A stretch of DNA of 64,000 bases, taken from assembly GCF_030389495.1 (NCBI RefSeq), contig NZ_CP127832.1, forward strand, positions 434,001 through 498,000, given 5' to 3'. Of the stretch, positions 1 to 64,000 are shown in pieces. The translations under genes were made by a program, and so were the position numbers. The DNA is from Ligilactobacillus cholophilus (lineage in GTDB: Bacteria; Bacillota; Bacilli; Lactobacillales; Lactobacillaceae). The notes under the pieces were generated by a model. That model searched no databases and was not told the origin of the DNA. It saw only the letters and a program-made list of their open reading frames with translations. How positions within the stretch are numbered: the stretch's first letter is position 1; each line of letters begins with the position of its first letter.

Positions 1-2
1 CA

Positions 3-578
3 ATTGTGTTATTTGATGAAATTGAAAAAGCACATCCAGATGTCTTTAATATTCTTCTTCAAGTGTTAGATGATGGTCGTTTAACAGATGGACAAGGAAG
101 AACTGTTGATTTTAAGAATACGATTTTGATTATGACATCAAACTTGGGTTCAGAAATCTTACTTGATAGCTCAGAAAGTGATGGCAAGATTTCAGATGAA
201 ACTAAGGAAAAGGTCATGAAGTTAGCACAAAGTCATTTTAAACCTGAATTTTTAAACAGAATTGATGACATCATTATGTTTAGTCCACTTACATTGAGTG
301 TTATTGAAAAGATTGTTGATAAATTTATTGATCAACTTTCATCACGACTTAAATCACAAGAAATTGAATTATCAATTGATGATAAAGCAAAAGAATTTAT
401 TGCTAAAGAAGGATATGATCCAGCATATGGTGCTCGTCCATTGCAACGGTTTATTACAACTAACATTGAGACTCCATTGGCTAAGGAGATTATTGCGGGT
501 AAAGTTCAGCCTAATTCAAAGGTTATGATTTCATTAGATGATGATGAAAGCGGTATTATTTTCAAAATTTGTAAATAA
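3..578 (+). CDS. clpB: ClpB disaggregase, C-terminal part (partial at window start, phage-altered tail)
   Basis: Only the last 191 codons are in the window. They cover the end of the second AAA+ domain ([15 protein letters not shown] Walker B region, [23 protein letters not shown] sensor 1, [11 protein letters not shown]) and the D2 small domain with [14 protein letters not shown] and ETPLAKEI, which are ClpB hallmarks. ClpB works with DnaK to resolubilise aggregated proteins in the cytoplasm. The prophage is inserted in the last codons. Up to the DDD triplet the sequence matches the displaced host end at 34561-34685, after which the reading frame runs into phage DNA and ends in [10 protein letters not shown] instead of the host QHLTFKDLKAE. 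The protein therefore stays full length with a changed tip. A terminator follows at 657-687. Confidence 0.95.
421..545 (+). repeat. attL, left copy of 125-bp attachment repeat
   Basis: Identical base for base to 34561-34685; identity stops exactly at both edges. It encodes the ClpB C-terminal segment from the [10 protein letters not shown] region to the DDD triplet. It is much longer than a usual att core, so the phage appears to carry a piece of clpB that rebuilds the gene after integration. Confidence 0.95.
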
Positions 579-656
579 AAAAGTACTAAATTTACAAATT
601 TTTTAGAGCATTCTAATAGAACTATAAAGAAAAAGTTATCATAATTAGATTTATAA

Positions 657-687
657 GGATAGGTATTTAATAACCTATCTTTTTTTG
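657..687 (+). terminator. Rho-independent terminator after clpB
   Basis: GATAGGT (658-664) pairs with ACCTATC (673-679), followed by a run of T. It lies in phage DNA and ends the hybrid clpB transcript. Confidence 0.8.
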
Positions 688-733
688 TTATAATTAGATG
701 AATAAATGACCTAAAGAAAGGAGAGTTATTTAT

Positions 734-928
734 ATGGCAACTTATAAACAAATTAAATTAAGACCAGATAAATTTAAAATGCTTAAATATCTATCAATAA
801 CAGAGGGTAAAAATATGACTGATTTACTTGATGAATTGCTTGAGATAGGTTTTGAAACAAAATACAAAGGTGTGTCTATTGGGGAAATTGTAAACAAAGA
901 TATTCAAAATAATAGAGATAAGTTTTAA
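734..928 (+). CDS. Small basic protein, ribbon-helix-helix-like
   Basis: 64 residues, preceded by AAAGGAGAG about 8 bases from the ATG. An N-terminal basic strand (YKQIKLRPDKFKML) followed by two predicted helices (KYLSITEGKNMTDLLDELLEIGFE) resembles the ribbon-helix-helix DNA-binding fold of CopG-like plasmid and phage regulators. It is the first gene of the prophage left arm, alone between the clpB terminator and the large structured RNA. With no CI-type repressor in the element, this is one of few candidates for a transcriptional regulator. The fold is a guess from the helix pattern; no function can be assigned. Confidence 0.7.
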   Translation: MATYKQIKLRPDKFKMLKYLSITEGKNMTDLLDELLEIGFETKYKGVSIGEIVNKDIQNNRDKF

Positions 929-935
929 TTTTTAC

Positions 936-964
936 TTGCATTAAAAATAATATGATATTATAAT
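936..964 (+). promoter_or_regulatory. Promoter of the large structured RNA
   Basis: TTGCAT (936-941), a 17-base spacer and TATAAT (959-964) predict a start near 971. No ORF follows; the transcript would be the structured RNA. Confidence 0.8.
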
Positions 965-970
965 ACTTAA

Positions 971-1576
971 TAAGATGATTATTCATCATAATTAAATAAA
1001 GAGATAAATAAAAAAGCCTTCCCGGTACTGCAATACCGAAAAAGCCAATAGTTTCATAGGTTTGTATAATAAAGAAACTAAGTTTATTATAAGGCTTTTT
1101 TAGTGGTTTGACAAGCCTTAATTATCGTCTAAGGGTTGCTACCTTTCAACTAGTCCTTAAAATAGCACGTGAGACCTAACAGAGAAGGTCTTGTAGTTAG
1201 CAGGGTTTAAATACCTTATCTGTGTAATAATGATAAAAAACTTGGGTGGAAGACCATGTTATTAATTTAACGGAATCATTAAAAGCCTATGTTCCTTTTG
1301 TCCATTTCACGAGTTGGGACGATAAACCATAACTCTAGGAACGGGTTGCTCTAGGGGTGGTTGCGAGCTATAAATTTTAGTGTTGGTTGCATTTATTGAA
1401 ATTATTATGTAGTTTGAATAAATGTAATCAAAGACAAACAAAAAAGCATAAACTTTTTTTCTTTTCTCTTTTTCTAGGGGAAAAGACTAAAAAAAAAAAG
1501 CTACGCTACCACGTATCACAATCAGTACTAGATATATAAATAGAGTTACTTATTAATAGTAATTCTATTTTTTTTT
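971..1576 (+). ncRNA. Large ornate structured RNA, ROOL-like candidate
   Basis: A strong promoter and a terminator (1540-1576) bracket about 600 nt with no credible ORF and many helices. Visible pairings: GATGA/TCATC (974-978/983-987); an 11-bp stem AAAAAAGCCTT (1010-1020) with AAGGCTTTTTT (1091-1101) enclosing CGGTA/TACCG (1023-1027/1034-1038) and TAGTTTC/GAAACTA (1049-1055/1074-1080); AGACCT/AGGTCT (1172-1177/1186-1191); GTTCCT/AGGAAC (1291-1296/1337-1342) enclosing GTCC/GGAC; and a long pyrimidine/purine hairpin near 1452-1500. Size, isolation and position in a Lactobacillales prophage fit the ROOL class (about 580 nt) better than GOLLD (about 800 nt). Family membership is not proven, because I cannot run a covariance model. 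Function of this class is unknown; multimeric cage-like assemblies are reported for it. Confidence 0.65.
1540..1576 (+). terminator. Terminator of the large structured RNA
   Basis: ATAGAGTTACT (1540-1550) pairs over 11 bp (one G-U) with AGTAATTCTAT (1558-1568), followed by nine T. Confidence 0.88.
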
Positions 1577-1688
1577 AAGTCTATAAATATTAAATAATAA
1601 TAAAGATGAAAAAATGACTAGACTATTAGTCATTTTAGTGTATAATAATAAATGTAGGTTATATAATAAAGAAACGAGGTATTTTATA

Positions 1689-1868
1689 ATGTTAAAATGT
1701 TCAGATATTGAGTTATTACTACTATTTAGTATTGTATTAAGTGGCTTGTTGGGAAATGTACAACTTACAACATGGTTGATATTATCATTCCTAGTATTGG
1801 TAATTGTACATATGTTACTAAATAATGAATATGCTGAAAGAATTGCAAACTTTATTTTTAAAGACTAG
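1689..1868 (+). CDS. Small two-helix membrane protein
   Basis: 59 residues if read from ATG 1689 after GAGGT at about 1676. An upstream start at 1614 in the same frame has no ribosome site and overlaps the probable TATAAT near 1640. Two hydrophobic stretches (LLLLFSIVLSGLLG and TTWLILSFLVLVIVHMLL) predict two membrane spans. The last 27 bases of the gene (1838-1864) recur at 2640-2666 in non-coding DNA, a sign of local duplication and decay. No family recognised. Confidence 0.6.
   Translation: MLKCSDIELLLLFSIVLSGLLGNVQLTTWLILSFLVLVIVHMLLNNEYAERIANFIFKD
1838..1864 (+). repeat. 27-bp direct repeat, copy 1
   Basis: Identical to 2640-2666. This copy codes for the end of the small membrane protein; the second is a non-coding relic, so an ancestral copy of that gene probably lay before the gene at 2743. 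Confidence 0.9.
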
Positions 1869-1891
1869 GAGAGGTTATAGAATAATTTATT

Positions 1892-2614
1892 ATGGTAAAA
1901 AAGTATGAAAAACGAAAAGAATTAGTAGACATTGTACAATACATTGCAAATGAATTTATTTTTTATTATGTTAAGGACACTGGAGAGAATCCACCTAAAA
2001 ATGAGGTGGAAGAAATACTTAAAAAAACATTAGAAGAAAACAATATTAAATGTTCCTCTGCTGAATATCATGGAATGTTAATTGATTTACTACCAAGTAA
2101 ACCAAAAAGAAAGAGAACACGTAAAAATAAACAAAGAACTAAATTAAAAAAGATTGGTTCAGATGAAAGACATACTTTTACAGGTGTTTTTGAAAGGACT
2201 GGCTTTAAGTCTTATAAGGATAAATATAGCCCAACAATTCTATTAAAAGATATTAAAATGGATAATGAATTGCTAGCTGACCATTTATGGATTAATTATG
2301 GTAAAAACTTTTTAAAGTTAGGTAAATTAGAAAAGGGCGACCTTATCCAGTTTGATGGAAGAGTAAGTACTTATCATAAGGGGTATTACCTAGAGGGAAA
2401 TGTAAAAGATTATCATATTGAGAGACCTACAAAGGTAAAATTATTAAGTAATAATCATGAATTTATTGAATTACCTACTGAAAATAAAATTATTATTGGT
2501 ATGATTTTAACTGAAAATGAAAAGTTTTACTCTAAAAATAATAGGGGAACAGTGGACGATTATTTTTATATGAATTGTTATGACAAATGGAAAGAATCAC
2601 AAAATAAGAAATAA
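1892..2614 (+). CDS. Unknown protein with possible OB-fold domain
   Basis: 240 residues. The N-terminal half is charged and helical, with a very basic segment at about 71-86 (KPKRKRTRKNKQRTKLKK) that could bind nucleic acid or anchor the protein. The C-terminal part has alternating strands around residues 95-170, including GDLIQFDGRVSTYHKGYYLEG, a pattern seen in OB-fold nucleic-acid binders. The AGGAGAGG ribosome site (1866-1873) is about 18 bases from the ATG, further than usual. It sits in the plasmid-like left arm. I do not recognise the family; a role in replication or DNA binding is only suggested by composition. Confidence 0.75.
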   Translation: MVKKYEKRKELVDIVQYIANEFIFYYVKDTGENPPKNEVEEILKKTLEENNIKCSSAEYHGMLIDLLPSKPKRKRTRKNKQRTKLKKIGSDERHTFTGVFERTGFKSYKDKYSPTILLKDIKMDNELLADHLWINYGKNFLKLGKLEKGDLIQFDGRVSTYHKGYYLEGNVKDYHIERPTKVKLLSNNHEFIELPTENKIIIGMILTENEKFYSKNNRGTVDDYFYMNCYDKWKESQNKK

Positions 2615-2639
2615 GATGAGTGTATTTTGGAGGATTATT

Positions 2640-2666
2640 AAGAATTGCAAACTTTATTTTTAAAGA
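2640..2666 (+). repeat. 27-bp direct repeat, copy 2 (gene relic)
   Basis: Exact copy of 1838-1864 without the rest of the gene. Confidence 0.9.
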
Positions 2667-2742
2667 TTAATAAAGAATATTGATTAAATAAATATTATTG
2701 GATAAACTAATAGAACGCTAAGAATTAAGGAGAGGTTACAAG

Positions 2743-3537
2743 ATGAAGTTAAAGGAATTAAAGATTTTATTACATGATATTGATAGCAATTTAGTAGTTG
2801 ATAAAGATGGATTAATTAGTGATAGTTGTGCTTGGGGCAGTCCAATAGAAAGCAACCTACCAGAGGAACATATGGAAATTTGTTTTTATATGGGTACAAA
2901 AGAGCAATTAAATAACCTATTTGATGAGAGGGTAAAAATGTACGCTAATGATAAGCATTACCACCGAACAGAAGAAGAAGTAGAAGAGGAAATAGCTAAA
3001 GATATTAGAAAAGAAATTAATTCATTAGATGTAAAAGATAATGAGTTATTATTATACAGTGAATTAGTGGATGAGGATGCTTGGGATATTGCTATGTATC
3101 ATGATTATAGAGTTGAACCTTTAAATAATGAAACACTCTTAGAGTATGTAAAACGTAAGAAATTACCAATTAATGTATTTAATAGATTATTAGATAATTT
3201 GAATAATATTGAAGAGTGTGAAGTTATAGAAGCATTAGTAAGTAATAAGTTTAGTTTTAAAAGAGAAAAATTAATTGAATGCTTTAATGAAACAGCCCTA
3301 GCTATGAAAAGCGAAATAGCTGAAAAAGACATTCCTAATAGTGAAAAGGAAAAAGTAATTGCAATCTGTAATAATTGCATAAAAGAATTAAAAGAGCATA
3401 TTACTAAGAGGCTAAATAATCAAGGGTTAATCATTAAACCTAGTAAGGAACTTTTAAATAGTATTAAGGAAGTTTATAAAGCTAAATTAAAGTATAAACA
3501 TCATGATAATGATATTATTTACATAGATATAGAATAA
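2743..3537 (+). CDS. Unknown acidic phage protein
   Basis: 264 residues with a good ribosome site (AGGAGAGG, 7 bases before ATG). Its N-terminus (MKLKELKILLHDIDSNLVVDK) and strongly acidic EEEVEEEIAKDI stretch at about 78-89 are distinctive, with a mostly helical C-terminal half. No catalytic motif, membrane segment or family is recognisable. A terminator at 3545-3575 closes the unit, so this is the last coding gene before the small-RNA cluster. Confidence 0.75.
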   Translation: MKLKELKILLHDIDSNLVVDKDGLISDSCAWGSPIESNLPEEHMEICFYMGTKEQLNNLFDERVKMYANDKHYHRTEEEVEEEIAKDIRKEINSLDVKDNELLLYSELVDEDAWDIAMYHDYRVEPLNNETLLEYVKRKKLPINVFNRLLDNLNNIEECEVIEALVSNKFSFKREKLIECFNETALAMKSEIAEKDIPNSEKEKVIAICNNCIKELKEHITKRLNNQGLIIKPSKELLNSIKEVYKAKLKYKHHDNDIIYIDIE

Positions 3538-3544
3538 TAATTTA

Positions 3545-3575
3545 AGGCTAGATATAATTTATCTAGTCTTTTTTA
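3545..3575 (+). terminator. Terminator after the gene at 2743
   Basis: GGCTAGATA pairs with TATCTAGTC, followed by a T-rich tract. Confidence 0.75.
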
Positions 3576-3578
3576 TAC

Positions 3579-3620
3579 AAAATATTGTGTTAATTCGTTA
3601 TAGGTGTGTTATTATAGTAT
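3579..3620 (+). promoter_or_regulatory. CGTTATAG motif 1 (small RNA A)
   Basis: Core at 3596-3603 within a block nearly identical to those at 3736-3775 and 3904-3945 (ACAAAATATTGTGTTAATT, core, then TGTTATTATA). It starts small-RNA cassette A. Confidence 0.6.
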
Positions 3621-3731
3621 TTGTTTCAAACATGTTTTACATTTAAAGTAATGGGCTAGATTACTTTAAGAGAGTTGATTACTCTTCTTGTTTTCGTTGG
3701 TCTTGGTTGTTCGTCAACTAAGGCTTTTTTT
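3604..3731 (+). ncRNA. Small RNA cassette A
   Basis: About 125 nt from the motif to a terminator, without an ORF that has a ribosome site. Elements in order: hairpin AAAGTAAT/ATTACTTT around 3646-3668, hairpin AAGAG/CTCTT with loop containing TTGATTA (about 3667-3685), and terminator CTTGGTTG/CAACTAAG (3702-3722) with a TTCG-type loop and seven T. Cassettes B and C share this order. Function unknown. Confidence 0.6.
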
Positions 3732-3735
3732 GTAC

Positions 3736-3775
3736 AAAATATTGTGTTAATTCGTTATATATATATGTTATTATA
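3736..3775 (+). promoter_or_regulatory. CGTTATAT motif 2 (small RNA B)
   Basis: Second copy of the promoter block, core 3753-3760 (last base T instead of G). Confidence 0.55.
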
Positions 3776-3898
3776 TAATTGTGTTCAAAATAACATAAAG
3801 GCTAGGTTTAGATATACCTACTTTAAGAGCGTGGATAACTCTTTTAATAAATATCTAATTGTTGCTTGTCTTGGTTGTTTATCAACTAAGGCTTTTTT
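3761..3898 (+). ncRNA. Small RNA cassette B
   Basis: Same architecture as cassette A: hairpin TAGGT/ACCTA near 3803-3821, hairpin AAGAG/CTCTT with loop CGTGGATAA (about 3827-3845), and the same terminator type (3870-3898). The segment AATAAATATCTAATTGTT near 3845-3863 is also found with small changes in the RNA at 4782. Confidence 0.6.
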
Positions 3899-3903
3899 AA
3901 TAC

Positions 3904-3945
3904 AAAATATGGTGTTAATTCGTTATAGGTATGTTATTATATAGT
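3904..3945 (+). promoter_or_regulatory. CGTTATAG motif 3 (small RNA C)
   Basis: Third copy of the promoter block, core 3921-3928. Confidence 0.6.
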
Positions 3946-4368
3946 TGTAAAGAAAAAGCCCTCAGACAAGGCTTATACAAGCATATGTTAGCGGTACTAA
4001 CTTTCAATGTCTGAGGGCTTTAACAAAAATTTTGTCGATAGGTGATACATGATAAATTGGTGATTAAGCAATTTATCAACTCCTGTCTGTATAAATTATC
4101 CTTGGTTAAGGACAATTATTATTATAACAAGATACATTGATAATACAACAGTATGTAATATTTTTTTCATGAAAATAATTGACAATATTCGTAAATTAGT
4201 GTTTAATATTATTTGTCGATAGGTGATACATTGACAGTCTGTATAAGTTGTAAGCTGATTACTTACACAAAGAGAGCTGGTTACTCTCAACTAAATAAGA
4301 GATGGTTACTTTTGTTTAGTAGTTTTTTCTTGTTTGTCTTGGTTGTTCATCAACTAAGGCTTTTTTTT
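3929..4368 (+). ncRNA. Structured RNA region C with three-way junction and tandem hairpins
   Basis: No ORF with a ribosome site lies on this strand. A perfect 14-bp stem (AAAGCCCTCAGACA 3955-3968 with TGTCTGAGGGCTTT 4008-4021) encloses GCTT/AAGC and GTTAG/CTAAC hairpins, a compact three-way junction. A 20-bp direct repeat TTTGTCGATAGGTGATACAT occurs at 4031-4050 and 4212-4231. Three consecutive hairpins follow (GTAAG/CTTAC, GAGAG/CTCTC, then a weaker one) with near-identical loops CTGATTA, CTGGTTA and ATGGTTA (4244-4318). The end is the third copy of the CTTGGTTG/CAACTAAG terminator (4338-4368). It may be one or several transcripts. Confidence 0.55.
4031..4050 (+). repeat. 20-bp direct repeat (partner at 4212-4231)
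   Basis: TTTGTCGATAGGTGATACAT occurs twice, each followed by a GTCTGTATAA-like segment. The core TTGTCGATA also appears in the rep leader near 6814-6822. Confidence 0.85.
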
Positions 4369-4439
4369 ATGCTCTAATAACGTTATACAACCATTTTAAT
4401 AGTAGATAAGTATAAATTTACCTTAAACAGCCTTAAAAT

Positions 4440-4452
4440 AGCTCTAAGAGCT
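4440..4452. repeat. AGCTCTAAGAGCT palindrome, copy 1
   Basis: One of a family of CTCTWAGAG palindromes (others at 5327-5339, 5411-5421, 5488-5501). Flanks around 4391-4480 resemble those around 5426-5515 (CATTTTAATA, CCTTAAAA, TAATAAA). Possible operator or partition site; unproven. Confidence 0.5.
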
Positions 4453-4479
4453 TAATAAAAGGCTTTAAAAGGATATTCT

Positions 4480-4512
4480 AAATAATAGCCCCAATCGTTA
4501 TAGTACTGAAAT
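4480..4512 (+). promoter_or_regulatory. CGTTATAG motif 4 (small membrane protein)
   Basis: Core 4496-4503, placed 18 bases before the AGGAGGG ribosome site of the gene at 4536, as in the late transcription units. Confidence 0.65.
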
Positions 4513-4535
4513 TAATTAATAGGAGGGCTATAACA

Positions 4536-4709
4536 ATGGGTTGTATTTTAATGGTATTACTTGTAATTGGAATCTTTTTACTTGCATTTATTCCGCTTGG
4601 CATCCTTGTTGGTATGATTATAGGTGGAATTAATTTAATCATGGCTGGACATGTATTTTTAGGGGTTTTACTATTGGTTTTGTCTGCTCTATGGATAGTT
4701 AAAAGATAG
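4536..4709 (+). CDS. 57-residue hydrophobic membrane protein
   Basis: ATG after a strong AGGAGGG (4521-4527). Nearly the whole protein is hydrophobic (MVLLVIGIFLLAFIPLGILVG and a second span ending LVLSALWIVKR), so it should be a two-span membrane peptide. It has its own CGTTATAG motif, meaning it may be expressed with the late genes. Possible roles are holin-like or toxin-like peptide, or superinfection factor; none is supported beyond size and hydrophobicity. Confidence 0.7.
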   Translation: MGCILMVLLVIGIFLLAFIPLGILVGMIIGGINLIMAGHVFLGVLLLVLSALWIVKR

Positions 4710-4746
4710 AAACACAGGAATGAAAAGTTTTAATTTTTTAGTGAAT

Positions 4747-4775
4747 TTGACAAGAATAAAAATATTAGTTATAAT
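4747..4775 (+). promoter_or_regulatory. Perfect consensus promoter of a short RNA
   Basis: TTGACA (4747-4752), exactly 17 bases, TATAAT (4770-4775). It is followed within about 70 nt by a terminator and no gene. Confidence 0.9.
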
Positions 4776-4781
4776 AGTGAT

Positions 4782-4849
4782 GTTACTTTCAAATAAATAC
4801 TTAATTGTTATTTAACATAGCTCTGGCATTATTTGCTAGGGCTTTTTTT
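4782..4849 (+). ncRNA. Short RNA E (about 70 nt)
   Basis: Runs from the consensus promoter to a terminator with AGCTCTGGCA (4819-4828) pairing to TGCTAGGGCT (4834-4843) and seven T. An 11-codon ORF inside lacks a ribosome site. The segment AAATAAATACTTAATTGTT resembles cassette B. High promoter strength and small size suit a regulatory RNA, for example in copy control of the adjacent replicon; inference. Confidence 0.7.
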
Positions 4850-4856
4850 GGACTAT

Positions 4857-4885
4857 TTGAAAAATATTCTATTATGTGATATTAT
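4857..4885 (+). promoter_or_regulatory. Promoter of short RNA F
   Basis: TTGAAA (4857-4862), 17 bases, TATTAT (4880-4885), directly after the terminator of RNA E. Confidence 0.65.
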
Positions 4886-4891
4886 AATAAT

Positions 4892-4957
4892 ACCTTATTA
4901 ATTGCACAATTATATATAAACTTAGGCTCTAGTATTAAAACTAGGGCTTATTTTTTT
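4892..4957 (+). ncRNA. Short RNA F (about 65 nt)
   Basis: Promoter to terminator (AGGCTCTAGT 4924-4933 with ACTAGGGCTT 4940-4949, then seven T) with no ORF. It ends just before the first iteron cluster. Confidence 0.55.
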
Positions 4958-4963
4958 ACGTTA

Positions 4964-5092
4964 AAGTGTCCTCTATGTCGTAATAAAGTATAACGTTTTA
5001 CTCCAAATGTATAACATTTGTTATAGTAAAGTATAATGTTTGTCGTAATAAAGTGTACAGTTTGTTATAGTAAAGTGTACTGTTTGTCCTAC
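4964..5092 (+). repeat. Iteron cluster 1 (about 5 units of 22 bp)
   Basis: Directly repeated units of the form TATAACGTTTGTCGTAATAAAG with changes, spaced about 22 bp, one helical turn pair apart. Two units have GTACAGTTTG/GTACTGTTTG variants. Same motif as cluster 2 upstream of rep. Such iterons are binding sites of Rep_3 initiators. The cluster runs into the TTGACA of a promoter at 5093. Confidence 0.85.
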
Positions 5093-5121
5093 TTGACACC
5101 ATAAGTATTTATTGATATAGT
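5093..5121 (+). promoter_or_regulatory. Iteron-linked promoter of short RNA G
   Basis: TTGACA (5093-5098), 17 bases, TATAGT (5116-5121), directly abutting the last iteron, the same layout as at the rep promoter. Rep bound to the iterons would probably repress it. Confidence 0.7.
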
Positions 5122-5127
5122 TGTTAC

Positions 5128-5232
5128 AGTATCCATATACAACCAACCTAAACTCCAAATTTTTATTTTTAACCTTACAACACTACATTCATTCTTAGGA
5201 TAAGGATAGCCTTAAAGGGTTATCCTTTTTTT
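5128..5232 (+). ncRNA. Short RNA G (about 105 nt)
   Basis: From the iteron-linked promoter to a terminator (AAGGATA 5202-5208 with TATCCTT 5221-5227, seven T). No ORF with a ribosome site. Candidate copy-control or incompatibility RNA. Confidence 0.5.
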
Positions 5233-5326
5233 ATTTCAATTCTAAGCTCTTTCACAGCCTTATATGGACGTTTTAACCCTTTCTAGTGTAAATTATACTT
5301 ATATATCATTTAAGTACCCCAAAACA

Positions 5327-5339
5327 AGCTCTAAGAGCT
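5327..5339. repeat. AGCTCTAAGAGCT palindrome, copy 2
   Basis: Same palindrome as 4440-4452, followed by TTTAAAAGG as there. Confidence 0.5.
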
Positions 5340-5410
5340 TTTAAAAGGGTATATACATTTTATTTTAATGTTACCCAACATCTTTATTTTATACCATATC
5401 CATTTAAACC

Positions 5411-5423
5411 CCTCTAAGAGCTT
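5411..5423. repeat. CTCTAAGAG palindrome, copy 3
   Basis: CCTCTAAGAGCTT, shorter symmetrical core, followed by CATACAGCCATTTTAAT, a phrase also near 4388-4400. Confidence 0.45.
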
Positions 5424-5487
5424 CATACAGCCATTTTAATATGTTTTAATGTAATTATACTAAACGCCCTTAAAAGTGCTCAAAAAT

Positions 5488-5501
5488 AGCTCTTAAGAGC
5501 T
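5488..5501. repeat. AGCTCTTAAGAGCT palindrome, copy 4
   Basis: Perfect 14-bp palindrome of the same family. Confidence 0.5.
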
Positions 5502-6094
5502 AAATAAAGCACGTGGCGGGGCGGGGCATTTTCTTTTTATCTTTTCTGAATACTTGCAAGACCGCATTGATTCTCTTATCCATTGAGCAACCCTATATCT
5601 ATCTTAAATTGAGCAACAATACTAATATCAATACTAGATAATTGACCTCACTAAATATTAATACATCTATCTGAATTAATTAATTATTAATACTAAATAC
5701 TTGAACTAACTAGATTAATATTATCTATCTAAATACTTGTACCAATACTACTATCTTAAGTTGAAACAACAATACTACTAATTAATACTAACTGAAACAA
5801 CTAGACTATTATTACATCTATCTTAAGTTGAAAGAACTAGACTAGATATTAATACTATTCTTAAGTTGAAGAAAAGAAGAACAAAAAGAAAGAACTACAA
5901 TACTTGTACTTGTACAAGTGTTGGTTTGTCTTACTTATAAAAGTAAGTGCTTTGCTAAGCTTTCCAGAAAGCGTAATAACTGTACTAACTAATATTATCT
6001 ATCTAACTATTTACATCAATACTCTATTTTAATATCAATATTCTATCTTAATACTATTATTTTATACAATAAAAATTTAATTGATACGTATATA

Positions 6095-6166
6095 ACAGTT
6101 AAAAACTGTTATATACTGTTATTTTTCTGTTATATACTGTTATATACTGTTATAAACTGTTATTCA
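6095..6166 (+). repeat. CTGTTAT tandem repeats
   Basis: Six CTGTTAT words about 10-12 bp apart, mostly as ACTGTTATAT, after one inverted ATAACAG. Different from the 22-bp iterons. The 10-bp period places them on one face of the helix, as expected for an origin-binding or DNA-bending site. Confidence 0.75.
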
Positions 6167-6201
6167 TTTGAGCAATCCCTTGTGGCTCAAGGGCTAAGGG
6201 T

Positions 6202-6464
6202 CAATAAAGTATAACGTTTGTTACGTCTGCTATAACATTTGTCATAGTTATGTATAACGTTTGTCGTGTCTGCTATAACATTTGTCATGATAAAGTATAA
6301 CGTTTGTCGTGTCTGCTATAACATTTGTCATGATAAAGTATAACGTTTGTCGTAATAAAGTATAATGTTTGTCATAGTAAAGTATAACATTTGTCATTTA
6401 GGGAAAATTGTATACTTTTAAAATTATGTATAACGTTTGTCGTAATAAAGTATAATGTTTGTCT
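6202..6464 (+). repeat. Iteron cluster 2 (about 11 units of 21-22 bp)
   Basis: Units alternate between TATAACGTTTGTCGTGTCTGC and TATAACATTTGTCATGATAAAG types. Nine are contiguous to about 6400; two more (6428-6464) lie against the rep promoter. The arrangement (origin iterons plus operator iterons just before rep) is that of Rep_3 theta plasmids of Firmicutes, where Rep monomers start replication and Rep at the operator limits its own synthesis. Confidence 0.93.
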
Positions 6465-6491
6465 TGACATTTTAAAAATATGTGATATAAT
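6464..6491 (+). promoter_or_regulatory. rep promoter, overlapped by iterons
   Basis: TTGACA (6464-6469), 16 bases, TATAAT (6486-6491); the -35 box begins where the last iteron ends, consistent with Rep autorepression. Confidence 0.8.
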
Positions 6492-6558
6492 TTATATAGA
6501 GTTTGTTTTATTCAATTATAATAAATGTATCAAAATCCATATTAATTACTTTAAACTA

Positions 6559-6671
6559 TTACAAGGAGGGCAGTTGCTGAATACCTAACACGAATAAGAA
6601 ATAATAAAAACAAACTACAATTAAAAATTAAATAAACTTGTTTCTAGTTCAGTGTTAGGACTAGCTTTTTT
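6559..6671 (+). promoter_or_regulatory. rep leader: mini-ORF and attenuator candidate
   Basis: AAGGAGGG (6563-6570) precedes a possible TTG-CTG-AAT-ACC-TAA mini-ORF. A terminator follows: CTAGTTC (6644-6650) pairs with GGACTAG (6658-6664) plus seven T. CCTAACAC (6584-6591) is exactly complementary to GTGTTAGG (6652-6659) in the terminator, so the two pairings exclude each other. This could make rep expression depend on leader translation or on an RNA that binds the leader. Confidence 0.5.
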
Positions 6672-6728
6672 TATACCCAAAATTAGGCAATTATTAAGAA
6701 AATATTAAGGCTCAATCAAAAAATGAGC

Positions 6729-6813
6729 TAAAGTTTATTATTATAAATGAGGGGTAATTTTTTATTACTCTAATCAAATTTTAATAATAAAAAAACAAAG
6801 TTTATTATTATGA
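6729..6813 (+). promoter_or_regulatory. Two copies of early motif AAAGTTTATTATTAT
   Basis: At about 6731 and 6798. Together with copies at 7963 and 8041 they form a family before rep and the first early gene, each with a possible TATTAT -10 box and often a hairpin just upstream (GCTCA/TGAGC at about 6711-6728). Probably early promoters or an operator family. Confidence 0.45.
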
Positions 6814-6850
6814 TTGTCGATAAAAAATAAATAGTATGGAGTGATTTAAC

Positions 6851-7900
6851 ATGGACTTGACAAAAATTAAAGTGAAGAATGATACAATCAATAATTTTAG
6901 CAAAATGACTAGAGGGGAAATTAATCTAAGCGTTGCCTTATATGCTTACATTAATGACAATCTAGCGAAAGCTAAGAAAACTAATAAAGACAAGGTTAGT
7001 TTTGAAGTAACTAATTTTGAACTAAAGAAAGTTGCTAAATACAATGGTAGGGGAAAAGCTACTGATAGGTTAATTACCCTTGAAGATAGTCTTAAGGGTA
7101 TAACTTTAACTACTACTAATAATAATAATATCAAAGTAGAACTTGACCCTAGTAGCTTTGTTATGCTCGAAGATGAATACAAGCTATACAATGATAAAGA
7201 TTTTACAATTATTAACTTAGAAATCTTATTACAATTATCAACTAAGTTAGAAAAGATTCTATACATATTAATGTTACAACATCGAAAGAGCACAACAATT
7301 CAGATGAATTTTAACACTCTCCAAGCTAAAGTTGGTACTAGTGTACCTAATGGAGTCGTAAAACAACGCCTAAATAAAGCTATCGACAGCTTGAATAATA
7401 CTTTCAACGGGCTATGCAATGAGATCACATGGAAATACGAAAACAAGACAGGACACCAAAAAATAAAAGGCTTTATCTTGACATACAACAAGAAAGCTCT
7501 TAAGAGTAACAATGTAGAAAAAAGAAACTTGGGTACTACAAAAACAAGTACAGTTAAAAGTAATAATGTAGATAATGCAGAAATTGCAAAATTAAAAGCA
7601 CAAATTAAAAAGTTAGAACAAGAATTAAAAGCTAAAGATGAAGAAATTAATAATTTAAAACAAGAACAAGAAACAGAAGAACAAAAACAAGAACAAAATA
7701 ATAAAGCTGGTATCATTGTTAGCACAACGCCTACTTATTGTACTAAGAGTAATGATTATGATATTGAGGACTTTTACCGTGAAAATAATAATAATATGAA
7801 TTATATGGACAACTTGAAACAAAAAGCTCAAGACGTTTCAGAGCAGCGAAACCTAAATAATACAGAGCTAGATAATTGGTTAGCAAATGTACTAGATTAA
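6851..7900 (+). CDS. rep: Rep_3-family replication initiator
   Basis: 349 residues. The N-terminal 210 residues show the two winged-helix layout of Rep_3 initiators (MTRGEINLSVALYAYIND; FTIINLEILLQLSTKLEKILYILMLQHRKSTT; FNTLQAKVGTSV), which bind iterons and open the origin. Residues about 240-280 form a coiled coil rich in Lys, Glu and Gln, probably for oligomerisation or helicase contacts; the last 60 residues are less conserved. ATG follows GGAG (6838-6841). Iterons lie directly upstream, as in plasmids, so the initiator appears to be the phage's own replication protein in place of the usual DnaC/DnaD-type module. Its ribosome site is complementary to a predicted RNA at 11500-11523. Confidence 0.88.
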   Translation: MDLTKIKVKNDTINNFSKMTRGEINLSVALYAYINDNLAKAKKTNKDKVSFEVTNFELKKVAKYNGRGKATDRLITLEDSLKGITLTTTNNNNIKVELDPSSFVMLEDEYKLYNDKDFTIINLEILLQLSTKLEKILYILMLQHRKSTTIQMNFNTLQAKVGTSVPNGVVKQRLNKAIDSLNNTFNGLCNEITWKYENKTGHQKIKGFILTYNKKALKSNNVEKRNLGTTKTSTVKSNNVDNAEIAKLKAQIKKLEQELKAKDEEINNLKQEQETEEQKQEQNNKAGIIVSTTPTYCTKSNDYDIEDFYRENNNNMNYMDNLKQKAQDVSEQRNLNNTELDNWLANVLD

Positions 7901-8115
7901 TGAAAACCTTGATATTACAACAACTTAATAAAATCTTAAGAAAAAATCGCCGTTTTTTGGCGTTAAGTTTATTATTATATATGTAAGGGTTTTCAATCTG
8001 GATATTTATAATTATTAAAACTTTCTAATAATGAAAATGCTAAACTTTATTATTATATATGTAAGGTTAAAAACCTAAGCAAAAAAACAAAACAAACAAA
8101 TAGGAGTGATTTTTT
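7901..8115 (+). promoter_or_regulatory. Intergenic with two early-motif copies
   Basis: Contains a CGCC/GGCG hairpin (7949-7963) then AAGTTTATTATTATATATG at 7965-7983, and a second AACTTTATTATTATATATG at 8043-8061; both are followed by TAAGG. They probably drive the early genes from 8116 onward. Confidence 0.5.
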
Positions 8116-8877
8116 ATGTTATTAATTTTAAATGAAAATGCAAAAATGGAAGATGTAAAAATGATAAATGGTAAGATTGATAAGGGAGTTTTGAAAAAGG
8201 TAAGCAGAAGAGTAAAAAATAATAATGCAAAGCTACCAATTAAATTAGTTGCTAAAATGTATAAACCAACTTTGGCAATCGAATTAAACAAAGATACATA
8301 CTTAACCCAAGAACAAATTACTAGTAATAAATTCTACATTAAAAAGATTAGTAACTACATGTATGCAACTAATCAAGGATATGTATATAACATTAATAGA
8401 AAACGTAAAAATTATGGTAAAGCTAATGCTTTTGGTTATAGGGTAATTTCTACTAAAAATAAAACTACTACAACCATGAATAATCTTTTATACAATGCAC
8501 TGGTTGAACCAGTAGGAGAAAACGTTGTACACCATAAAGACCATAATAAGAGTAACAATGCACTCAGCAATTTAGCATTAATGACCCGTGATGATAATTT
8601 AAGGGAAAGATTCGTGAATAACCCTTCATTAGGTAAAGAAATGTTTTCAAAGATTTGTAAAAACTACATTTATGATAAAAATACAAAGACTCTATTTAAA
8701 AATAAAACTACTGCTGCTAAATATGTAAATGGTTTAGTTGCTGGAGTTACCGCTTGCTTAGATGGAAGGTTTAAAACATACAAAGGTATGGAATTAATCC
8801 AATTAACAGATGAACAACAAAAAGAAGCAGAAAAACATTTTATTTTTAACAAAAACCAAAAAATGATTAATATCTAA
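8116..8877 (+). CDS. HNH homing-type endonuclease
   Basis: 253 residues. The segment VVHHKDHNKSNNALSNLALM (about 135-156) is an HNH_3-type nuclease motif: metal-binding HH, then the DHN and N of the ββα-Me fold. C-terminal NKTTAAKYVNGLVAGVTACL resembles the helix-turn-helix NUMOD DNA-binding repeats of free-standing homing endonucleases. Its ribosome site AGGAGTGAT belongs to the early-gene type. It may act as a selfish nuclease or in phage DNA metabolism. No intron or intein is visible next to it. Confidence 0.85.
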   Translation: MLLILNENAKMEDVKMINGKIDKGVLKKVSRRVKNNNAKLPIKLVAKMYKPTLAIELNKDTYLTQEQITSNKFYIKKISNYMYATNQGYVYNINRKRKNYGKANAFGYRVISTKNKTTTTMNNLLYNALVEPVGENVVHHKDHNKSNNALSNLALMTRDDNLRERFVNNPSLGKEMFSKICKNYIYDKNTKTLFKNKTTAAKYVNGLVAGVTACLDGRFKTYKGMELIQLTDEQQKEAEKHFIFNKNQKMINI

Positions 8878-8928
8878 CAAATAACATTATAACATAATAA
8901 TATCAATAATAAAGGGGTAGATAAAAAA

Positions 8929-9357
8929 ATGTGGGAAAAAAAGGAATTAAGCAATAAACAAATCAAAGCAAAAATCGAAGAAGATAAGGACTTACAAGAA
9001 TATCTAAAGAAAGATATGGACTTTGGTATTTTTTATTACATGTTATTAGATGATACATATACAGAACAGGGGATTAAAACAATGACTAATCAAAAGAAAG
9101 AGCAATACATGCAGGATACTTATTTAGCAAACAAATTAGATAGTTTATTATTTTGGACAACAACAATCAGTCTTTTAATAAGTACAGCTTTAACATTTTG
9201 GGTAAATAATGTATGGCTTGTATTAAGTCCATTATTCGTTAATGGTTTTATTGCTCTTGGTATTGCAATAACTCTAATTGTAAGGGGTTTCAAGCATGGC
9301 AATAAATTTGATTTGGTAAACATGGTATTCCCTAAGTGGCACAACAAAGATAAATAA
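8929..9357 (+). CDS. Unknown two-span membrane protein
   Basis: 142 residues. The N-terminal 70 residues are charged and helical (KQIKAKIEEDKDLQEYLKKD); two membrane helices follow at about 72-90 (LFWTTTISLLISTALTFWV) and 95-116 (LVLSPLFVNGFIALGIAITLIV), then a short basic tail. It lies in the early operon. Membrane proteins in this position sometimes act in superinfection exclusion, but nothing specific supports that here. Ribosome site AAAGGGG is a good distance from the ATG. Confidence 0.75.
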   Translation: MWEKKELSNKQIKAKIEEDKDLQEYLKKDMDFGIFYYMLLDDTYTEQGIKTMTNQKKEQYMQDTYLANKLDSLLFWTTTISLLISTALTFWVNNVWLVLSPLFVNGFIALGIAITLIVRGFKHGNKFDLVNMVFPKWHNKDK

Positions 9358-9372
9358 AGGAGTAATAATAAT

Positions 9373-9828
9373 ATGGTAATGGTCGACGAAAAAACACTAA
9401 ACAGCATTTTAAATAGTAAGAATTTTCAAACTCAAAAACATAAACTTGCAAATATTCAATTAATCTCAGATAATGACGCTCAAAATAAATTATTATGGCA
9501 ATTCCTTGAAGTCCGTTGTAAAAATATGAATAAGAATGAATTTGAAAGAGCTTGGGGAGATAACGGGAAATATGAAAATGGGAAAAAGAACAATAAATAT
9601 CTATGCTGGTTGATGACGCATAGTGTCAAAGATATTACAAAACAAAACAAAACCAATCAAAGTAAAAAAGAAGAGGTTGAAGGCTATCTAAAAAATAGTA
9701 CAGTTTCAACTTTTACTATTGATGATGATTCAAATAATAATAACCAAAATGACAAACTAAAAGAATTGGTATTACTCAATTTGGAACAGCTTTTTCATGG
9801 TTCAACAAGAAAAAAAGGAATTTATTAA
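9373..9828 (+). CDS. Unknown early phage protein
   Basis: 151 residues, ribosome site AAGGAGTAAT. The N-terminal 90 residues look globular (LLWQFLEVRCKNMNKNEFERAWGDNG); an Asn/Asp-rich linker (DDDSNNNNQND) leads to a helix that ends in an A7 tract at 9810-9816. The next gene overlaps in the +1 frame. Removing one A from the tract would join the two ORFs into one protein of about 295 residues, so they may be one gene split by a homopolymer change, or a coupled pair. The location before the terminase genes is where late regulators often lie. Confidence 0.7.
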   Translation: MVMVDEKTLNSILNSKNFQTQKHKLANIQLISDNDAQNKLLWQFLEVRCKNMNKNEFERAWGDNGKYENGKKNNKYLCWLMTHSVKDITKQNKTNQSKKEEVEGYLKNSTVSTFTIDDDSNNNNQNDKLKELVLLNLEQLFHGSTRKKGIY

Positions 9829-10267
9829 AGTATTATTTACTAGTGGAAGTAAAGAAGCTCAACTTTATTTAGCAGAACATACCAAAACACCTATAAATAG
9901 TTACATTGGAGTTATTAGTAAATATTGTGATAAGAATAGAAAGCGTTTTAATACTGTATTAAACAAGGAACTTTCAAATAAGGATAAACAAGTACTTAGT
10001 TTTATTAATCAATTCCTAACTATTGAAAACCAAGAAAATGTTTCTTTATTTCTTAAACAGGGTCAAGAATCCGAATTAATCTCAAAACACAAAGCATTGT
10101 TTGAAGATTTGATAGGTTGTTGCGGAGATATTCCAAATACTTTCTATATCACTCATCAAAAAGCACTATTACAAAATTGGGAAAAGATTGAATATCAAAC
10201 GGAGAAAAGTTATTTAATTGACTATTTAGAACAAAAACAAAAGCAATTACAAAAGAAATTAAATTAA
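9797..10267 (+). CDS. Unknown early phage protein, overlaps previous gene
   Basis: 156 residues read from ATG 9797, inside the end of the preceding ORF and without a convincing ribosome site, so translation is probably coupled or by frameshift. The sequence is mainly helical (FIKVLFTSGSKEAQLYLAEHTKTPINSYIGVISKYC) and ends in a Lys/Gln-rich helix. No family recognised. As a helical protein just before the late region it is a candidate activator of the CGTTATAG promoters, on position only. Confidence 0.65.
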   Translation: MVQQEKKEFIKVLFTSGSKEAQLYLAEHTKTPINSYIGVISKYCDKNRKRFNTVLNKELSNKDKQVLSFINQFLTIENQENVSLFLKQGQESELISKHKALFEDLIGCCGDIPNTFYITHQKALLQNWEKIEYQTEKSYLIDYLEQKQKQLQKKLN

Positions 10268-10326
10268 AATAACAATTATTAGTCCTACTTAGTTAGGACT
10301 TTTAGTTGTATAAGGAGGTTATTAAT

Positions 10327-10818
10327 ATGGCTAAGTATAGAGAATGTATCAAACCTACTTGCCACGAACTTATCCAAATCCCTAATAAGTATTGTGAAAA
10401 ACATAGACAAGAAATAGAACAACAAAGGCTAGAGTATAATAAGATTAAACAACAACAAAGATATAAAATGTACAATAAGCATAATAGAGATAAGCAAGCT
10501 AATGCGTTCTATCAATCTAAGGAATGGAAAGCCACAAGGAACTATGTTATTAATCGAGACAATTATGTGTGTTGTGTATGTGGCGAACCATTGAACAATA
10601 CAAAAATAATAGATCATATTACGCCACGAAGAGCCGATAAAACAAAAGAATTAGATACAGACAATCTCTGGTGTTTATGTTATAAATGCCACAATATTAA
10701 GACAAGTATTGAGGAGCAAATTATAAATAGTCCTAATGGCAAGAACAAGATAAAACATATAAATAAAAAGAACTGGAAAAAATACATATTAGAAAGGTTA
10801 AACAAAAGGAGTAATTAA
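10327..10818 (+). CDS. HNH endonuclease of the packaging region
   Basis: 163 residues from ATG 10327 after AAGGAGG (an in-frame ATG at 10306 lies before the ribosome site). Zinc-binding CVCGEP and LCYKCHN pairs bracket IIDHITPRR and the LDTDNLWCL segment, the classic HNH arrangement with the catalytic His in DHI. The N-terminus has another Cys cluster (CIKPTCHELIQIPNKYCEKH), probably a second zinc site. Such HNH proteins lie beside the terminase genes in many cos phages and assist DNA cleavage during packaging. Confidence 0.9.
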   Translation: MAKYRECIKPTCHELIQIPNKYCEKHRQEIEQQRLEYNKIKQQQRYKMYNKHNRDKQANAFYQSKEWKATRNYVINRDNYVCCVCGEPLNNTKIIDHITPRRADKTKELDTDNLWCLCYKCHNIKTSIEEQIINSPNGKNKIKHINKKNWKKYILERLNKRSN

Positions 10819-10820
10819 CT

Positions 10821-11120
10821 ATGATAGCAATAACAATAGTATTAGTAGCAGTAATAATAGGATATATCATAGGAAAACATAAGGAACAAAAACATTATAC
10901 ATTATATACATATTGGTATTATTACACAGTAAACGAAGTAACAGTAATTAGAGAACATATTAATACATTATCTAAAGCTCAAGTAATTAGAAATGATATT
11001 AATCTTAAGGAGTATTATGTAATAAAAGAATATGATGAGTATTTAGAATTTAAGGGACTTAAAGTAATTCCAGCAAACAAGATAATACTTGAGGACAAAC
11101 AAGAATGTACCATTAAATAG
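10821..11120 (+). CDS. Small membrane-anchored unknown protein
   Basis: 99 residues; ATG 3 bases after the HNH stop, with AAGGAGTAATT inside the preceding gene end. One N-terminal membrane helix (MIAITIVLVAVIIGYIIG) with a cytoplasmic helical and β-rich domain. No family recognised. Confidence 0.7.
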   Translation: MIAITIVLVAVIIGYIIGKHKEQKHYTLYTYWYYYTVNEVTVIREHINTLSKAQVIRNDINLKEYYVIKEYDEYLEFKGLKVIPANKIILEDKQECTIK

Positions 11121-11147
11121 TATTAATAATAAGGAGTAGTTGATAGT

Positions 11148-11360
11148 ATGGCAAAGAGTATAAGTAATAGAATTTATTTAAATGTTAATGCAGTATCTTA
11201 TATAGACTTATGTAAGGACAAAGTATATCTAAACAATGGAGATTATTTTTTAACAACAAAGGAATCAATTAATCGTATTATTGATAGATTAGAGAAACCA
11301 TATCACAATAAAGATACTAATGTTATCTATGGAAATAATAAAGTATTGCAAGAGTATTAG
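11148..11360 (+). CDS. Small unknown phage protein
   Basis: 70 residues, ribosome site AAGGAGTAG. Strand-rich N-terminus (RIYLNVNAVSYIDLCKDKVYLNNGDYFLTTKESINRIIDRL) that may resemble a LytTR-like or small β-fold with a C-terminal helix. Last coding gene before the non-coding packaging region; another candidate late regulator by position only. Confidence 0.65.
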   Translation: MAKSISNRIYLNVNAVSYIDLCKDKVYLNNGDYFLTTKESINRIIDRLEKPYHNKDTNVIYGNNKVLQEY

Positions 11361-11466
11361 TAATAAGGAGTAATACATATATAGTAATACAAGTATAGCA
11401 ATACATAAGCAAAGCAATGCAATGCAAGGCAATGGCAAGAGTGGAGTGCGCAAGCACGCAACGACC

Positions 11467-11500
11467 ATGCAAAGGTATATCGTTATAGTTGTGTAAGACA
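11467..11500 (+). promoter_or_regulatory. CGTTATAG motif 5 (antisense RNA)
   Basis: Core 11481-11488, with GTGTAAGACAA after it. It is not followed by a gene but by the rep-complementary sequence. Confidence 0.55.
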
Positions 11501-11713
11501 AATCACTCCATATTATTTATTTTAAAGTAAAAAATTCTTTTATATCCCCCCGCTATTGAGCTGAAAGAAAAGCTCACCAAAAAAAAGAACTTTCTTGCGT
11601 GGAGCATGCAAAAACCTTTTATAACGGGTGGGGGGTTATTTTAAACCATATGTAAACCATACAAAACATAGAAAAGCCTATATAAAGCCGTTTCTGGCTA
11701 TAAGGCTTTTTTA
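11489..11713 (+). ncRNA. Candidate trans-acting antisense RNA against rep
   Basis: Predicted transcript from motif 5 to the terminator at 11671-11713. Bases 11500-11523 can pair with all 24 bases 6824-6847 of the rep leader, with one G-U, covering the GGAG ribosome site (6838-6841) up to 4 bases before the ATG. No ORF with a ribosome site. If made late in infection it would block synthesis of the initiator. The 3' end is uncertain: a TGAGCT/AGCTCA hairpin near 11559-11578 could be a processing point. Confidence 0.55.
11671..11713 (+). terminator. Terminator before terS
   Basis: AAAAGCCTATA (11672-11682) pairs with TATAAGGCTTTT (11699-11710), enclosing AGCC/GGCT, followed by T. Confidence 0.8.
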
Positions 11714-11724
11714 TTTTGCACTAA

Positions 11725-11760
11725 AAATACAACTAAAAATCGTTATAGATGTGAAACAAA
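11725..11760 (+). promoter_or_regulatory. CGTTATAG motif 6 (terminase operon)
   Basis: Core 11741-11748, about 28 bases after a terminator and 67 before the terS start. Confidence 0.7.
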
Positions 11761-11814
11761 CTAAAATACAAACGCACTAATAACAAGCGTTAAACAGAAA
11801 AGGGGTGCATTAAA

Positions 11815-12339
11815 GTGGCTAGACCAATGAAATTAGACCGTGATAGCAATAGAGCAGACCAACGGCGGAACGTGAAAAGATTAGACGAGTTTCAAAATGG
11901 GATGGAAGAACTACAAGCAAGCCCTAACAAAAATATCAAAAAGGGAAGAGCAGGCTATATCTATAAGCAATTACAACAACAACTAAAAAAACAGGGTTTT
12001 GTAAAAGAGTTAGATATTCACTTGGTTAATTTACTTGCAATTCATATCGACATGTATTATCAGGCTTATCAAGAAGTTAGTGAGCATGGAATCCAACAAG
12101 CTATTTATAAATGTGAAATTAGTCCAACTGGCGAAATCATCAACGAGCATGCCTTTCAGGGTTACAAGAAAAACCCAGCAGTAGACACGCTTAATATGTG
12201 CACTAATCAAATTAAGACAATCAGTGAAAAGTTAGGAATGACACCAACAAGTAGAGCAAGCATGTTAGCTAACATCAAAGTGGACGACAAACCAAAAGAA
12301 ACAATACAAGATGTCTTTAATAGTGGGGTGGGTTGGTAA
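11815..12339 (+). CDS. terS: Terminase small subunit (P27-like)
   Basis: 174 residues, GTG start after AGGGG. The C-terminal LNMCTNQIKTISEKLGMTPTSRASML is the typical P27/Terminase_4 signature, and the N-terminal part is basic. It recognises the packaging site in the adjacent non-coding region and hands DNA to the large subunit. Its stop overlaps the terL start (TAATG), the usual coupling for this pair. Confidence 0.9.
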   Translation: MARPMKLDRDSNRADQRRNVKRLDEFQNGMEELQASPNKNIKKGRAGYIYKQLQQQLKKQGFVKELDIHLVNLLAIHIDMYYQAYQEVSEHGIQQAIYKCEISPTGEIINEHAFQGYKKNPAVDTLNMCTNQIKTISEKLGMTPTSRASMLANIKVDDKPKETIQDVFNSGVGW

Positions 12340-14243
12340 TGAGAAAAATTGACTTATCCCAAAAAGATGCAGATTTACTCACAGAATATTATACGGAACT
12401 TGATAACGGTTGCTATGATTCCATTATTGAAGAATACCGAGACCCAGCGACACGTTATTGTTTTAGGGTATTAAATGAAGAAGTTTTAACATGTAACTCC
12501 ATTAAGTTGCAAGCATTCAGACATATTCAAGATTTAAGAAGAATTACCGAAGATGATAATTTTAATTATTATTATGATTTAGGGGAAACTAAAAAATTGT
12601 ATAAGTTCACAACTATGTTAGTTGACCCCAGTAATTCGAAACCTATGCAATTAATGGACTGGCAACTAAATATCTTATTTCAGGCGAATTGCTGGAAAGA
12701 TAATAATACAAATGAAAGAAGATACACTAGAGCAATCGTGAGCATGGCTAGAACTAATGGCAAGAGTATGCTTGCAACAGTACAGCTATTATATGATTAC
12801 ATTTTTAATTGTGCAGGTTTAACAAATCAAGAACTATTGTTAGCTTTACCTAGTGCGAGTCAAGTAGAAAAAGTATGGCTCTATTTGATTAGTTATTTTA
12901 AGGCTTTAGAAATTCATGACTGGTTCACAGGTTGGGAAGAGACGGACGCCGTAGAGGCTCAAAGTGAAAAAGTTATAGCAAGAAATACTAATAATAGAAT
13001 TTTGAAGAGACCTTTCTTGAGTAGACGTTTTGACGGTAACCATTTTAGTACTTGTGTACTTGATGAAGTCGCCGATAGTGAAAACCAAGCCGTAATTAGT
13101 GAAAGTATTGGGAAAATAACCTCTGGAATGGTTCAAGCTAAAAATCCTATGGTGTTTACTATATCAACGGCTTATCCTAGTAGTAATTGTGATTTTTATA
13201 AACAGCAAAAAGCAATGTTTAGGAATATGGAACAGGATTATAAGAGAATTTCCGAAGATGTGTTGTGCATTGTATACCAACAAGACAACCAAGAAGAGGT
13301 TTTAAATGATGAGCTTTGGATTAAGTCTAATCCATTACTTGAATTAGATAGCTTAAGACCTAGAATGCTAAAACAAATGCACGCAGATTTAGAAGATATG
13401 CGGGTTAAAGGCAAGGAATACGAGTTCATTAATAAAAATATGAATTTATGGCTTAATCAAAATGTTGATACCTATTTAGACTTAAAAACTATTGAAAGTG
13501 GTGTTATTCCAGATCGTCCAATAGACATACAGGGTAAAAAAGTTTATATAGGGTGTGATTTAAGTAACTTTAATGATGATACAAGTATTGCTTTTATATA
13601 TCCATATGTAGATAGCTTAGGGAACAATAAGTTTTATATAGAGGAACATTCATGGATTCCAACGGCAAGAGCTCAACGAAGAATAGACTTAAAGGAACAG
13701 CAGGACAATATCCCGTATAGACATCTTGAAGAAAAAGGCTTTTGCACAATCGCCACAAACCGTTTTGGATATATCAACTATGATGAAGTATTTGAATGGC
13801 TTATTAATTACATTAATGATAATGATTTAGATGTTGATAGTATCACTTATGATAAATGGCGTAGTGATAAATTTATAAAATTACTGGAAAGTAACACGAG
13901 CTTTAGATTAATACCATTACAACAAACCGTAGTGGGCTTGAACGATGCTACAAAAGACTTTCAGCAATGTATAACAGAGGGAAATATTAAATTCCTTGAT
14001 GACGATATTATAAAAGTTGCTCTTTCCAATGCTATTCTATATCGAAGAGAGGGACTCATAAAAATAGATAAGAACAAAGAAACTGAAAAGATTGATTGTG
14101 CTGATGCTATTATAGACGCTTTTTATCGTGCAAGGCTACATTTTGATGATATCGAGGATATAGAAAAACAATCAAAACATCCATTTGAGAACATGACAAA
14201 TAAACAAATTAAGGACATATTCAATAAAGATTATACATTTTAG
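12339..14243 (+). CDS. terL: Terminase large subunit
   Basis: 634 residues from ATG 12339. The ATPase domain has MQLMDWQLNILF, Walker A variant ARTNGKS (about 130-136), motor ALPSASQVEKVW and Walker B-like CVLDEVADSE. The nuclease domain has VYIGCDLSNFNDDTSIAF with catalytic Asp and, near the end, DCADAIIDAF. It belongs to the Terminase_1 type, cuts phage concatemers and pumps DNA into proheads at the portal. Confidence 0.96.
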   Translation: MRKIDLSQKDADLLTEYYTELDNGCYDSIIEEYRDPATRYCFRVLNEEVLTCNSIKLQAFRHIQDLRRITEDDNFNYYYDLGETKKLYKFTTMLVDPSNSKPMQLMDWQLNILFQANCWKDNNTNERRYTRAIVSMARTNGKSMLATVQLLYDYIFNCAGLTNQELLLALPSASQVEKVWLYLISYFKALEIHDWFTGWEETDAVEAQSEKVIARNTNNRILKRPFLSRRFDGNHFSTCVLDEVADSENQAVISESIGKITSGMVQAKNPMVFTISTAYPSSNCDFYKQQKAMFRNMEQDYKRISEDVLCIVYQQDNQEEVLNDELWIKSNPLLELDSLRPRMLKQMHADLEDMRVKGKEYEFINKNMNLWLNQNVDTYLDLKTIESGVIPDRPIDIQGKKVYIGCDLSNFNDDTSIAFIYPYVDSLGNNKFYIEEHSWIPTARAQRRIDLKEQQDNIPYRHLEEKGFCTIATNRFGYINYDEVFEWLINYINDNDLDVDSITYDKWRSDKFIKLLESNTSFRLIPLQQTVVGLNDATKDFQQCITEGNIKFLDDDIIKVALSNAILYRREGLIKIDKNKETEKIDCADAIIDAFYRARLHFDDIEDIEKQSKHPFENMTNKQIKDIFNKDYTF

Positions 14244-14256
14244 GAGGACTACACAA

Positions 14257-14454
14257 ATGAATAATAAGAAGAAAGAAATAATTTTTGCTTTAATTTACCT
14301 ATTACCCTTATTCTTTATGATTTTAGGACTGGCAACTTTTACCCTTGCAGCATTTTTATTTAATAATTTGCTAGGCGTTGTTATTTTAGGGGTATCTTTT
14401 GTTGTTTTAGCTATTATGTTAATTCCACTAAATAATAATAAAGATAATGATTAG
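14257..14454 (+). CDS. Small two-span membrane protein between terL and portal
   Basis: 65 residues, AGGAGG at good distance. Two hydrophobic helices (IIFALIYLLPLFFMILGLATF and LLGVVILGVSFVVLAIMLI) with a charged C-terminus. Similar short membrane proteins occur at this site in many Lactobacillus phages; function unknown. Confidence 0.75.
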   Translation: MNNKKKEIIFALIYLLPLFFMILGLATFTLAAFLFNNLLGVVILGVSFVVLAIMLIPLNNNKDND

Positions 14455-14466
14455 GGGGTGTAAGCA

Positions 14467-15633
14467 ATGTATAATCCTTTTAACTTTAGAAAATCACAAA
14501 CTAGAGATTTAACTATTCCTACAAACACGGTACCTTTTATCCAGATAGGTGGTAAAATTATCAGTAATAACTTGACGGTTAGTGCTGATACTGCTTTACA
14601 ACATTCAGATATTTACGCCGTTGTTAATCGTATTTCTAGTGATATTGCAAGCGCAAGTATTGACATTCCGCAACCATTTTATAATGTTATCCAAAAGCCC
14701 AATCCAAGACAAACCAAATTCGCATTTATTCAAAGTATTGTGGCTAGTATGCTTTTAACGGGAAACGCTTTTGTAATCATGTATAGGAATGGTTCAAGTA
14801 TTCCAAATGAGTTAGAACTTGTACCATCCTCAAATGTCGAAATGACCCTTGAAGATGACCTAAGTATCACTTATAATTTTAGTTTCGATGATGGTAGACC
14901 AAATAAAGTATTAACTGGTAAGGACGTATTACACTTTAAGTTAATGAGTACAGGATATGAGGCAAGCTTTTATACAGGTCGATCTCCACTTGAAAGCCTT
15001 GTAACAGAAATAGCAATTCAAGATAATTCTAACAAGCTAACACTTAGCGCTTTGGCAAATGCGATTACTCCTACTAACATTTTGAAAGTAGAAAAAGGTC
15101 TTTTAGGTAGCGATGAAAAGAACAATATGAGGCAAGCCTTTGAAAACTCCATGAAAACAGGTAGTACTATTGTTTTGGATCAAAGCGCAGATCTAAAGCA
15201 AATTTCTATTAATTCTGATGTAGCTAACTTTTTAAAAAATGTTGATTATACAAGTGAGAACATTGCGAAGGCTTTTTGTATTCCTAGTTCCTATGTTGGA
15301 TTGAATGCAGATGAGCAATCGAGTATAGAACAGATTAGGTCAGATTACATTAATAGTCTTAACATGTATTATAAACCCATTGAAGAAGAATTAAGCAAGA
15401 AGTTAGCATTAAATAAGATGCTAGATGTCAAAATTAATGTATCAGATGCTTTAGACGTTGATAATCAATTAAAAATTAAAAATGTTTGTGATTTAGCAAA
15501 AGCAAAAGCTATTAGTTCAGAACAAGCACAACTAATCTTGTCTAATTATCATATTTTGGGAATGGACAACATTATTAAAAAAACAGGGTTACAAAATGCA
15601 GATAAACAGGAAGAAAAAGAAGTAATTGAATAA
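14467..15633 (+). CDS. Portal protein (HK97 family)
   Basis: 388 residues, AGGGGGTG ribosome site. Family features: VSADTALQHSDIYAVVNRISSDIASA near the start, PNPRQTKFAFIQSIVASMLLTGNAFVIMYR, VLHFKLMSTGYEASFYTGRSPLE and a late NVDYTSENIAKAFCIPSSYVG segment. It forms the dodecameric ring at the capsid vertex through which DNA passes. It follows terL after the small membrane gene and ends before a terminator at 15639-15665. Confidence 0.95.
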   Translation: MYNPFNFRKSQTRDLTIPTNTVPFIQIGGKIISNNLTVSADTALQHSDIYAVVNRISSDIASASIDIPQPFYNVIQKPNPRQTKFAFIQSIVASMLLTGNAFVIMYRNGSSIPNELELVPSSNVEMTLEDDLSITYNFSFDDGRPNKVLTGKDVLHFKLMSTGYEASFYTGRSPLESLVTEIAIQDNSNKLTLSALANAITPTNILKVEKGLLGSDEKNNMRQAFENSMKTGSTIVLDQSADLKQISINSDVANFLKNVDYTSENIAKAFCIPSSYVGLNADEQSSIEQIRSDYINSLNMYYKPIEEELSKKLALNKMLDVKINVSDALDVDNQLKIKNVCDLAKAKAISSEQAQLILSNYHILGMDNIIKKTGLQNADKQEEKEVIE

Positions 15634-15638
15634 TTATA

Positions 15639-15665
15639 AAGTGCTATTAATTTAGCACTTTTTTT
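15639..15665 (+). terminator. Terminator after portal
   Basis: AAGTGCTA (15639-15646) pairs with TAGCACTT (15653-15660), then T. Confidence 0.85.
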
Positions 15666-15673
15666 ATTGCTTA

Positions 15674-15712
15674 GAAAATGCAAACACAAAACGTTATAGG
15701 AGTATCACAACA
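15674..15712 (+). promoter_or_regulatory. CGTTATAG motif 7 (protease-capsid)
   Basis: Core 15692-15699, preceded by TGCAAACACAAAA and followed by GAGTATCACAA; ribosome site AAAGGAGG 16 bases on. Confidence 0.8.
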
Positions 15713-15729
15713 TGAAAGGAGGCACTAGA

Positions 15730-17520
15730 ATGGCAACAGCAACTAAAAAAGTTAAGGTAAAATCATCTAATTTACGTGCTTACATTGATGAGGATACTAA
15801 TACTCACGTTATCACGGGTAAAGCAATCGTATTTAATTCAATGAGTGAATACATGGGGTTTTATGAGATTATCGAACCAAGTGCTTTAGATAATGTTGAT
15901 TTTTCTAATACATTATTACTTTATAACCATAAATTTGGGGACGTGTTAGCACGTGTTGATTCTGATACTCTTGATATTGAGATTAAAGAAGATGGCGTTT
16001 ACTTTACTGCAACTCTTGCAGATACAACACTTGCTGAAAATGTTTACCAAGATATTAAATCTAGAAATTTGAAGGGTTGTTCATTTCAATTTGTCTGTGG
16101 TGAAGATGAATGGACGACAACAGAAGATGGCGAACAATTAAGAATTATTAAAGAAATCGATGCAATTTCTGAATTATCCTTAACTCCCATCCCAGCATAT
16201 AGTGAAACTAATTGCAGTGCTATTCGTAGCCTTGAGAAGGAGGTTAATAACATGGAAGAATCAAAGAAGGAACAACCTAAGGTAGAACCAGTGGAAGAAC
16301 CAAAGAAGGAAGATAAACCAGTGGAACAACCTAAGGTAGAACCTAAGAAGGAAGATAAAAAAGTAGCCAAAGATTTAAAAGTTAAGATTGATAATGATGA
16401 TTTGATTAAAGAAATTGAATCATTAAAAGAAATGATTGCCCAAGCACAACAAGCAAAGGCAGAACCTAAAGAAGAAGACAAGCGGGAACTTGATGAAGAA
16501 CCAGAACCCGAAGAAAAAACAAAAGAAAACGTTATAGAACCAAAGGCAGAACCAGAAGAAGATAAAGATACTCCAAATGGTTCAAAAAAACAACAAGAAG
16601 GAGGGGCTACACAAATGGCTCAAGTAATTAAAGCACAAGAATCAAAAGAAGATAAAGAAGTGCGCAATTTTGAAAACTGGTTAAAAGGTGATGCACGTGA
16701 TTTGACATCCGGTCAAACAAGTACAAATTCAGATGCAGTATTACCATCTCAAGTACTTTCATTATTGAAACAACCTAATGACCCTTCACAATTAGCATCA
16801 TATGTTAACCGCATTGCTGTTCAAGCTCCAGCGGGTAAATTACCAGTTCTAGGTAAAGCAACTGCAAGACTTGCAACAACTCAAGAATTAAAAGAAAATC
16901 CAAACATTGCAGAGGCACAAATTAAGAAAGTTTCATATGACTTAGGTACATACCGTGGACAATTACCAGTATCCAATGAAATGGTTTCGGACTATCCTAA
17001 CATTACATCTATCTTATCCGGTTATGTAAATGAAGTTAAAGCACAAACAGAACAAGCTAAAATTGGTGCAGTGTTACAAACTGCAACAGCTAAAACAGCA
17101 GCTTCATTAGACGACATTAAAGGCTTATACAACGGTTTATTAAACTATGGTTCCGACCGTAAATTCGTTGTAAGTGCTTCAATGTTCAATGAATTAGATA
17201 CTATGAAAGATGCTGAAGGTCGTTACTTGTTAAAAGAAGATATTGCATCAGAAACAGGACGCAGTTTATTCGGTGCTGAATTAATTATCGTACCTGATGA
17301 AATTCTTGGAAATGCTGGCGATAAGAAAATGTTTGTAGGTTCTTTAAAAGCATTTGTTACAGAAGTAGTAAAAGATGAAATCTCAATGAAATGGGAAGAA
17401 AACGTTTACTTTGAATCTGTATTAGGCGTTGCAATTCGTATGGACGTTGTGGCAGGAGATACAGACGCTGGTTACTTTGTTACTTACAATGCAGGAACAC
17501 CAGCAGCAAAATCAAAATAA
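15730..17520 (+). CDS. Fused HK97-type prohead protease, scaffold-like linker and major capsid protein
   Basis: 596 residues from ATG 15730, which is 7 bases after AAAGGAGG. Residues 1-170 form an HK97-type prohead protease (ITGKAIVFNSMS, LLLYNHKFGDVLARV with the catalytic His, LKGCSFQF with the Ser). Residues about 175-290 are a low-complexity linker of Glu, Pro and Lys (repeated EQPKVEP/EPKKEDK). From about 296 a HK97-fold capsid protein follows (GQTSTNSDAVLPSQVLSLLKQ, LPVLGKATARLATTQELKE, VYFESVLGVAIRMDV). Two internal in-frame ATGs have ideal ribosome sites: 16252 (AAGGAGG) and 16615 (AAGGAGGGG), and a CGTTATAG lies at 16530. Separate capsid and scaffold products are thus likely besides the fusion. 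Confidence 0.92.
   Translation: MATATKKVKVKSSNLRAYIDEDTNTHVITGKAIVFNSMSEYMGFYEIIEPSALDNVDFSNTLLLYNHKFGDVLARVDSDTLDIEIKEDGVYFTATLADTTLAENVYQDIKSRNLKGCSFQFVCGEDEWTTTEDGEQLRIIKEIDAISELSLTPIPAYSETNCSAIRSLEKEVNNMEESKKEQPKVEPVEEPKKEDKPVEQPKVEPKKEDKKVAKDLKVKIDNDDLIKEIESLKEMIAQAQQAKAEPKEEDKRELDEEPEPEEKTKENVIEPKAEPEEDKDTPNGSKKQQEGGATQMAQVIKAQESKEDKEVRNFENWLKGDARDLTSGQTSTNSDAVLPSQVLSLLKQPNDPSQLASYVNRIAVQAPAGKLPVLGKATARLATTQELKENPNIAEAQIKKVSYDLGTYRGQLPVSNEMVSDYPNITSILSGYVNEVKAQTEQAKIGAVLQTATAKTAASLDDIKGLYNGLLNYGSDRKFVVSASMFNELDTMKDAEGRYLLKEDIASETGRSLFGAELIIVPDEILGNAGDKKMFVGSLKAFVTEVVKDEISMKWEENVYFESVLGVAIRMDVVAGDTDAGYFVTYNAGTPAAKSK
16240..16254 (+). promoter_or_regulatory. Internal ribosome site and start for linker-capsid product
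   Basis: AAGGAGG followed by ATG 16252, in frame with the fused gene. Would yield a scaffold-capsid protein lacking the protease. Confidence 0.6.
16597..16617 (+). promoter_or_regulatory. Internal ribosome site and start of capsid protein
   Basis: AAGGAGGGG followed after 9 bases by ATG 16615. The product (about 301 residues) is the normal size for an HK97-fold capsid protein, so the major capsid protein is probably made from here. Confidence 0.75.
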
Positions 17521-17657
17521 CATGCTGAGAGACGCACTCTAAGAGCGTTTTAAAATAACTATAAGTAAGTAATACACTAGATTACTTATCAGACCGCCTT
17601 AACGAATGATAACAGTACCCCTTGAGGGGGCGGTTAAGTAAAAAAGGAGGTGCAACA
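17521..17657 (+). promoter_or_regulatory. Structured intergenic before connector gene
   Basis: Contains hairpin TAAGTAAT/ATTACTTA (17563-17585), close to the first hairpin of small RNA A, then ACCGCC/GGCGGT enclosing CCCCTTGAGGGG. CTTAAC and GTTAAG next to these offer an alternative pairing. No CGTTATAG here. It could be a processing site or a translational switch for the gene at 17658; there is no clear T-tract. Confidence 0.4.
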
Positions 17658-17975
17658 ATGGAAAAAAGCGAGTTAATTAATTCTATGTTAGTGTATCTAC
17701 ATTTAGATGATGACGAAGAAACACAACAGGAATTAAGCGCAGTTGTTGAAGGTGCAATAGCTACTACAATCAACGCTATTAATTCTAGTTTAACTTATGA
17801 CGACTTGAAGAATGATGCACAATTTATCATGGCTTTAAGGACATTAATTACTCAAACTTATTACGATAGAGAGTTAAGCAATGGTTACTCTTTTGGCTAT
17901 TTATCATTTATAGCACCTCTGAAAGCTAAGTATGATAAGGGGGTTGTAGACGGTGCAAAGCCAAATCAAGTCTAG
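17658..17975 (+). CDS. Head-tail connector (gp6-like)
   Basis: 105 residues from ATG 17658 after AAAGGAGG (the longer in-frame ORF starts before the ribosome site). All-helical pattern typical of HK97 gp6-like DNA-packaging/connector proteins: SELINSMLVYLHLDDDEET, NDAQFIMALRTLITQTYYDRELS. It forms the ring below the portal. It overlaps the next gene by 23 bases. Confidence 0.85.
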   Translation: MEKSELINSMLVYLHLDDDEETQQELSAVVEGAIATTINAINSSLTYDDLKNDAQFIMALRTLITQTYYDRELSNGYSFGYLSFIAPLKAKYDKGVVDGAKPNQV

Positions 17976-18321
17976 ATTTAAACCTTATCAATTTAATGGA
18001 AACGTTACCTTCTCTACTATCATTCAATCACAAAACCAACATACGCATATTATGCAAGAGATAAAAAAAGAAGTATTTACAAAAAAGTTTGCAAGAGTAA
18101 AAAATACGCTATCTCAAAAATATTCGGTCGTTGGAACACAATACGAAAAGAGTTTCAATATTGCAATACGGCACACAAAACAGCTAGAAGAATATGATTA
18201 CTTGATTGCTACTATTAATGGAATTGATTACAACATTATTGATATGAGCTTGGATAATGAAAATTATAATAGTTACGATTTGCTCACCCTAGTTAAAAAA
18301 GAAGGTAATAGCAATGGCTAA
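17953..18321 (+). CDS. Head-tail joining/adaptor protein
   Basis: 122 residues, GTG start inside the previous gene after GGGGG. The β-rich pattern (FNGNVTFSTI, EEYDYLIATINGIDYNIIDMSLD) and gene position match phage head-tail joining (stopper) proteins. It overlaps the following gene by 8 bases. Confidence 0.8.
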   Translation: MQSQIKSRFKPYQFNGNVTFSTIIQSQNQHTHIMQEIKKEVFTKKFARVKNTLSQKYSVVGTQYEKSFNIAIRHTKQLEEYDYLIATINGIDYNIIDMSLDNENYNSYDLLTLVKKEGNSNG

Positions 18322-18754
18322 CGATGAGACCTTAAGCAGTCAATTACAGGATTACATTAATCAATTACAGGACGTGGCAGACCTTAGTACCGATGAACAG
18401 GCAAAAGTTACTAAAGCAGGTGCAGAGGAATTTGCAAAAGAGCTCAAGAAAGTAACCCCTGTATCTGACAGAAACACAAAGCATGCTAAAGATACTATTA
18501 TTGTTCAAAATACCGATATAGACGGCAATAAGAATGGTGATAGTGTTGTTGGTTATGATAGTGAACATGCTTACATAATGCGCATGATGAATGATGGGAC
18601 AAAGTACTACCCAAAGAAAAAGGGTAAAAAGTTTGGTAAAAATCACTTGAATTTCTATTCAAAATTATTTGCTAATAATGCAGTACAGACTAGAGTACTG
18701 AATGCAAATGCAAGAGCTTTAGAAGAATTAATCAAATCAAAACAAGGGGGATAA
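18314..18754 (+). CDS. HK97 gp10-like tail-head connector protein
   Basis: 146 residues. It shows the gp10-family pattern: a helical N-terminus (AGAEEFAKELKKVTPVSD), then AYIMRMMNDGTKYYPKK and a C-terminal helix beginning HLNFYSKLFANNAVQTRVLNAN. Encoded between the stopper and tail terminator as usual. A short AAGAAGG ribosome site lies in the overlapping gene. Confidence 0.88.
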   Translation: MANDETLSSQLQDYINQLQDVADLSTDEQAKVTKAGAEEFAKELKKVTPVSDRNTKHAKDTIIVQNTDIDGNKNGDSVVGYDSEHAYIMRMMNDGTKYYPKKKGKKFGKNHLNFYSKLFANNAVQTRVLNANARALEELIKSKQGG

Positions 18755-18758
18755 TAGA

Positions 18759-19130
18759 ATGAGTGCGATAACAGATGTCGAAGAAATAATTAAAACCAAT
18801 GTCCCTCAAATTGATAAAGTCTTTACTTATTTGATACCTAAAGCAGAAGTTTCTAATACAAGTGAGACAGTTGCATTAATTAGAGAAGTTCAAGTACAAA
18901 CAGACGAAGAGGGGAACAATACCTTCAACGCAATTTCAACTCAATTACAGATACAAATATTCTTGAAATTAGATGTTGATTTTGACATTGAAGATTTACA
19001 AATTAAATTGCTTAAGCTGTTCAATAATAATATTTACGAATGCTATTCATTTGGTGGTTGGTATGCAGACCCAGACACACAACAGCTTAGCAATTCATTT
19101 TATATAGAAAAATTAAAATACGTTAATTAA
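18759..19130 (+). CDS. Tail terminator/completion protein (DUF806-like)
   Basis: 123 residues, AAGGGGG ribosome site. Start MSAITDVEEIIKTNVPQIDKVFTYLIPK and later LQIQIFLKLDVDFDIEDLQIKLLKLF match the DUF806 proteins found directly before the tail tube gene in Lactobacillus siphophages. Predicted to cap the tail tube at the head end. Confidence 0.85.
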   Translation: MSAITDVEEIIKTNVPQIDKVFTYLIPKAEVSNTSETVALIREVQVQTDEEGNNTFNAISTQLQIQIFLKLDVDFDIEDLQIKLLKLFNNNIYECYSFGGWYADPDTQQLSNSFYIEKLKYVN

Positions 19131-19172
19131 TTAATTTAATTAAAAAAAATCATTATTAGGGGGAATTAAGTT

Positions 19173-19796
19173 ATGGGAATGGTCGGAATTGAGAAAGTTT
19201 ATCTAGGAGTCTTAAACAAGAATGGTACACCAATTTTAGACGATAACAAAGGCTTCACAACTGGGATGATTGAAGTTACTGATGAAATGCTTGGTACATC
19301 TACTTTTAATTTCCAAACATCAAAAAACAGTGAAGAAATTGCGGGTAACAATAAGGCGTTATCAATTCAAAAATCTATGCCTACTGCTAGTGCAGATATT
19401 ACCTTTAATAATCTGCCTTTTGACATCCAACAAAAGGTTTTAGGTCGTGAGAAAGTAGGTCAAGGTTGGGTAGATTCAATGGTTAATACTTATTGTGTCG
19501 TTATTGCTCAATCTCCAATTCCAGACTCTAAAGACAAAGTTTATACAGTCTTAGGTAAGACAGTTGCAACAAGTAAGGGTTATAATTTACAAACATCTAC
19601 AAGTAAAAAGACTAACCGTGTAAGTGATGAAATGAGTTTTGAAGGTTTGGCTTGTGATGCCTTAAATGATATGCCAGTTATGACATGCTCAAGTGCTGAC
19701 GCTGGCTTTAGTAAAAAGGCTATGTTTGACCAAGTTTGTCCAGGACAAACACTAATTACAGAAACATCAACACCCGCAGTTAAAAAGAGTAAGTAG
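19173..19796 (+). CDS. Major tail (tube) protein
   Basis: 207 residues, AGGGGGAATT ribosome site. β-rich sequence with GIEKVYLGVLNKNGTPILDD and ATSKGYNLQTSTSKKTNRVSDEMSFEGLA; its length and place between the tail terminator and tail chaperone genes identify the tube protein. It is followed by a terminator (19815-19844), so the tube gene ends its unit. Confidence 0.9.
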   Translation: MGMVGIEKVYLGVLNKNGTPILDDNKGFTTGMIEVTDEMLGTSTFNFQTSKNSEEIAGNNKALSIQKSMPTASADITFNNLPFDIQQKVLGREKVGQGWVDSMVNTYCVVIAQSPIPDSKDKVYTVLGKTVATSKGYNLQTSTSKKTNRVSDEMSFEGLACDALNDMPVMTCSSADAGFSKKAMFDQVCPGQTLITETSTPAVKKSK

Positions 19797-19814
19797 TTAA
19801 ATAATCTTCATATT

Positions 19815-19844
19815 TAGAGTAGGTTTAATACCTACTCTTTTTTT
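19815..19844 (+). terminator. Terminator after tail tube gene
   Basis: GAGTAGG (19817-19823) pairs with CCTACTC (19831-19837), then seven T. Confidence 0.88.
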
Positions 19845-19851
19845 ATGGTCT

Positions 19852-19888
19852 TTTTGCAAACGTTTTCCGTTATAGATATAACTAAAAA
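19852..19888 (+). promoter_or_regulatory. CGTTATAG motif 8 (tail chaperone)
   Basis: Core 19868-19875, preceded by TTTTTGCAAACG and followed by ATATAACTAAAA. Confidence 0.75.
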
Positions 19889-19907
19889 AGATAAGAGGTA
19901 AGTTAAT

Positions 19908-20237
19908 ATGAAGATTAAACTAGACAAATTACCATTCACAAAAAAGACTTATGACATTAAAGCAAGCGTTAAGAATATGAGACTTACATACAAGTTACAA
20001 CTTGCATTTGCTAAAACAAATGATTTAGACAACAAATCAGATGAAGAATTAGTAAATGTTTTCTTAGAAATGTTTGAAGAATCTGAAAAATACTTAAAGA
20101 CAGTATTAAAATTATCAGACAAGCAAGCCGAAGAATTGGAAGACATGACACAAGAAGATTTAGTAGGTACAGCGAATACTATTGCAATGAAATTACTTGG
20201 TATCAGTGAAGATGACGTTAAAGCATCAAAAAAGTAG
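19908..20237 (+). CDS. Tail assembly chaperone, short form (gpG-like)
   Basis: 109 residues, acidic and helical (DEELVNVFLEMFEESEKYLKTVLKLSDKQAEELEDM), in the fixed place before the tape measure gene. Its last codons read TCA-AAA-AAG-TAG, giving the -1 slippery heptamer A-AAA-AAG at 20228-20234, so part of the ribosomes should extend into the next ORF to make the long chaperone that recruits tube protein to the tape measure. Confidence 0.88.
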   Translation: MKIKLDKLPFTKKTYDIKASVKNMRLTYKLQLAFAKTNDLDNKSDEELVNVFLEMFEESEKYLKTVLKLSDKQAEELEDMTQEDLVGTANTIAMKLLGISEDDVKASKK

Positions 20238-20443
20238 AGTCCAGCCCTCACTTTCAAATGCTCAAATGTCAGAAGAGCTATGAAGATTTTTTGTTATTTG
20301 AGAAGAACGCAATAACGCAATTACATTTGAACTTAGATGAGTTGGAAAAACAAGACTATTACTTATTAATGGAAATTCTAGGGATTCCAGATAATCCAAG
20401 CAATGAAGTTATTGAAGATCCTAGAGCGTTGTTAAACCTATAA
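20235..20443 (+). CDS. Tail chaperone frameshift extension (gpT-like part)
   Basis: After a -1 shift at 20228-20234 the reading continues VESSPHFQMLKCQKSYEDFLLFEKN and ends at 20443, giving a fusion of about 178 residues. The extension has no ribosome site of its own; an internal ATG at 20258 is only a codon of the fusion. This matches the G/GT scheme of siphophages. Confidence 0.85.
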
Positions 20444-20472
20444 AGAGTTGCCTTAGTGGTAGCTCTTTTTTT
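20442..20472 (+). terminator. Terminator after tail chaperone
   Basis: AGAGTTGCC pairs with GGTAGCTCT (two G-U), then seven T. Confidence 0.75.
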
Positions 20473-20508
20473 GTACCTTAATAAAGCGTTATAGAATTAT
20501 CAAACAAC
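20471..20508 (+). promoter_or_regulatory. CGTTATAG motif 9 (tape measure)
   Basis: Core 20487-20494, preceded by TGTACCTTAATAAAG, 15 bases after the T-tract; AATTATCAAAC follows. Confidence 0.8.
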
Positions 20509-20527
20509 ACGAACGGAGGTACATATA

Positions 20528-23500
20528 ATGGCAAGTAATAAAGTTGCTGGTACTCTTAGTACTAAAATTAAGATGGATACAACAGAAGCTCAAAAATCTA
20601 TAAAAGAGCTTAATAATGATATATCTAGTACTGTTTCTATTCTTAAACAACAAGAACAAGAATTAAAAAATAGTGGAGATGCTACGGGTGCGTTAGAAAC
20701 TAAAATAACGCGATTAAAAGAAACCCAAAACGGTTACTATGAAAAATTAAAATTATTAAAACAAGCACAAAATGACGTTAAGGACAGATTAGGCGAGTCC
20801 TCTACTGAATATCAAAAATACCAAACACAAATAAATAATACTATTACTGTAATTAGTAGATATGATAATCAGATTAATAAGGCAGAAAAAAGCCTTGAGT
20901 ATTACGATAGTGGGTTAGCAAAATTAAGACAATCCTATTCAGAACAGCAAAGAGTTTCACAATCTTTAGTAGAGAAACTTAAGGCAGAAGGTAATACTTA
21001 CCAAGCACAACAAGAAGAGCTTAAGCAAAGTAAAAATGCTTTATCTAACTTGCAAGAACAATACCAAGTCCAAGAAAAAGAACTAACTAACATTAAGAGT
21101 AAATTAAGTAGTGTATCTAGTGAGTACTCACAAGCTAGAACTAAACTTAATGAGTTAGCTCAATCACAGGGCAAGAGCTCAAGTGCTTATAAGGAGCAAC
21201 AAGGCGTATTACAAAAGCTCAAGAACTCAATGGATAATGTTAATAGTGAGCTTAATACGCAAACTATCCGCTTAAATAAGACTGCTACTGAAATGGCTAA
21301 CACCAAGTCAAAAGCAAATAGTTTACATGAAGAGTTAAGCAAGAAACACCCTAATTTCTTATCTAAAGTAAGGGAACATTTAACGACAGCAGACGACAAA
21401 ACAAATAAACTTAGTTTAAGCACAACTAAATTATTTGCTGCTAACATGCTTTCTAATGGTCTTACAAGTGCATTAAGTGCATTAGGTACTAAATTAAGTG
21501 ATTTAATATCTCAAGGTAATGAGTATCTAGACTATGAGCAAAAAATGAATGCTACATGGCTCACTCTTACGGGAAATGCAACCGAAGGGGATAAAATGGT
21601 TAAGACCATTAATGATATGGCAACAGCTAGTCAAAACAGTACACAAATGGTAGACGGTTTAGCAAAACAATTCTATGCAGTTACTCAAAATAGAGATAAA
21701 ACTATGGAATTGTCCAAGTCTGTACTTACGTTACAGGATGCTTTTGGTGCTACTGATGATGCTGTACAAAACTTTGCAGTACAATATTCTCAAATGGTCG
21801 CTAATGGTAAGGCAAGTGCTCAAGACTTTCTTAGCTTTACAAACGTATTCCCTCAACTAAAACAACAGTTATTGGAATACGAAAAGAGCATTAATCATAA
21901 TGCTAAAATGACGACTAAAGACCTTAATGAGATGATTAGCGATGGTAAGGTTAGTGCCGAAGATATGAATAAGGTACTTATCGATATGGCAGATAAGTAC
22001 AAGGATGCTACTGATAACTTTACCAATACAATACCGGGTCTTAAGCGTACCATTGACGCCACTATGCCAAAACTTGTAGCAGCGATTGAGCAACCATTCT
22101 ACAACATGAAAAACCCTATTTTGGGAAGTTTGAGTAAGGCTATTACAGATCCCGCTATTACACAAGAAGTGGGCAAATTAGGTAAGACTTTAAGTAATGC
22201 TCTCAATGATGTAATGACTGCTTTTGGTGGAGACGGCAAGAAGTTTGATGGTGTAAAAGTTCTAAAAGACATCTTAGAGAAACTACAAGGAGCCGTTAAG
22301 ACTTTTGCAAGTACTGTAGTTACACACAAGAAGAATATTAAAGACTTTTTAAGTGTAATTAGTACTGCTAGTGTTGCAAGTTGGAAAGTATTTGCTGAAA
22401 CATTACAAATCTTATTACCAGTAATTAAGAACGTAGCAAATGCAGCAGCAGAACATCCTAAAATTTTTGCAGCGCTTACAACTGCCATTGTTGCAAGTAC
22501 AACAGCAGTAAAACTCTTTAGAACTCCCTTAAGTTTAATAGTTGGTACATTTGGTACTGTTTCTAGTGCAATTAAGAAAACTAAAGACCATACAGACACC
22601 TTTAAAACTGCATTTTCTAAAGTTAAAGGTATCATCTCTCCAGTTACCAACGTATTAAAGAATATTGCTAGTGTATTAGGCAATAAACTTGTACAGGGAC
22701 TCACTAAAGCCGTATCTTTTGCAGGTAAATTCTTAGGTATCTTTAAGACAATCGGTGCCTTTATGCTCACTAATCCTCTTGGGTTATTAATAACCGCCCT
22801 TTCCGCAGTTGTAGTTGGTTTAGTTGAATTATACAAGCATTCCGCAACATTCCGCAAGTTCTGCCACGAATTAGCAGAGAAGTTTGGGGAACTTGGTAAG
22901 TCTATAAGTAAGATGGCTGGTAAAATTGTCAACTGGATTAAGGACATGGTTAAAGGTATCCAAGAAAAATTTGACAGTTTTAAAAAGGCTTGTGGAAAAG
23001 TTGGAGAGAAGTTTGGAGAGTTCCGAGACGACCTCAAGAAAAAAGCAAACAATATCAAAGAGAAAGTATCTGAAAAATGGAATGATTTAAAAGATGCTAC
23101 TAAGGACAAGTTTAATAACATTAAAGATACCGCTAAAGATAAATTTAGTACCATGAAGGACAAACTTACCGAAGCCTCAAATAATATTAAAGATAAGGTA
23201 AAAGATAAGTTCGAGGATATGAAGGAACGTGTAAAGGATAACGTAAAAAATCTTAAAGAAAGTAATGTAACTGTTTTCGGACTTATGTACAGTGAACTAA
23301 AGAACAAGACCTCAAAAGGACTAGGTAAGATTAAAGAAAAATGGTCTGATATGTGGAGTAGTCTAAAAGAAGGCGCTCAAAAATCAACTAAAAGCGTTGG
23401 TAATGCAGTGGTTAATATTGTAAACAATGTTATTAAGGCTATAAATAGTATGATTAAAAAAGTCCAAGAAGGTATTAATTGGGTACTTGAGAAATTTGGC

Positions 23501-24721
23501 GCTGATAAGGTTCACTTTGGAACTATTGCAGAAGTTAAAAAGTTTGCTAGTGGGGGTACTGTTGGTAATGGTGGTACAATGGCTCTGGTTAATGATGCGC
23601 ACGGTTCAAACTATCGAGAAATGTTTGCAACTCCAGATGGCAAGTTAGGAATGTTCCCTAAAGAACGTAATTTTATGACTTGGTTACCAGAAGGTACTCA
23701 AATATTGAACGGTGAAAAGTCTAAAGCCTTAGCTGATATGATGGGAGTACCTCAATTTAAGAATGGTACAAAAGATCAGAACATTTTTGAAAAGATGTTT
23801 GACAAGGCTTGGGATTTAGCTAAAAATGTTGCTAACATTATTGCGCACCCCATTAAGTTTTTAGAAAATACTTTCAGTAAATACATAAATATTAGTGGAA
23901 AAGGCTTTGTAGGGGACATTATTAAGAGTGCTCCTAGTTACTTTGCCAAACAAGGTAGCAAATGGGTTAAGAAACTTGCTGAAGATTGGAAAAAGAAAAG
24001 AGAAAGTAGCAGTAGTAATGGTAGTGGTGCTGTAGAGCTTAAGAATGGTGCAGAATTAACTGAAATCATCAAGAAAGCTCTTGAAAGTAATGGACTACCA
24101 ACAACAGACGCTTATATAAATGCTTGGTTACGTCAAGTAGCTACTGAATCAAGTGGAAACGCTAAAGCCGTACAAGGAAACATCGGAGACGTTAATAATG
24201 CTTCTGGAGACCTTGCTAAAGGGTTATTACAGGTTATTGGTGCTACATTTAACGCTTACAAGTTTGCAGGACATGATGACATCTTTAATGCTTATGATAA
24301 TGCTTTAGCTGCTATCAATTATGCAAAACACCGTTATGGAGCTGAAGGAATGCTTCAAGTTATCGGACATGGACATGGATATGCAAATGGTGGTTTTATA
24401 TCTCAAGAACAACTAGCAATGGTAGGAGAAGGCAATAAACCAGAAGTTGTAATTCCTTTATCCAGTGAGAAGCAAGGAAGGGCTCTAAGTTTACTTACAC
24501 AAACTGTAAATAAACTTAATCGGAATGCAGGTAATAATACAGTTATAACTACTGATAATGGTAGTATGGAAGCTAAACTTGATACTATGATTGGTCTATT
24601 AAGTCAATTAATAACAACAAATAGTAATGGTTTTGCTAAACAGAACAACGGTATTAATACACAAGGTTTATACCAACAAATGTATAAAGATCAAACTATT
24701 AATAATTACCAAGCATTCTAA
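20528..24721 (+). CDS. Tail tape measure protein with lytic transglycosylase domain
   Basis: 1397 residues, CGGAGG ribosome site. The first 280 residues are coiled coil rich in Gln, Lys and Ser; residues about 330-560 show the tape-measure region (LDYEQKMNATWLTLTGNA, LSFTNVFPQLKQQLLEYEKS); about 640-770 have hydrophobic helices; about 800-940 form Lys/Asp-rich repeats (KEKVSEKWNDLKDATKDKF). Near 1175-1290 lies an SLT-type domain (WLRQVATESSGNAKAVQ, catalytic Glu, then LAKGLLQVIGATFNAYK). It sets tail length and probably cuts cell-wall glycan during DNA entry. Confidence 0.95.
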   Translation: MASNKVAGTLSTKIKMDTTEAQKSIKELNNDISSTVSILKQQEQELKNSGDATGALETKITRLKETQNGYYEKLKLLKQAQNDVKDRLGESSTEYQKYQTQINNTITVISRYDNQINKAEKSLEYYDSGLAKLRQSYSEQQRVSQSLVEKLKAEGNTYQAQQEELKQSKNALSNLQEQYQVQEKELTNIKSKLSSVSSEYSQARTKLNELAQSQGKSSSAYKEQQGVLQKLKNSMDNVNSELNTQTIRLNKTATEMANTKSKANSLHEELSKKHPNFLSKVREHLTTADDKTNKLSLSTTKLFAANMLSNGLTSALSALGTKLSDLISQGNEYLDYEQKMNATWLTLTGNATEGDKMVKTINDMATASQNSTQMVDGLAKQFYAVTQNRDKTMELSKSVLTLQDAFGATDDAVQNFAVQYSQMVANGKASAQDFLSFTNVFPQLKQQLLEYEKSINHNAKMTTKDLNEMISDGKVSAEDMNKVLIDMADKYKDATDNFTNTIPGLKRTIDATMPKLVAAIEQPFYNMKNPILGSLSKAITDPAITQEVGKLGKTLSNALNDVMTAFGGDGKKFDGVKVLKDILEKLQGAVKTFASTVVTHKKNIKDFLSVISTASVASWKVFAETLQILLPVIKNVANAAAEHPKIFAALTTAIVASTTAVKLFRTPLSLIVGTFGTVSSAIKKTKDHTDTFKTAFSKVKGIISPVTNVLKNIASVLGNKLVQGLTKAVSFAGKFLGIFKTIGAFMLTNPLGLLITALSAVVVGLVELYKHSATFRKFCHELAEKFGELGKSISKMAGKIVNWIKDMVKGIQEKFDSFKKACGKVGEKFGEFRDDLKKKANNIKEKVSEKWNDLKDATKDKFNNIKDTAKDKFSTMKDKLTEASNNIKDKVKDKFEDMKERVKDNVKNLKESNVTVFGLMYSELKNKTSKGLGKIKEKWSDMWSSLKEGAQKSTKSVGNAVVNIVNNVIKAINSMIKKVQEGINWVLEKFGADKVHFGTIAEVKKFASGGTVGNGGTMALVNDAHGSNYREMFATPDGKLGMFPKERNFMTWLPEGTQILNGEKSKALADMMGVPQFKNGTKDQNIFEKMFDKAWDLAKNVANIIAHPIKFLENTFSKYINISGKGFVGDIIKSAPSYFAKQGSKWVKKLAEDWKKKRESSSSNGSGAVELKNGAELTEIIKKALESNGLPTTDAYINAWLRQVATESSGNAKAVQGNIGDVNNASGDLAKGLLQVIGATFNAYKFAGHDDIFNAYDNALAAINYAKHRYGAEGMLQVIGHGHGYANGGFISQEQLAMVGEGNKPEVVIPLSSEKQGRALSLLTQTVNKLNRNAGNNTVITTDNGSMEAKLDTMIGLLSQLITTNSNGFAKQNNGINTQGLYQQMYKDQTINNYQAF

Positions 24722-24725
24722 TAAT

Positions 24726-24753
24726 TAGAGTAGGAATTGTCCTACTCTTTTTT
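24726..24753 (+). terminator. Terminator after tape measure gene
   Basis: AGAGTAGGA (24727-24735) pairs with TCCTACTCT (24740-24748), then T. Confidence 0.88.
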
Positions 24754-24790
24754 AATACCTTTAAAATACGTTATAGAGATATTACAAAAT
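24753..24790 (+). promoter_or_regulatory. CGTTATAG motif 10 (distal tail operon)
   Basis: Core 24769-24776, preceded by AATACCTTTAAAATA, followed by AGATATTACAA as at motif 11. Confidence 0.8.
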
Positions 24791-24809
24791 AGAAACGGAG
24801 GCTAAAATA

Positions 24810-25661
24810 ATGAAGTTAAGTGATTTATGGCTTAAGGTCAAGGTCGGTAATAGTGAAGAGATTGACATAAGTAATGTTACACCCAATTTACAATTTATTG
24901 AATTAACAACAAGCCCAGCATTTTCTAATACATATCAGAATATTACGGGAGTTAATGGAAGTATCTATACAGCCTCACAGTTTGATAAAACAACCGTTAA
25001 TGTTAAACTTTGGGTGCAGTTTAAGAGTTGGGAAGATTTAGACCTAGCTAAGCATGACATTTATAATTTTTTCATGACTAAAGAAATTTTAAGAGTTCGT
25101 TGTAATACAGCCCCTAATAAGGTGTATTATTGCAGGGCAATGCCATTCAGTATCGAACCTACTAAGGTTGGTAGTGGTGGTGCAGTATTCACAATTCCAC
25201 TTGATAATCCTAGTGGCTTATGTTATTCAATTTTAAATAGTGATGAAGTATCAAACTTAGAAAAAGGTTCTAATTGGTCTTATGGTATGAATATTCCAGA
25301 CGATAAAGAGCTAACATATCATTTTATTAATAAGGGTAGCTTTAATGTTTATAACCCTAGCGACATTGCTATTAATCCTTATTTACAAAACGATAAACTA
25401 ACTATTCAAATTAAATTTACAGGTAATAATATTACAATTAAAAATACTACTAATGGCAGTAACTGGACGTATAACAAGAGTGGTAATGGTAAAGACATAA
25501 TCTTATTGAATGGTGTTAATAGTAGCATTAATGGTAGTCCATGCTCTAAAGATACTAATTTTGGACATATTCAACTAGAAAAGGGAGACAATAATATTAC
25601 TATCTCTGGTGCTAACACTAGCGATATTACTTTTAGTTTTCCTTTTGCATATATAGCTTAA
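24810..25661 (+). CDS. Distal tail protein (Dit)
   Basis: 283 residues, CGGAGG ribosome site. β-rich with the Dit N-domain pattern (VTPNLQFIELTTSPAFSNTYQNITGVNGSIY, TVNVKLWVQF, DIYNFFMTKEILRVRC). The C-terminal galectin-like part (about 175-283) is Asn/Thr rich. It forms the hexameric hub between tail tube and baseplate. Co-transcribed with the Tal gene 14 bases downstream. Confidence 0.88.
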   Translation: MKLSDLWLKVKVGNSEEIDISNVTPNLQFIELTTSPAFSNTYQNITGVNGSIYTASQFDKTTVNVKLWVQFKSWEDLDLAKHDIYNFFMTKEILRVRCNTAPNKVYYCRAMPFSIEPTKVGSGGAVFTIPLDNPSGLCYSILNSDEVSNLEKGSNWSYGMNIPDDKELTYHFINKGSFNVYNPSDIAINPYLQNDKLTIQIKFTGNNITIKNTTNGSNWTYNKSGNGKDIILLNGVNSSINGSPCSKDTNFGHIQLEKGDNNITISGANTSDITFSFPFAYIA

Positions 25662-25675
25662 GGAGGGGTTCAAAT

Positions 25676-27094
25676 ATGAAAGATAAACTAGTTATAAAAA
25701 ACAATGAATATCAAGAACCTCTAAATAGTGTTTTAGCTGATTCATTCCAAGAAACTATTACAGTTAATCAAGCATGGCAATTACAATTTAATGCGTATGA
25801 TGATGGAAGTGTTGCTTTTAGTTTATTACAAGCACAAAACAGCATTTTATGGAAGGGACAAGAATTTATAATAAAACAGTCCCAGCCAACATATGCTAAT
25901 AGTCTCAATACTACGCAAGTAACCGCTACTCATATTGGCTATGATGTTAGTAGAGTATTCCAACATAATTCTAATAGTGGAACTAAGACATATAGCGTTA
26001 ATGACGTATTAAGTTATTATTTGAGTGGTAATAGTTTTGGTTATAGTTGGGAAGTAATAGGGAACTTTGATAAGCAACAGATAGATAATCTGGGCAATTC
26101 AAATGGACAAGACATGCTATCAAAAATAACAAGTACGTGGAGTAATGCAGTAATTACTTTTGATAACAAGAAAATTAAAGTATACAACGCAGATGATTTT
26201 TATAAGGATAATTCTAAAGTAATTACATATCTAGGCAATAGTAACTCTATTCAACTCACTTATGATAGTACTAGCTTAGTAAATAAATTGTATTGTGTAA
26301 GTGATGGCAATAGTACAGAGGAGAACAGTAAACCACCTTTTAATCCGTTTTATGTACAAGATGATGCAAGTATAAAGAAGTATGGTATCTATGAAGGTAA
26401 TACCCTTAGCGATAATAGATTTACTGATGCTAACTCAATGAGGGAGTATGCTAAAACACAATTACAACCAGAACCAAGCCTAAGCATTCAAGTTCAATTT
26501 CTGAATGGTACTAAGGGTTATAACATTGGTGATATTTGTACTTTAATTATTCCCGAACTTGATTTAAAGACTAAAGTAAAGGTTACTCAAGTTACTTTAT
26601 ATCCACTTAGTGATAATGCACAAAATCAAGCACAACTTGAGAATACAGCTAAGACAATCTTAAATTATAATGAATCCTTGCACAATTACACTAAGGCTCA
26701 AGCAACAATACAATCAAATGTAAGTACCTCTATATCAAATGCTATTCAATCTAACCAAGAAGAAATTAATAAGATTAATGAAAGTCTTAAGCAATCTTCA
26801 CAAACTGTTACAAATGATTATGGCAGTATTATATATACCTTAAATAATGGTGTAGTTTATGTTAATGCAACTTTTACTAATATTGTAAAAAATACTACTT
26901 TTAATGTTCCTAGTGGATATGGTAGCAAGACAACCATTAATAATAGTTTAATTGTTAATAGTTCAGGTACTAATTACATTCTTAATTATAGTATTTCAGA
27001 TACAACGCTAACTATTACTAATATTAGTGATTTAGCAGGTAATGCAGTTGCTAAAATAACAAGTTGTACCGCAAACTTTAACTATTTAATTTAG
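25676..27094 (+). CDS. Tail-associated protein (Tal-like, baseplate hub)
   Basis: 472 residues, AAGGAGGGG ribosome site. The N-terminal 350 residues have the gp27-like hub pattern (LADSFQETITVNQAWQLQFNAYDDGS, GNTLSDNRFTDANSMREYAKTQLQPEPSLSIQVQF, YNIGDICTLIIPELDLKTKVKVTQVT). A helix and a β-rich Asn/Ser tail follow. No peptidase motif is visible at the C-terminus, so it is a structural hub rather than a clear endopeptidase. Confidence 0.85.
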   Translation: MKDKLVIKNNEYQEPLNSVLADSFQETITVNQAWQLQFNAYDDGSVAFSLLQAQNSILWKGQEFIIKQSQPTYANSLNTTQVTATHIGYDVSRVFQHNSNSGTKTYSVNDVLSYYLSGNSFGYSWEVIGNFDKQQIDNLGNSNGQDMLSKITSTWSNAVITFDNKKIKVYNADDFYKDNSKVITYLGNSNSIQLTYDSTSLVNKLYCVSDGNSTEENSKPPFNPFYVQDDASIKKYGIYEGNTLSDNRFTDANSMREYAKTQLQPEPSLSIQVQFLNGTKGYNIGDICTLIIPELDLKTKVKVTQVTLYPLSDNAQNQAQLENTAKTILNYNESLHNYTKAQATIQSNVSTSISNAIQSNQEEINKINESLKQSSQTVTNDYGSIIYTLNNGVVYVNATFTNIVKNTTFNVPSGYGSKTTINNSLIVNSSGTNYILNYSISDTTLTITNISDLAGNAVAKITSCTANFNYLI

Positions 27095-27109
27095 AAAGGA
27101 GTAAGTAAC

Positions 27110-27511
27110 ATGGACTTGACTAACATCAATTTATCCACTTGGAGCGGAAACCCAAGTACATTCTATTCCACTAATTTAGGTAATTTTAAAGCTATTAATA
27201 ATTTTATTTCTAACTGGAATAATGCAAGTAGTACTAATGATTATTTGACCCCTATAACTATTGAACTAGATACAACCGATTATACAAATACAAATAGGAA
27301 TGCTTATAATCAATTTTTAGAGAATACTAAAAAGATTAATAGCTTTTTGGGTTCATACATTGATATGTATAGGCTTACTGATTTTGATTACATTTATACT
27401 GATGTATCAATTCCGAAAAATACAGAGTTTAACAGAGTCGCAATTAATGAGTATTGGACTAGCTTAAATAATCATCTTAATTTCTTAATTAATCAAGTAA
27501 AAGCATTCTAA
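27110..27511 (+). CDS. Unknown baseplate-region protein
   Basis: 133 residues, AAAGGAG ribosome site, 15 bases after the Tal gene. Asn/Thr-rich; NAYNQFLENTKKINSFLGSYIDMYRL is helical. Probably a minor tail protein from context; no family recognised. Confidence 0.7.
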   Translation: MDLTNINLSTWSGNPSTFYSTNLGNFKAINNFISNWNNASSTNDYLTPITIELDTTDYTNTNRNAYNQFLENTKKINSFLGSYIDMYRLTDFDYIYTDVSIPKNTEFNRVAINEYWTSLNNHLNFLINQVKAF

Positions 27512-27514
27512 TTA

Positions 27515-27544
27515 TTAAGGTAGGTAATTCCTACCTTATTTTTT
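27515..27544 (+). terminator. Terminator after gene at 27110
   Basis: AAGGTAGG pairs with CCTACCTT, then T. Confidence 0.85.
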
Positions 27545-27582
27545 ATGCTCTTACAAAGCGTTATAGAGATATTACAACAATA
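27544..27582 (+). promoter_or_regulatory. CGTTATAG motif 11 (baseplate upper protein)
   Basis: Core 27559-27566, 15 bases after the T-tract, followed by AGATATTACAACAA and AGGAGG. Confidence 0.8.
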
Positions 27583-27595
27583 GGAGGTTATAAGA

Positions 27596-28747
27596 ATGGC
27601 AACACCTAATAATATGATAGCTTTGTTGGGTAGTGATGATTATATCGAATCTATCCCAAGCACAAGCGTGGTTAATGGTCGTTTAAGATACATTGTGCTT
27701 GATGTAGACAAGCCAGGTAAATTATTCTTTAATTTGCAAGACGTATTTAACGCAACCGTAGGCGAAAAAAATAAGATTTTACCTATGCAATTCCGAAGAG
27801 GTGGCGAACCTATTCCATTGAATAATATTCAAATTTCTATGGATGGAACTTATCCAAGTGGCACAGGTTTTCACGTCGTAGGGGACGAATTGGACGCAAA
27901 TAGTGCAGTTACTCAATTTACTTTACTTGATGGACTATTTCAAGAAGTGGGCGATTATGTCTTTACGTTCACTATTAAAAATACAGCAACAGGCGCAAAA
28001 GAAACCTCACGCCCTTGTTTCTTCTCTGTAAGTCAAAATATTAATAGTTTGGCTATTGATTGGAGTAACGGGGTAAGTCCTTACGATTCTGAATTTGATA
28101 AATGGAAAACAGAAGTTACAGCCCAAGTAAATAATCTTAAGACAGACATTAATAATTTATCTGATTCTGTTAATACTTTAGATAGTACAGTAAGAACTTA
28201 CCAAACAACAGTTAATACAGCCGTTGATAATAAATTTAATGATAAGTTAGCTAGTGATAATACTTGGACTGGAGCTAATACTTTTAATGGTGGTCTAACT
28301 GCTAACAATGTTAATAGTACTAATGCTACTATTAATACCTTAAATGGTACTACTATTAATGGTACAGATGTTAAATTAAATAACAAATCTCTCAAATGGA
28401 CTAAGAGCGGTGATTGTACCCTTCAAGGGTTATCAAGTAATGACGGCGGTACGCATATTTCTTATTGGGTTAATGCTAATACACTTTATATCACTGGTTG
28501 GGTAGATAAACCTAAGACAGCCTATAAAACATTTAAGGCTTATATACCAACATCAATCACTAAAAGAGCATTAAACGTACAGAATTACTATGTAGCTGTA
28601 AATGACTACGACTGGAACAATCCAAGTACAGCAACAAACCCTACTGAATTTCACTTAGACGGGAATCAAGGAATTATCTATGTTAATGGTTCAGGGAATG
28701 ATGGTGGTGCTCGTTTAGATTGGGTTATTCCATTAAAAGACGCTTAG
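27596..28747 (+). CDS. Baseplate upper protein (BppU-like)
   Basis: 383 residues, AGGAGG ribosome site. The N-terminal 150 residues match the BppU N-domain (LRYIVLDVDKPGKLFFNLQDVFNATV, MQFRRGGEPIPLNNIQISMDGTY, DYVFTFTIKN). Residues about 180-215 form a trimeric coiled coil (VTAQVNNLKTDINNLSDSVN), followed by an Asn/Thr-rich stretch and a β-rich C-terminal domain ending LDWVIPLKDA that could contact the host surface. It links the hub to receptor-binding proteins. Confidence 0.88.
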   Translation: MATPNNMIALLGSDDYIESIPSTSVVNGRLRYIVLDVDKPGKLFFNLQDVFNATVGEKNKILPMQFRRGGEPIPLNNIQISMDGTYPSGTGFHVVGDELDANSAVTQFTLLDGLFQEVGDYVFTFTIKNTATGAKETSRPCFFSVSQNINSLAIDWSNGVSPYDSEFDKWKTEVTAQVNNLKTDINNLSDSVNTLDSTVRTYQTTVNTAVDNKFNDKLASDNTWTGANTFNGGLTANNVNSTNATINTLNGTTINGTDVKLNNKSLKWTKSGDCTLQGLSSNDGGTHISYWVNANTLYITGWVDKPKTAYKTFKAYIPTSITKRALNVQNYYVAVNDYDWNNPSTATNPTEFHLDGNQGIIYVNGSGNDGGARLDWVIPLKDA

Positions 28748-28759
28748 GGGGTGTAATTA

Positions 28760-29050
28760 ATGTTAGGTTATTTTTTAGATAATGAAGGCTTTATCTCTTA
28801 TGTAGACTATGTAGATGAAAATACAGTAGGAAACTACACGACACAACCTATTCCCGCAGGTTTAAATAAACCTAAATGGAATGGAGGTGCTTGGGTTGAA
28901 GGTATGACTAATGGCGAATTAGATAACATACACGGAGAAGCAATGCAACCAAATGCAACAGAAATCTTCCAAGCACAAATGTTAGTAAGGTTAGCAAGTA
29001 TGCAACAAGCTATCACTGATTTACAAAATCAAGTAGGAGGTGCACAATAG
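28760..29050 (+). CDS. Small tail accessory protein
   Basis: 96 residues, GGGGGTG ribosome site. N-terminus MLGYFLDNEGFISYVDYVDE, central KPKWNGGAWVEG (a common short fibre-tip phrase) and a C-terminal helix (AQMLVRLASMQQAITDLQNQV). Lies in front of the XkdX gene as in many Firmicutes phages. Confidence 0.75.
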   Translation: MLGYFLDNEGFISYVDYVDENTVGNYTTQPIPAGLNKPKWNGGAWVEGMTNGELDNIHGEAMQPNATEIFQAQMLVRLASMQQAITDLQNQVGGAQ

Positions 29051-29051
29051 T

Positions 29052-29195
29052 ATGTTTGAAATGATTAAAAACTTTTATAACTTAGGATTATATACACCAA
29101 CAGATTTAGATTTATTTGTTAGTGTTGGTTATATCACCCCTGAACAAAAAGAAGAAATTATTAATCCTCCAAAAGTAGAAGAATCAACTAAATAA
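29052..29195 (+). CDS. XkdX-family protein
   Basis: 47 residues starting one base after the previous stop. MFEMIKNFYNLGLYTPTDLD and VGYITPEQKEEII are the typical XkdX short-protein pattern, always found in phage tail-fibre operons; role unknown. No separate ribosome site beyond AGGAGGTG in the end of the previous gene. Confidence 0.88.
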   Translation: MFEMIKNFYNLGLYTPTDLDLFVSVGYITPEQKEEIINPPKVEESTK

Positions 29196-29199
29196 ACAT

Positions 29200-29231
29200 A
29201 ATAGGTAGGTATATCCTACCTATTTTTTTTT
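29200..29231 (+). terminator. Terminator after XkdX gene
   Basis: ATAGGTAGG pairs with CCTACCTAT, then nine T. Confidence 0.88.
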
Positions 29232-29268
29232 GTACCTTTTAAAAACGTTATAGGAATATCTAAAACAA
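29231..29268 (+). promoter_or_regulatory. CGTTATAG motif 12 (receptor-binding protein)
   Basis: Core 29246-29253, preceded by TGTACCTTTTAAAAA and followed by GAATATCTAAAACAA. Confidence 0.8.
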
Positions 29269-29282
29269 CAGGAGGTAAAGAA

Positions 29283-31622
29283 ATGAAAAATTTAACTCTT
29301 TTAAATGATAATACCAATATTAAGTTAAATGATACGGGTACAGTTATCCAATTTAAAGCAAGTAACGAAGGGCAACCCGTAGGGCTTTCAAACGGACAAA
29401 ATGCAGTATTTAGAATTAAAAATGAATTAGGTTTTCTTAAGTCTGTTCAAGCAACTACTAGCTATGGTGGCTATGTATTTGAATTAGATACAAGTAATTT
29501 AAGTGATTTAGTACCAGATACATACCAAGTAGAATTATTAGTTCAAGTTGACTCTGATAATGCTTTAATTTTTCCAGATAATGGATTTATTGATTTTACG
29601 ATTACTAAAAATGCTCTAAACATTATAGGCGAACAACTCCCAGTAATGAGTTTAGACGATTTCACAAAACAATTTGATAACTATGTTCAATCTGTAAAAC
29701 AAGGACCACAAGGACCACAAGGTGTTCAAGGTCCAAAAGGGGACAAGGGAGATAAAGGTAACGCTGGGGCAATTACAACAGTTAAGAGTGTAAAATCTCT
29801 TCTTGATTTATTTAGTAAATATTATCAAATCGACGCAAGCCGTGCCAGTGTTGGTACGGGTGATTATAATTATTACGATAAAAATAATTTGACTTTGTAT
29901 AATTACCAATACAACGGCGAAACAGTCGCATATTATCCTTACAACAGTGGTTCGGGTTCAAGTGCTACATTGAGTCCTATTCCTTTAGACAAAGGTTGTC
30001 AAAACAGTGGTATTCAAATTGATTTTGATTTAGTAACGACTGCGGACGGTGGAACATTTACGGTTGTGTTACCTGATTTTCCAAGTGTTATCTTACCAGT
30101 TAATGAAATTAAACAAGGTACTAATCATTATAGTTTTTTTGCTCAAACGGGTTCAGTTCCTAGCTCTGCTTATTTTGTAAATATGGGATTAAAATTAAGC
30201 AATTATACAGGACAATTAGGAATAAAAAACCTAGTCGTAAGAGTGAATAATGCGTTTGTTGATTATGAAAAAACATATGATGCAATGATTAAGAATATTA
30301 ATTCATCAATTAATGGAAAAGCAGATACTGATGAATTAGATTTGTTCGATAGTGGATTATTTGATAGTATCAAACCTTATTTGACAGAAAAAGATAATCT
30401 ATCAAATAGCATAGAACAAGCGTTGCATGAAACTATTACAAATACCAATGATTTAATTAATGCAACAAATAACAATCTTTCAAAATTTGCAAGTTCATCA
30501 ATGGTTATGAGTCCAACTAATGTTAAAGGTGGAAATGTTAGTGCTTTTGGAGATATGGATTACAATGAAATTCAAAATCAAGGAGAAGCATTAAATTTAA
30601 ACACTATCACAGTATCACTTTTAGTTCGTTGCGATAGTGCTACCAGTTCGACCTTGACTGTTACTGATGATGATTGGGCAAAGGTAAAAGCAGACGTTGC
30701 AGCATTGAAACAACGTGGATTTAAGATTTTAATTCAACCATACCCATATATCGCTAATGGTTCAGTAGCGGAAGTTGACTGGAATCCAAGTGATATAACT
30801 ACTTGGTTTAATCAATATTCAGAAATACTACAACAAATAGCGGAATACGCACAATCTGAAAAACTTTATGGAATGTATGTAGCTACTAACCTTGTACATC
30901 TTGAACAGTACGAAGATAAGTGGGTATCAATTATTCAAAATGTCAAGAAAACATATTCAGGTAAAGTATTTTTTAGAACAAACTGGTGGAAAACAGCAAG
31001 TTGGGCTCCTGAAACTGTTACAGCATATCAAGCTACATTAAACAGAACATTTTGGCAATACGTTGATGTAATTGCGATTGCTGCTTATTTTGAAGTTACA
31101 GACGAGCAGAATCCAGGTTCAGAAACGTTACAAAAAGAACTGCATGCAACCGAGATTTACGACCGTAAACAAGATATTGTTACTGAAATTAAGAATTTTC
31201 ATGATAAATGGAATAAACCTGTTTTCTTTGGCGAATTAGGATTGCCACCTTATTCAAATGCTCCAAGTAAACCATATGATAACCAAATGGATAAGACAAG
31301 TAAATATAGTGAAGTAGTTCAATCTAATTGGTTTGACGCATGGTATACAGTATTTAGTCAATTTGATTGGTGGTTAGGATATTCCATTTTTGAAATTGGT
31401 TCTAACTCCAGTTATAATCCTTATGGCAAAATGGCAAGCTCTACAATTCGTATGCAAGTATTTGGTGGAGAAAACAAGCCAACAAGCATGATTAGTAAAG
31501 ATGTTCCTAATGTTCCAACTAAAGGAGATATTTGGTTTGTTAGTGATGATAGCAATAATATTACAGCCATAAAAAGTTGGAATGGTACAGAGTGGGTTCA
31601 ATTCAATTTGAAATTAAATTAA
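29283..31622 (+). CDS. Receptor-binding/tail fibre protein with collagen-like segment and glycosidase-like domain
   Basis: 779 residues, AGGAGG ribosome site. Residues 1-125 are a BppU-like β-domain (LSDLVPDTYQVELLVQV); about 140-162 is a collagen-like stretch (GPQGPQGVQGPKGDKGDKG); about 170-360 a β-rich part; then a helix and, from about 410, a TIM-barrel-like domain resembling GH113 mannanases (WAKVKADVAALKQRGFKILI, YVDVIAIAAYFEVT, KPVFFGELGLPPYS with a likely catalytic Glu near 650). The end (KGDIWFVSDDSNNITAIKSW) is a tip motif. It may bind and cleave cell-surface polysaccharide. GH113 membership is my reading; a search is needed. Confidence 0.85.
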   Translation: MKNLTLLNDNTNIKLNDTGTVIQFKASNEGQPVGLSNGQNAVFRIKNELGFLKSVQATTSYGGYVFELDTSNLSDLVPDTYQVELLVQVDSDNALIFPDNGFIDFTITKNALNIIGEQLPVMSLDDFTKQFDNYVQSVKQGPQGPQGVQGPKGDKGDKGNAGAITTVKSVKSLLDLFSKYYQIDASRASVGTGDYNYYDKNNLTLYNYQYNGETVAYYPYNSGSGSSATLSPIPLDKGCQNSGIQIDFDLVTTADGGTFTVVLPDFPSVILPVNEIKQGTNHYSFFAQTGSVPSSAYFVNMGLKLSNYTGQLGIKNLVVRVNNAFVDYEKTYDAMIKNINSSINGKADTDELDLFDSGLFDSIKPYLTEKDNLSNSIEQALHETITNTNDLINATNNNLSKFASSSMVMSPTNVKGGNVSAFGDMDYNEIQNQGEALNLNTITVSLLVRCDSATSSTLTVTDDDWAKVKADVAALKQRGFKILIQPYPYIANGSVAEVDWNPSDITTWFNQYSEILQQIAEYAQSEKLYGMYVATNLVHLEQYEDKWVSIIQNVKKTYSGKVFFRTNWWKTASWAPETVTAYQATLNRTFWQYVDVIAIAAYFEVTDEQNPGSETLQKELHATEIYDRKQDIVTEIKNFHDKWNKPVFFGELGLPPYSNAPSKPYDNQMDKTSKYSEVVQSNWFDAWYTVFSQFDWWLGYSIFEIGSNSSYNPYGKMASSTIRMQVFGGENKPTSMISKDVPNVPTKGDIWFVSDDSNNITAIKSWNGTEWVQFNLKLN

Positions 31623-31639
31623 ATTAAGGAGATGTAAAT

Positions 31640-31939
31640 ATGAGTATTTTGGGCTTGTCCGCACAAGATTGGGTAGCTCTTTTAAGTATTGTATCTACCG
31701 CCGTTGGTGTTTTAATTTGGGGGTTTAGAAAAGCCTTTCATACCGTATATGAGAAGGAAAGTAAGAACCAACAAGAACTTACATCAAGACTAATTAACAT
31801 CATGGACGATTTCAAGCATACACAATGTAATTTAAATGAAACCATGAAAGAAATTCAAAACGATTTAAAACAAACAAATGCAACTATAAATAATCATGAA
31901 GTAAGACTTTCAGTAGTCGAAGAAAAAATAAAAGATTAA
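31640..31939 (+). CDS. Holin-like/XhlA-type membrane protein
   Basis: 99 residues, AAGGAG ribosome site. One N-terminal membrane span (WVALLSIVSTAVGVLIWGF) and a helical, coiled-coil C-terminus with a heptad pattern. This layout and the place directly before the endolysin match lysis-accessory proteins of the XhlA/holin-associated type. A classic multi-span holin is not seen nearby. Confidence 0.7.
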   Translation: MSILGLSAQDWVALLSIVSTAVGVLIWGFRKAFHTVYEKESKNQQELTSRLINIMDDFKHTQCNLNETMKEIQNDLKQTNATINNHEVRLSVVEEKIKD

Positions 31940-31942
31940 TTT

Positions 31943-31970
31943 TAAGAGGGTTATTATATCCCTCTTTTTT
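31943..31970 (+). terminator. Terminator before endolysin
   Basis: AAGAGGG (31944-31950) pairs with CCCTCTT, then T. Confidence 0.8.
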
Positions 31971-31998
31971 AATGTCGTTATAGATATATCACAAAATA
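31962..31998 (+). promoter_or_regulatory. CGTTATAG motif 13 (endolysin)
   Basis: Core 31976-31983, only 6 bases after the terminator T-tract; ATATATCACAAAAT and AGGAGG follow. Confidence 0.75.
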
Positions 31999-32013
31999 AA
32001 AGGAGGCAAACAA

Positions 32014-33204
32014 ATGCTAAAAGATAAATTAAAAAGATTGTCTTTAGGTCTTGCAACTGTATTTACAGCTGTTGGTATTGGTGTTAGTGCTAGTGCTGAT
32101 AGTGTTAGAAGCTATGGTACTGATTTGAGTAAATATCAAGGCTATACAGCTCAATTTGTGAGGTCAGACGATGAATTTACTATCTGTCAAGTAGGTGGTA
32201 TGTATTCAGACGGAAGTACATACAATCAGGCTACTTATACAAGTCAAATTAAGTCAGCATTACAACAAGGTAAAAGGGCTCACTCTTACATATGGTTACA
32301 AACTGGAACAAATGCTAACTTAGCGGTTAAATGTGTGGAGAATTTCCTACCTACTATTCAAAATGCAGCTCCAAAGGGCTCTATTATTGCGTTAGATTGT
32401 GAAGCTGGTTATAGTGCAAATACTAAAGATGCTAACACAAACGCAGTTATTAAAGCTATGGATAGGGTTAAACAAGCGGGCTATACACCAGTATTCTATT
32501 CATACAAAGCATATGCTTTAGAACATTTTAATATGGGTGATATTCTTAAGGCTTATCCAGACAGTTTCTGGGTTGCTGGTTATCCTTACACTAATGGTAT
32601 TTATCCAGCTCCCTTTGAATATTTCCCAAGTACAGACGGTGTATGTATTTGGCAATTTTCCGATAATGGAGACGGTACTATTAAGAATTTAGATTATAAC
32701 ATTGATTTAACAGGTATCACTAAAAAGGGCTATACAACAAGCAACGAACCTACAACACAAACTCCAGTAGTTGAAGAAGTAGAAAAAGAAGAAACTGTAA
32801 CTAATACTAATGAAGATTACGCACAAAAAGGGACATTTACAGCAAACACAACCTTAAACATTAGAACAGCCCCTTCAACTAGTGCTAGTGTCGTTGGTAC
32901 TTATGCACCTGGAGAAAGTCTAGTGTACGATCATGTTTACATTAAAGGTAAATATGTATGGTTGCGTTATATGAGTTACAGCGGAAGTTATCATTACGTT
33001 TGTGCTGGTATTCTTGGTGGAGATGAATACGGTACAAGAAAAGCATATTCCACTACTACTGTAACAAAGACATATACTGTAAAGAGTGGCGATACATTGA
33101 GTAGCATTGCAAATAAATTAGGTGTTTCAGTATCTTATTTACAAAGTAAGAATAACATTAGTAACGCTAACTTGATTTATGCTGGACAATCCCTAAACTA
33201 TTAA
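32014..33204 (+). CDS. Endolysin: GH25 muramidase with SH3 and LysM domains, exported type
   Basis: 396 residues, AGGAGG ribosome site. An N-terminal signal-like segment (MLKDKLKRLSLGLATVFTAV then GVSASA) suggests Sec export or a signal-anchor, so lysis may not need a pore-forming holin. Residues about 34-235 are GH25 (YGTDLSKYQGYT with Asp, IALDCEAGY with Asp and Glu, VCIWQFSDNG). About 275-335 is an SH3-like cell-wall binder (TLNIRTAPSTSASVVGTY), and the last 44 residues a LysM (YTVKSGDTLSSIANKLGVS). It cleaves peptidoglycan glycan strands. Confidence 0.95.
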   Translation: MLKDKLKRLSLGLATVFTAVGIGVSASADSVRSYGTDLSKYQGYTAQFVRSDDEFTICQVGGMYSDGSTYNQATYTSQIKSALQQGKRAHSYIWLQTGTNANLAVKCVENFLPTIQNAAPKGSIIALDCEAGYSANTKDANTNAVIKAMDRVKQAGYTPVFYSYKAYALEHFNMGDILKAYPDSFWVAGYPYTNGIYPAPFEYFPSTDGVCIWQFSDNGDGTIKNLDYNIDLTGITKKGYTTSNEPTTQTPVVEEVEKEETVTNTNEDYAQKGTFTANTTLNIRTAPSTSASVVGTYAPGESLVYDHVYIKGKYVWLRYMSYSGSYHYVCAGILGGDEYGTRKAYSTTTVTKTYTVKSGDTLSSIANKLGVSVSYLQSKNNISNANLIYAGQSLNY

Positions 33205-33236
33205 AAATGCAAAGAGAAATCGTTATAGTAGTATAA
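33205..33236 (+). promoter_or_regulatory. CGTTATAG motif 14 (RNA after endolysin)
   Basis: Core 33221-33228, preceded by AAAATGCAAAGAGAAAT. No gene follows before a terminator at 33266-33294. Confidence 0.65.
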
Positions 33237-33294
33237 TCACTCCTTGTAAATAACTTAGGTACTAAAGAGCTATCCATATTGGGTAGCTTTTTTT
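33230..33294 (+). ncRNA. Candidate short RNA after the endolysin gene
   Basis: About 65 nt between motif 14 and a terminator. It carries AATCACTCCTTGT (33235-33247), complementary to early-type ribosome sites: 10 bases to 8102-8111 (HNH) and, through ACAAGGAG, 10 bases to the rep leader at 6559-6568. AATCACTCC is shared with the antisense RNA at 11489. Confidence 0.4.
33266..33294 (+). terminator. Terminator after motif 14
   Basis: AGCTATCC (33268-33275) pairs with GGGTAGCT (33281-33288, one G-U), then seven T. Confidence 0.85.
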
Positions 33295-33341
33295 GTTGCC
33301 TTATGCTATTATAATGTTATCCTATATAATAATTTTTCTCT

Positions 33342-33370
33342 TGAGTGGGTTTAATACCCGCTCTTTTTTT
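33342..33370 (+). terminator. Second terminator before the integrase
   Basis: GAGTGGGT pairs with ACCCGCTC (one G-U), then seven T. It insulates int from late transcription. Confidence 0.85.
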
Positions 33371-33400
33371 ATGCTATTATATCTTTATGGAGGTTGTTTT

Positions 33401-34522
33401 ATGGCAATTATTAAAAAAGATAACCTCTTTATAGTTCGTATTAGTTACAAGAAAGGCGGTAAATACCATACTAAGTATAAAAGTGGTTTCACTACTAGAG
33501 AGCAAGCCGAAGAATACGCACAATATTTTAAAAAATATTTAAGAGAACCTGTACAGGACAAAAATAATAAAGAAACAAAAGTAACACTATATCATTATTT
33601 TTACGAATGGTATTCAACATTTATTGAACCTAAAATAACATATAATACTAAAAGGCACTATAAAACTGTATTAAAAATAATCAAGGTCTATTTTAAAAAT
33701 AAGAAACTTTGTGAAGTAACTAGAACAGATTACCAAAAATTTATAAATTGGTATGGTAGCAATCATGTTAAAGCTACAGTTAATAAAATGCACTACCATA
33801 TTAAAGCAATGGTTAATAATGCTATTTTAGATGGAGTACTAACCAAAGACTTTACCCAAAGTATTAATATTGTATATAGTGATAAGAATAAGAAAAGTGT
33901 TGACTATCTTAATTTAAAGGAAATAAAAACTATTATTAAGTATCTTTTTAATAGTATTGATACTAATAAGAGAACTAATAATACTTATATCTTTCTTTTA
34001 ACGGGTTTTCTTACTGGTATGAGATTAGGGGAAATACAAGCCCTTACATGGAATGATGTTAATTTTGATACATGTAAAATAGATATTAATAAAAGTTGGG
34101 ATTGTTATAACTATAAATTTAAAAAAACTAAGACTAAAGCAAGCAATAGAGTAATTGTTATACCTAATAATCTAGCAAAGATACTTAAACATAAAAAAGA
34201 AACTGATAAACCTAATAGCCGGAATTTAATATTCTATAATGGTGGCGCTCGATGTGTTCCAGAGAGTTCAAACATAAATAGAGCTCTAAGGAGACTTTTT
34301 AAACGTTTAAATATTAATAGAAAAAACTATCATTTCCATAGTGTTAGACATTCTTTTGTTGCTTTGACATATAGTCTTGGTATAGATATGTACGCAATCT
34401 CAAGACACTTAGGGCACGCTAACATTACTATCACTATGAATACTTATTCCTACTTGTTAGAAGAATTTAAAGAGGAACAAGAACACAATCTTGTAAATAG
34501 CCTTACAAAAATTTACAAATAA
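33401..34522 (+). CDS. int: Phage integrase (tyrosine recombinase)
   Basis: 373 residues from ATG 33401, after TGGAGG; the longer ORF starts inside the preceding terminator region. N-terminal arm-binding domain (FIVRISYKKGGKYHTKYKSGFTT), core-binding domain (KRHYKTVLKIIKVYFKNKKLCEV), and catalytic domain with Arg in TGMRLGEIQALTW, HSVRHSF, LGHANITITMNTYSY with the nucleophile Tyr. It recombines attP with the end of clpB. It is placed right beside attR, codirectional with and downstream of the lysis gene, and shielded by two terminators; in most temperate siphophages int faces the other way. Confidence 0.96.
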   Translation: MAIIKKDNLFIVRISYKKGGKYHTKYKSGFTTREQAEEYAQYFKKYLREPVQDKNNKETKVTLYHYFYEWYSTFIEPKITYNTKRHYKTVLKIIKVYFKNKKLCEVTRTDYQKFINWYGSNHVKATVNKMHYHIKAMVNNAILDGVLTKDFTQSINIVYSDKNKKSVDYLNLKEIKTIIKYLFNSIDTNKRTNNTYIFLLTGFLTGMRLGEIQALTWNDVNFDTCKIDINKSWDCYNYKFKKTKTKASNRVIVIPNNLAKILKHKKETDKPNSRNLIFYNGGARCVPESSNINRALRRLFKRLNINRKNYHFHSVRHSFVALTYSLGIDMYAISRHLGHANITITMNTYSYLLEEFKEEQEHNLVNSLTKIYK

Positions 34523-34560
34523 TCTTTTATAAAAATTGATATTGGGGTGTTTTTGAGTGT

Positions 34561-34685
34561 CAGCATATGGTGCTCGTCCATTGCAACGGTTTATTACAAC
34601 TAACATTGAGACTCCATTGGCTAAGGAGATTATTGCGGGTAAAGTTCAGCCTAATTCAAAGGTTATGATTTCATTAGATGATGAT
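34561..34685 (+). repeat. attR, right copy of 125-bp attachment repeat
   Basis: Identical to 421-545; 38 bases after the int stop. Confidence 0.95.
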
Positions 34686-34721
34686 CAACATTTAACTTTT
34701 AAGGATTTAAAAGCAGAATAA
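34561..34721 (+). pseudogene. clpB: Displaced original 3' end of clpB
   Basis: Continues past the repeat with QHLTFKDLKAE and a stop at 34719-34721, the native ClpB C-terminus now cut off from its gene. It has no start signal. It shows what the host protein looked like before phage integration. Confidence 0.93.
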
Positions 34722-34805
34722 TTGATAGTTGATCTATATAATTGAATTTCAATGACAACCAACATAGAATGTTGACGTAATAATAAATGTTAGGGGTCGA
34801 TTGAA

Positions 34806-35192
34806 ATGACAGTAGATGAAATGATTAATGATGTTTTAGATAGTGAAAATGTTAACAAATTAACATTTCATTTGTGTGATACTAATAATCGTCATACAGA
34901 TCTAAATACACATGATTATTTGCAACAAATGTATCAACTATTAAAAAATGTACGTTCTGAGTTACAAACAGAAATCAAGGAAGATGATGCTCAAAGTGCG
35001 AAGGATCAAATTGATCAACTAGATGCGATCGATCAATATCTAAATAAGTATCGTGATTTTAATAATTATGATAGTAAAGATGATGATGTGAAGCATGTGG
35101 TAATTGAGACCATTAAATTATGTAATGATGTAGATCCATCACATTCAACAAATATTTTCCCAGATTCAATTTACTTAGAAAGTATTAAATAA
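34806..35192 (+). CDS. Unknown small acidic protein
   Basis: 128 residues, AGGGG ribosome site, mainly helical (YLQQMYQLLKNVRSELQTEIKEDDAQSAKDQIDQLDAIDQYLNKY is the central part, here described at residues about 38-82). No domain is recognised. It stands alone between the prophage and a bidirectional terminator, downstream of the original clpB end. Confidence 0.75.
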   Translation: MTVDEMINDVLDSENVNKLTFHLCDTNNRHTDLNTHDYLQQMYQLLKNVRSELQTEIKEDDAQSAKDQIDQLDAIDQYLNKYRDFNNYDSKDDDVKHVVIETIKLCNDVDPSHSTNIFPDSIYLESIK

Positions 35193-35196
35193 ATTT

Positions 35197-35237
35197 AAAT
35201 TAAGAGGCTATGATTAAAAATCATAGCCTCTTAATTT
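35197..35237. terminator. Bidirectional terminator
   Basis: TAAGAGGCTATGA (35201-35213) pairs perfectly over 13 bp with TCATAGCCTCTTA (35221-35233) between convergent genes. Confidence 0.9.
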
Positions 35238-35239
35238 GA

Positions 35240-35440
35240 TTATTTACTTTTATTATTTTCTTTTGTTTTAGGTGCTTTGATGAAAAGTGTGATGATATTA
35301 ACTAAAATCCATCCCGCAATCATAGGAAATACACCACTCATAACAGGATCAAATGATGCGCCATCTAAGGCTGAAATGATGTATCCAAAAACTTCACCAT
35401 AAATTAAACACCAGAATAGAATTGTAAGTTGTTTAGCCAT
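35240..35440 (-). CDS. YjzD/DUF2929-type small membrane protein
   Basis: 66 residues from ATG 35440, 6 bases after GAGGTG; a GTG nine bases upstream overlaps the ribosome site. Two membrane spans (LTILFWCLIYGEVFGYIISAL; VFPMIAGWILVNIITLFI). It matches the short DUF2929 proteins usually encoded just before and divergent from dnaE in lactobacilli. Function unknown. Confidence 0.8.
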   Translation of the reverse strand: MAKQLTILFWCLIYGEVFGYIISALDGASFDPVMSGVFPMIAGWILVNIITLFIKAPKTKENNKSK

Positions 35441-35567
35441 TCTGAACACCTCTTTAATAGTAGTCTAGTATAGTTTAATTTTTTTTTCAAATATAAATTT
35501 AAAAGAATTCTAGGTGATTTGATATAATATAGGTATTAATTGATGATTTTGAAAGGAGGTATTGAAT

Positions 35568-38500
35568 TTGTTTAGTCCGCTTCAAGTTATTAGTAGTTAC
35601 AGTTTACTTCAAAGTACGTTGAAAATAGATGATTTTGTCCGTCGTGGAAAAGAATTAGGATATGAAGCATTAGCTTTAACCGATAATAATGTAATGTATG
35701 GTGTGCTTGATTTTTATCATGCATGTCAAAAGTATGGGGTTAAGCCGCTGATTGGTTTGACATTAAAGTTAAATGGTAAAGATCAAGATGAAAATGAATT
35801 AATTTTGATTGCTAAAAATCGTAATGGATATCAAAATTTATTAAAAATTTCATCAGCTAAAATGTCTAAAGAAGGTTTTGAAGCTGGTGATGCTCCAATT
35901 AATTTATCTGAAATTAAGAATTTTACTGCGGATATCATTGCAATTGTCCCTGAAAATTCTAAGGTTGATAAATCAATAATGAGTCATCAATTTGAACAGG
36001 CAAAAAATGAATTGAATGCACTCATTTCTTTGTTTAGTCAATCAAATGTATTTTTGGGCGTAAATGAATTTATGGATGATAATTTAATTTATAATTTACG
36101 ACAATTACAGAACCAAGTCCAAGTTCCTTTAATTGCGACTTCATTTGTAAAATATTTAAAAGCTGAAGAAAAGTTCAATGTAGAAGTATTGAAGTGTATT
36201 GGTAAAACTTCAAAGTTATCAGATGAACAATTAGCAGTACCTCAAAACGGAAAACATTTTCTAAAGAGTCCAGAAGAATTCATGAAATTATATGTGGATT
36301 CAGGACTAAAAGATGCATATGAGCAAAATTGCGAGGTAGTTGATGAAATTAATGTGGAATTAGATTTTCCCAAAACTCAACTACCACATTATCCAACTCC
36401 AAATGGAGTATCTTCGGAATCATATTTAAAGAATCTTTGTCAAAGGGGATTGCAAAAGCGAATTCAACATGAAAAGATTCAAAATTCAAATGTATATCAG
36501 GAACGATTAAACCATGAATTAGAAGTCATTCATCGAATGGGATTTGATGATTATTTCTTAATTGTGTGGGATGTAACTAATTTTTCACATAAAAATAATA
36601 TCTTAGTTGGTCCAGGAAGAGGATCAGCTGCAGGTTCATTAGTTGCGTATGTTTTATACATTACTGATGTTGATCCAATTAAATATGATTTACTTTTTGA
36701 ACGTTTCCTTAATGAGGAACGGGCACAAATGCCAGATATTGATTTAGATATTCCAGATCAAAAACGTGATGAAATCATTGAATATGTTCACCAACGGTAT
36801 GGCCAAAATCATATGGCACAGATTATTACTTATTCTCATTTAAATGCACGCCAAGTCATTCGAGATGTTAGTCGTGTAATGGGACAAAATCAATATGAAA
36901 TTTCAAGCTGGTCAAATGCATTACCAAGGTTGCACAATATCAAGTTGAAAGATGCTTATGATAAATCACAAAAGTTGCGTAATTTAATTGCTGATAGTCA
37001 AAAGAACGCTTTGATTTATAAGACTGCTTTGGCATTAGAAGGATTGCCTCGACAATATAGTACTCATGCTGCGGGAATTATTTTAAGTGATCATGACTTA
37101 TGTGATTTTGTGCCATTGCAAATAGGGTCAGAAGGAATTTACTTAACTCAATTTGCTAAAGAACAGGTTGAAGAAGTTGGATTATTGAAGATTGATTTCT
37201 TGGGCTTGCGTAACCTTACGATATTAGAAAACGCAATTCAGTTTATTAAACATGATTATGATGCAGATTTTGATATTAGGGAAATCAGTCTTAATGATGA
37301 AGCTACTTTAAAGCTGTTTCAGAATGCAGATACTAAAGGAGTTTTCCAATTTGAATCTGATGGGATTCGAAATGTCTTAAAACGACTCAAGCCACAAAAT
37401 TTTGAAGATATAGTTTCAACCAATGCGTTGTATCGTCCTGGCCCAATTCAAAATATTGATGAGTTTATTGCACGTAAAAATAAACGTAAAGCAGTTAACT
37501 ACTTAAATGAAAAGCTTGAGCCAATTTTGCAAAAAACGTATGGAATTATTGTTTACCAAGAACAAGTTATGCAAGTTGCAGCTATTATGGGTGGCTTTTC
37601 TCTTGGACAAGCTGATTTGCTAAGAAGAGCGATGAGTAAGAAGAAGCAAACTGTAATTGATAAGATGAGAACACAGTTTGTCAATGGGGCTATCGAAAAG
37701 GGATATAGTCAATATGACGCGGTTCAAGTTTATGAATTTATTGAGCATTTTGGAAATTATGGATTTAACCGTTCGCACTCTGTGGCATATTCAAAATTAG
37801 CATTTCAGTTAGCATATATTAAAGCACATTATCCAGCTGCTTTCTATGCTGCAATTTTAAATTCAGTGATTGGAAACAGTAGTAAAACGCGTGATTATGT
37901 AATTGAAGCAAAGCAAAAGGGTGTCAAAATACATCTACCAGATATCAATCAAAGTCAAAAATATTTTATATTGAAAAAGCATGTAATTTATTTTGGATTT
38001 AGAAGTATTTGGAAGATACGAACAGATTTGATTCAAATAATTTTATCTGAGCGTAATGAAAATGGATTTTTCCATAGTGTTGCTGATTTTATTCGGAGAA
38101 TTGATGAGCGTTTCCTAAGTGATGATGTATTGGATGCATTGATTTATGCAGGTACATTTGATGAATTTGGTGAAACACGAAATCAATTATTAAGTGAAGT
38201 TCCGGGAATACTAGAAACAATTAAATTAAGTGGTGATAATGTTGATTTAATGAAACAACTTATGCCAAAAAAAATGCAACAAAAAGTCAGTTTATCTGAA
38301 AATGAGTTGTTAGAAAAAGAAGTAGAGTATCTTGGGACATATATTTCAGGTCATCCAGTTGATCAGTATAAAAAACTAACTGAAATTTATCAGACAGAAA
38401 CTGTTAAACAATTGAAAGTAGGAATATATGCAAAATCAATTTTGTATATTAAAAACGTGAAAGTGATTAGAACTAAGAAACAAATGCAAATGGCGTTTGT

Positions 38501-38897
38501 GACAGCAAGTGATGCAACTGGTGAAATCAATTTGACTGTATTTCCTAAACAATTTATACAGTTTGGTAATTTGTTACAAGAGGGTAATGTTATTTTTGTA
38601 ACTGGAAAAATCGATGAACGCAATGAAAAATTAAATTACATCGTCAATGAAGTTCATGATGCAAGTAAAATTAATTCTAAATGTTTTTATTTAAAAATCG
38701 AAGAATTAGATAAAGAACGTAAAGAAAAATTATTGCATGTAATGCAACAATTTCATGGAAAAATTCCAGTAATAATTTATGAAGAAAAAAGCAAGCAAAA
38801 AATTCGGATGTCTAACAAATATTGGCTAAGTGATACAGAAGCAACAATCCAAGCTTTATGCGATTTTCTAGGTAAATCAAATGTAGTATTACAATAA
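35568..38897 (+). CDS. dnaE: DNA polymerase III alpha subunit (DnaE)
   Basis: About 1109 residues. TTG 35568 is 8 bases after AAAGGAGG and gives the usual N-terminus; TTG 35562 is too close to it. Domains: a degenerate PHP domain (SSYSLLQSTLKIDDF, where the metal-binding histidines are lost), polymerase core with GPGRGSAAGSLVAYVLY and the catalytic PDIDLDIPD, EYSTHAAGIILS-like region, a helix-hairpin-helix region near 800-870 and an OB domain (AKSILYIKNVKVIRTKKQMQMAF). In low-GC Gram-positives DnaE extends primers before PolC takes over. Confidence 0.95.
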   Translation: MFSPLQVISSYSLLQSTLKIDDFVRRGKELGYEALALTDNNVMYGVLDFYHACQKYGVKPLIGLTLKLNGKDQDENELILIAKNRNGYQNLLKISSAKMSKEGFEAGDAPINLSEIKNFTADIIAIVPENSKVDKSIMSHQFEQAKNELNALISLFSQSNVFLGVNEFMDDNLIYNLRQLQNQVQVPLIATSFVKYLKAEEKFNVEVLKCIGKTSKLSDEQLAVPQNGKHFLKSPEEFMKLYVDSGLKDAYEQNCEVVDEINVELDFPKTQLPHYPTPNGVSSESYLKNLCQRGLQKRIQHEKIQNSNVYQERLNHELEVIHRMGFDDYFLIVWDVTNFSHKNNILVGPGRGSAAGSLVAYVLYITDVDPIKYDLLFERFLNEERAQMPDIDLDIPDQKRDEIIEYVHQRYGQNHMAQIITYSHLNARQVIRDVSRVMGQNQYEISSWSNALPRLHNIKLKDAYDKSQKLRNLIADSQKNALIYKTALALEGLPRQYSTHAAGIILSDHDLCDFVPLQIGSEGIYLTQFAKEQVEEVGLLKIDFLGLRNLTILENAIQFIKHDYDADFDIREISLNDEATLKLFQNADTKGVFQFESDGIRNVLKRLKPQNFEDIVSTNALYRPGPIQNIDEFIARKNKRKAVNYLNEKLEPILQKTYGIIVYQEQVMQVAAIMGGFSLGQADLLRRAMSKKKQTVIDKMRTQFVNGAIEKGYSQYDAVQVYEFIEHFGNYGFNRSHSVAYSKLAFQLAYIKAHYPAAFYAAILNSVIGNSSKTRDYVIEAKQKGVKIHLPDINQSQKYFILKKHVIYFGFRSIWKIRTDLIQIILSERNENGFFHSVADFIRRIDERFLSDDVLDALIYAGTFDEFGETRNQLLSEVPGILETIKLSGDNVDLMKQLMPKKMQQKVSLSENELLEKEVEYLGTYISGHPVDQYKKLTEIYQTETVKQLKVGIYAKSILYIKNVKVIRTKKQMQMAFVTASDATGEINLTVFPKQFIQFGNLLQEGNVIFVTGKIDERNEKLNYIVNEVHDASKINSKCFYLKIEELDKERKEKLLHVMQQFHGKIPVIIYEEKSKQKIRMSNKYWLSDTEATIQALCDFLGKSNVVLQ

Positions 38898-38960
38898 CTT
38901 ATAGTTGTAAATGCCAAAATCAAAAATTTTATCATTCTAAAACAATCATAAATGTGATAA

Positions 38961-39974
<1,014 letters not shown>

Positions 39975-39993
39975 TTAAAGGAGAAACAGACTT

Positions 39994-41754
39994 ATGAAAA
40001 AAACAAAAATCGTAAGCACACTTGGACCAGCAAGTAATGATTTAGATACAATTACAAAGTTAATTGAAGCTGGCGCAAACGTATTCCGTTTTAACTTCTC
40101 ACACGGTGACCACGAAGAACACAAAGGTCGCATGAACTTAGTTGCAGAAGCTGAAAAAGTAACAGGTAAAAAGGTTGGTCGTTTACTTGATACTAAAGGT
40201 GCTGAAATCCGTACAACAGTTCAAAAAGAAGGCAAGATCCAATTCAACATTGGTGACGAAGTACGTATCTCAATGGATTCATCAATTGAAGGTACAAAAG
40301 AAAAGATTGCTGTTACATACCCAGGTCTTTTTGACGATGTTCACGTAGGTGGCCACGTATTATTCGATGATGGTTTAATCGACATGGAAATCGAAGAAAA
40401 AGATGAAGCTAACAAAGAATTAGTATGTAAAGTATTAAACGAAGGTGTATTAGGTTCACGTAAAGGTGTTAACGCTCCTGGTGTATCAATCAACTTACCT
40501 GGTATTACAGAAAAAGATTCAGACGATATTCGTTTTGGTTTAGACCAAGGTATCAACTTTATCGCTGCATCATTTGTTCGTAAACCACAAGATATCTTAG
40601 ACATTCGTGAATTACTTGAAGAAAAACATGCAGAACATGTTCAAATCTTCCCTAAGATCGAATCACAAGAAGGTATCGACAACTTTGATGAAATCTTGAA
40701 AGTTTCAGATGGTTTAATGATCGCTCGTGGTGACATGGGTGTTGAAATCCCACCTGAAAATGTTCCTTTGGTTCAAAAATCATTAATCAAGAAATGTAAC
40801 GCTGTTGGTAAGCCAGTTATTACAGCTACACAAATGCTTGACTCAATGGAAGAAAACCCACGTCCAACACGTGCTGAAGCTTCAGACGTTGCTAACGCTG
40901 TATTTGATGGTACAGACGCAACAATGCTTTCAGGTGAATCAGCAAACGGTGAATACCCAGTAGAAGCAGTTGCTACAATGGCTCGTATCGATGTGAAAGC
41001 AGAAAATGCATTACGTCAATACAAGAACTTTGCAATCAACTCATTCGATAAGACAGATGTTACAGAAGCTATCGGTCATGCTGCTGCAGAAGCTGCAAAC
41101 AACTTGAACATCAAGACAATTGTTGCTGCTACAGAATCAGGCTACACAGCTCGTATGATTTCTAAGTATCGTCCAGATGCAGATATCTTAGCTGTAACAT
41201 TTGATGAAAAGACACGTGGTGGCTTAACAATCAACTGGGGTGTATACCCAGTTGTTGCTGAAAAACCTGCATCAACAGATAAGATGTTTGAATTAGCTAC
41301 AGAAGAAGCTAAGAAGGCTGGATTTGCTAAGGAAGGCGACTTGATCTTAATCGTTGCTGGTGTTCCTGTAGGTGAAAAAGGTACAACAAATATCATGAAG
41401 ATCCAATTAGTTGGTTCTGCATTAGTAAACGGCCAAGGTGTTGGCGAAGAAACAGTTATCGGTAAAGCTGTAGTTGCAACATCAGCTAAAGAAGCAAACG
41501 AAAAAGCTGAAGAAGGTTGCGTATTAGTTACAAAGACAACTGACAAAGACTACTTACCAGCAATTGAAAAAGCATCAGCTTTAGTTGTTGAAAACGGTGG
41601 TTTAACTTCACACGCAGCAGTTGTAGGTATTTCAATGGGAATTCCTGTAGTTGTTGGTGCTGAAAACGCAACAGAAGCTATCAAGGAAGGCGAAACAGTT
41701 ACTGTAGATAGCCGTCGTGGTGCTATTTACCGTGGTGCTTCAAGTACTCTTTAA
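39994..41754 (+). CDS. pyk: Pyruvate kinase with C-terminal PEP-utiliser domain
   Basis: 586 residues, AAAGGAG ribosome site. Catalytic core with STLGPASNDLDTITKLIEAG, NVFRFNFSHGDHEEH, FPKIESQEGIDNFDEI and MIARGDMGVEIPPE, then ITATQMLDSM. The last about 110 residues (GEETVIGKAVVATSAKEANE, ENGGLTSHAAVVGISMGIPVV) are the PEP-utiliser-like mobile domain typical of Firmicutes pyruvate kinases. It makes pyruvate and ATP from PEP. Ends before a terminator at 41814-41846. Confidence 0.97.
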   Translation: MKKTKIVSTLGPASNDLDTITKLIEAGANVFRFNFSHGDHEEHKGRMNLVAEAEKVTGKKVGRLLDTKGAEIRTTVQKEGKIQFNIGDEVRISMDSSIEGTKEKIAVTYPGLFDDVHVGGHVLFDDGLIDMEIEEKDEANKELVCKVLNEGVLGSRKGVNAPGVSINLPGITEKDSDDIRFGLDQGINFIAASFVRKPQDILDIRELLEEKHAEHVQIFPKIESQEGIDNFDEILKVSDGLMIARGDMGVEIPPENVPLVQKSLIKKCNAVGKPVITATQMLDSMEENPRPTRAEASDVANAVFDGTDATMLSGESANGEYPVEAVATMARIDVKAENALRQYKNFAINSFDKTDVTEAIGHAAAEAANNLNIKTIVAATESGYTARMISKYRPDADILAVTFDEKTRGGLTINWGVYPVVAEKPASTDKMFELATEEAKKAGFAKEGDLILIVAGVPVGEKGTTNIMKIQLVGSALVNGQGVGEETVIGKAVVATSAKEANEKAEEGCVLVTKTTDKDYLPAIEKASALVVENGGLTSHAAVVGISMGIPVVVGAENATEAIKEGETVTVDSRRGAIYRGASSTL

Positions 41755-41813
41755 GATAGACAAAAAATAAAAGTTGAAATAAGTTGCAAGACGTTGTGAC
41801 TTGTTTTGATGAT

Positions 41814-41846
41814 AAAAATCGCACTCGACGGGGTGCGATTTTTTTA
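41814..41846 (+). terminator. Terminator after pfkA-pyk
   Basis: AAAATCGCAC pairs with GTGCGATTTT, then T. Confidence 0.9.
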
Positions 41847-41928
41847 TACATTTTTTTAGTTTTTAAATGCACACTTTGATATACTGATTTTAGAGAAGGA
41901 ATAACTAAGTGTATGGGGAGTCTTAAAG

Positions 41929-42408
41929 ATGAAAGAAAAGGAAAGTGCAAGAGCTGAAATTCGAATTAGTAAGAGTAAAGTTCTTATTTATATTGTATTG
42001 GCTATTTTTCTAATTATTTTGGGCGCTGTAAGTATTAGTGCAGGATCAGGTGGTGCTGCATTATTGATTTTAGTATTAGGTGTCTTTTGGGGAGTTTATT
42101 GTTTACCATATCTAATTAATATTAATCGGCCATATTTGAAAGTTACTACAAAAGAAATGTTTTATAATCATGCATTTAAGCATCGGATGATTTCACTATC
42201 AAATATAAGAAAAATACAAGTAGTAAATGAAAATCGTAATATTGCGAATAATAAAAATCATTGTAATTTAAAATTAATTTTAAGCACATGCTTGATTCGA
42301 GTATATTTAAGAAATGCTATTCAACCAATTGTAATAAATCCAAGTTATATTGGAAATGCAAATGATTTTGCTAGTTTCAAATTGGCTGTTCAGAAGTGTA
42401 AATTTTGA
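41929..42408 (+). CDS. Membrane protein with PH-like domain, unknown
   Basis: 159 residues. Two membrane spans at about 17-35 (VLIYIVLAIFLIILGAVSI) and 39-62, then a β-rich part (YLKVTTKEMFYNHAFKHRMISLSNIRKIQVV) like the PH-type domains of YdbT/STM3941-like proteins, usually transcribed alone. No specific role known. A weak AGTCTTAAAG precedes the ATG. Ends at the terminator 42419-42453. Confidence 0.75.
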   Translation: MKEKESARAEIRISKSKVLIYIVLAIFLIILGAVSISAGSGGAALLILVLGVFWGVYCLPYLININRPYLKVTTKEMFYNHAFKHRMISLSNIRKIQVVNENRNIANNKNHCNLKLILSTCLIRVYLRNAIQPIVINPSYIGNANDFASFKLAVQKCKF

Positions 42409-42418
42409 TTTTTAATGT

Positions 42419-42453
42419 AAAAAGAACAGTATAAAAAGTACTGTTCTTTTTTT
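42419..42453 (+). terminator. Terminator after gene at 41929
   Basis: AAAGAACAGTA pairs with TACTGTTCTTT, then T. Confidence 0.9.
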
Positions 42454-42488
42454 ATTCAAAAAAATTTTAGAACTTTGCTTAAAGTTCA

Positions 42489-42517
42489 TTGACAAGTTAT
42501 AAAAAAGATGCCATAAT
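42489..42517 (+). promoter_or_regulatory. Promoter of the restriction-modification operon
   Basis: TTGACA (42489-42494), 17 bases, CATAAT (42512-42517), 44 bases before the first gene. Confidence 0.75.
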
Positions 42518-42561
42518 ACAATCATTGAATGAATATTAATTAAAGTTCAAAGGAGGGTGCT

Positions 42562-43116
42562 ATGAAACTTCGTGAAGTTATTGATACCAAAACGGGGTTA
42601 AATTCTAGAGAATTGAAAAAGCAAAATGCAATTTCTTATTCAATTGCTGATTTTAATTATGATTTAAATCAAACCTTTGAAATTTCAAAGTCATCTAGTG
42701 ATGATGCTTTAAATCGAATAACTTTAAAGCAGGGAGATTTAATTGTAAGTTTGCAAGACTTTAAAATGGCAATTGTTTCGCAGAAGAATGCTGGAAAGGT
42801 TTTTTCGCAACGTTTTCTAAGGATTATTCCCAAAAAAGAGTCTAATTTAGATATTCGATATTTATTGTTTATATTTAATCAGTCAACTTTAATTCAAAAA
42901 CAAATTCATAATATGCTTGAAGGAACAGTTCTAAAGTTAATAAAAGAAAGTAATATTTTAAATATTACTATTCAATTACCATCTTTGGAAATACAAGCAA
43001 AAATAGGTAGTTATTATCAATTATTGAAGGAGTTTGAAATTTTAACACAAGAAAAGTTGACGCTTTTAGATAAATTAAGTATGGAGTTATTAAATAATTT
43101 AAATATCGAGAAATAA
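42562..43116 (+). CDS. Half-size type I specificity subunit (HsdS-like)
   Basis: 184 residues, AAAGGAGGG ribosome site. It has one target-recognition domain and one conserved helix: MKLREVIDTKTGLNSRELKK (like the start of the second half of the full HsdS), LKLIKESNILNITIQLPSLEIQAKIGSYYQLLKEFEILTQEKL. The normal protein has two such halves. It opens the operon, 50 bases before hsdR. It may dimerise to make a specificity unit of its own or be a leftover of recombination. Confidence 0.8.
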   Translation: MKLREVIDTKTGLNSRELKKQNAISYSIADFNYDLNQTFEISKSSSDDALNRITLKQGDLIVSLQDFKMAIVSQKNAGKVFSQRFLRIIPKKESNLDIRYLLFIFNQSTLIQKQIHNMLEGTVLKLIKESNILNITIQLPSLEIQAKIGSYYQLLKEFEILTQEKLTLLDKLSMELLNNLNIEK

Positions 43117-43166
43117 TTATTTGATAAAATATTATAGTGTTTAATGTAATTTGGAGAGAGGATACT

Positions 43167-46100
43167 ATGATACATAAAAATGAATTGAAATTTGAGGACA
43201 AATTAATCGATTATCTTGAAAATCTTGGTGGCGAAAAACAATGGGAATATCTTCCTAATATTAGATACACTGAAGAATTATGGGAAAATTTTAAACATAT
43301 TCTTGAAAAAAATAATGCAGATAGTTTAAATCAACCTTTATCGGATACTGAATTTAGTCAGGTTAAGCGTGAAATCAATAATCTAACTACTCCATATAAA
43401 GCAGGAAAATTCTTATATGGATTAGGTGGAGTTTCACAAGTTGAAGTTAATTTAGATGATGGTCGTCATGTATATTTAACAGTTTTTGATCAAGACCAAA
43501 TTGGAGCAGGTAATACCGTTTATCAAGTAGTTAAACAAATTAAACGACCAGCAAAAGTTACAGGAAAACCTCCACGCCGTTTTGATGTTACTTTATTAAT
43601 AAATGGTTTGCCAATCATTCAAATCGAAGAAAAAGCAGATGGACATGATGCACGTGAAGCATTAAGGCAAATGTATCAATATATTGATGAGCAACAATAT
43701 ACGGATATTTTCTCAACGGTTCAAATACTTATTGCAATGACTCCGCATGATGTGCGTTATATGGCAAATACAACAAGTAAATCATTTAATTTAGATTTTT
43801 CATTTAGATGGCAAAATGAAAAAGACAATAAACCAGTTTTAGATTGGAAAGAATTTACAAATCAATTCTTGTCAATTCCAATGGCACATCAAATGGCTAC
43901 TAATTATATGATTTTGGATGGAACCAAAGATAAAGAATCAATTAAAATTATGCGACCATATCAAGTATATGCAACCAAGCGTGTTATTGAAAAAATACGA
44001 ATGCATGATTTTGAAATGGGACCTCAAGAATTAGGCTATGTATGGCATACAACTGGTTCTGGAAAGACAATTACATCCTTTAAGACGGCATGGTTAGCAC
44101 AACGTTTAGCTAAGGTGGATAAGGTTGTTTTCTTAGTTGATCGAGTTGCATTAACAAATCAGACTGTTGATAAGTATAATGCGTATGATCCTGATGGTGA
44201 TGCAAAAGATGGTGTCATAATGGATACGGCGAATATTGGAGTATTGTCTCGTAGATTGAAAGAGAAGAAAAATGGGATTATTGTTACTTCAACTCAAAAA
44301 ATGGATCGTTTAATTTCACAGAAAAAAGATTTTAAATATGATAAAAATGTTGTATTTATTGTCGATGAAGCGCATCGTTCAACCGCTGGTGATATGATTC
44401 AAAGAATAAAAAAGGCTTTTCCTAATTCTGGATGGGTTGGATATACTGGAACTCCAATTTTTGATAAAGATATTGATTCAAAAGATAAGGAAAAGATTAC
44501 AACTTACAAGATATTTGGCGAACCATTACATCGTTATACTATTCGTGATGCAATTAAAGACAAGAACGTTTTAGGATTTAAGGTTGATTTTGAAACTACA
44601 TTGTCTGAAAAAGTATTACGAAATGAATATCTTCCTAAATACTTTGAAGAAAAATATCCAAAATGGACAAGTGAACAAATTAATGAACGAATTGAAAGAC
44701 TACCAGTTGAAGAAATGGATGATACAGTTACTTCAAGTGTATTTGATATGAATGAAAAACACGTTCAGTTAGTAGTTAAAGATGTTCTTGAAAAATGGGA
44801 AAAACGTTCTTGCAAGCGGAGATATAATGCGCTTTTTACTACTCATGTAGGTGGTGGTAAGGCTTCAACTCCAATGGCAATGATGTTTTATCATGAATTT
44901 AAGAAACAAAATGCAAAAATGGACAATCCATTGAAAATTGCTGTTACATTCAGTCAAGATACATCAAATGGTAAAAATCAATTAAATACTAATAAAAGTT
45001 TATTTGAAGTAATAAATGATTATAATGTTGAATTTGGTACAACATATGATATGCAATCAACTAAAGGATATACCGATGACGTTATTTCTCGTTTAAATAA
45101 GACTGCTAAGGATGGGAAATATTTAGATTTAGTAATTGTAATAGACCAATTACTTACAGGATTTGATGCTCCAGAATTAAATACTTTATATGTTGATCGA
45201 ACATTAAAAGGTGCTAATCTAATTCAAGCATACTCACGGACTAATCGAGTTCATAATATGCAAACGAAACCATTTGGACGAATTGTAAATTACCGTTGGC
45301 CACATCATTCAGAAGTATTAATGAATAATGCGTTGGAGATATATGCAAATCGTGATTCAGCTAATGTACAGGAAAGTTTAGTAGAAGGCGTTGATGCAGA
45401 AGGAAATAACACTGGAATAATTGCATTATCATATGATGAAGTGTTGAACAAATTAAAACCAGTTGTAAAATCTTTGAAGAAACTCACTGAAAACTTTACC
45501 CATGTTCCGGATAAACTTGAAAGTGAAAATCAAATGTTATCACATTTAAGAACATATAATAATTTAATGTCTCAAGCTAAACAAGATGATCGTTACGATG
45601 AAAGTCATCCTGAAAAATTACTCAATCAAATTGGATTGAATTGCGATGATGAAGAACGACTTACAACAGTTTTAGCTAATGATTTAAAAGAGGCAATTGC
45701 AGATAAACGAAACATTGATCCAATTGAAATTTCATTAGAAATGGAACATGTGAAAGATATTGAAGTTAATTATGATTATCTGCAAGAATTGATCGCTCAA
45801 TATGCAAATCAATTACATAATGGAGAAAATAAAGATGCCGAAGATACAAGAGAGGAAATTGATCGTATTGTAAGTCAAATTCCTGATAGAAAATATGCAA
45901 GTCAAATTAATGGCTTTAATGATGCATTGAGAGCAGGAAATATTACGATCAATGTTTATCCAATTTCTCCAAATGATGTTAAAGATTTAATTTTAAATAA
46001 TGCAGACAAAGGGCAACGTGAAGAAATATTAAAATTTAAGAAAAAATGGGGCTTAATTGATATTCATGATTCATACCTTTTAAACGATATGATTGAAAAT

Positions 46101-46286
46101 CACATTGAAGGTGCTGATGATATGAATAACAGTGGAGAATTAAAAAACATTATAAAAGAAGCATCGGCAGTATATAGTACTGATGCAGAGGATGAAGAAA
46201 TTCGTTCAAAATCAAGAATTAAGTACCGAAATAGTTTAAGACAAGCAATTACTGAATTTGCTGATGAAATGAAGAAGAAATATTAA
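43167..46286 (+). CDS. hsdR: Type I restriction enzyme R subunit
   Basis: 1039 residues from ATG 43167, after GGAGAGAGG. The N-terminal nuclease has RFDVTLLINGLPIIQIEEKADG (the E-x-K active site). The motor domain has GYVWHTTGSGKTITSFKTAW (Walker A), VFIVDEAHRS (motif II), VGYTGTPIFD (motif III) and QAYSRTNRVHN (motif VI). The C-terminus is helical and binds the methylase. It translocates and cuts DNA lacking the methyl mark. It lies 11 bases before hsdM. Confidence 0.96.
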   Translation: MIHKNELKFEDKLIDYLENLGGEKQWEYLPNIRYTEELWENFKHILEKNNADSLNQPLSDTEFSQVKREINNLTTPYKAGKFLYGLGGVSQVEVNLDDGRHVYLTVFDQDQIGAGNTVYQVVKQIKRPAKVTGKPPRRFDVTLLINGLPIIQIEEKADGHDAREALRQMYQYIDEQQYTDIFSTVQILIAMTPHDVRYMANTTSKSFNLDFSFRWQNEKDNKPVLDWKEFTNQFLSIPMAHQMATNYMILDGTKDKESIKIMRPYQVYATKRVIEKIRMHDFEMGPQELGYVWHTTGSGKTITSFKTAWLAQRLAKVDKVVFLVDRVALTNQTVDKYNAYDPDGDAKDGVIMDTANIGVLSRRLKEKKNGIIVTSTQKMDRLISQKKDFKYDKNVVFIVDEAHRSTAGDMIQRIKKAFPNSGWVGYTGTPIFDKDIDSKDKEKITTYKIFGEPLHRYTIRDAIKDKNVLGFKVDFETTLSEKVLRNEYLPKYFEEKYPKWTSEQINERIERLPVEEMDDTVTSSVFDMNEKHVQLVVKDVLEKWEKRSCKRRYNALFTTHVGGGKASTPMAMMFYHEFKKQNAKMDNPLKIAVTFSQDTSNGKNQLNTNKSLFEVINDYNVEFGTTYDMQSTKGYTDDVISRLNKTAKDGKYLDLVIVIDQLLTGFDAPELNTLYVDRTLKGANLIQAYSRTNRVHNMQTKPFGRIVNYRWPHHSEVLMNNALEIYANRDSANVQESLVEGVDAEGNNTGIIALSYDEVLNKLKPVVKSLKKLTENFTHVPDKLESENQMLSHLRTYNNLMSQAKQDDRYDESHPEKLLNQIGLNCDDEERLTTVLANDLKEAIADKRNIDPIEISLEMEHVKDIEVNYDYLQELIAQYANQLHNGENKDAEDTREEIDRIVSQIPDRKYASQINGFNDALRAGNITINVYPISPNDVKDLILNNADKGQREEILKFKKKWGLIDIHDSYLLNDMIENHIEGADDMNNSGELKNIIKEASAVYSTDAEDEEIRSKSRIKYRNSLRQAITEFADEMKKKY

Positions 46287-46297
46287 GGTGGTAAGTT

Positions 46298-47941
46298 ATG
46301 ACAGAATCAAGACAAGAACAAGTTAAAAACATTACAAACGAAATTTGGGCAATGGCAAATGAATTACGTGGAAACATGGATGCAAGCGAATATCGTAATT
46401 ATATTTTAGGTTTCATGTTTTATCGTTATTTGTCAGAACATCAAGAAAAATACATTTTTGATCAAGATTTATTAGACATCGAGGATGGAGAATCAGTAAA
46501 TGATGCATATTTGGAAATTCCTGAAGATGAAATCAAGGATTATCTTGAAGATATTTCAAGTAATTTAGGATATGCAATTGCACCTCAAGACACATGGGCA
46601 ACAATTACTAAAAAAGTATCTGAAAATACAATTATTCCATCTGATTTTCAAAATATGTTTGATGATTTTAATGAAAATGCAAAATTGAATCCAAATGCAG
46701 AAAGAGATTTCCGTGGGATTTTTGATGATGTAAATTTAGGCAATAGTCGATTAGGAAACGATACAACATCACGTGCAAAATCATTAGCAAAAATTGTAGA
46801 ATTAGTTGATCATTTTACATATCAAGATGAAGCTGGTCATGATATTCTTGGCGATGTTTATGAATATTTAATTGCCCAATTTGCTGGAAATTCAGGAAAA
46901 AAAGCAGGAGAATTTTATACTCCTCACCAAGTATCTAAGGTACTCGCAAAATTAGTTACATTAGATATGAACAACGATGCTTCTTTTTCTGTTTATGACC
47001 CTGCGATGGGATCAGGTTCGCTACTTTTAACAGTAGATGATGAAGCTAAAAAGAAAGAAAAGAAGATAGTTTCTTTCTATGGTCAAGAATTAAATACAAC
47101 AACATATAATCTTGCGCGTATGAACTTAATGATGCATGATGTTGAATATCGAAATATGACTTTAAAAAATGCTGATAGTTTGGAACTTGATTGGCCAGTA
47201 GGTCCAGATGCTCAAGGAATTGAACATCCAATTATGTTTGATGCTGTTGTTGAAAATCCACCATATTCAGCTCGTTGGGATAATAATGAAAATAAATTGA
47301 AAGATTCACGTTTCAAACCTTATGGTGCATTAGCACCAAAGACAAAGGCAGATTATGCATTCTTGTTACATGGACTTTATCATTTGAAATCTGATGGGAC
47401 AATGGCAATTGTTTTACCTCATGGCGTACTTTTCCGTGGAGCAAAAGAAGGTAAGATTCGTCAAGCCTTAATTGAAAAGAACCAGTTGGATGCAGTAATT
47501 GGAATGCCAGCTAACTTATTCTATAATACGTCAATTCCAACTGTTATCTTGGTTTTGAAGAAACAACGTGAACGTAGAGATATCTTATTTATTGATGCAA
47601 GTAAGAACTTTGAAAAGGGTAAAAATCAAAATACTTTGCGTGATGAAGATATTGATAAAATTATCCAAGCATATAAAGAGCGAAAGGATATTGATAAGTT
47701 TGCACATGTTGCAGATTTAGATGAAATTAAAGAAAATGACTTTAATCTCAACATTCCACGTTATGTTGATACCTTTGAAGAAGAACCTCCCGTTGATATC
47801 AAGAAAGTATCTCAAGAACTTCAAGATATTAACAAAAAAATTAAGGAAACTGAAAGTGAATTCTTATCAATGGTGGATGAATTGCAAATAACTGATGAGT
47901 CAAAAGACATTATTCAAGCCATCAAGGAGGCATTTAAATAA
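46298..47941 (+). CDS. hsdM: Type I DNA methylase M subunit
   Basis: 547 residues, AAGGTGG ribosome site. N-terminal helical domain (EIWAMANELRGNMDASEYRNYILGFMFYRYLSE); methylase domain with GEFYTPHQVSKVLA, SAM-binding VYDPAMGSGSLLL and catalytic NPPYSARWD, the adenine N6 type. C-terminal helices contact HsdS. Its stop overlaps the hsdS start (TAATG), ensuring coupled translation. Confidence 0.97.
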   Translation: MTESRQEQVKNITNEIWAMANELRGNMDASEYRNYILGFMFYRYLSEHQEKYIFDQDLLDIEDGESVNDAYLEIPEDEIKDYLEDISSNLGYAIAPQDTWATITKKVSENTIIPSDFQNMFDDFNENAKLNPNAERDFRGIFDDVNLGNSRLGNDTTSRAKSLAKIVELVDHFTYQDEAGHDILGDVYEYLIAQFAGNSGKKAGEFYTPHQVSKVLAKLVTLDMNNDASFSVYDPAMGSGSLLLTVDDEAKKKEKKIVSFYGQELNTTTYNLARMNLMMHDVEYRNMTLKNADSLELDWPVGPDAQGIEHPIMFDAVVENPPYSARWDNNENKLKDSRFKPYGALAPKTKADYAFLLHGLYHLKSDGTMAIVLPHGVLFRGAKEGKIRQALIEKNQLDAVIGMPANLFYNTSIPTVILVLKKQRERRDILFIDASKNFEKGKNQNTLRDEDIDKIIQAYKERKDIDKFAHVADLDEIKENDFNLNIPRYVDTFEEEPPVDIKKVSQELQDINKKIKETESEFLSMVDELQITDESKDIIQAIKEAFK

Positions 47942-49074
47942 TGGTAAAAACTAATCAAGAAGAACAAAGAAAAGCGCCAATTCTTCGTTTTAAAGGGTTT
48001 ACTAATGATTGGGAGCAAAGAATGGTATCTGATATAGGGAAAATAGTTGGAGGTGGTACACCTTCAACTAAAAATCCTAAATTTTGGAATGGCAATATTA
48101 ATTGGTTTTCGCCAAATGAAATTAATATAAAAAGATATGTTACTGAAAGTAATAAAAAAATTACAAAAGAAGGATTAAAAAAAAGTTCAGCAAAAATTTT
48201 ACCTGCTAAAAATACAATATTATTTACAAGTAGGGCTACTATTGGAGAAATGGCACTTTTAACAATAGATTCAGCAACCAATCAAGGATTTCAATCGTTT
48301 GTTTTAAATAATAACGTTTCTCGATATTTTATTTTTTCATTACAAAATAAAATAAAAAAAATTGCATTAAAAAAAGCATCTGGTTCTACATTTTTAGAAA
48401 TTTCAAAAAAAGAAGTAGAAAAAATTAAAATAAATATTCCTTCTCTTAAAGAGCAAAAAAAAATAGCAAATTTATTTAAATTAGTTGATGACTATCTAGC
48501 TTTATATGAACGAAAAGCTAATTATTATAATTGCTTATTTTTAAATTTAAAAAAAATATTTTTTGCCAAAAATAAAAAAACTAAATCCTTAATTGAATTG
48601 ATTGACATAAAAACCGGATATAGAAATTCTGAAGATAACATTGAAAAAGGTAAATATTTATTTTTTGATAGATCGGTTGAAGTAAAAAAATTAGATGAAT
48701 TTGATTTTGATGAAGAAGCAATTATTTTGCCTGGTGAAGGTCAAACATTTTATCCTAAATATATTAATGACAAATACGCTTTGCATCAACGGTCATATAG
48801 TTTGTTTAATTTTAAAAACATTTATCCAAAATATCTATATTATTTTCTTACAACTCAAAGCAATAATTTTTTGAAATATTCAGTAGGTACTACTGTACCT
48901 TCTCTTAGAAAATCAACATTTAAACATATTAATGTTCCAATTAAATCAATGAATACACAAATTCAATATGCAACAATTTTAGAAAAAATCGAAATTATTA
49001 TCGATGAAAACCTAAACAAAATAAATTCTTTAAAACAAATAAAAAAAGAACTATTAGATACTATGTTTATCTAA
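47941..49074 (+). CDS. hsdS: Type I specificity subunit, expressed copy
   Basis: 377 residues. Two recognition domains: the first opens with RFKGFTNDWEQRMVSDIG and VGGGTPSTKNPKFWNG, the second with SLIELIDIKTGYRNSEDN; conserved helices after each (LKEQKKIANLFKLVDDYLALYERK; SLKQIKKELLDTMFI). It sets which DNA site the complex methylates. Its 5' part (around 47986-48021) and 3' end (49033-49070) are inversely repeated in the silent copy at 50113-51315. The second half lacks the RFKGFT connector, so this copy is probably already a recombinant. Confidence 0.95.
   Translation: MVKTNQEEQRKAPILRFKGFTNDWEQRMVSDIGKIVGGGTPSTKNPKFWNGNINWFSPNEINIKRYVTESNKKITKEGLKKSSAKILPAKNTILFTSRATIGEMALLTIDSATNQGFQSFVLNNNVSRYFIFSLQNKIKKIALKKASGSTFLEISKKEVEKIKINIPSLKEQKKIANLFKLVDDYLALYERKANYYNCLFLNLKKIFFAKNKKTKSLIELIDIKTGYRNSEDNIEKGKYLFFDRSVEVKKLDEFDFDEEAIILPGEGQTFYPKYINDKYALHQRSYSLFNFKNIYPKYLYYFLTTQSNNFLKYSVGTTVPSLRKSTFKHINVPIKSMNTQIQYATILEKIEIIIDENLNKINSLKQIKKELLDTMFI
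49033..49070 (+). repeat. Inverted repeat at hsdS 3' end (partner 50117-50154)
   Basis: 38 bp with one mismatch to the reverse complement of 50117-50154; encodes KQIKKELLDTMF in both copies. A crossover here would exchange the 3' ends. Confidence 0.85.
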
Positions 49075-49082
49075 TTACAATT

Positions 49083-49140
49083 AACCTCTCATAATAAAGG
49101 TGGCACTAAGCCAAAATAAATTTTATTATGGGAGGTTTTT
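49083..49140 (+). terminator. Hairpin ending hsdS and covering the recombinase ribosome site
   Basis: AACCTCTCATAATAAA (49083-49098) pairs over 16 bp (one G-U) with TTTATTATGGGAGGTT (49122-49137), followed by T. GGGAGG in the 3' arm is the ribosome site for the recombinase ATG at 49143. The structure therefore both terminates the operon and hides the start of the recombinase in read-through RNA. Confidence 0.75.
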
Positions 49141-49142
49141 CT

Positions 49143-50066
49143 ATGCCAAGAAAAACAAAATCACAATATTTACATGAATACTTTAAATCATGGGTAAAAT
49201 TATATAAGGTTGGAGCAATTCGAGATGTTACTTTGCAAAAATACTGGGTAACATATCGTCAAATCAAAGGATTAGAACCTGATTTAAAAATGGGCGAACT
49301 AACTAGACAAACCTATCAAGAGTTATTAAACAAATATGCTGAAACACATGAACGACAAACTGTTATGGACTTTCACCATCAAGTTAAAGCGGCAATTTTA
49401 GATGCTTACGATGATGGAATCATTAAACATGATCCAACACGTCGAGCAATTATCAAGGGAAAGAATCCTAAAAAAAAGAAGCCTAAATTTTTGAGTGAAT
49501 TTGAATTAAAACTACTTTTAAAAGAATTAAATCTTGGTGATAAACCATCATTAGATTGGTTAGTTTTACTAATTTCAAAAACAGGCTTACGTTTTGCAGA
49601 AGCCTTAGGCGTTACACCAAATGATTTTGACTTTGAACAACAAACACTATCAATTACTAAAACTTGGAATTACAAGGATAAAAAAGGTGGTTTTCAACCT
49701 ACTAAAAATAAATCTTCTATTCGTAAAATCCAGTTAGATTGGAAATTATGTATGCAATTTAGTGGGTTAATTAGAGATTTAGATCCAACTAAACCAATTT
49801 TTATTACTAAAAGAATATATAATTCAACAATTAACTATTTTCTTGAAAAGAAATGTAAAAAAGCTGATGTACCTGTGATTTCAGTTCATGGATTAAGACA
49901 TACACATGCATCTCTTTTATTATATGCAGGTGTTTCAACTGCAAGTGTAGCTAAAAGATTAGGTCATGCAGATATGACAACTACACAAAATACATATATT
50001 CATATAATTGAAGAGCTTGAAAATCAAGATAATGATAAAATAATGCGTCATTTAGCAATGCTTTAA
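49143..50066 (+). CDS. Tyrosine recombinase of the hsdS inversion system
   Basis: 307 residues from ATG 49143. Arg in SKTGLRFAEALGVTPNDF, HGLRHTHASLLLYAG, RLGHADMTTTQNTYIH with the nucleophile Tyr; N-terminal core-binding domain. It lies between the active hsdS and an opposite-facing silent hsdS, the arrangement of phase-variable type I systems (as in Streptococcus and other lactobacilli), where it inverts hsdS segments to change methylation specificity. Confidence 0.92.
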   Translation: MPRKTKSQYLHEYFKSWVKLYKVGAIRDVTLQKYWVTYRQIKGLEPDLKMGELTRQTYQELLNKYAETHERQTVMDFHHQVKAAILDAYDDGIIKHDPTRRAIIKGKNPKKKKPKFLSEFELKLLLKELNLGDKPSLDWLVLLISKTGLRFAEALGVTPNDFDFEQQTLSITKTWNYKDKKGGFQPTKNKSSIRKIQLDWKLCMQFSGLIRDLDPTKPIFITKRIYNSTINYFLEKKCKKADVPVISVHGLRHTHASLLLYAGVSTASVAKRLGHADMTTTQNTYIHIIEELENQDNDKIMRHLAML

Positions 50067-50072
50067 TATATA

Positions 50073-50109
50073 TAAAACGACTTACCAGTTATTTGGCAAG
50101 TCGTTTTTT
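50073..50109. terminator. Bidirectional terminator between recombinase and silent hsdS
   Basis: AAAACGACTTACC pairs with GGCAAGTCGTTTT (one mismatch), between convergent genes. Confidence 0.8.
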
Positions 50110-50112
50110 AAT

Positions 50113-51315
50113 TTAAATAAACATAGTATCTAAAAGTTCTTTTTTTATTTGTTTGATTTGTTTTAATTTACTTTCATATAAAGTAATAAGTTTATTTATG
50201 TTATTTAGTACTATCCCAATTTTTCTTTGCTCAGGAAAAATGGTTATCCAAACATTTATTTGACTTAAAGATTCCATAGTTAATTTATATCTACCTGAAC
50301 CAACAAGATATTTAAAATAGTTAATTTTTTTAATTGTTCCTACTAAAAAGTTTCCATCATTATTTTTGATATTGATTTTAAGCACATGAGTATGATTATT
50401 AGCCCATATTTTTCCTGTAACAAAGGAAATTGGATAATTTTTAATGTCATTTGCCCCATCTTCAGCAATTAAGATGTAATTTCCATCATGAGTGTAGCCA
50501 GAAACATATCCTTGAACTCCATTTGCACCGTAATAGGGTGTTAAACCTTTTTTTCTATCTTGTCGTTTTACAGGTTTTCTTTTGTTATCTTCTCTATAAC
50601 AAATAGTTAATAAATTTCTTTGCTCCCAAGCATTTGTAAAGCCTTTAAAACGTAAATTAGGATATTTATTTTTAGCAAATAGATTATCTAAAAAATATTT
50701 TTTTATTTGTGAAAGTAGTTTAATTTTTCGCTCATATAAAGTAAGTATTTTATCTAATGTCTCAGATAATTTAGAAATGAGTATCTGTTCTTTTAGGTTT
50801 GGAATCTGAACTTTTATATTTTGTATTAATTTTTTGTTGAGTCCTCCTCTAGAACCTGCCCCAGATGACAAACTTCTAAGCTCAAAATATCTTTTTTCCA
50901 AGTTGTAAAATATAAATCCATAATAGTCTTCGCTAATTGGAATAATTCCTGCTAAAGATTGATTAATAGTTAATTCGATGTTGTTAATAGCAACCTTACC
51001 GCGAGTTTTACCTTGCCCTGCTAGTGCTATTAATACTGAATTTTCAGGAACAAATTTTGCGCTTGAATTTTCTAATCCAAGTTTTGTAATTAATTTATCG
51101 GTTTTATAAATTCTTTTTTTATTTATTTCTCCTGATGACATCCAGGGAATATTTCCATCCCAATATTGATTTTTTTTAGTTGATGGAGTACCCCCAACAA
51201 TGATATTAGCAAGATCAGATAACTTACGTTTGCTCCCAAGCATTATGTTGAAGATTTGAAATATAGAATCATTAAAAAGCCAATAATTATTTTTACCTAT
51301 AAATCCTTTATACAA
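50113..51315 (-). CDS. Silent inverted hsdS cassette
   Basis: 400 codons, but with only a TTG start and no ribosome site, so probably not translated in this orientation. First recognition domain: KLSDLANIIVGGTPSTKKNQYWDG; second after the connector RFKGFTNAWEQRN (internal repeat near 50617-50653). It ends in KQIKKELLDTMFI as the active copy does. At its 5' edge TTGGGAGCAAA (51229-51239) matches the hsdS repeat, but the next bases contain one extra base relative to the in-frame WEQ-R/K-L/V-S-D pattern. A donor of recognition domains. Confidence 0.85.
   Translation of the reverse strand: MYKGFIGKNNYWLFNDSIFQIFNIMLGSKRKLSDLANIIVGGTPSTKKNQYWDGNIPWMSSGEINKKRIYKTDKLITKLGLENSSAKFVPENSVLIALAGQGKTRGKVAINNIELTINQSLAGIIPISEDYYGFIFYNLEKRYFELRSLSSGAGSRGGLNKKLIQNIKVQIPNLKEQILISKLSETLDKILTLYERKIKLLSQIKKYFLDNLFAKNKYPNLRFKGFTNAWEQRNLLTICYREDNKRKPVKRQDRKKGLTPYYGANGVQGYVSGYTHDGNYILIAEDGANDIKNYPISFVTGKIWANNHTHVLKINIKNNDGNFLVGTIKKINYFKYLVGSGRYKLTMESLSQINVWITIFPEQRKIGIVLNNINKLITLYESKLKQIKQIKKELLDTMFI
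50617..50653 (-). repeat. Inverted repeat RFKGFTNAWEQ (partner about 47986-48021)
   Basis: The minus strand reads CGTTTTAAAGGCTTTACAA and then ATGCTTGGGAGCAAAGAA, matching the hsdS 5' end except for about three bases. Probable crossover site. Confidence 0.8.
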
Positions 51316-51447
51316 TCGCTCATAATTTTCTTTTTATAAGTATCATTGGATATAAGTAAAGTTAGTTAAGCTAACAATTAACTTAATTAACATATTGATT
51401 TTTTGAATAAAACTATTTATACTTGTTGCAAAAGTTAGTTAAAAAGA
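51316..51447. other. AT-rich intergenic without gene
   Basis: Holds overlapping inverted words (GTTAG, CTAAC, TTAACTTAATTAA) near 51361-51392 and AAAAGTTAGTTAAAAAG before the first small ORF. Probably the promoter region of the small peptides and ABC genes; no clear consensus. Confidence 0.35.
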
Positions 51448-51558
51448 ATGCAGACTATGAGAAATCTATTAGATGGGTATAAAACCTACACTACATCAGG
51501 TAAACTGCAAAAAAGTGTAATGGGGATAGTAATATGCATTTTTATAACGATTGTATAG
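51448..51558 (+). CDS. Possible 36-residue peptide before ABC genes
   Basis: MRNLLDGYKTYTTSGKLQKS leads into a hydrophobic end (VMGIVICIFITIV). The ribosome site is weak. Small amphipathic peptides beside an ABC-2 exporter may be bacteriocin-like or signal peptides, but no processing motif is visible. Confidence 0.4.
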   Translation: MQTMRNLLDGYKTYTTSGKLQKSVMGIVICIFITIV

Positions 51559-51614
51559 TAATACTACTTACCGTAATTATTGGAATTTTGCTATTAATAA
51601 CGGTTCTAAGATGA
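51534..51614 (+). CDS. Possible 26-residue hydrophobic peptide
   Basis: ATG 51534 after GGGGA; nearly one membrane span (CIVILLTVIIGILLLITVL) ending in Arg. It overlaps the previous ORF in another frame and ends 10 bases before the ABC ATPase. Resembles small transport-linked or toxin-like peptides in size only. Confidence 0.4.
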   Translation: MHFYNDCIVILLTVIIGILLLITVLR

Positions 51615-51624
51615 AGATTAGAAG

Positions 51625-52572
51625 GTGAAAGCTATTAATACATTAATTAAATTAGATAGTGTTTCTAAGAGTATTAATAATAAAAAAATAATTAAGAAAG
51701 AATCTTTTTCAATTAATGAAGGAAGAGTTGTTGCACTGTTAGGTCCTAATGGTGCTGGTAAAACGACGACTGTTCGCTTGATAACGGGGCTATTGTCTGT
51801 TGACTCAGGAAATATAAAATTTAATGGTAAAAACTTATCAGATGATACAAAAGAATTTAGAAAATACATAAGTGTCTTAAATGATGGAAATTTGTATGAA
51901 GATTTAACATTGGTTGAAAATCTTATGATATGGAAAGATTTATATGAAATTTCCGAAAATGATTTTCAGACTAGAGTTAGTCCGTTACTAGCATTCTTTT
52001 CTTTGGAAGATAGGAAAAACGATAAAATAGGAACTTTTAGTAAAGGAATGAAACAAAAGGCTGCAATAATTCGGACCTTGATAAATAATCCTAAATTATT
52101 AATTTTAGATGAACCTACAAGTGGGTTGGATCCAAAATCTATAGAAGAACTATACCGGTTATTAGAAGAAATAAAAAATAATAGAAAACTGTCAATAATA
52201 CTATGTACTCATCAACTGTACGGAATTTAAAAAATTGTTGACGATATAATTATTCTAAACAAAGGTCAGGTTTTATTGAAAGGATCTATAGATGATTTAA
52301 TATCTAAATGTTGGCCAATAAAAGAATATAGGTTAGATGTAAAGCAAATAGAAAAAGCATATAAGGTGATTAACTCATTAAAAATTAAATGTTTTTCAAA
52401 ACAAGGTGGCCTTTATTTTACAGTAAAATATAAAGATGAAATTCCTAAGATTATAAAAAAATTAGATGAATGTAACATTGATATCTATTCAATAAAAGAG
52501 ATTTCAAAAGGAATTAGAGATTTGTATTTTAAATTCATAGGAGAGGATAAATTGAAAAATGTTGAATTATAA
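51625..52572 (+). pseudogene. ABC transporter ATPase broken by an in-frame stop
   Basis: 315 codons from GTG 51625 if the stop is ignored. Walker A LLGPNGAGKTTTVRL, signature FSKGMKQKA, Walker B LLILDEPTSGLDP and H-loop CTHQ are intact. Codon 202 (52228-52230) is TAA; the same frame continues KIVDDIIILNKGQVLLKGSIDDL, as expected for the region after the H-loop. A single G-to-T change from GAA explains it. The truncated protein keeps all catalytic motifs but lacks the C-terminal part, so function is doubtful. Confidence 0.88.
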
Positions 52573-53365
52573 AAGAGTTAAGGCCGTTTTAAAAAAAGAT
52601 TTATTACAAACAATAAACGATAAAACAATGATTATTTCACTTATGATTATTCCTGTTATGTTTAGCATTATCTTACCTGTTTTGATTATTTCACTAGGAT
52701 TTAATAGTGGAATCGTAAACAGTCTAAGTGGTTTAAATGCGTTCACACATTTTGTAATAAAAAACAATATAGGCGGGAATTTAAACATGGAGGGAAAAAT
52801 TATATATAGTGTTTTCCAATATTTTTTTATTCCTTTGTTTTTATTAATTCCTTTATTAATTGATACGGTTCTTGCAAGTACAGGATTTATAGGAGAAAAA
52901 GAAAAGAGAACGATAGAAGGATTATTGTATACACCTATTACAGATTCAGAATTACTTTTAGCTAAAATGTTAGCGTCTCTATTACCATCTACTACTATTT
53001 CATGGATCGCTATTTTTATTTATTGGTTCATAGTGGATATAAAGTGCCATAAAATAATTGGAATTATTTTTCCGAATACTTTATGGCTACTAATAATTGT
53101 TATGATTCCTTTAATATCACTTTTGGCTATTGAGTTAATTACAATTTTTTCACAATATTTAAAAACTTCTAAGTCCGCGCAGTCAGTTACGGGAATGTTA
53201 GTTTTTCCAATTATTGCTGGGGTAGTATCCCAGTCCTCAGGAGTTCTATTAATTAATAAAACTTTTATTTTAGGCATATTAAGCGTATTGATAATTTTAG
53301 ATGTATTATTCTTTTATTTTTCTGTAATGAGATTTAATAGAGAACGCTTTTTATTGAAGGAATAG
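52559..53365 (+). CDS. ABC-2 type permease
   Basis: 268 residues; overlaps the ATPase reading frame by 14 bases. Six hydrophobic segments, with MIISLMIIPVMFSIILPVLII near the start and the ABC-2 phrase GFIGEKEKRTIEGLLYTPITDSELLLAKML. It is the membrane partner of the ATPase; substrate unknown, possibly a peptide or bacteriocin given the two tiny ORFs upstream. Confidence 0.88.
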   Translation: MLNYKRVKAVLKKDLLQTINDKTMIISLMIIPVMFSIILPVLIISLGFNSGIVNSLSGLNAFTHFVIKNNIGGNLNMEGKIIYSVFQYFFIPLFLLIPLLIDTVLASTGFIGEKEKRTIEGLLYTPITDSELLLAKMLASLLPSTTISWIAIFIYWFIVDIKCHKIIGIIFPNTLWLLIIVMIPLISLLAIELITIFSQYLKTSKSAQSVTGMLVFPIIAGVVSQSSGVLLINKTFILGILSVLIILDVLFFYFSVMRFNRERFLLKE

Positions 53366-53459
53366 ATATTAATGAAAGTTTTAGGTATTTTAAATGAAAA
53401 ATTAGTTTGTATATAGGCAATTATGAAGAAAATATATTTTTGACAACAACTTATGAATA

Positions 53460-53500
53460 TAAAAAAGACGAAATTCAATTGAATCTCGTCTTTTATTTTT
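53460..53500. terminator. Bidirectional terminator
   Basis: AAAAGACGA (53463-53471) pairs with TCGTCTTTT (53486-53494), with an ATTCAATTGAAT palindrome inside, between convergent genes. Confidence 0.85.
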
Positions 53501-53726
53501 ATTCTTTATTATCATCTAAGATTTGTTTACGTAGTTCTTTTCCTTTTTTAGTAAGAATTACAGATGCTGATAAGAAATTTGCATTAGGTATTTCTTTTAA
53601 AAGACCTTTAGCTACAAGGGGAAAATAATTCTTACCATTCTCCATAAAAATTTCATCTTCAACTTTACTTTTTGCAACTTCTAAAAATAATTCCTGTTCC
53701 TCAGGAGTTAAATCTTCAAATTTCAT
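53499..53726 (-). CDS. Unknown small protein
   Basis: 75 residues, AAAGGAGAG before the ATG. Acidic helical start (MKFEDLTPEEQELFLEVAKSK) and ASVILTKKGKELRKQIL at the end, a winged-helix-like finish. No family recognised. Confidence 0.75.
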   Translation of the reverse strand: MKFEDLTPEEQELFLEVAKSKVEDEIFMENGKNYFPLVAKGLLKEIPNANFLSASVILTKKGKELRKQILDDNKE

Positions 53727-53886
53727 CGTGCATCTCTCCTTTGAGTTGATTTTCTCCTTCTATATTTTCATTGTAACATTTAATTATAATAATTTAATTA
53801 AAATGCTTTTATTAGCAAAAATATTTTGTATAATAAGAGCTATGTGACAATTTACTATTTTATTTATACAAATCAATTATATATTG
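53727..53886 (+). promoter_or_regulatory. Promoter region of the queuosine-salvage operon
   Basis: TATAAT at 53829-53834 after TTTG; the -35 is weak. The transcript would start about 53841 and lead into the riboswitch. Confidence 0.5.
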
Positions 53887-53935
53887 GACTGGTTCGAGAA
53901 CTTCCCAGAATAAAAAACCAAGTATCTCTAAAGGA
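53887..53935 (+). promoter_or_regulatory. preQ1-I riboswitch
   Basis: CTGG (53889-53892) pairs with CCAG (53905-53908) around a TTCGAGAACTTC loop; the A-rich tail AATAAAAAACCAAG (53909-53922) can form the pseudoknot (CTT 53901-53903 with AAG 53920-53922). The order GGTTC, CTTCCC and TAAAAAAC is the preQ1 class I consensus. AAAGGAGG follows within ten bases, suggesting control of translation by the queuosine precursor preQ1. Confidence 0.88.
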
Positions 53936-53946
53936 GGTTGGAAATT

Positions 53947-54936
53947 ATGAATAAAAAGAAAAAGGTTATCATTGATTGTGATCCTGGAATAGATGATTTT
54001 TTAGCGTTATGGTTCGCTTTAAAATCACCAGAACTTGATGTAATTGGAATTACAATTGTTGCTGGTAATGTTCCGGTAGAGCAGGGCGTAAAAAACGCTT
54101 TGAAAATTTTGAAAATCACTAATCGATTAGACATTCCTGTGTATGCTGGTGCTGAAAAGCCTTTGAAAAAAGAATACATCAGTGCCCAAGACACTCATGG
54201 CGATGATGGCTTAGGCGAGAGTGGTATTCCAGATGTAACTAATGGAATTTGTCGTCAAAATGCAAGTGATTTTATTAACGACACATTAATGACTGATTCA
54301 GATGTCACAATAATCGCAATTGGTCCTATGACAAACATTGCTGTTGCAATGCAAAAGAACATTCAAGCATGGGAAAACTGCCATGAATTAATCTCAATGG
54401 GTGGAGCATTCAAATCATTTGGTAATTGTTCACCAGTTGCTGAATATAATTATTGGTGTGATCCTGATGCTGCAGCTTATGTTTACAAGCATTCACCAGT
54501 TTTAATCACAATGGTGGGATTAGACGTAACTCGAAAGATTGTTTTAACTCCAAATATAATTGAATTGGTTCAACAAGAGAATAGTGAAGTTGCTGATATT
54601 ATCAGAAAGATAACACGCTTTTACTTTGATTTCCATTGGAAACAAGAAAAAGTTATTGGATGTGTTATTAATGATCCATTAACGATTGCAATCTTATTGG
54701 ATCCAACTATCTGCAGCGGCTTTAAGAGTTATGTTCAAATTAACACTGATAATGGAATTGGTAATGGTCAATCAATTGTTGATGAAAAAGACTTCTACCA
54801 TCATACTGCCAATGCAGAAGTTTTAACGCAAGTTGATTCATTTAAGTTTATGAAACTATTCTTAAACCGAGTAGCTGAATTAGACTTAGAATTATTAGAT
54901 CAAATTTTGCCAATGATTATGATGGAGGAAGATTAA
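53947..54936 (+). CDS. Nucleoside hydrolase, probable queuosine hydrolase (QueK-like)
   Basis: 329 residues from ATG 53947, after AAAGGAGG; a TTG in frame upstream overlaps the ribosome site. IunH-family motifs: VIIDCDPGIDDFLALWFAL (calcium and ribose binding), ITIVAGNVPVEQGVKNALK, THGDDGLGESG, YNYWCDPDAAAYV. Family members split nucleosides into base and ribose. The preQ1 riboswitch and the coupled ECF S gene point to queuosine as substrate, releasing queuine for tRNA modification, as described for QueK. Family certain; substrate inferred. Confidence 0.85.
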   Translation: MNKKKKVIIDCDPGIDDFLALWFALKSPELDVIGITIVAGNVPVEQGVKNALKILKITNRLDIPVYAGAEKPLKKEYISAQDTHGDDGLGESGIPDVTNGICRQNASDFINDTLMTDSDVTIIAIGPMTNIAVAMQKNIQAWENCHELISMGGAFKSFGNCSPVAEYNYWCDPDAAAYVYKHSPVLITMVGLDVTRKIVLTPNIIELVQQENSEVADIIRKITRFYFDFHWKQEKVIGCVINDPLTIAILLDPTICSGFKSYVQINTDNGIGNGQSIVDEKDFYHHTANAEVLTQVDSFKFMKLFLNRVAELDLELLDQILPMIMMEED

Positions 54937-55496
54937 TGAATAATTCAAAAAAGATTTCAATTAAGAAAATAGCAATTTTAGCAATTTGTATCGTATTAAA
55001 TATTGTCGGAAGTAACTTAGCTTTAATGTTACGATTACCAATCTACTTAGATTCAATCGGTACAATTTTAGGAGCTGCACTTTTTGGTCCAGTTTGGGGA
55101 ATGTTAGCTGGTGGTATCACTAACTTGATTATGGGATTAACAACTGACTTAACTTCTCTATACTACACACCAGTTGCATTAGTTTTAGGATGCTTAGCAG
55201 GTTTCTTATATCGTAAAATTAGTCCAGATAGCTTTAGTAAAGTTTGGATTGTTGCCTTATTAATCTCATTGCCAGGTACAATTCTTTCAACAATCATTAC
55301 TTACTTTGTCTTTGGTGGAATCACATCTTCTGGTTCTTCAATCATTGTACAATTACTATTTGGAATGGGATTGAGCAAATTCTGGGCAATCTTTATCGTA
55401 CAAGTATTAACAGACTTCCTTGATCGATTAATTTCTGTATACATTATTGCTATCTTATATCGTTCATATAAACCATTAAAAAAATTAAAAGCGTAA
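54936..55496 (+). CDS. ECF transporter S component, probable queuosine/queuine type
   Basis: 186 residues; start overlaps the hydrolase stop (TAATG). Six hydrophobic segments, with IYLDSIGTILGAALFGPVWGM and GGITNLIMGLTTDL typical of ECF S components. These bind the substrate and share an energising module encoded elsewhere. Riboswitch and partner gene suggest uptake of queuosine or a precursor. It differs from classic QueT sequences, so the exact ligand is open. Confidence 0.85.
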   Translation: MNNSKKISIKKIAILAICIVLNIVGSNLALMLRLPIYLDSIGTILGAALFGPVWGMLAGGITNLIMGLTTDLTSLYYTPVALVLGCLAGFLYRKISPDSFSKVWIVALLISLPGTILSTIITYFVFGGITSSGSSIIVQLLFGMGLSKFWAIFIVQVLTDFLDRLISVYIIAILYRSYKPLKKLKA

Positions 55497-55499
55497 AAT

Positions 55500-55534
55500 A
55501 AAAAAGATTGCTATAAATTAGCAATCTTTTTTTA
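55500..55534 (+). terminator. Terminator after ECF S gene
   Basis: AAAAGATTGCTA pairs with TAGCAATCTTTT, then T. Confidence 0.92.
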
Positions 55535-55621
55535 ATAAACTTAGTCTAATCTGGAATTTTAATTGCATTCAATTCTTGATATAATAATACTAAATACCAT
55601 GTACGAAAGTAGGTAAGCACT

Positions 55622-57460
55622 TTGGATATAGGAGAAATGAAAGAACGTCAACGTCATATCCGTAATTTTTCAATTGTTGCTCACATTGATCACGGAAAAT
55701 CAACTTTAGCTGATCGAATTTTAGAAATGACAGATACAGTTTCTAAACGTGAAATGCAAGACCAACTATTGGATTCAATGGATTTGGAACGTGAACGTGG
55801 AATTACAATCAAACTAAATGCAGTTGAATTGCATTATAAAGCTAAAGATGGAGAAACATATATTTTCCATTTAATTGATACTCCAGGACACGTTGATTTT
55901 TCATATGAAGTATCACGTTCTTTAGCAGCTTGTGAAGGTGCTATTTTAGTTGTTGATGCTGCACAAGGAGTTGAAGCCCAAACTTTAGCTAATGTTTATT
56001 TAGCATTGGATGATGATTTGGAAATTGTGCCAGTAATCAATAAGATTGATTTACCATCTGCACAACCTGAAAAAGTTCAAGAAGAAATTGAAGATGTGAT
56101 TGGATTGGATGCATCTGATGCAGCATTTACTTCTGCTAAGACCGGATTAGGAGTAGATGATGTTTTAGAGAAAATTGTACATGATATTCCTGCACCAGAT
56201 GGCGACATTCAAAAGCCATTGAAAGCTTTGATTTTTGATTCTGTTTATGATGATTATCGTGGAGTTGTATTAAGTATTCGAGTTGTTGAAGGAATTGTTA
56301 AACCTGGCGATAAGATTCGTTTAATGAACAGTGGCGCTGAATATGAAGTTACTGAAGTAGGGGTTAACTCACCTAAACCATTAAAAAGAGATTGCTTAAT
56401 TGCTGGGGATGTAGGTTATTTAACAGCTTCAATTAAAGATATTCAAGATACTCGTGTTGGTGATACAGTTACAAATGCAGATAATCCAACTGATAAACCT
56501 TTAGCAGGATACCGTGAAATGAACCCAATGGTATATTCAGGATTGTATCCAACTGATAACGCTAAATATGATGATTTACGTGAAGCATTGGAAAAACTTA
56601 AACTGAATGATGCTGCCTTAGAATTTGAACCTGAAACTTCACAAGCTTTAGGTTTTGGATTCCGTTGTGGCTTTTTAGGATTATTACATATGGATGTTGT
56701 TCAAGAACGATTAGAACGTGAATTTAATATGGACTTGATTACAACAGCACCATCTGTAACTTATGATGTAGAATTAACAGATGGCACACGAAAGAAAGTA
56801 ACTAACCCTTCTGAAATGCCAGAAACTTCAAGTATCAAGCAAGTTTATGAGCCATTTGTTCATGCAGAAATTATGGTACCAAACGATTATGTTGGAGCAG
56901 TTATGGAACTTTGCCAACATAAACGTGGACAATTTGTAACAATGGATTATTTAGATGATACACGTGTAAACGTAATTTATAAAATGCCATTGTCTGAAAT
57001 TATTTTCGACTTCTTTGATAAATTAAAATCAAATACACGTGGATATGCATCACTTGACTATGAAATGGATAGTGAACAACCAAGTGATTTAGTTAAAATC
57101 GATATTTTACTTAACGGTGATAAGATTGATGCTTTAAGCTTTATTTCTCACCGAGAATTTGCTGACAAACGTGCTCGTGTAATTGTCGAAAAACTAAAGA
57201 AAATTATTCCACGACAAAACTTTGAAGTTCCAATTCAAGCTGCAATTGGTGCTAAGATTATTGCAAGAGCAACTATTAAAGCATATCGTAAAGATGTTAC
57301 TGCTCGAATTCATACAGGGGATCCAGACCGACGTGCTAAATTGTTAGACAAACAAAAACGTGGTAAGAAACGAATGAAAGCAATTGGTAAAGTAGAAGTA
57401 CCACAACAAGCTTTCATGGCAGTATTGAAAACAGATGATGAAGCAGATGGAAAACAATAA
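55622..57460 (+). CDS. lepA: Elongation factor 4 (LepA)
   Basis: 612 residues. TTG 55622 gives the usual [16 protein letters not shown] start; ATG 55637 is possible but its GGAG is only two bases away. G-motifs: [10 protein letters not shown] (G1), ERGITIK (G2), DTPGHVDF (G3), NKIDLPSA (G4), SAKTG (G5). The C-terminal LepA domain follows ([35 protein letters not shown]). It is a ribosome-associated GTPase that back-translocates stalled ribosomes. Confidence 0.97.
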
Positions 57461-57704
57461 AATTAAAAATGCTAAGATTGGATTTATTATTGGAATTTTA
57501 ATTCAAATTATCCTATGTTGTTTGAATTTTTCAATTTTTGGATGGTTTACATTAGTATTATTGGCATATCTGATTTGGGGATTTATTAAACTAAAAAAAG
57601 ATAAAACATACTGGATTAAAATTCAAAAAGTATTTACAGTGATAATAATTTTAGAAGTATTAGTGAGTTTACCATTACTATATTTATTTCAACATATTAT
57701 ATAA
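57447..57704 (+). CDS. Small membrane protein after lepA
   Basis: 85 residues from ATG 57447; starts inside the lepA end, so translation is probably coupled. Three hydrophobic segments ([53 protein letters not shown]) with a charged KLKKDKTYW loop. No family recognised. Ends at a bidirectional terminator. Confidence 0.65.
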
Positions 57705-57732
57705 AAAAACACGCATTATGCGTGTTTTTTTA
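57702..57732. terminator. Bidirectional terminator
   Basis: AAAAAAACACGCA (57704-57716) pairs with TGCGTGTTTTTTT, between convergent genes. Confidence 0.92.
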
Positions 57733-58539
57733 TTTGTTTTCTGGCAAACTTTCTAAAATCAATGTTGCAGTTTCTTCAATAGACTTGTGAGCAACATTAA
57801 TTACTAGACAGCCAATCTTTTTATACAATTCATTTGCGGCTTTTAATTCATCTTCAATGTTGTCAATATTTGAATAATGAGTATTTGGTTTTAATCCATA
57901 TGCAATCATCCGTTCTTTACGAATGTTATTTAAAATTTCTGGGTCATTAGTTAAACCAAAAATTTTGTTTTTATCGATTTCAAAAATCTCTTTTGGAATT
58001 TTAACATGAGGAACTAATGGCAAATTAGCAACTTTATATCCTAAGTTAGCTAAATATAGTGATAGTGGGGTTTTAGATGTTCGTGAAACTCCCAATAAAA
58101 CAATATCAGCTTTTAGAAAACCGGATGGATCTTTTCCATCATCATATGTAACAGCAAATTCAGTGGCTTCAATTCGTTTGAAGTAATCTTTATCAGTTTC
58201 ATGATTAATTCCAGGTTTGCGAAGGGGTTCTTCATGTGTTTTTTCCTGAAGTTCATTTAATAGACTACTAATACCATCATAATGACGAATTGAATTTTTT
58301 TGACAATAATCATTAATATAATTAGTTAATTCTTCAGTAATAAAAGTATGAATAATAAATGCATCTTCTCGTTTAGCACTTGCTAAAATTCCCTTTAAGA
58401 TTGAGGTTGTAGTGATAAACGGAAAACGTTTAACTTGAAACTTAGTATCTGGAAATTGGACTGTTACAGCTTGAGCTAAAGACATAGCTGTTGCACCAAT
58501 CGAATCAGACATTACATAGAGTTTGATATTTTTATTCAT
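57730..58539 (-). CDS. ppsR: Pyruvate phosphate dikinase/PEP synthase regulatory protein
   Basis: 269 residues, AAGGAGG before the ATG. DUF299 family: YVMSDSIGATAMSLAQA, then P-loop-like LGVSRTSKTPLSLYLANLGYKVANLPLVP, IFGLTNDPEIL. The family acts as a bifunctional kinase and pyrophosphorylase on PPDK or PEP synthase. No partner enzyme is in the window. Divergent from rexB. Confidence 0.92.
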   Translation of the reverse strand: MNKNIKLYVMSDSIGATAMSLAQAVTVQFPDTKFQVKRFPFITTTSILKGILASAKREDAFIIHTFITEELTNYINDYCQKNSIRHYDGISSLLNELQEKTHEEPLRKPGINHETDKDYFKRIEATEFAVTYDDGKDPSGFLKADIVLLGVSRTSKTPLSLYLANLGYKVANLPLVPHVKIPKEIFEIDKNKIFGLTNDPEILNNIRKERMIAYGLKPNTHYSNIDNIEDELKAANELYKKIGCLVINVAHKSIEETATLILESLPENK

Positions 58540-58673
58540 GTGTTTTCCTCCTTAATTTTAGAAAACGCTTTACTAACTATTATTATAATATTAAATCGAT
58601 TAGAATCAAAGCATAAATCGTGAGGCAGTGTGTTATAATTTTGGTATTGATTACTACGGAAAGAGGTATATTC

Positions 58674-61600
58674 ATGGGAGTTCAATTTGTATTAGGAAGA
58701 GCCTCAATGAACCATGAAACGGAAATGATTTCTCAGTTAAAGCAATGGAGAAATCAAAATCCAAATGGGAATTTTTTTTATTTAGTTCCAGAACATATTA
58801 AATTTGAATCAGAAATTGATGTATTATCTAAAATTCAAGATGAAGATGATCAAAATAAAGTATTTGCAAGCACAAGTGTACAAATTTTTTCATTTACACG
58901 ACTAGCATGGTATTTTTTACGAAACACTTCAGTATTAAACAAACAAAACTTAAGTAAAACTGGATTATCAATGTTGATTACACATTTATTGAATCAATTA
59001 AACAAAGATGATCTAGTTATCTTTAGTGATGAACAAAATCAACCTGGATTTGCTGAAAAATTAGCTAAACAATTACTAGAATTACGTTTGAGTGGGTTGG
59101 AAGTTGACGATTTGAAAAAACTACAAAAAGGTGCTCAACGTAAACATCAAGATAATTTAGCTGATAAATTAGCAGATCTAACATTGATTTACGAAAAATT
59201 CTTATCATTTAAAATTGATGGTGAACAATCTTTATTGGAAACATATTTAGATTCAGCCAAACTTTTAGAGCTGCTAGAAGAATATCTTGCACAACATGAT
59301 TTGAGTAATTACTATTTCTTAATTGATGGTTTTGATCAATTTAATGCTACTGAATTAAAAATTATTACGATATTAATGCAAAAGGCTAAAGAAGTTATGA
59401 TTAGTTTACCTTTAACTGACCAAGCTTCAGTCCAAATTCCACAAACTAATGCATTATTTTATCGTACAAGTAAGCTATACCATCGTTTAAGAAAGTTAGC
59501 TAAGGGACAAAAGATTCAAGTTGTATGGGCAAAAGAGGCAAGAGTTAATAGTAACTTACAACAACTTGAAAACTATTGGATTAATGCACATGAACTAACA
59601 ACTAATGCAGAGTATGAACTTGCTCCAGATGAAAAAGAAGATATTACAATAACACAAACTATTGATCGAATCAGTGAAATAAAATGGGTTGCTGCCAAAA
59701 TTCGGCGAATGATGGCTGAAAGTCAAAATACTGAACATCCATATGAATACAGCGACTTTTTGATTTTGACTCCTCAAACTGAAAAATATCAAAATTTAAT
59801 TGAGCCAATTTTCAATCAATTTAGAATTCCTTTATTTACTGATTTAACTCAAAAAATGAGTACTCACCCTTTAGTAGAATTTGTTTTAGGAATTTTTGAT
59901 GTTCAACGTCATGGATTTAACTATCAATCCATAATGAGATTCCTAAAGACTGAATTGTTTGTTCCTGAATTATTTATTACTGGAAGAACTTTAGATCGGC
60001 TTAAAGCTAAGGAAGCAGCGTGGATTGAACATCATCCAAATAGTAAATGGAGTTTTGATCCTGAAGCTAGTGAACTTTATTTACGTCAAACAGCTACATT
60101 CAGAAACACATTGGATGTTGTTGAAAACTATATTCTCGAACATGGAATTCATACTTTATCTGACTGGAAAAAAGAGTGGATTGTTAAAGAACTCGGACTT
60201 AAAGAAAATGAAACTCAGGAAGAATTACTTGAAAGAGAACGGGCACTTGTAATCAATAGAAATGCGAATGAATTAAGAAAACAAGTAGTTAACTTATTTG
60301 AAGATTTTCGTGTGGGCTTAAAGAAAGTCGAAACGGGCTTGGACTTTGCCCAACTTCTATTTGATTTCATGGAAAAAGCACATGTTGCAGAAACATTGAG
60401 TAAATGGCAACAAGCAGCGATTGCAATTCAAGAAGAAAATCATGATGCTATGGCTACAACATTACATGGTGAAGCTATTGATACTACAAGAGCTCAACAA
60501 GTTTGGAATCAATTCTGTCAATTATTAGATGAATATGTTTTTGCATTAGGTAACGAAAAATTTGATGCAGAAATGTTTGTTAATATCTTCCAAAGTGGTT
60601 TTGAAAGTGCAAACTATAAACGTGTTCCATCAACATTAGACCAAGTTATTTTCTCTAAATCGAATGTACTTCAAATGCAAAATCGAAAGGTTTGCTTTAT
60701 TATCGGTGCTACTGCTGATGTTATGCCAATGCGAATTGATACTGCAGAGTTATTAACGGAAGATGACCGCAATGTTTTAAATACTATTATGGATATTGCC
60801 AAAATAAGCACTGATAAGTATCTTCCTGAAACATGTGAGTTACGAATGGCAGCTGAACCATTTACTAATTACTTAGCCTTTATGAGTGGCAGTGAAAAAC
60901 TATTTTTCACATATCCTGTTAATGATACAGATGGTACAGATTTACAAATTTCTCCATATGTTTCTGAAATCAAGGATGCTTTAAATCTTCCAATTCAAAA
61001 AGTAATGCTTACAGCACCAAATATGGGTCCGGAAATCATTGATTATGTGGGGACATTTGCTACAACAAGTAGTGAATTATTGAACTTATGTCGTCAATTG
61101 AAACATGATCAAAAAGAATTATCTCAAGAATGGGTAGCAATTTTTAATTATATTAAGCAACATCAAGGTAATCGTTTGCTACAAATATTTAAGAGTTTGA
61201 ATTATCAAAATGAGATTTTGCCAGAACAAGAAGCTGACGAAAATAACCATAAAACTTTAGACACTGATTTAGTCAATGAGTTATATGGTAATCAAATTAT
61301 GGGCTCAATCTCAAGATTAGAAACATTCTATAAAAACCCATATGAATATTTCTTGAAATATGGATTGAAACTAAAACCACGTGCACTTTATGAACCAACA
61401 AGTGCAAATGTTGGGGACTACTTCCACAATATAATGGCTGTTTTAATTGATGAATTGCAAAGTGAAGGCATGACTTTATCAAACCTTAGTTCAAGCGATT
61501 TTGATCAGATTTTGAGTAAGGTAATTATGCGAGTTGATCAATTGTCAGAATTTAATGTTTTCCAACAAACTGCTCGTAATCGATACTTACAAAATAAACT

Positions 61601-62588
61601 AAGAAGATCAGCTAAAAAAGTTTCACGTGCAATTTATCGTCAACATCATAAGAAGAAAATCTTTTCCCTTAAATCTGAAGCTACTTTTGGGTTTGGATCA
61701 GATGCAGTCTTGAAAGGAAAGAAATTTATTTCGTTAACAAATCCAAAGGATAGATTGCTCTTACAAGGTAGATTGGATCGAATAGATTTAGTAGAGGATC
61801 AGAACAATAATCTTTACTACAATGTTGCAGATTATAAATCTGGCCAAATTAAAACAAAATTAGATCAGTTCTTAGTAAAATCACTCAACGGGATTTCTTT
61901 GCAACTATTAACATATTTGGCAATTTTACGAGACAACCAAAAATCAATGTTGCAAATGTTACAAAATGACCGGGCATTAACTGCAGCACTAAAAGATGCA
62001 CAAAAGGATCAGATCAAGCTAGGTAGTGCAGTATATTTCCATTTGGGTACACCACAATTAAAATTTGCTGATTATAATGCTCAGAATATGGTTGAAGCTC
62101 AAAGTATTTCAGATAAGAACTTTGTATATGATGGTCTATTTTGTGCTGATGTTTCAGATCTAAGTTACATTAAAGCACTAGGAACCTCATATCAGAACGA
62201 TGAAAAAATAATCAATTTAGATAATTATAAAATTAAACTAAGTAAAGGCGGTTTGAATAAGCGAACAACAAAGAACCGTGTTTATAATGATGGACAATTT
62301 AATAAGTTACTAAATATGGATTTACTAAAAATTAGCCAAGCTACAGATGCAATTTTTAGCGGAATAATTGATTTAGCACCTTATAGATTAGGTAATGCAA
62401 CTGGATTAGACTATTCAGACTACTTGCCAATTATGACATTTGATACTTTTATCGGAAATGAATTTAATGACTTGAATTCTAATATTGGCGATATATGGGA
62501 ACAAATTGAGTCTGAAAGTGATCGTTGGAAGCAAATTAAGGATGAAGTTGAAGGATTAGATACCAAGAGAAAGAAGGGTAAAGATTAA
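58674..62588 (+). CDS. rexB: ATP-dependent nuclease subunit B (RexB/AddB)
   Basis: 1304 residues from ATG 58674, after AAGAGG. N-terminus VQFVLGRASMNHETEMISQL is the lactobacillar RexB start (a P-loop-like GRA motif). The C-terminal nuclease domain has LQGRLDRIDLVED, VADYKSGQIKT and ISLQLLTYLAIL, the RecB-type D, DYK and Q residues. I do not see the four-Cys Fe-S cluster of Bacillus AddB. With RexA it resects double-strand breaks to start recombination. It overlaps none of its neighbours; rexA follows 2 bases later. Confidence 0.95.
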   Translation: MGVQFVLGRASMNHETEMISQLKQWRNQNPNGNFFYLVPEHIKFESEIDVLSKIQDEDDQNKVFASTSVQIFSFTRLAWYFLRNTSVLNKQNLSKTGLSMLITHLLNQLNKDDLVIFSDEQNQPGFAEKLAKQLLELRLSGLEVDDLKKLQKGAQRKHQDNLADKLADLTLIYEKFLSFKIDGEQSLLETYLDSAKLLELLEEYLAQHDLSNYYFLIDGFDQFNATELKIITILMQKAKEVMISLPLTDQASVQIPQTNALFYRTSKLYHRLRKLAKGQKIQVVWAKEARVNSNLQQLENYWINAHELTTNAEYELAPDEKEDITITQTIDRISEIKWVAAKIRRMMAESQNTEHPYEYSDFLILTPQTEKYQNLIEPIFNQFRIPLFTDLTQKMSTHPLVEFVLGIFDVQRHGFNYQSIMRFLKTELFVPELFITGRTLDRLKAKEAAWIEHHPNSKWSFDPEASELYLRQTATFRNTLDVVENYILEHGIHTLSDWKKEWIVKELGLKENETQEELLERERALVINRNANELRKQVVNLFEDFRVGLKKVETGLDFAQLLFDFMEKAHVAETLSKWQQAAIAIQEENHDAMATTLHGEAIDTTRAQQVWNQFCQLLDEYVFALGNEKFDAEMFVNIFQSGFESANYKRVPSTLDQVIFSKSNVLQMQNRKVCFIIGATADVMPMRIDTAELLTEDDRNVLNTIMDIAKISTDKYLPETCELRMAAEPFTNYLAFMSGSEKLFFTYPVNDTDGTDLQISPYVSEIKDALNLPIQKVMLTAPNMGPEIIDYVGTFATTSSELLNLCRQLKHDQKELSQEWVAIFNYIKQHQGNRLLQIFKSLNYQNEILPEQEADENNHKTLDTDLVNELYGNQIMGSISRLETFYKNPYEYFLKYGLKLKPRALYEPTSANVGDYFHNIMAVLIDELQSEGMTLSNLSSSDFDQILSKVIMRVDQLSEFNVFQQTARNRYLQNKLRRSAKKVSRAIYRQHHKKKIFSLKSEATFGFGSDAVLKGKKFISLTNPKDRLLLQGRLDRIDLVEDQNNNLYYNVADYKSGQIKTKLDQFLVKSLNGISLQLLTYLAILRDNQKSMLQMLQNDRALTAALKDAQKDQIKLGSAVYFHLGTPQLKFADYNAQNMVEAQSISDKNFVYDGLFCADVSDLSYIKALGTSYQNDEKIINLDNYKIKLSKGGLNKRTTKNRVYNDGQFNKLLNMDLLKISQATDAIFSGIIDLAPYRLGNATGLDYSDYLPIMTFDTFIGNEFNDLNSNIGDIWEQIESESDRWKQIKDEVEGLDTKRKKGKD

Positions 62589-62590
62589 AG

Positions 62591-64000
62591 ATGGCAGATT
62601 TTAAAGATTATGCAACTGAGAACCAATTAAAAGCAGTTGAAAATCGTGGACATAATATTTTAGTTTCCGCCTCTGCTGGTTCTGGGAAAACTAAAGTATT
62701 GGTCGAACGTATCAAAGAAGAAATTTTAAATGAAAATGCAAAAATTTCACGAATGCTAATTATGACCTTTACCAATGCAGCAGCTAAGGAAATGAAAGAT
62801 CGATTAACAAAGGTTTTACAAGATGAATTAGTTAAACAAATGAATTCAGTAAACAAAAACCCACAAAAGATTACTCATTTACAAAAACAACTAACTGCTA
62901 TAAATGTGGCCGATATTAGTACAATAGACTCTTTCTGTTTAAAATTCTTGAAAAAATATTATTATGCAATTAATTTAGACCCTAATTTTCGTGTCCTTGC
63001 AGATTCAATTGAAAGTGATGTTTTAAAAGAAGATGTTTGGGAGAAAGTTCGTGAGAATTTTTATCAAAAATATGAAAATTTAGCTGGAATAGAATCACCA
63101 ACAGAAGAGCAGAAATTACTCTTGCAAGAGTATGACGACTTATTAAATCTATTCACTACTGATCGAAGAGATGATGATTTAACTGAAGTTGTTTATCAAA
63201 TGAATAATTTCGCAAGTGCTAATGAAAATCCTGAAAAATGGTTAATGGATGCAGTTGATAATTATGATTTTGACGAAGATACATTTACCGATACTAAAAT
63301 TTTTAAAAATGTTATCAAAAAGAATGTTTTAAATGCATTGCAAACTACCTTAGAAAAATATCAAACATATTGGGATGATTTTCAAAATGAACAAGTTCCT
63401 CTTATGCAAGATTTTTATTCACTTAAAGAAAAAGAATTAGGAAAACTTAATGTTAAGATAATTACTAATAAAGAGATTGTCGAAGATGACATTTCTAAGT
63501 TACAAAATATAATGGATAGCTTAGAAAACGATACTATTGATTGGGACGATTTGCGCGAACAAATTGGGTTACTGTTCAGTAAAAAATTGAAGACCTTCTC
63601 AAAGAACCGTGATTTTCCAGATGATGATGACGTTATTGATCGCTATGATGAAATCAAGGCAAATTACGCAGATGCAAAAAAAATATTGGTTAAGTTACAA
63701 AACACATATTTCATATATTCTAATAGGCAACTAAAGGATGTTTTGAAACGTGCTAAGGGTGTAGTACAAGTTTTAATTAACTTAGTTTTAGATTTCAGAA
63801 ATGAGTATTTAGAAACAAAATTGAAACGTCATGCGTTAGAATTTAGCGATTTAGAATATTTCACTCTTAAAATTTTGCAAGGCGATAGTGAAGTTTCACA
63901 GAAGATTCGTAAAGAATTAAAGTTACATTATACTGAAATAATGCTTGATGAATACCAAGATACTAATGGTGTTCAAGAAGCCATAATCCAAGCCATTGCA
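62591..64000 (+). CDS. rexA: ATP-dependent helicase/nuclease subunit A (RexA/AddA), 5' part
   Basis: 470 codons with no stop; the gene runs past the window end (family length about 1200-1250). UvrD/Rep-type helicase motifs: Q motif ATENQLKAVEN, Walker A VSASAGSGKTKVLVERI, motif Ia MTFTNAAAKEMKDRL, STIDSFCLKFLKKYYY, and Walker B-like IMLDEYQDTNGVQE close to the end. It is the motor and second nuclease of the RexAB recombination complex. ATG 62591 lies right after the rexB stop, so the pair is co-translated. Confidence 0.95.
   Translation, partial: MADFKDYATENQLKAVENRGHNILVSASAGSGKTKVLVERIKEEILNENAKISRMLIMTFTNAAAKEMKDRLTKVLQDELVKQMNSVNKNPQKITHLQKQLTAINVADISTIDSFCLKFLKKYYYAINLDPNFRVLADSIESDVLKEDVWEKVRENFYQKYENLAGIESPTEEQKLLLQEYDDLLNLFTTDRRDDDLTEVVYQMNNFASANENPEKWLMDAVDNYDFDEDTFTDTKIFKNVIKKNVLNALQTTLEKYQTYWDDFQNEQVPLMQDFYSLKEKELGKLNVKIITNKEIVEDDISKLQNIMDSLENDTIDWDDLREQIGLLFSKKLKTFSKNRDFPDDDDVIDRYDEIKANYADAKKILVKLQNTYFIYSNRQLKDVLKRAKGVVQVLINLVLDFRNEYLETKLKRHALEFSDLEYFTLKILQGDSEVSQKIRKELKLHYTEIMLDEYQDTNGVQEAIIQAIA

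Follow-up and report, generated by a model that had tools for sequence, protein, structure and literature searches.

A predicted cos-spanning RNA complementary to the start of the replication initiator gene in a Ligilactobacillus cholophilus prophage

Why does a segment within a prophage match, over 24 nucleotides, the ribosome binding site of a gene located 4.7 kb away on the same strand? The prophage lies in the window analyzed here, a stretch of 64,000 nt (G000:C1:434001-498000) from the complete 1.59-Mb genome of Ligilactobacillus cholophilus. As read from the sequence, its left border is the 3' end of a clp-like gene, whose ORF ends at 578, and its right border a repeat of this gene end near 34560; the integrase occupies 33293-34522, and the genes are ordered rep, HNH, small genes, HNH, terS, terL, portal. 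The insertion site is the 3' end of the clp-like gene (400-578), the gene end being repeated at the right border (34555-34720). A PreQ1 riboswitch (RF00522) is found beyond the prophage, at 53883-53927.

The nearest relatives are the prophages of Ligilactobacillus aviarius DSM 20655 (G006; L015/L016, L056) and L. araffinosus DSM 20653 (G005; L027/L057), both of the same genus, and the IMG/VR contig L028. The G006 phage adjoins the same clp-like gene. At 9373-10267 of the window, a conserved early protein is broken into two overlapping frames at an A run; the same protein is a single 297-aa frame in G006 and is intact also in G005 and L028. Slippage, phase variation, decay or a read error could account for the split.

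The rep gene and its complementary segment

The gene at 6851-7900 (+ strand) encodes a product of 349 aa. Its model (3-row alignment, pLDDT 64.5) matches the plasmid initiator Pi (Foldseek 2nra, E 4.1e-7) and superimposes on RepE over ~190 residues (Z ~12, rmsd ~6), with the tandem winged helices of Rep_3/RepE-Pi initiators. Because of this pLDDT and rmsd and a query TM of 0.34, the fold match is of moderate quality. No Pfam or NCBIfam entry matches the product, which profile libraries leave unnamed at E 0.001, and no resembling sequence was found in phage and plasmid records. Iteron-like direct repeats with 22-nt spacing (family D1) precede the gene on the same strand (6311-6463); given these repeats and the RepE/Pi-type model, the name rep appears well founded. 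A consensus sigma-70 promoter (TTGACA-16-TATAAT, 12/12 matches) follows at 6464-6491 (+). Further upstream, GGGGCGGGGCATTTT (5510-5540), read backwards, is similar to the C-rich portion of the G006 cos-like site.

The segment 11500-11523 on the + strand (AAATCACTCCATATTATTTATTTT) pairs with 6824-6847 at all 24 positions, through 23 Watson-Crick pairs and one G-U (11513/6834), and the flanking base is unpaired at both ends. Its target, the rep translation start region (6824-6850, +), contains GGAG at 6838-6841, and the pairing ends 3 nt 5' of the ATG at 6851. An earlier note on this DNA had described both the pairing with a single G-U and the cover of the Shine-Dalgarno (SD), and both descriptions are borne out. 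A pattern search of the window allowing up to 3 mismatches returned these two places only (expected 0), and a blastn search of the full 1.59-Mb genome with 11400-11800 gave the query itself and the rep start, nothing else. The pair is also the longest inverted repeat in the prophage (at most 1 mismatch, arms more than 200 nt apart), the runner-up measuring 20 nt. The duplex is predicted at -29.9 kcal/mol, compared with -22.8 for the next + strand site. Among 1361 sampled + strand windows (equal length, step 25), none pairs better with the rep start than the predicted RNA carrying the segment (RNA1, described below), which also ranks first in a finer scan.

The same note held that such a match is not expected by chance. 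None of 60 dinucleotide shuffles reached 24 nt, which agrees with that statement; however, one reached 23 and one 22, so that a match somewhere in 34 kb is only moderately unlikely. Chance would mean an anti-SD-like stretch like any other, since any ACTCC-bearing sequence fits SDs. The two shuffles of 60 with a 22-23 nt inverted repeat speak for it, as do minus-strand windows, which attain similar energies because antisense SDs are among them (stronger on the rep start in 1/681, 0/800, 3/417 and 3/405 cases for the window, G006, L028 and G005). Against it, 15 of the 24 pairs are formed outside the GGAGTGATT core, and the sampled + strand contains nothing better on rep. Moreover, by argument rather than calculation, a location on the SD and directly behind a promoter-like motif makes chance much less likely. 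Altogether, we regard a chance origin as very improbable.

A predicted RNA through the putative cos site

The earlier note placed the segment right after a motif in a gene-free region. Indeed, the motif CGTTATAG stands at 11481-11488 (+), after ATGCAAAG, and ends 11 nt before the segment; the inferred cos site, however, lies in this region too. The sole ORF listed between 11361 and 11814, a 70-aa minus-strand frame (11289-11501), was dismissed as a gene.

CGTTATAG occurs in 14 copies, all on the + strand, versus 1.2 expected. Nine of them precede a start codon, eight at 37-41 nt and the copy before terS (11741-11748, +) at 74 nt; by eye, gene-leading copies are often directly 3' of a T-run or terminator. 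The copies at 3596, 3921, 11481 and 33221 lead into non-coding stretches, and the copy at 16530 is intragenic. The shorter CGTTATA is found 19 times on the + strand and 8 times on the minus strand of the window, six of these 8 being in or near the iteron region (4995-6435); the corresponding numbers in G006 are 14 and 2. This is the pattern that a single-element late promoter would be expected to produce.

CGTTATAG is a single element without a clear -35, and it also precedes ORFs in L115, a distant prophage from a different genus (at 12616 and 15991). The 297-aa protein of G006 is at most a tentative candidate for a late regulator of the sigma-factor type: it has one weak NCBIfam sigma match (E 0.037) and its model is useless (pLDDT 41). 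Its distant relatives match only phrog_23087, a PHROG without assigned function (E 0.0035 and 0.00014), Pfam gives nothing telling for them, and no sequence resembling the 297-aa protein was found in phage records. A non-coding unit is also present behind the late motif (window 3596-4360, L015 3162-3640, L027 3174-3615, L028 4150-4585). By eye, it consists of an AGCCC...GGGCT hairpin, then tandem small hairpins with a common loop (CTGATTA/CTGGTTA in the window and G006, CTAATCA in G005 and L028) and finally a terminator-like hairpin. The motif unit is present three times in the window (3596, 3753, 3921). Protein binding could be the role of this tandem-hairpin unit.

The RNA start at 11489 given in the earlier note was a guess, and motif spacing points to ~11495. 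RNA1 is therefore predicted at 11495-11713 (+), about 219 nt from CGTTATAG to a hairpin at 11672-11713. Its predicted fold (-53.2 kcal/mol) leaves the 5' end free. The mean unpaired probability of the segment is 0.74, reaching 0.9-1.0 over AAATCACTCC, with the AU-rich half only half unpaired. In this model, RNA1 thus displays the exposed seed typical of trans-encoded base-pairing sRNAs. The 3' hairpin (11672-11713, +) is nearly identical in the three relatives. Like the one at 33264-33294, it is predicted to fold like an intrinsic terminator, with hairpin and T-run; a simple terminator scan does not list it, and the 33264 hairpin falls outside the coverage of that scan.

The rep leader (6498-6850) may itself affect the pairing. 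In its minimum free energy fold, 6536-6560 (+) pairs with 6830-6855, over its own SD; this cis pairing ranks 8 among + strand sites and is suggestive only. With it, the net gain of RNA1 may fall from about -24 to -12.7 kcal/mol. In addition, a terminator-like hairpin of the leader (6644-6664) competes with a CCTAACAC/GTGTTAGG pairing, and a tiny frame preceded by an SD is present (6574-6588). The hairpin and tiny frame suggest a possible attenuation of rep besides RNA1.

The central stem of RNA1 (about 11546-11635) contains a C-run followed by a G-run. A C-run (at least 4) and a G-run were found upstream of terS in 16 of the 17 other TerS loci that include this stretch, L070 being without the C-run. 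We take this element to be the cos site by analogy. In phage records, the RNA1 region matches nothing beyond 30-35 nt. The segment could act at the DNA level, as part of cos or of a terminase-binding site, or be a relic of an inverted duplication; the flanking CGTTATAG copies would then be terminase sites and the pairing with rep incidental. The cos-like element flanked by CGTTATAG at 11481 and 11741 speaks for this explanation. It does not, however, fit the 12 further CGTTATAG copies found elsewhere than at cos, 8 of which precede start codons, and it leaves unexplained the location on the SD, a second copy of the segment's seed at 33236 and the situation in the relatives. We consider it improbable.

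Early and late starts in the prophage and its relatives

The second copy belongs to a predicted RNA2 (33235-33294, +), with a 5' AATCACTCCTTG seed and a terminator-like hairpin. RNA2 has the ATGCAAAG...ATCGTTATAGT promoter context in common with RNA1, its CGTTATAG being at 33221-33228 (+), and its expected 5' end carries the same anti-SD seed, AATCACTCC. Searching 397 genomes of the family for CGTTATAG, then 4-20 nt, then AATCACTCC gave 2 matches, both in this prophage, and 5 for the reversed control. AATCACTCC occurs 19 times on both strands of the whole genome, versus 5 for its reversed control. In viral_contigs, the pattern CGTTATAGN{5,25}AATCACTCC returned 27 loci, none with more than 3 copies of CGTTATAG, which were taken as chance. 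RNA2 fits rep less well than 3% of windows and is ordinary among windows (2-6%); its best single start is that of a late gene. Host targets of RNA2 gave no signal (40 sites at up to 3 mismatches versus 36 for the reversed control).

After rep, the next-best start for RNA1 is that of the HNH gene, 79% of 24 nt being complementary in its start region (8089-8116, +), tied with that of terL, a late gene. Early and late starts were compared, early being defined as rep to HNH, with gene sets called mechanically and one-sided tests; the RNA segments were picked after the anti-SD had been noticed. Mean duplex energies for early and late starts were -14.3 versus -9.0 for RNA1 (7 and 21 starts; p 0.007) and -12.8 versus -10.2 for RNA2 (7, 21; p 0.015). 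For the corresponding RNAs of the relatives, they were -16.7 versus -11.3 in G006 (8, 22; p 0.010), -15.6 versus -11.6 in L028 (7, 11; p 0.028) and -15.8 versus -12.4 in G005 (11, 10; p 0.10). An early preference in predicted pairing is thus seen in three of the four phages. The 16S tail showed no early/late difference in any phage (p 0.88 in the window; 0.40, 0.36 and 0.47 in the relatives), which again argues against chance.

Window sampling was performed with sets hand-picked from the mechanical ones (early 7, 8, 6 and 10; late 18, 9, 7 and 7 for the window, G006, L028 and G005). A stronger early-minus-late difference was found in 1/1361, 0/1599, 0/833 and 2/810 + strand windows, and in 1/681, 1/800, 3/417 and 2/405 minus-strand windows, in the same order. 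The SDs themselves differ: in the window, GGAGT precedes 5 of 7 early starts versus 1 of 21 late ones, and 14 of the 21 late starts have GGAGG or GGGGG. The SD of both rep and HNH is GGAGTGATT, which lacks one G of the canonical GGAGGTGATT, and the anti-SD of the late RNAs, AATCACTCC, is the 16S tail minus one C. Early SDs of the relatives are more mixed. A cos-spanning late RNA might, quite tentatively, act as an off-switch of early translation, silencing early messages and sparing late ones by mimicking the anti-SD of the ribosome.

In each of the three relatives, two CGTTATAA motifs stand to the left of cos, and CATAAT(A/T)AATCACTCCTTTCTTATA stands to its right, just before the same hairpin. 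The nearest CGTTATAA is 163-176 nt upstream of the anti-SD and the second at 206-218. The window has no anti-SD at the homologous spot; its own lies left of cos, so the anti-SDs are not one homologous element. The conservation check proposed in the earlier note therefore has a divided outcome: the 24-nt match is not conserved, but the same RNA of the three relatives carries another rep-complementary segment. AATCACTCC is predicted to be unpaired in the window, G005 and L028, whereas 3 of its 9 bases are partly paired in G006. By eye, the complement of the relatives' anti-SD resembles an SD plus ATG; a minus-strand gene was rejected, as its frame, antisense through cos, has only 23 codons in G006 and G005. 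It stops at codon 3 in L028 and has no start codon in the window.

Sampled + strand windows are rarely stronger on their own rep start than the cos RNA (0/1599 in G006, 0/833 in L028, 1/810 in G005), which ranks 1, 2 and 3, respectively, in the finer + strand scan. The relatives' RNAs nevertheless fit other early starts better than their own rep; that of G006 pairs more strongly with the starts of an early protein (8784) and an HNH gene. Thus, the relatives support an RNA against early genes more than one against rep. The G006 RNA gives -20.7 with the window rep and -20.6 with its own, and the G005 RNA -20.6 with the G006 rep and -17.9 with its own; as the RNAs are not best with their own rep, this pattern does not indicate coevolution. 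The G005 rep is named by position only. It shows 27% identity to the window rep over 176 aa (E 0.004), and no alignment with the G006 rep was obtained, so that about three kinds of rep start are represented. The RNAs of the three relatives are near-copies and therefore do not count as independent.

The feature was not found in the other relatives compared. The TerS search gave 23 loci, 5 of which are the same three phages; the other 18 have no ATCACTCC within 450 nt before the terS match (77 nt only for L064). Six further loci of the genus (L008-L013, ~1.5 kb on each side) have no ATCACTCC on either strand; L009 and L060 are the same phage. L115, L116 and L117 hold distant relatives of the early protein. 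In L115, where the putative rep is named from its location alone, the cos-terS stretch pairs poorly with the start of that gene; L116 and L117 have no anti-SD at that place, and L058 is likewise without the feature.

The pairing might also operate in cis. The rep operon transcript would continue past 11360 as far as the 11713 hairpin, and its 3' UTR would pair with its own SD 4.7 kb upstream. Such read-through is possible in the window: the simple scan, which also misses the 11672 hairpin, lists no + strand terminator at 10300-11672, and the fold of 11355-11480 agrees. The 3' UTR of icaR in Staphylococcus aureus offers a precedent, as far as the excerpt of that source goes (PMC3868564). However, the early transcript should not reach the anti-SD in G006 and G005, where a terminator-like hairpin with a T-run (-13 kcal/mol) immediately precedes the motif pair; L028 has none. 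Moreover, RNA2 has its own motif and lies 26 kb away from rep, and the anti-SD of the window begins where the CGTTATAG transcript should begin. We judge cis control, the main rival reading, to be rather unlikely.

Our preferred reading, held with moderate confidence, is that RNA1 is a trans-encoded phage antisense RNA from a late-type promoter, repressing rep and perhaps early translation more widely. RNA1 would be transcribed from CGTTATAG through cos to the terminator before terS, and its free 5' end would form a 24-nt pairing with the SD region of the rep mRNA. Ribosome binding would be blocked, perhaps with RNase III cleavage, so that at the onset of late transcription initiator synthesis would drop while DNA is packaged. 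RNA2 and the RNAs of the three relatives would have a wider role, lowering early genes, many with GGAGT SDs, more than late ones. The complementarity, motif, terminator-like hairpin, exposed seed, recurrence and early bias are features of the sequence, from which we infer transcription, timing and repression. The earlier note's proposal that a late RNA stops initiator synthesis is thus partly supported, in silico, by the initiator fold, the late-promoter-like motif, the hairpin, the predicted unpaired end, RNA2 and the three relatives, although the motif is the sole indication of timing.

Comparison with known systems

The early-to-late switches known in phages operate mainly at the level of transcription. 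If true, a late RNA that stops the initiator, and perhaps much of early translation, would give the phage a simple means of passing from DNA copying to packaging. The switch RNA would then be made from the packaging site itself, and plasmid-style antisense copy control would be joined to a temperate phage.

CopA of R1, RNA II of pMV158 and Inc of ColIb-P9 are plasmid countertranscribed RNAs that limit initiator synthesis and are transcribed opposite the rep leader. RNA1 resembles this class in being complementary to the rep SD. It differs in that RNA1 (11.5 kb) and rep (6.85 kb) are both on the + strand, RNA1 being trans-encoded and apparently late-linked. The c4 RNA of P1/P7 is encoded adjoining and upstream of its target within the same transcript, whereas RNA1 lies 4.7 kb downstream of rep.

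According to the excerpt of a phage RNA review, c4 pairs around the ribosome binding site of the antirepressor mRNA and blocks its translation, with an immunity function (PMC12197685). RNA1 would likewise pair where ribosomes bind a phage mRNA, but its target is the replication initiator and its late-type promoter is far downstream. Lambda OOP and P22 sar, small antisense RNAs controlling phage development, are described in the same excerpt as antisense to their own target locus (PMC12197685), unlike RNA1, whose locus lies on the same strand at a distance of 4.7 kb. Lambda PreS, another RNA of that excerpt, is a trans-encoded phage sRNA acting on a replication function, as RNA1 would, but its target is host dnaN and it depends on Hfq (PMC12197685). 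VpdS is mentioned there as a further trans sRNA (PMC12197685).

Outside phages, the parts of two other sources used here describe related pairings. In S. aureus, the 3' UTR of icaR carries a distant same-strand anti-SD that pairs with the SD region at the 5' end, forming an RNase III substrate (PMC3868564); this pairing takes place within one host-gene mRNA, whereas RNA1 is read as a trans-acting phage RNA. The ArrA antisense RNA lowers production of the replication initiator DnaA in B. subtilis (PMC12112137); unlike RNA1, it is chromosomal and antisense at the dnaA 5' UTR itself. Among the matches listed in open-access PMC (titles and abstract starts), no phage RNA against its own initiator was described, which is no proof of absence. 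If it is made, RNA1 would differ from the known systems in being a trans-encoded RNA from the same strand, transcribed from a late-type promoter through cos and directed against the phage's own initiator.
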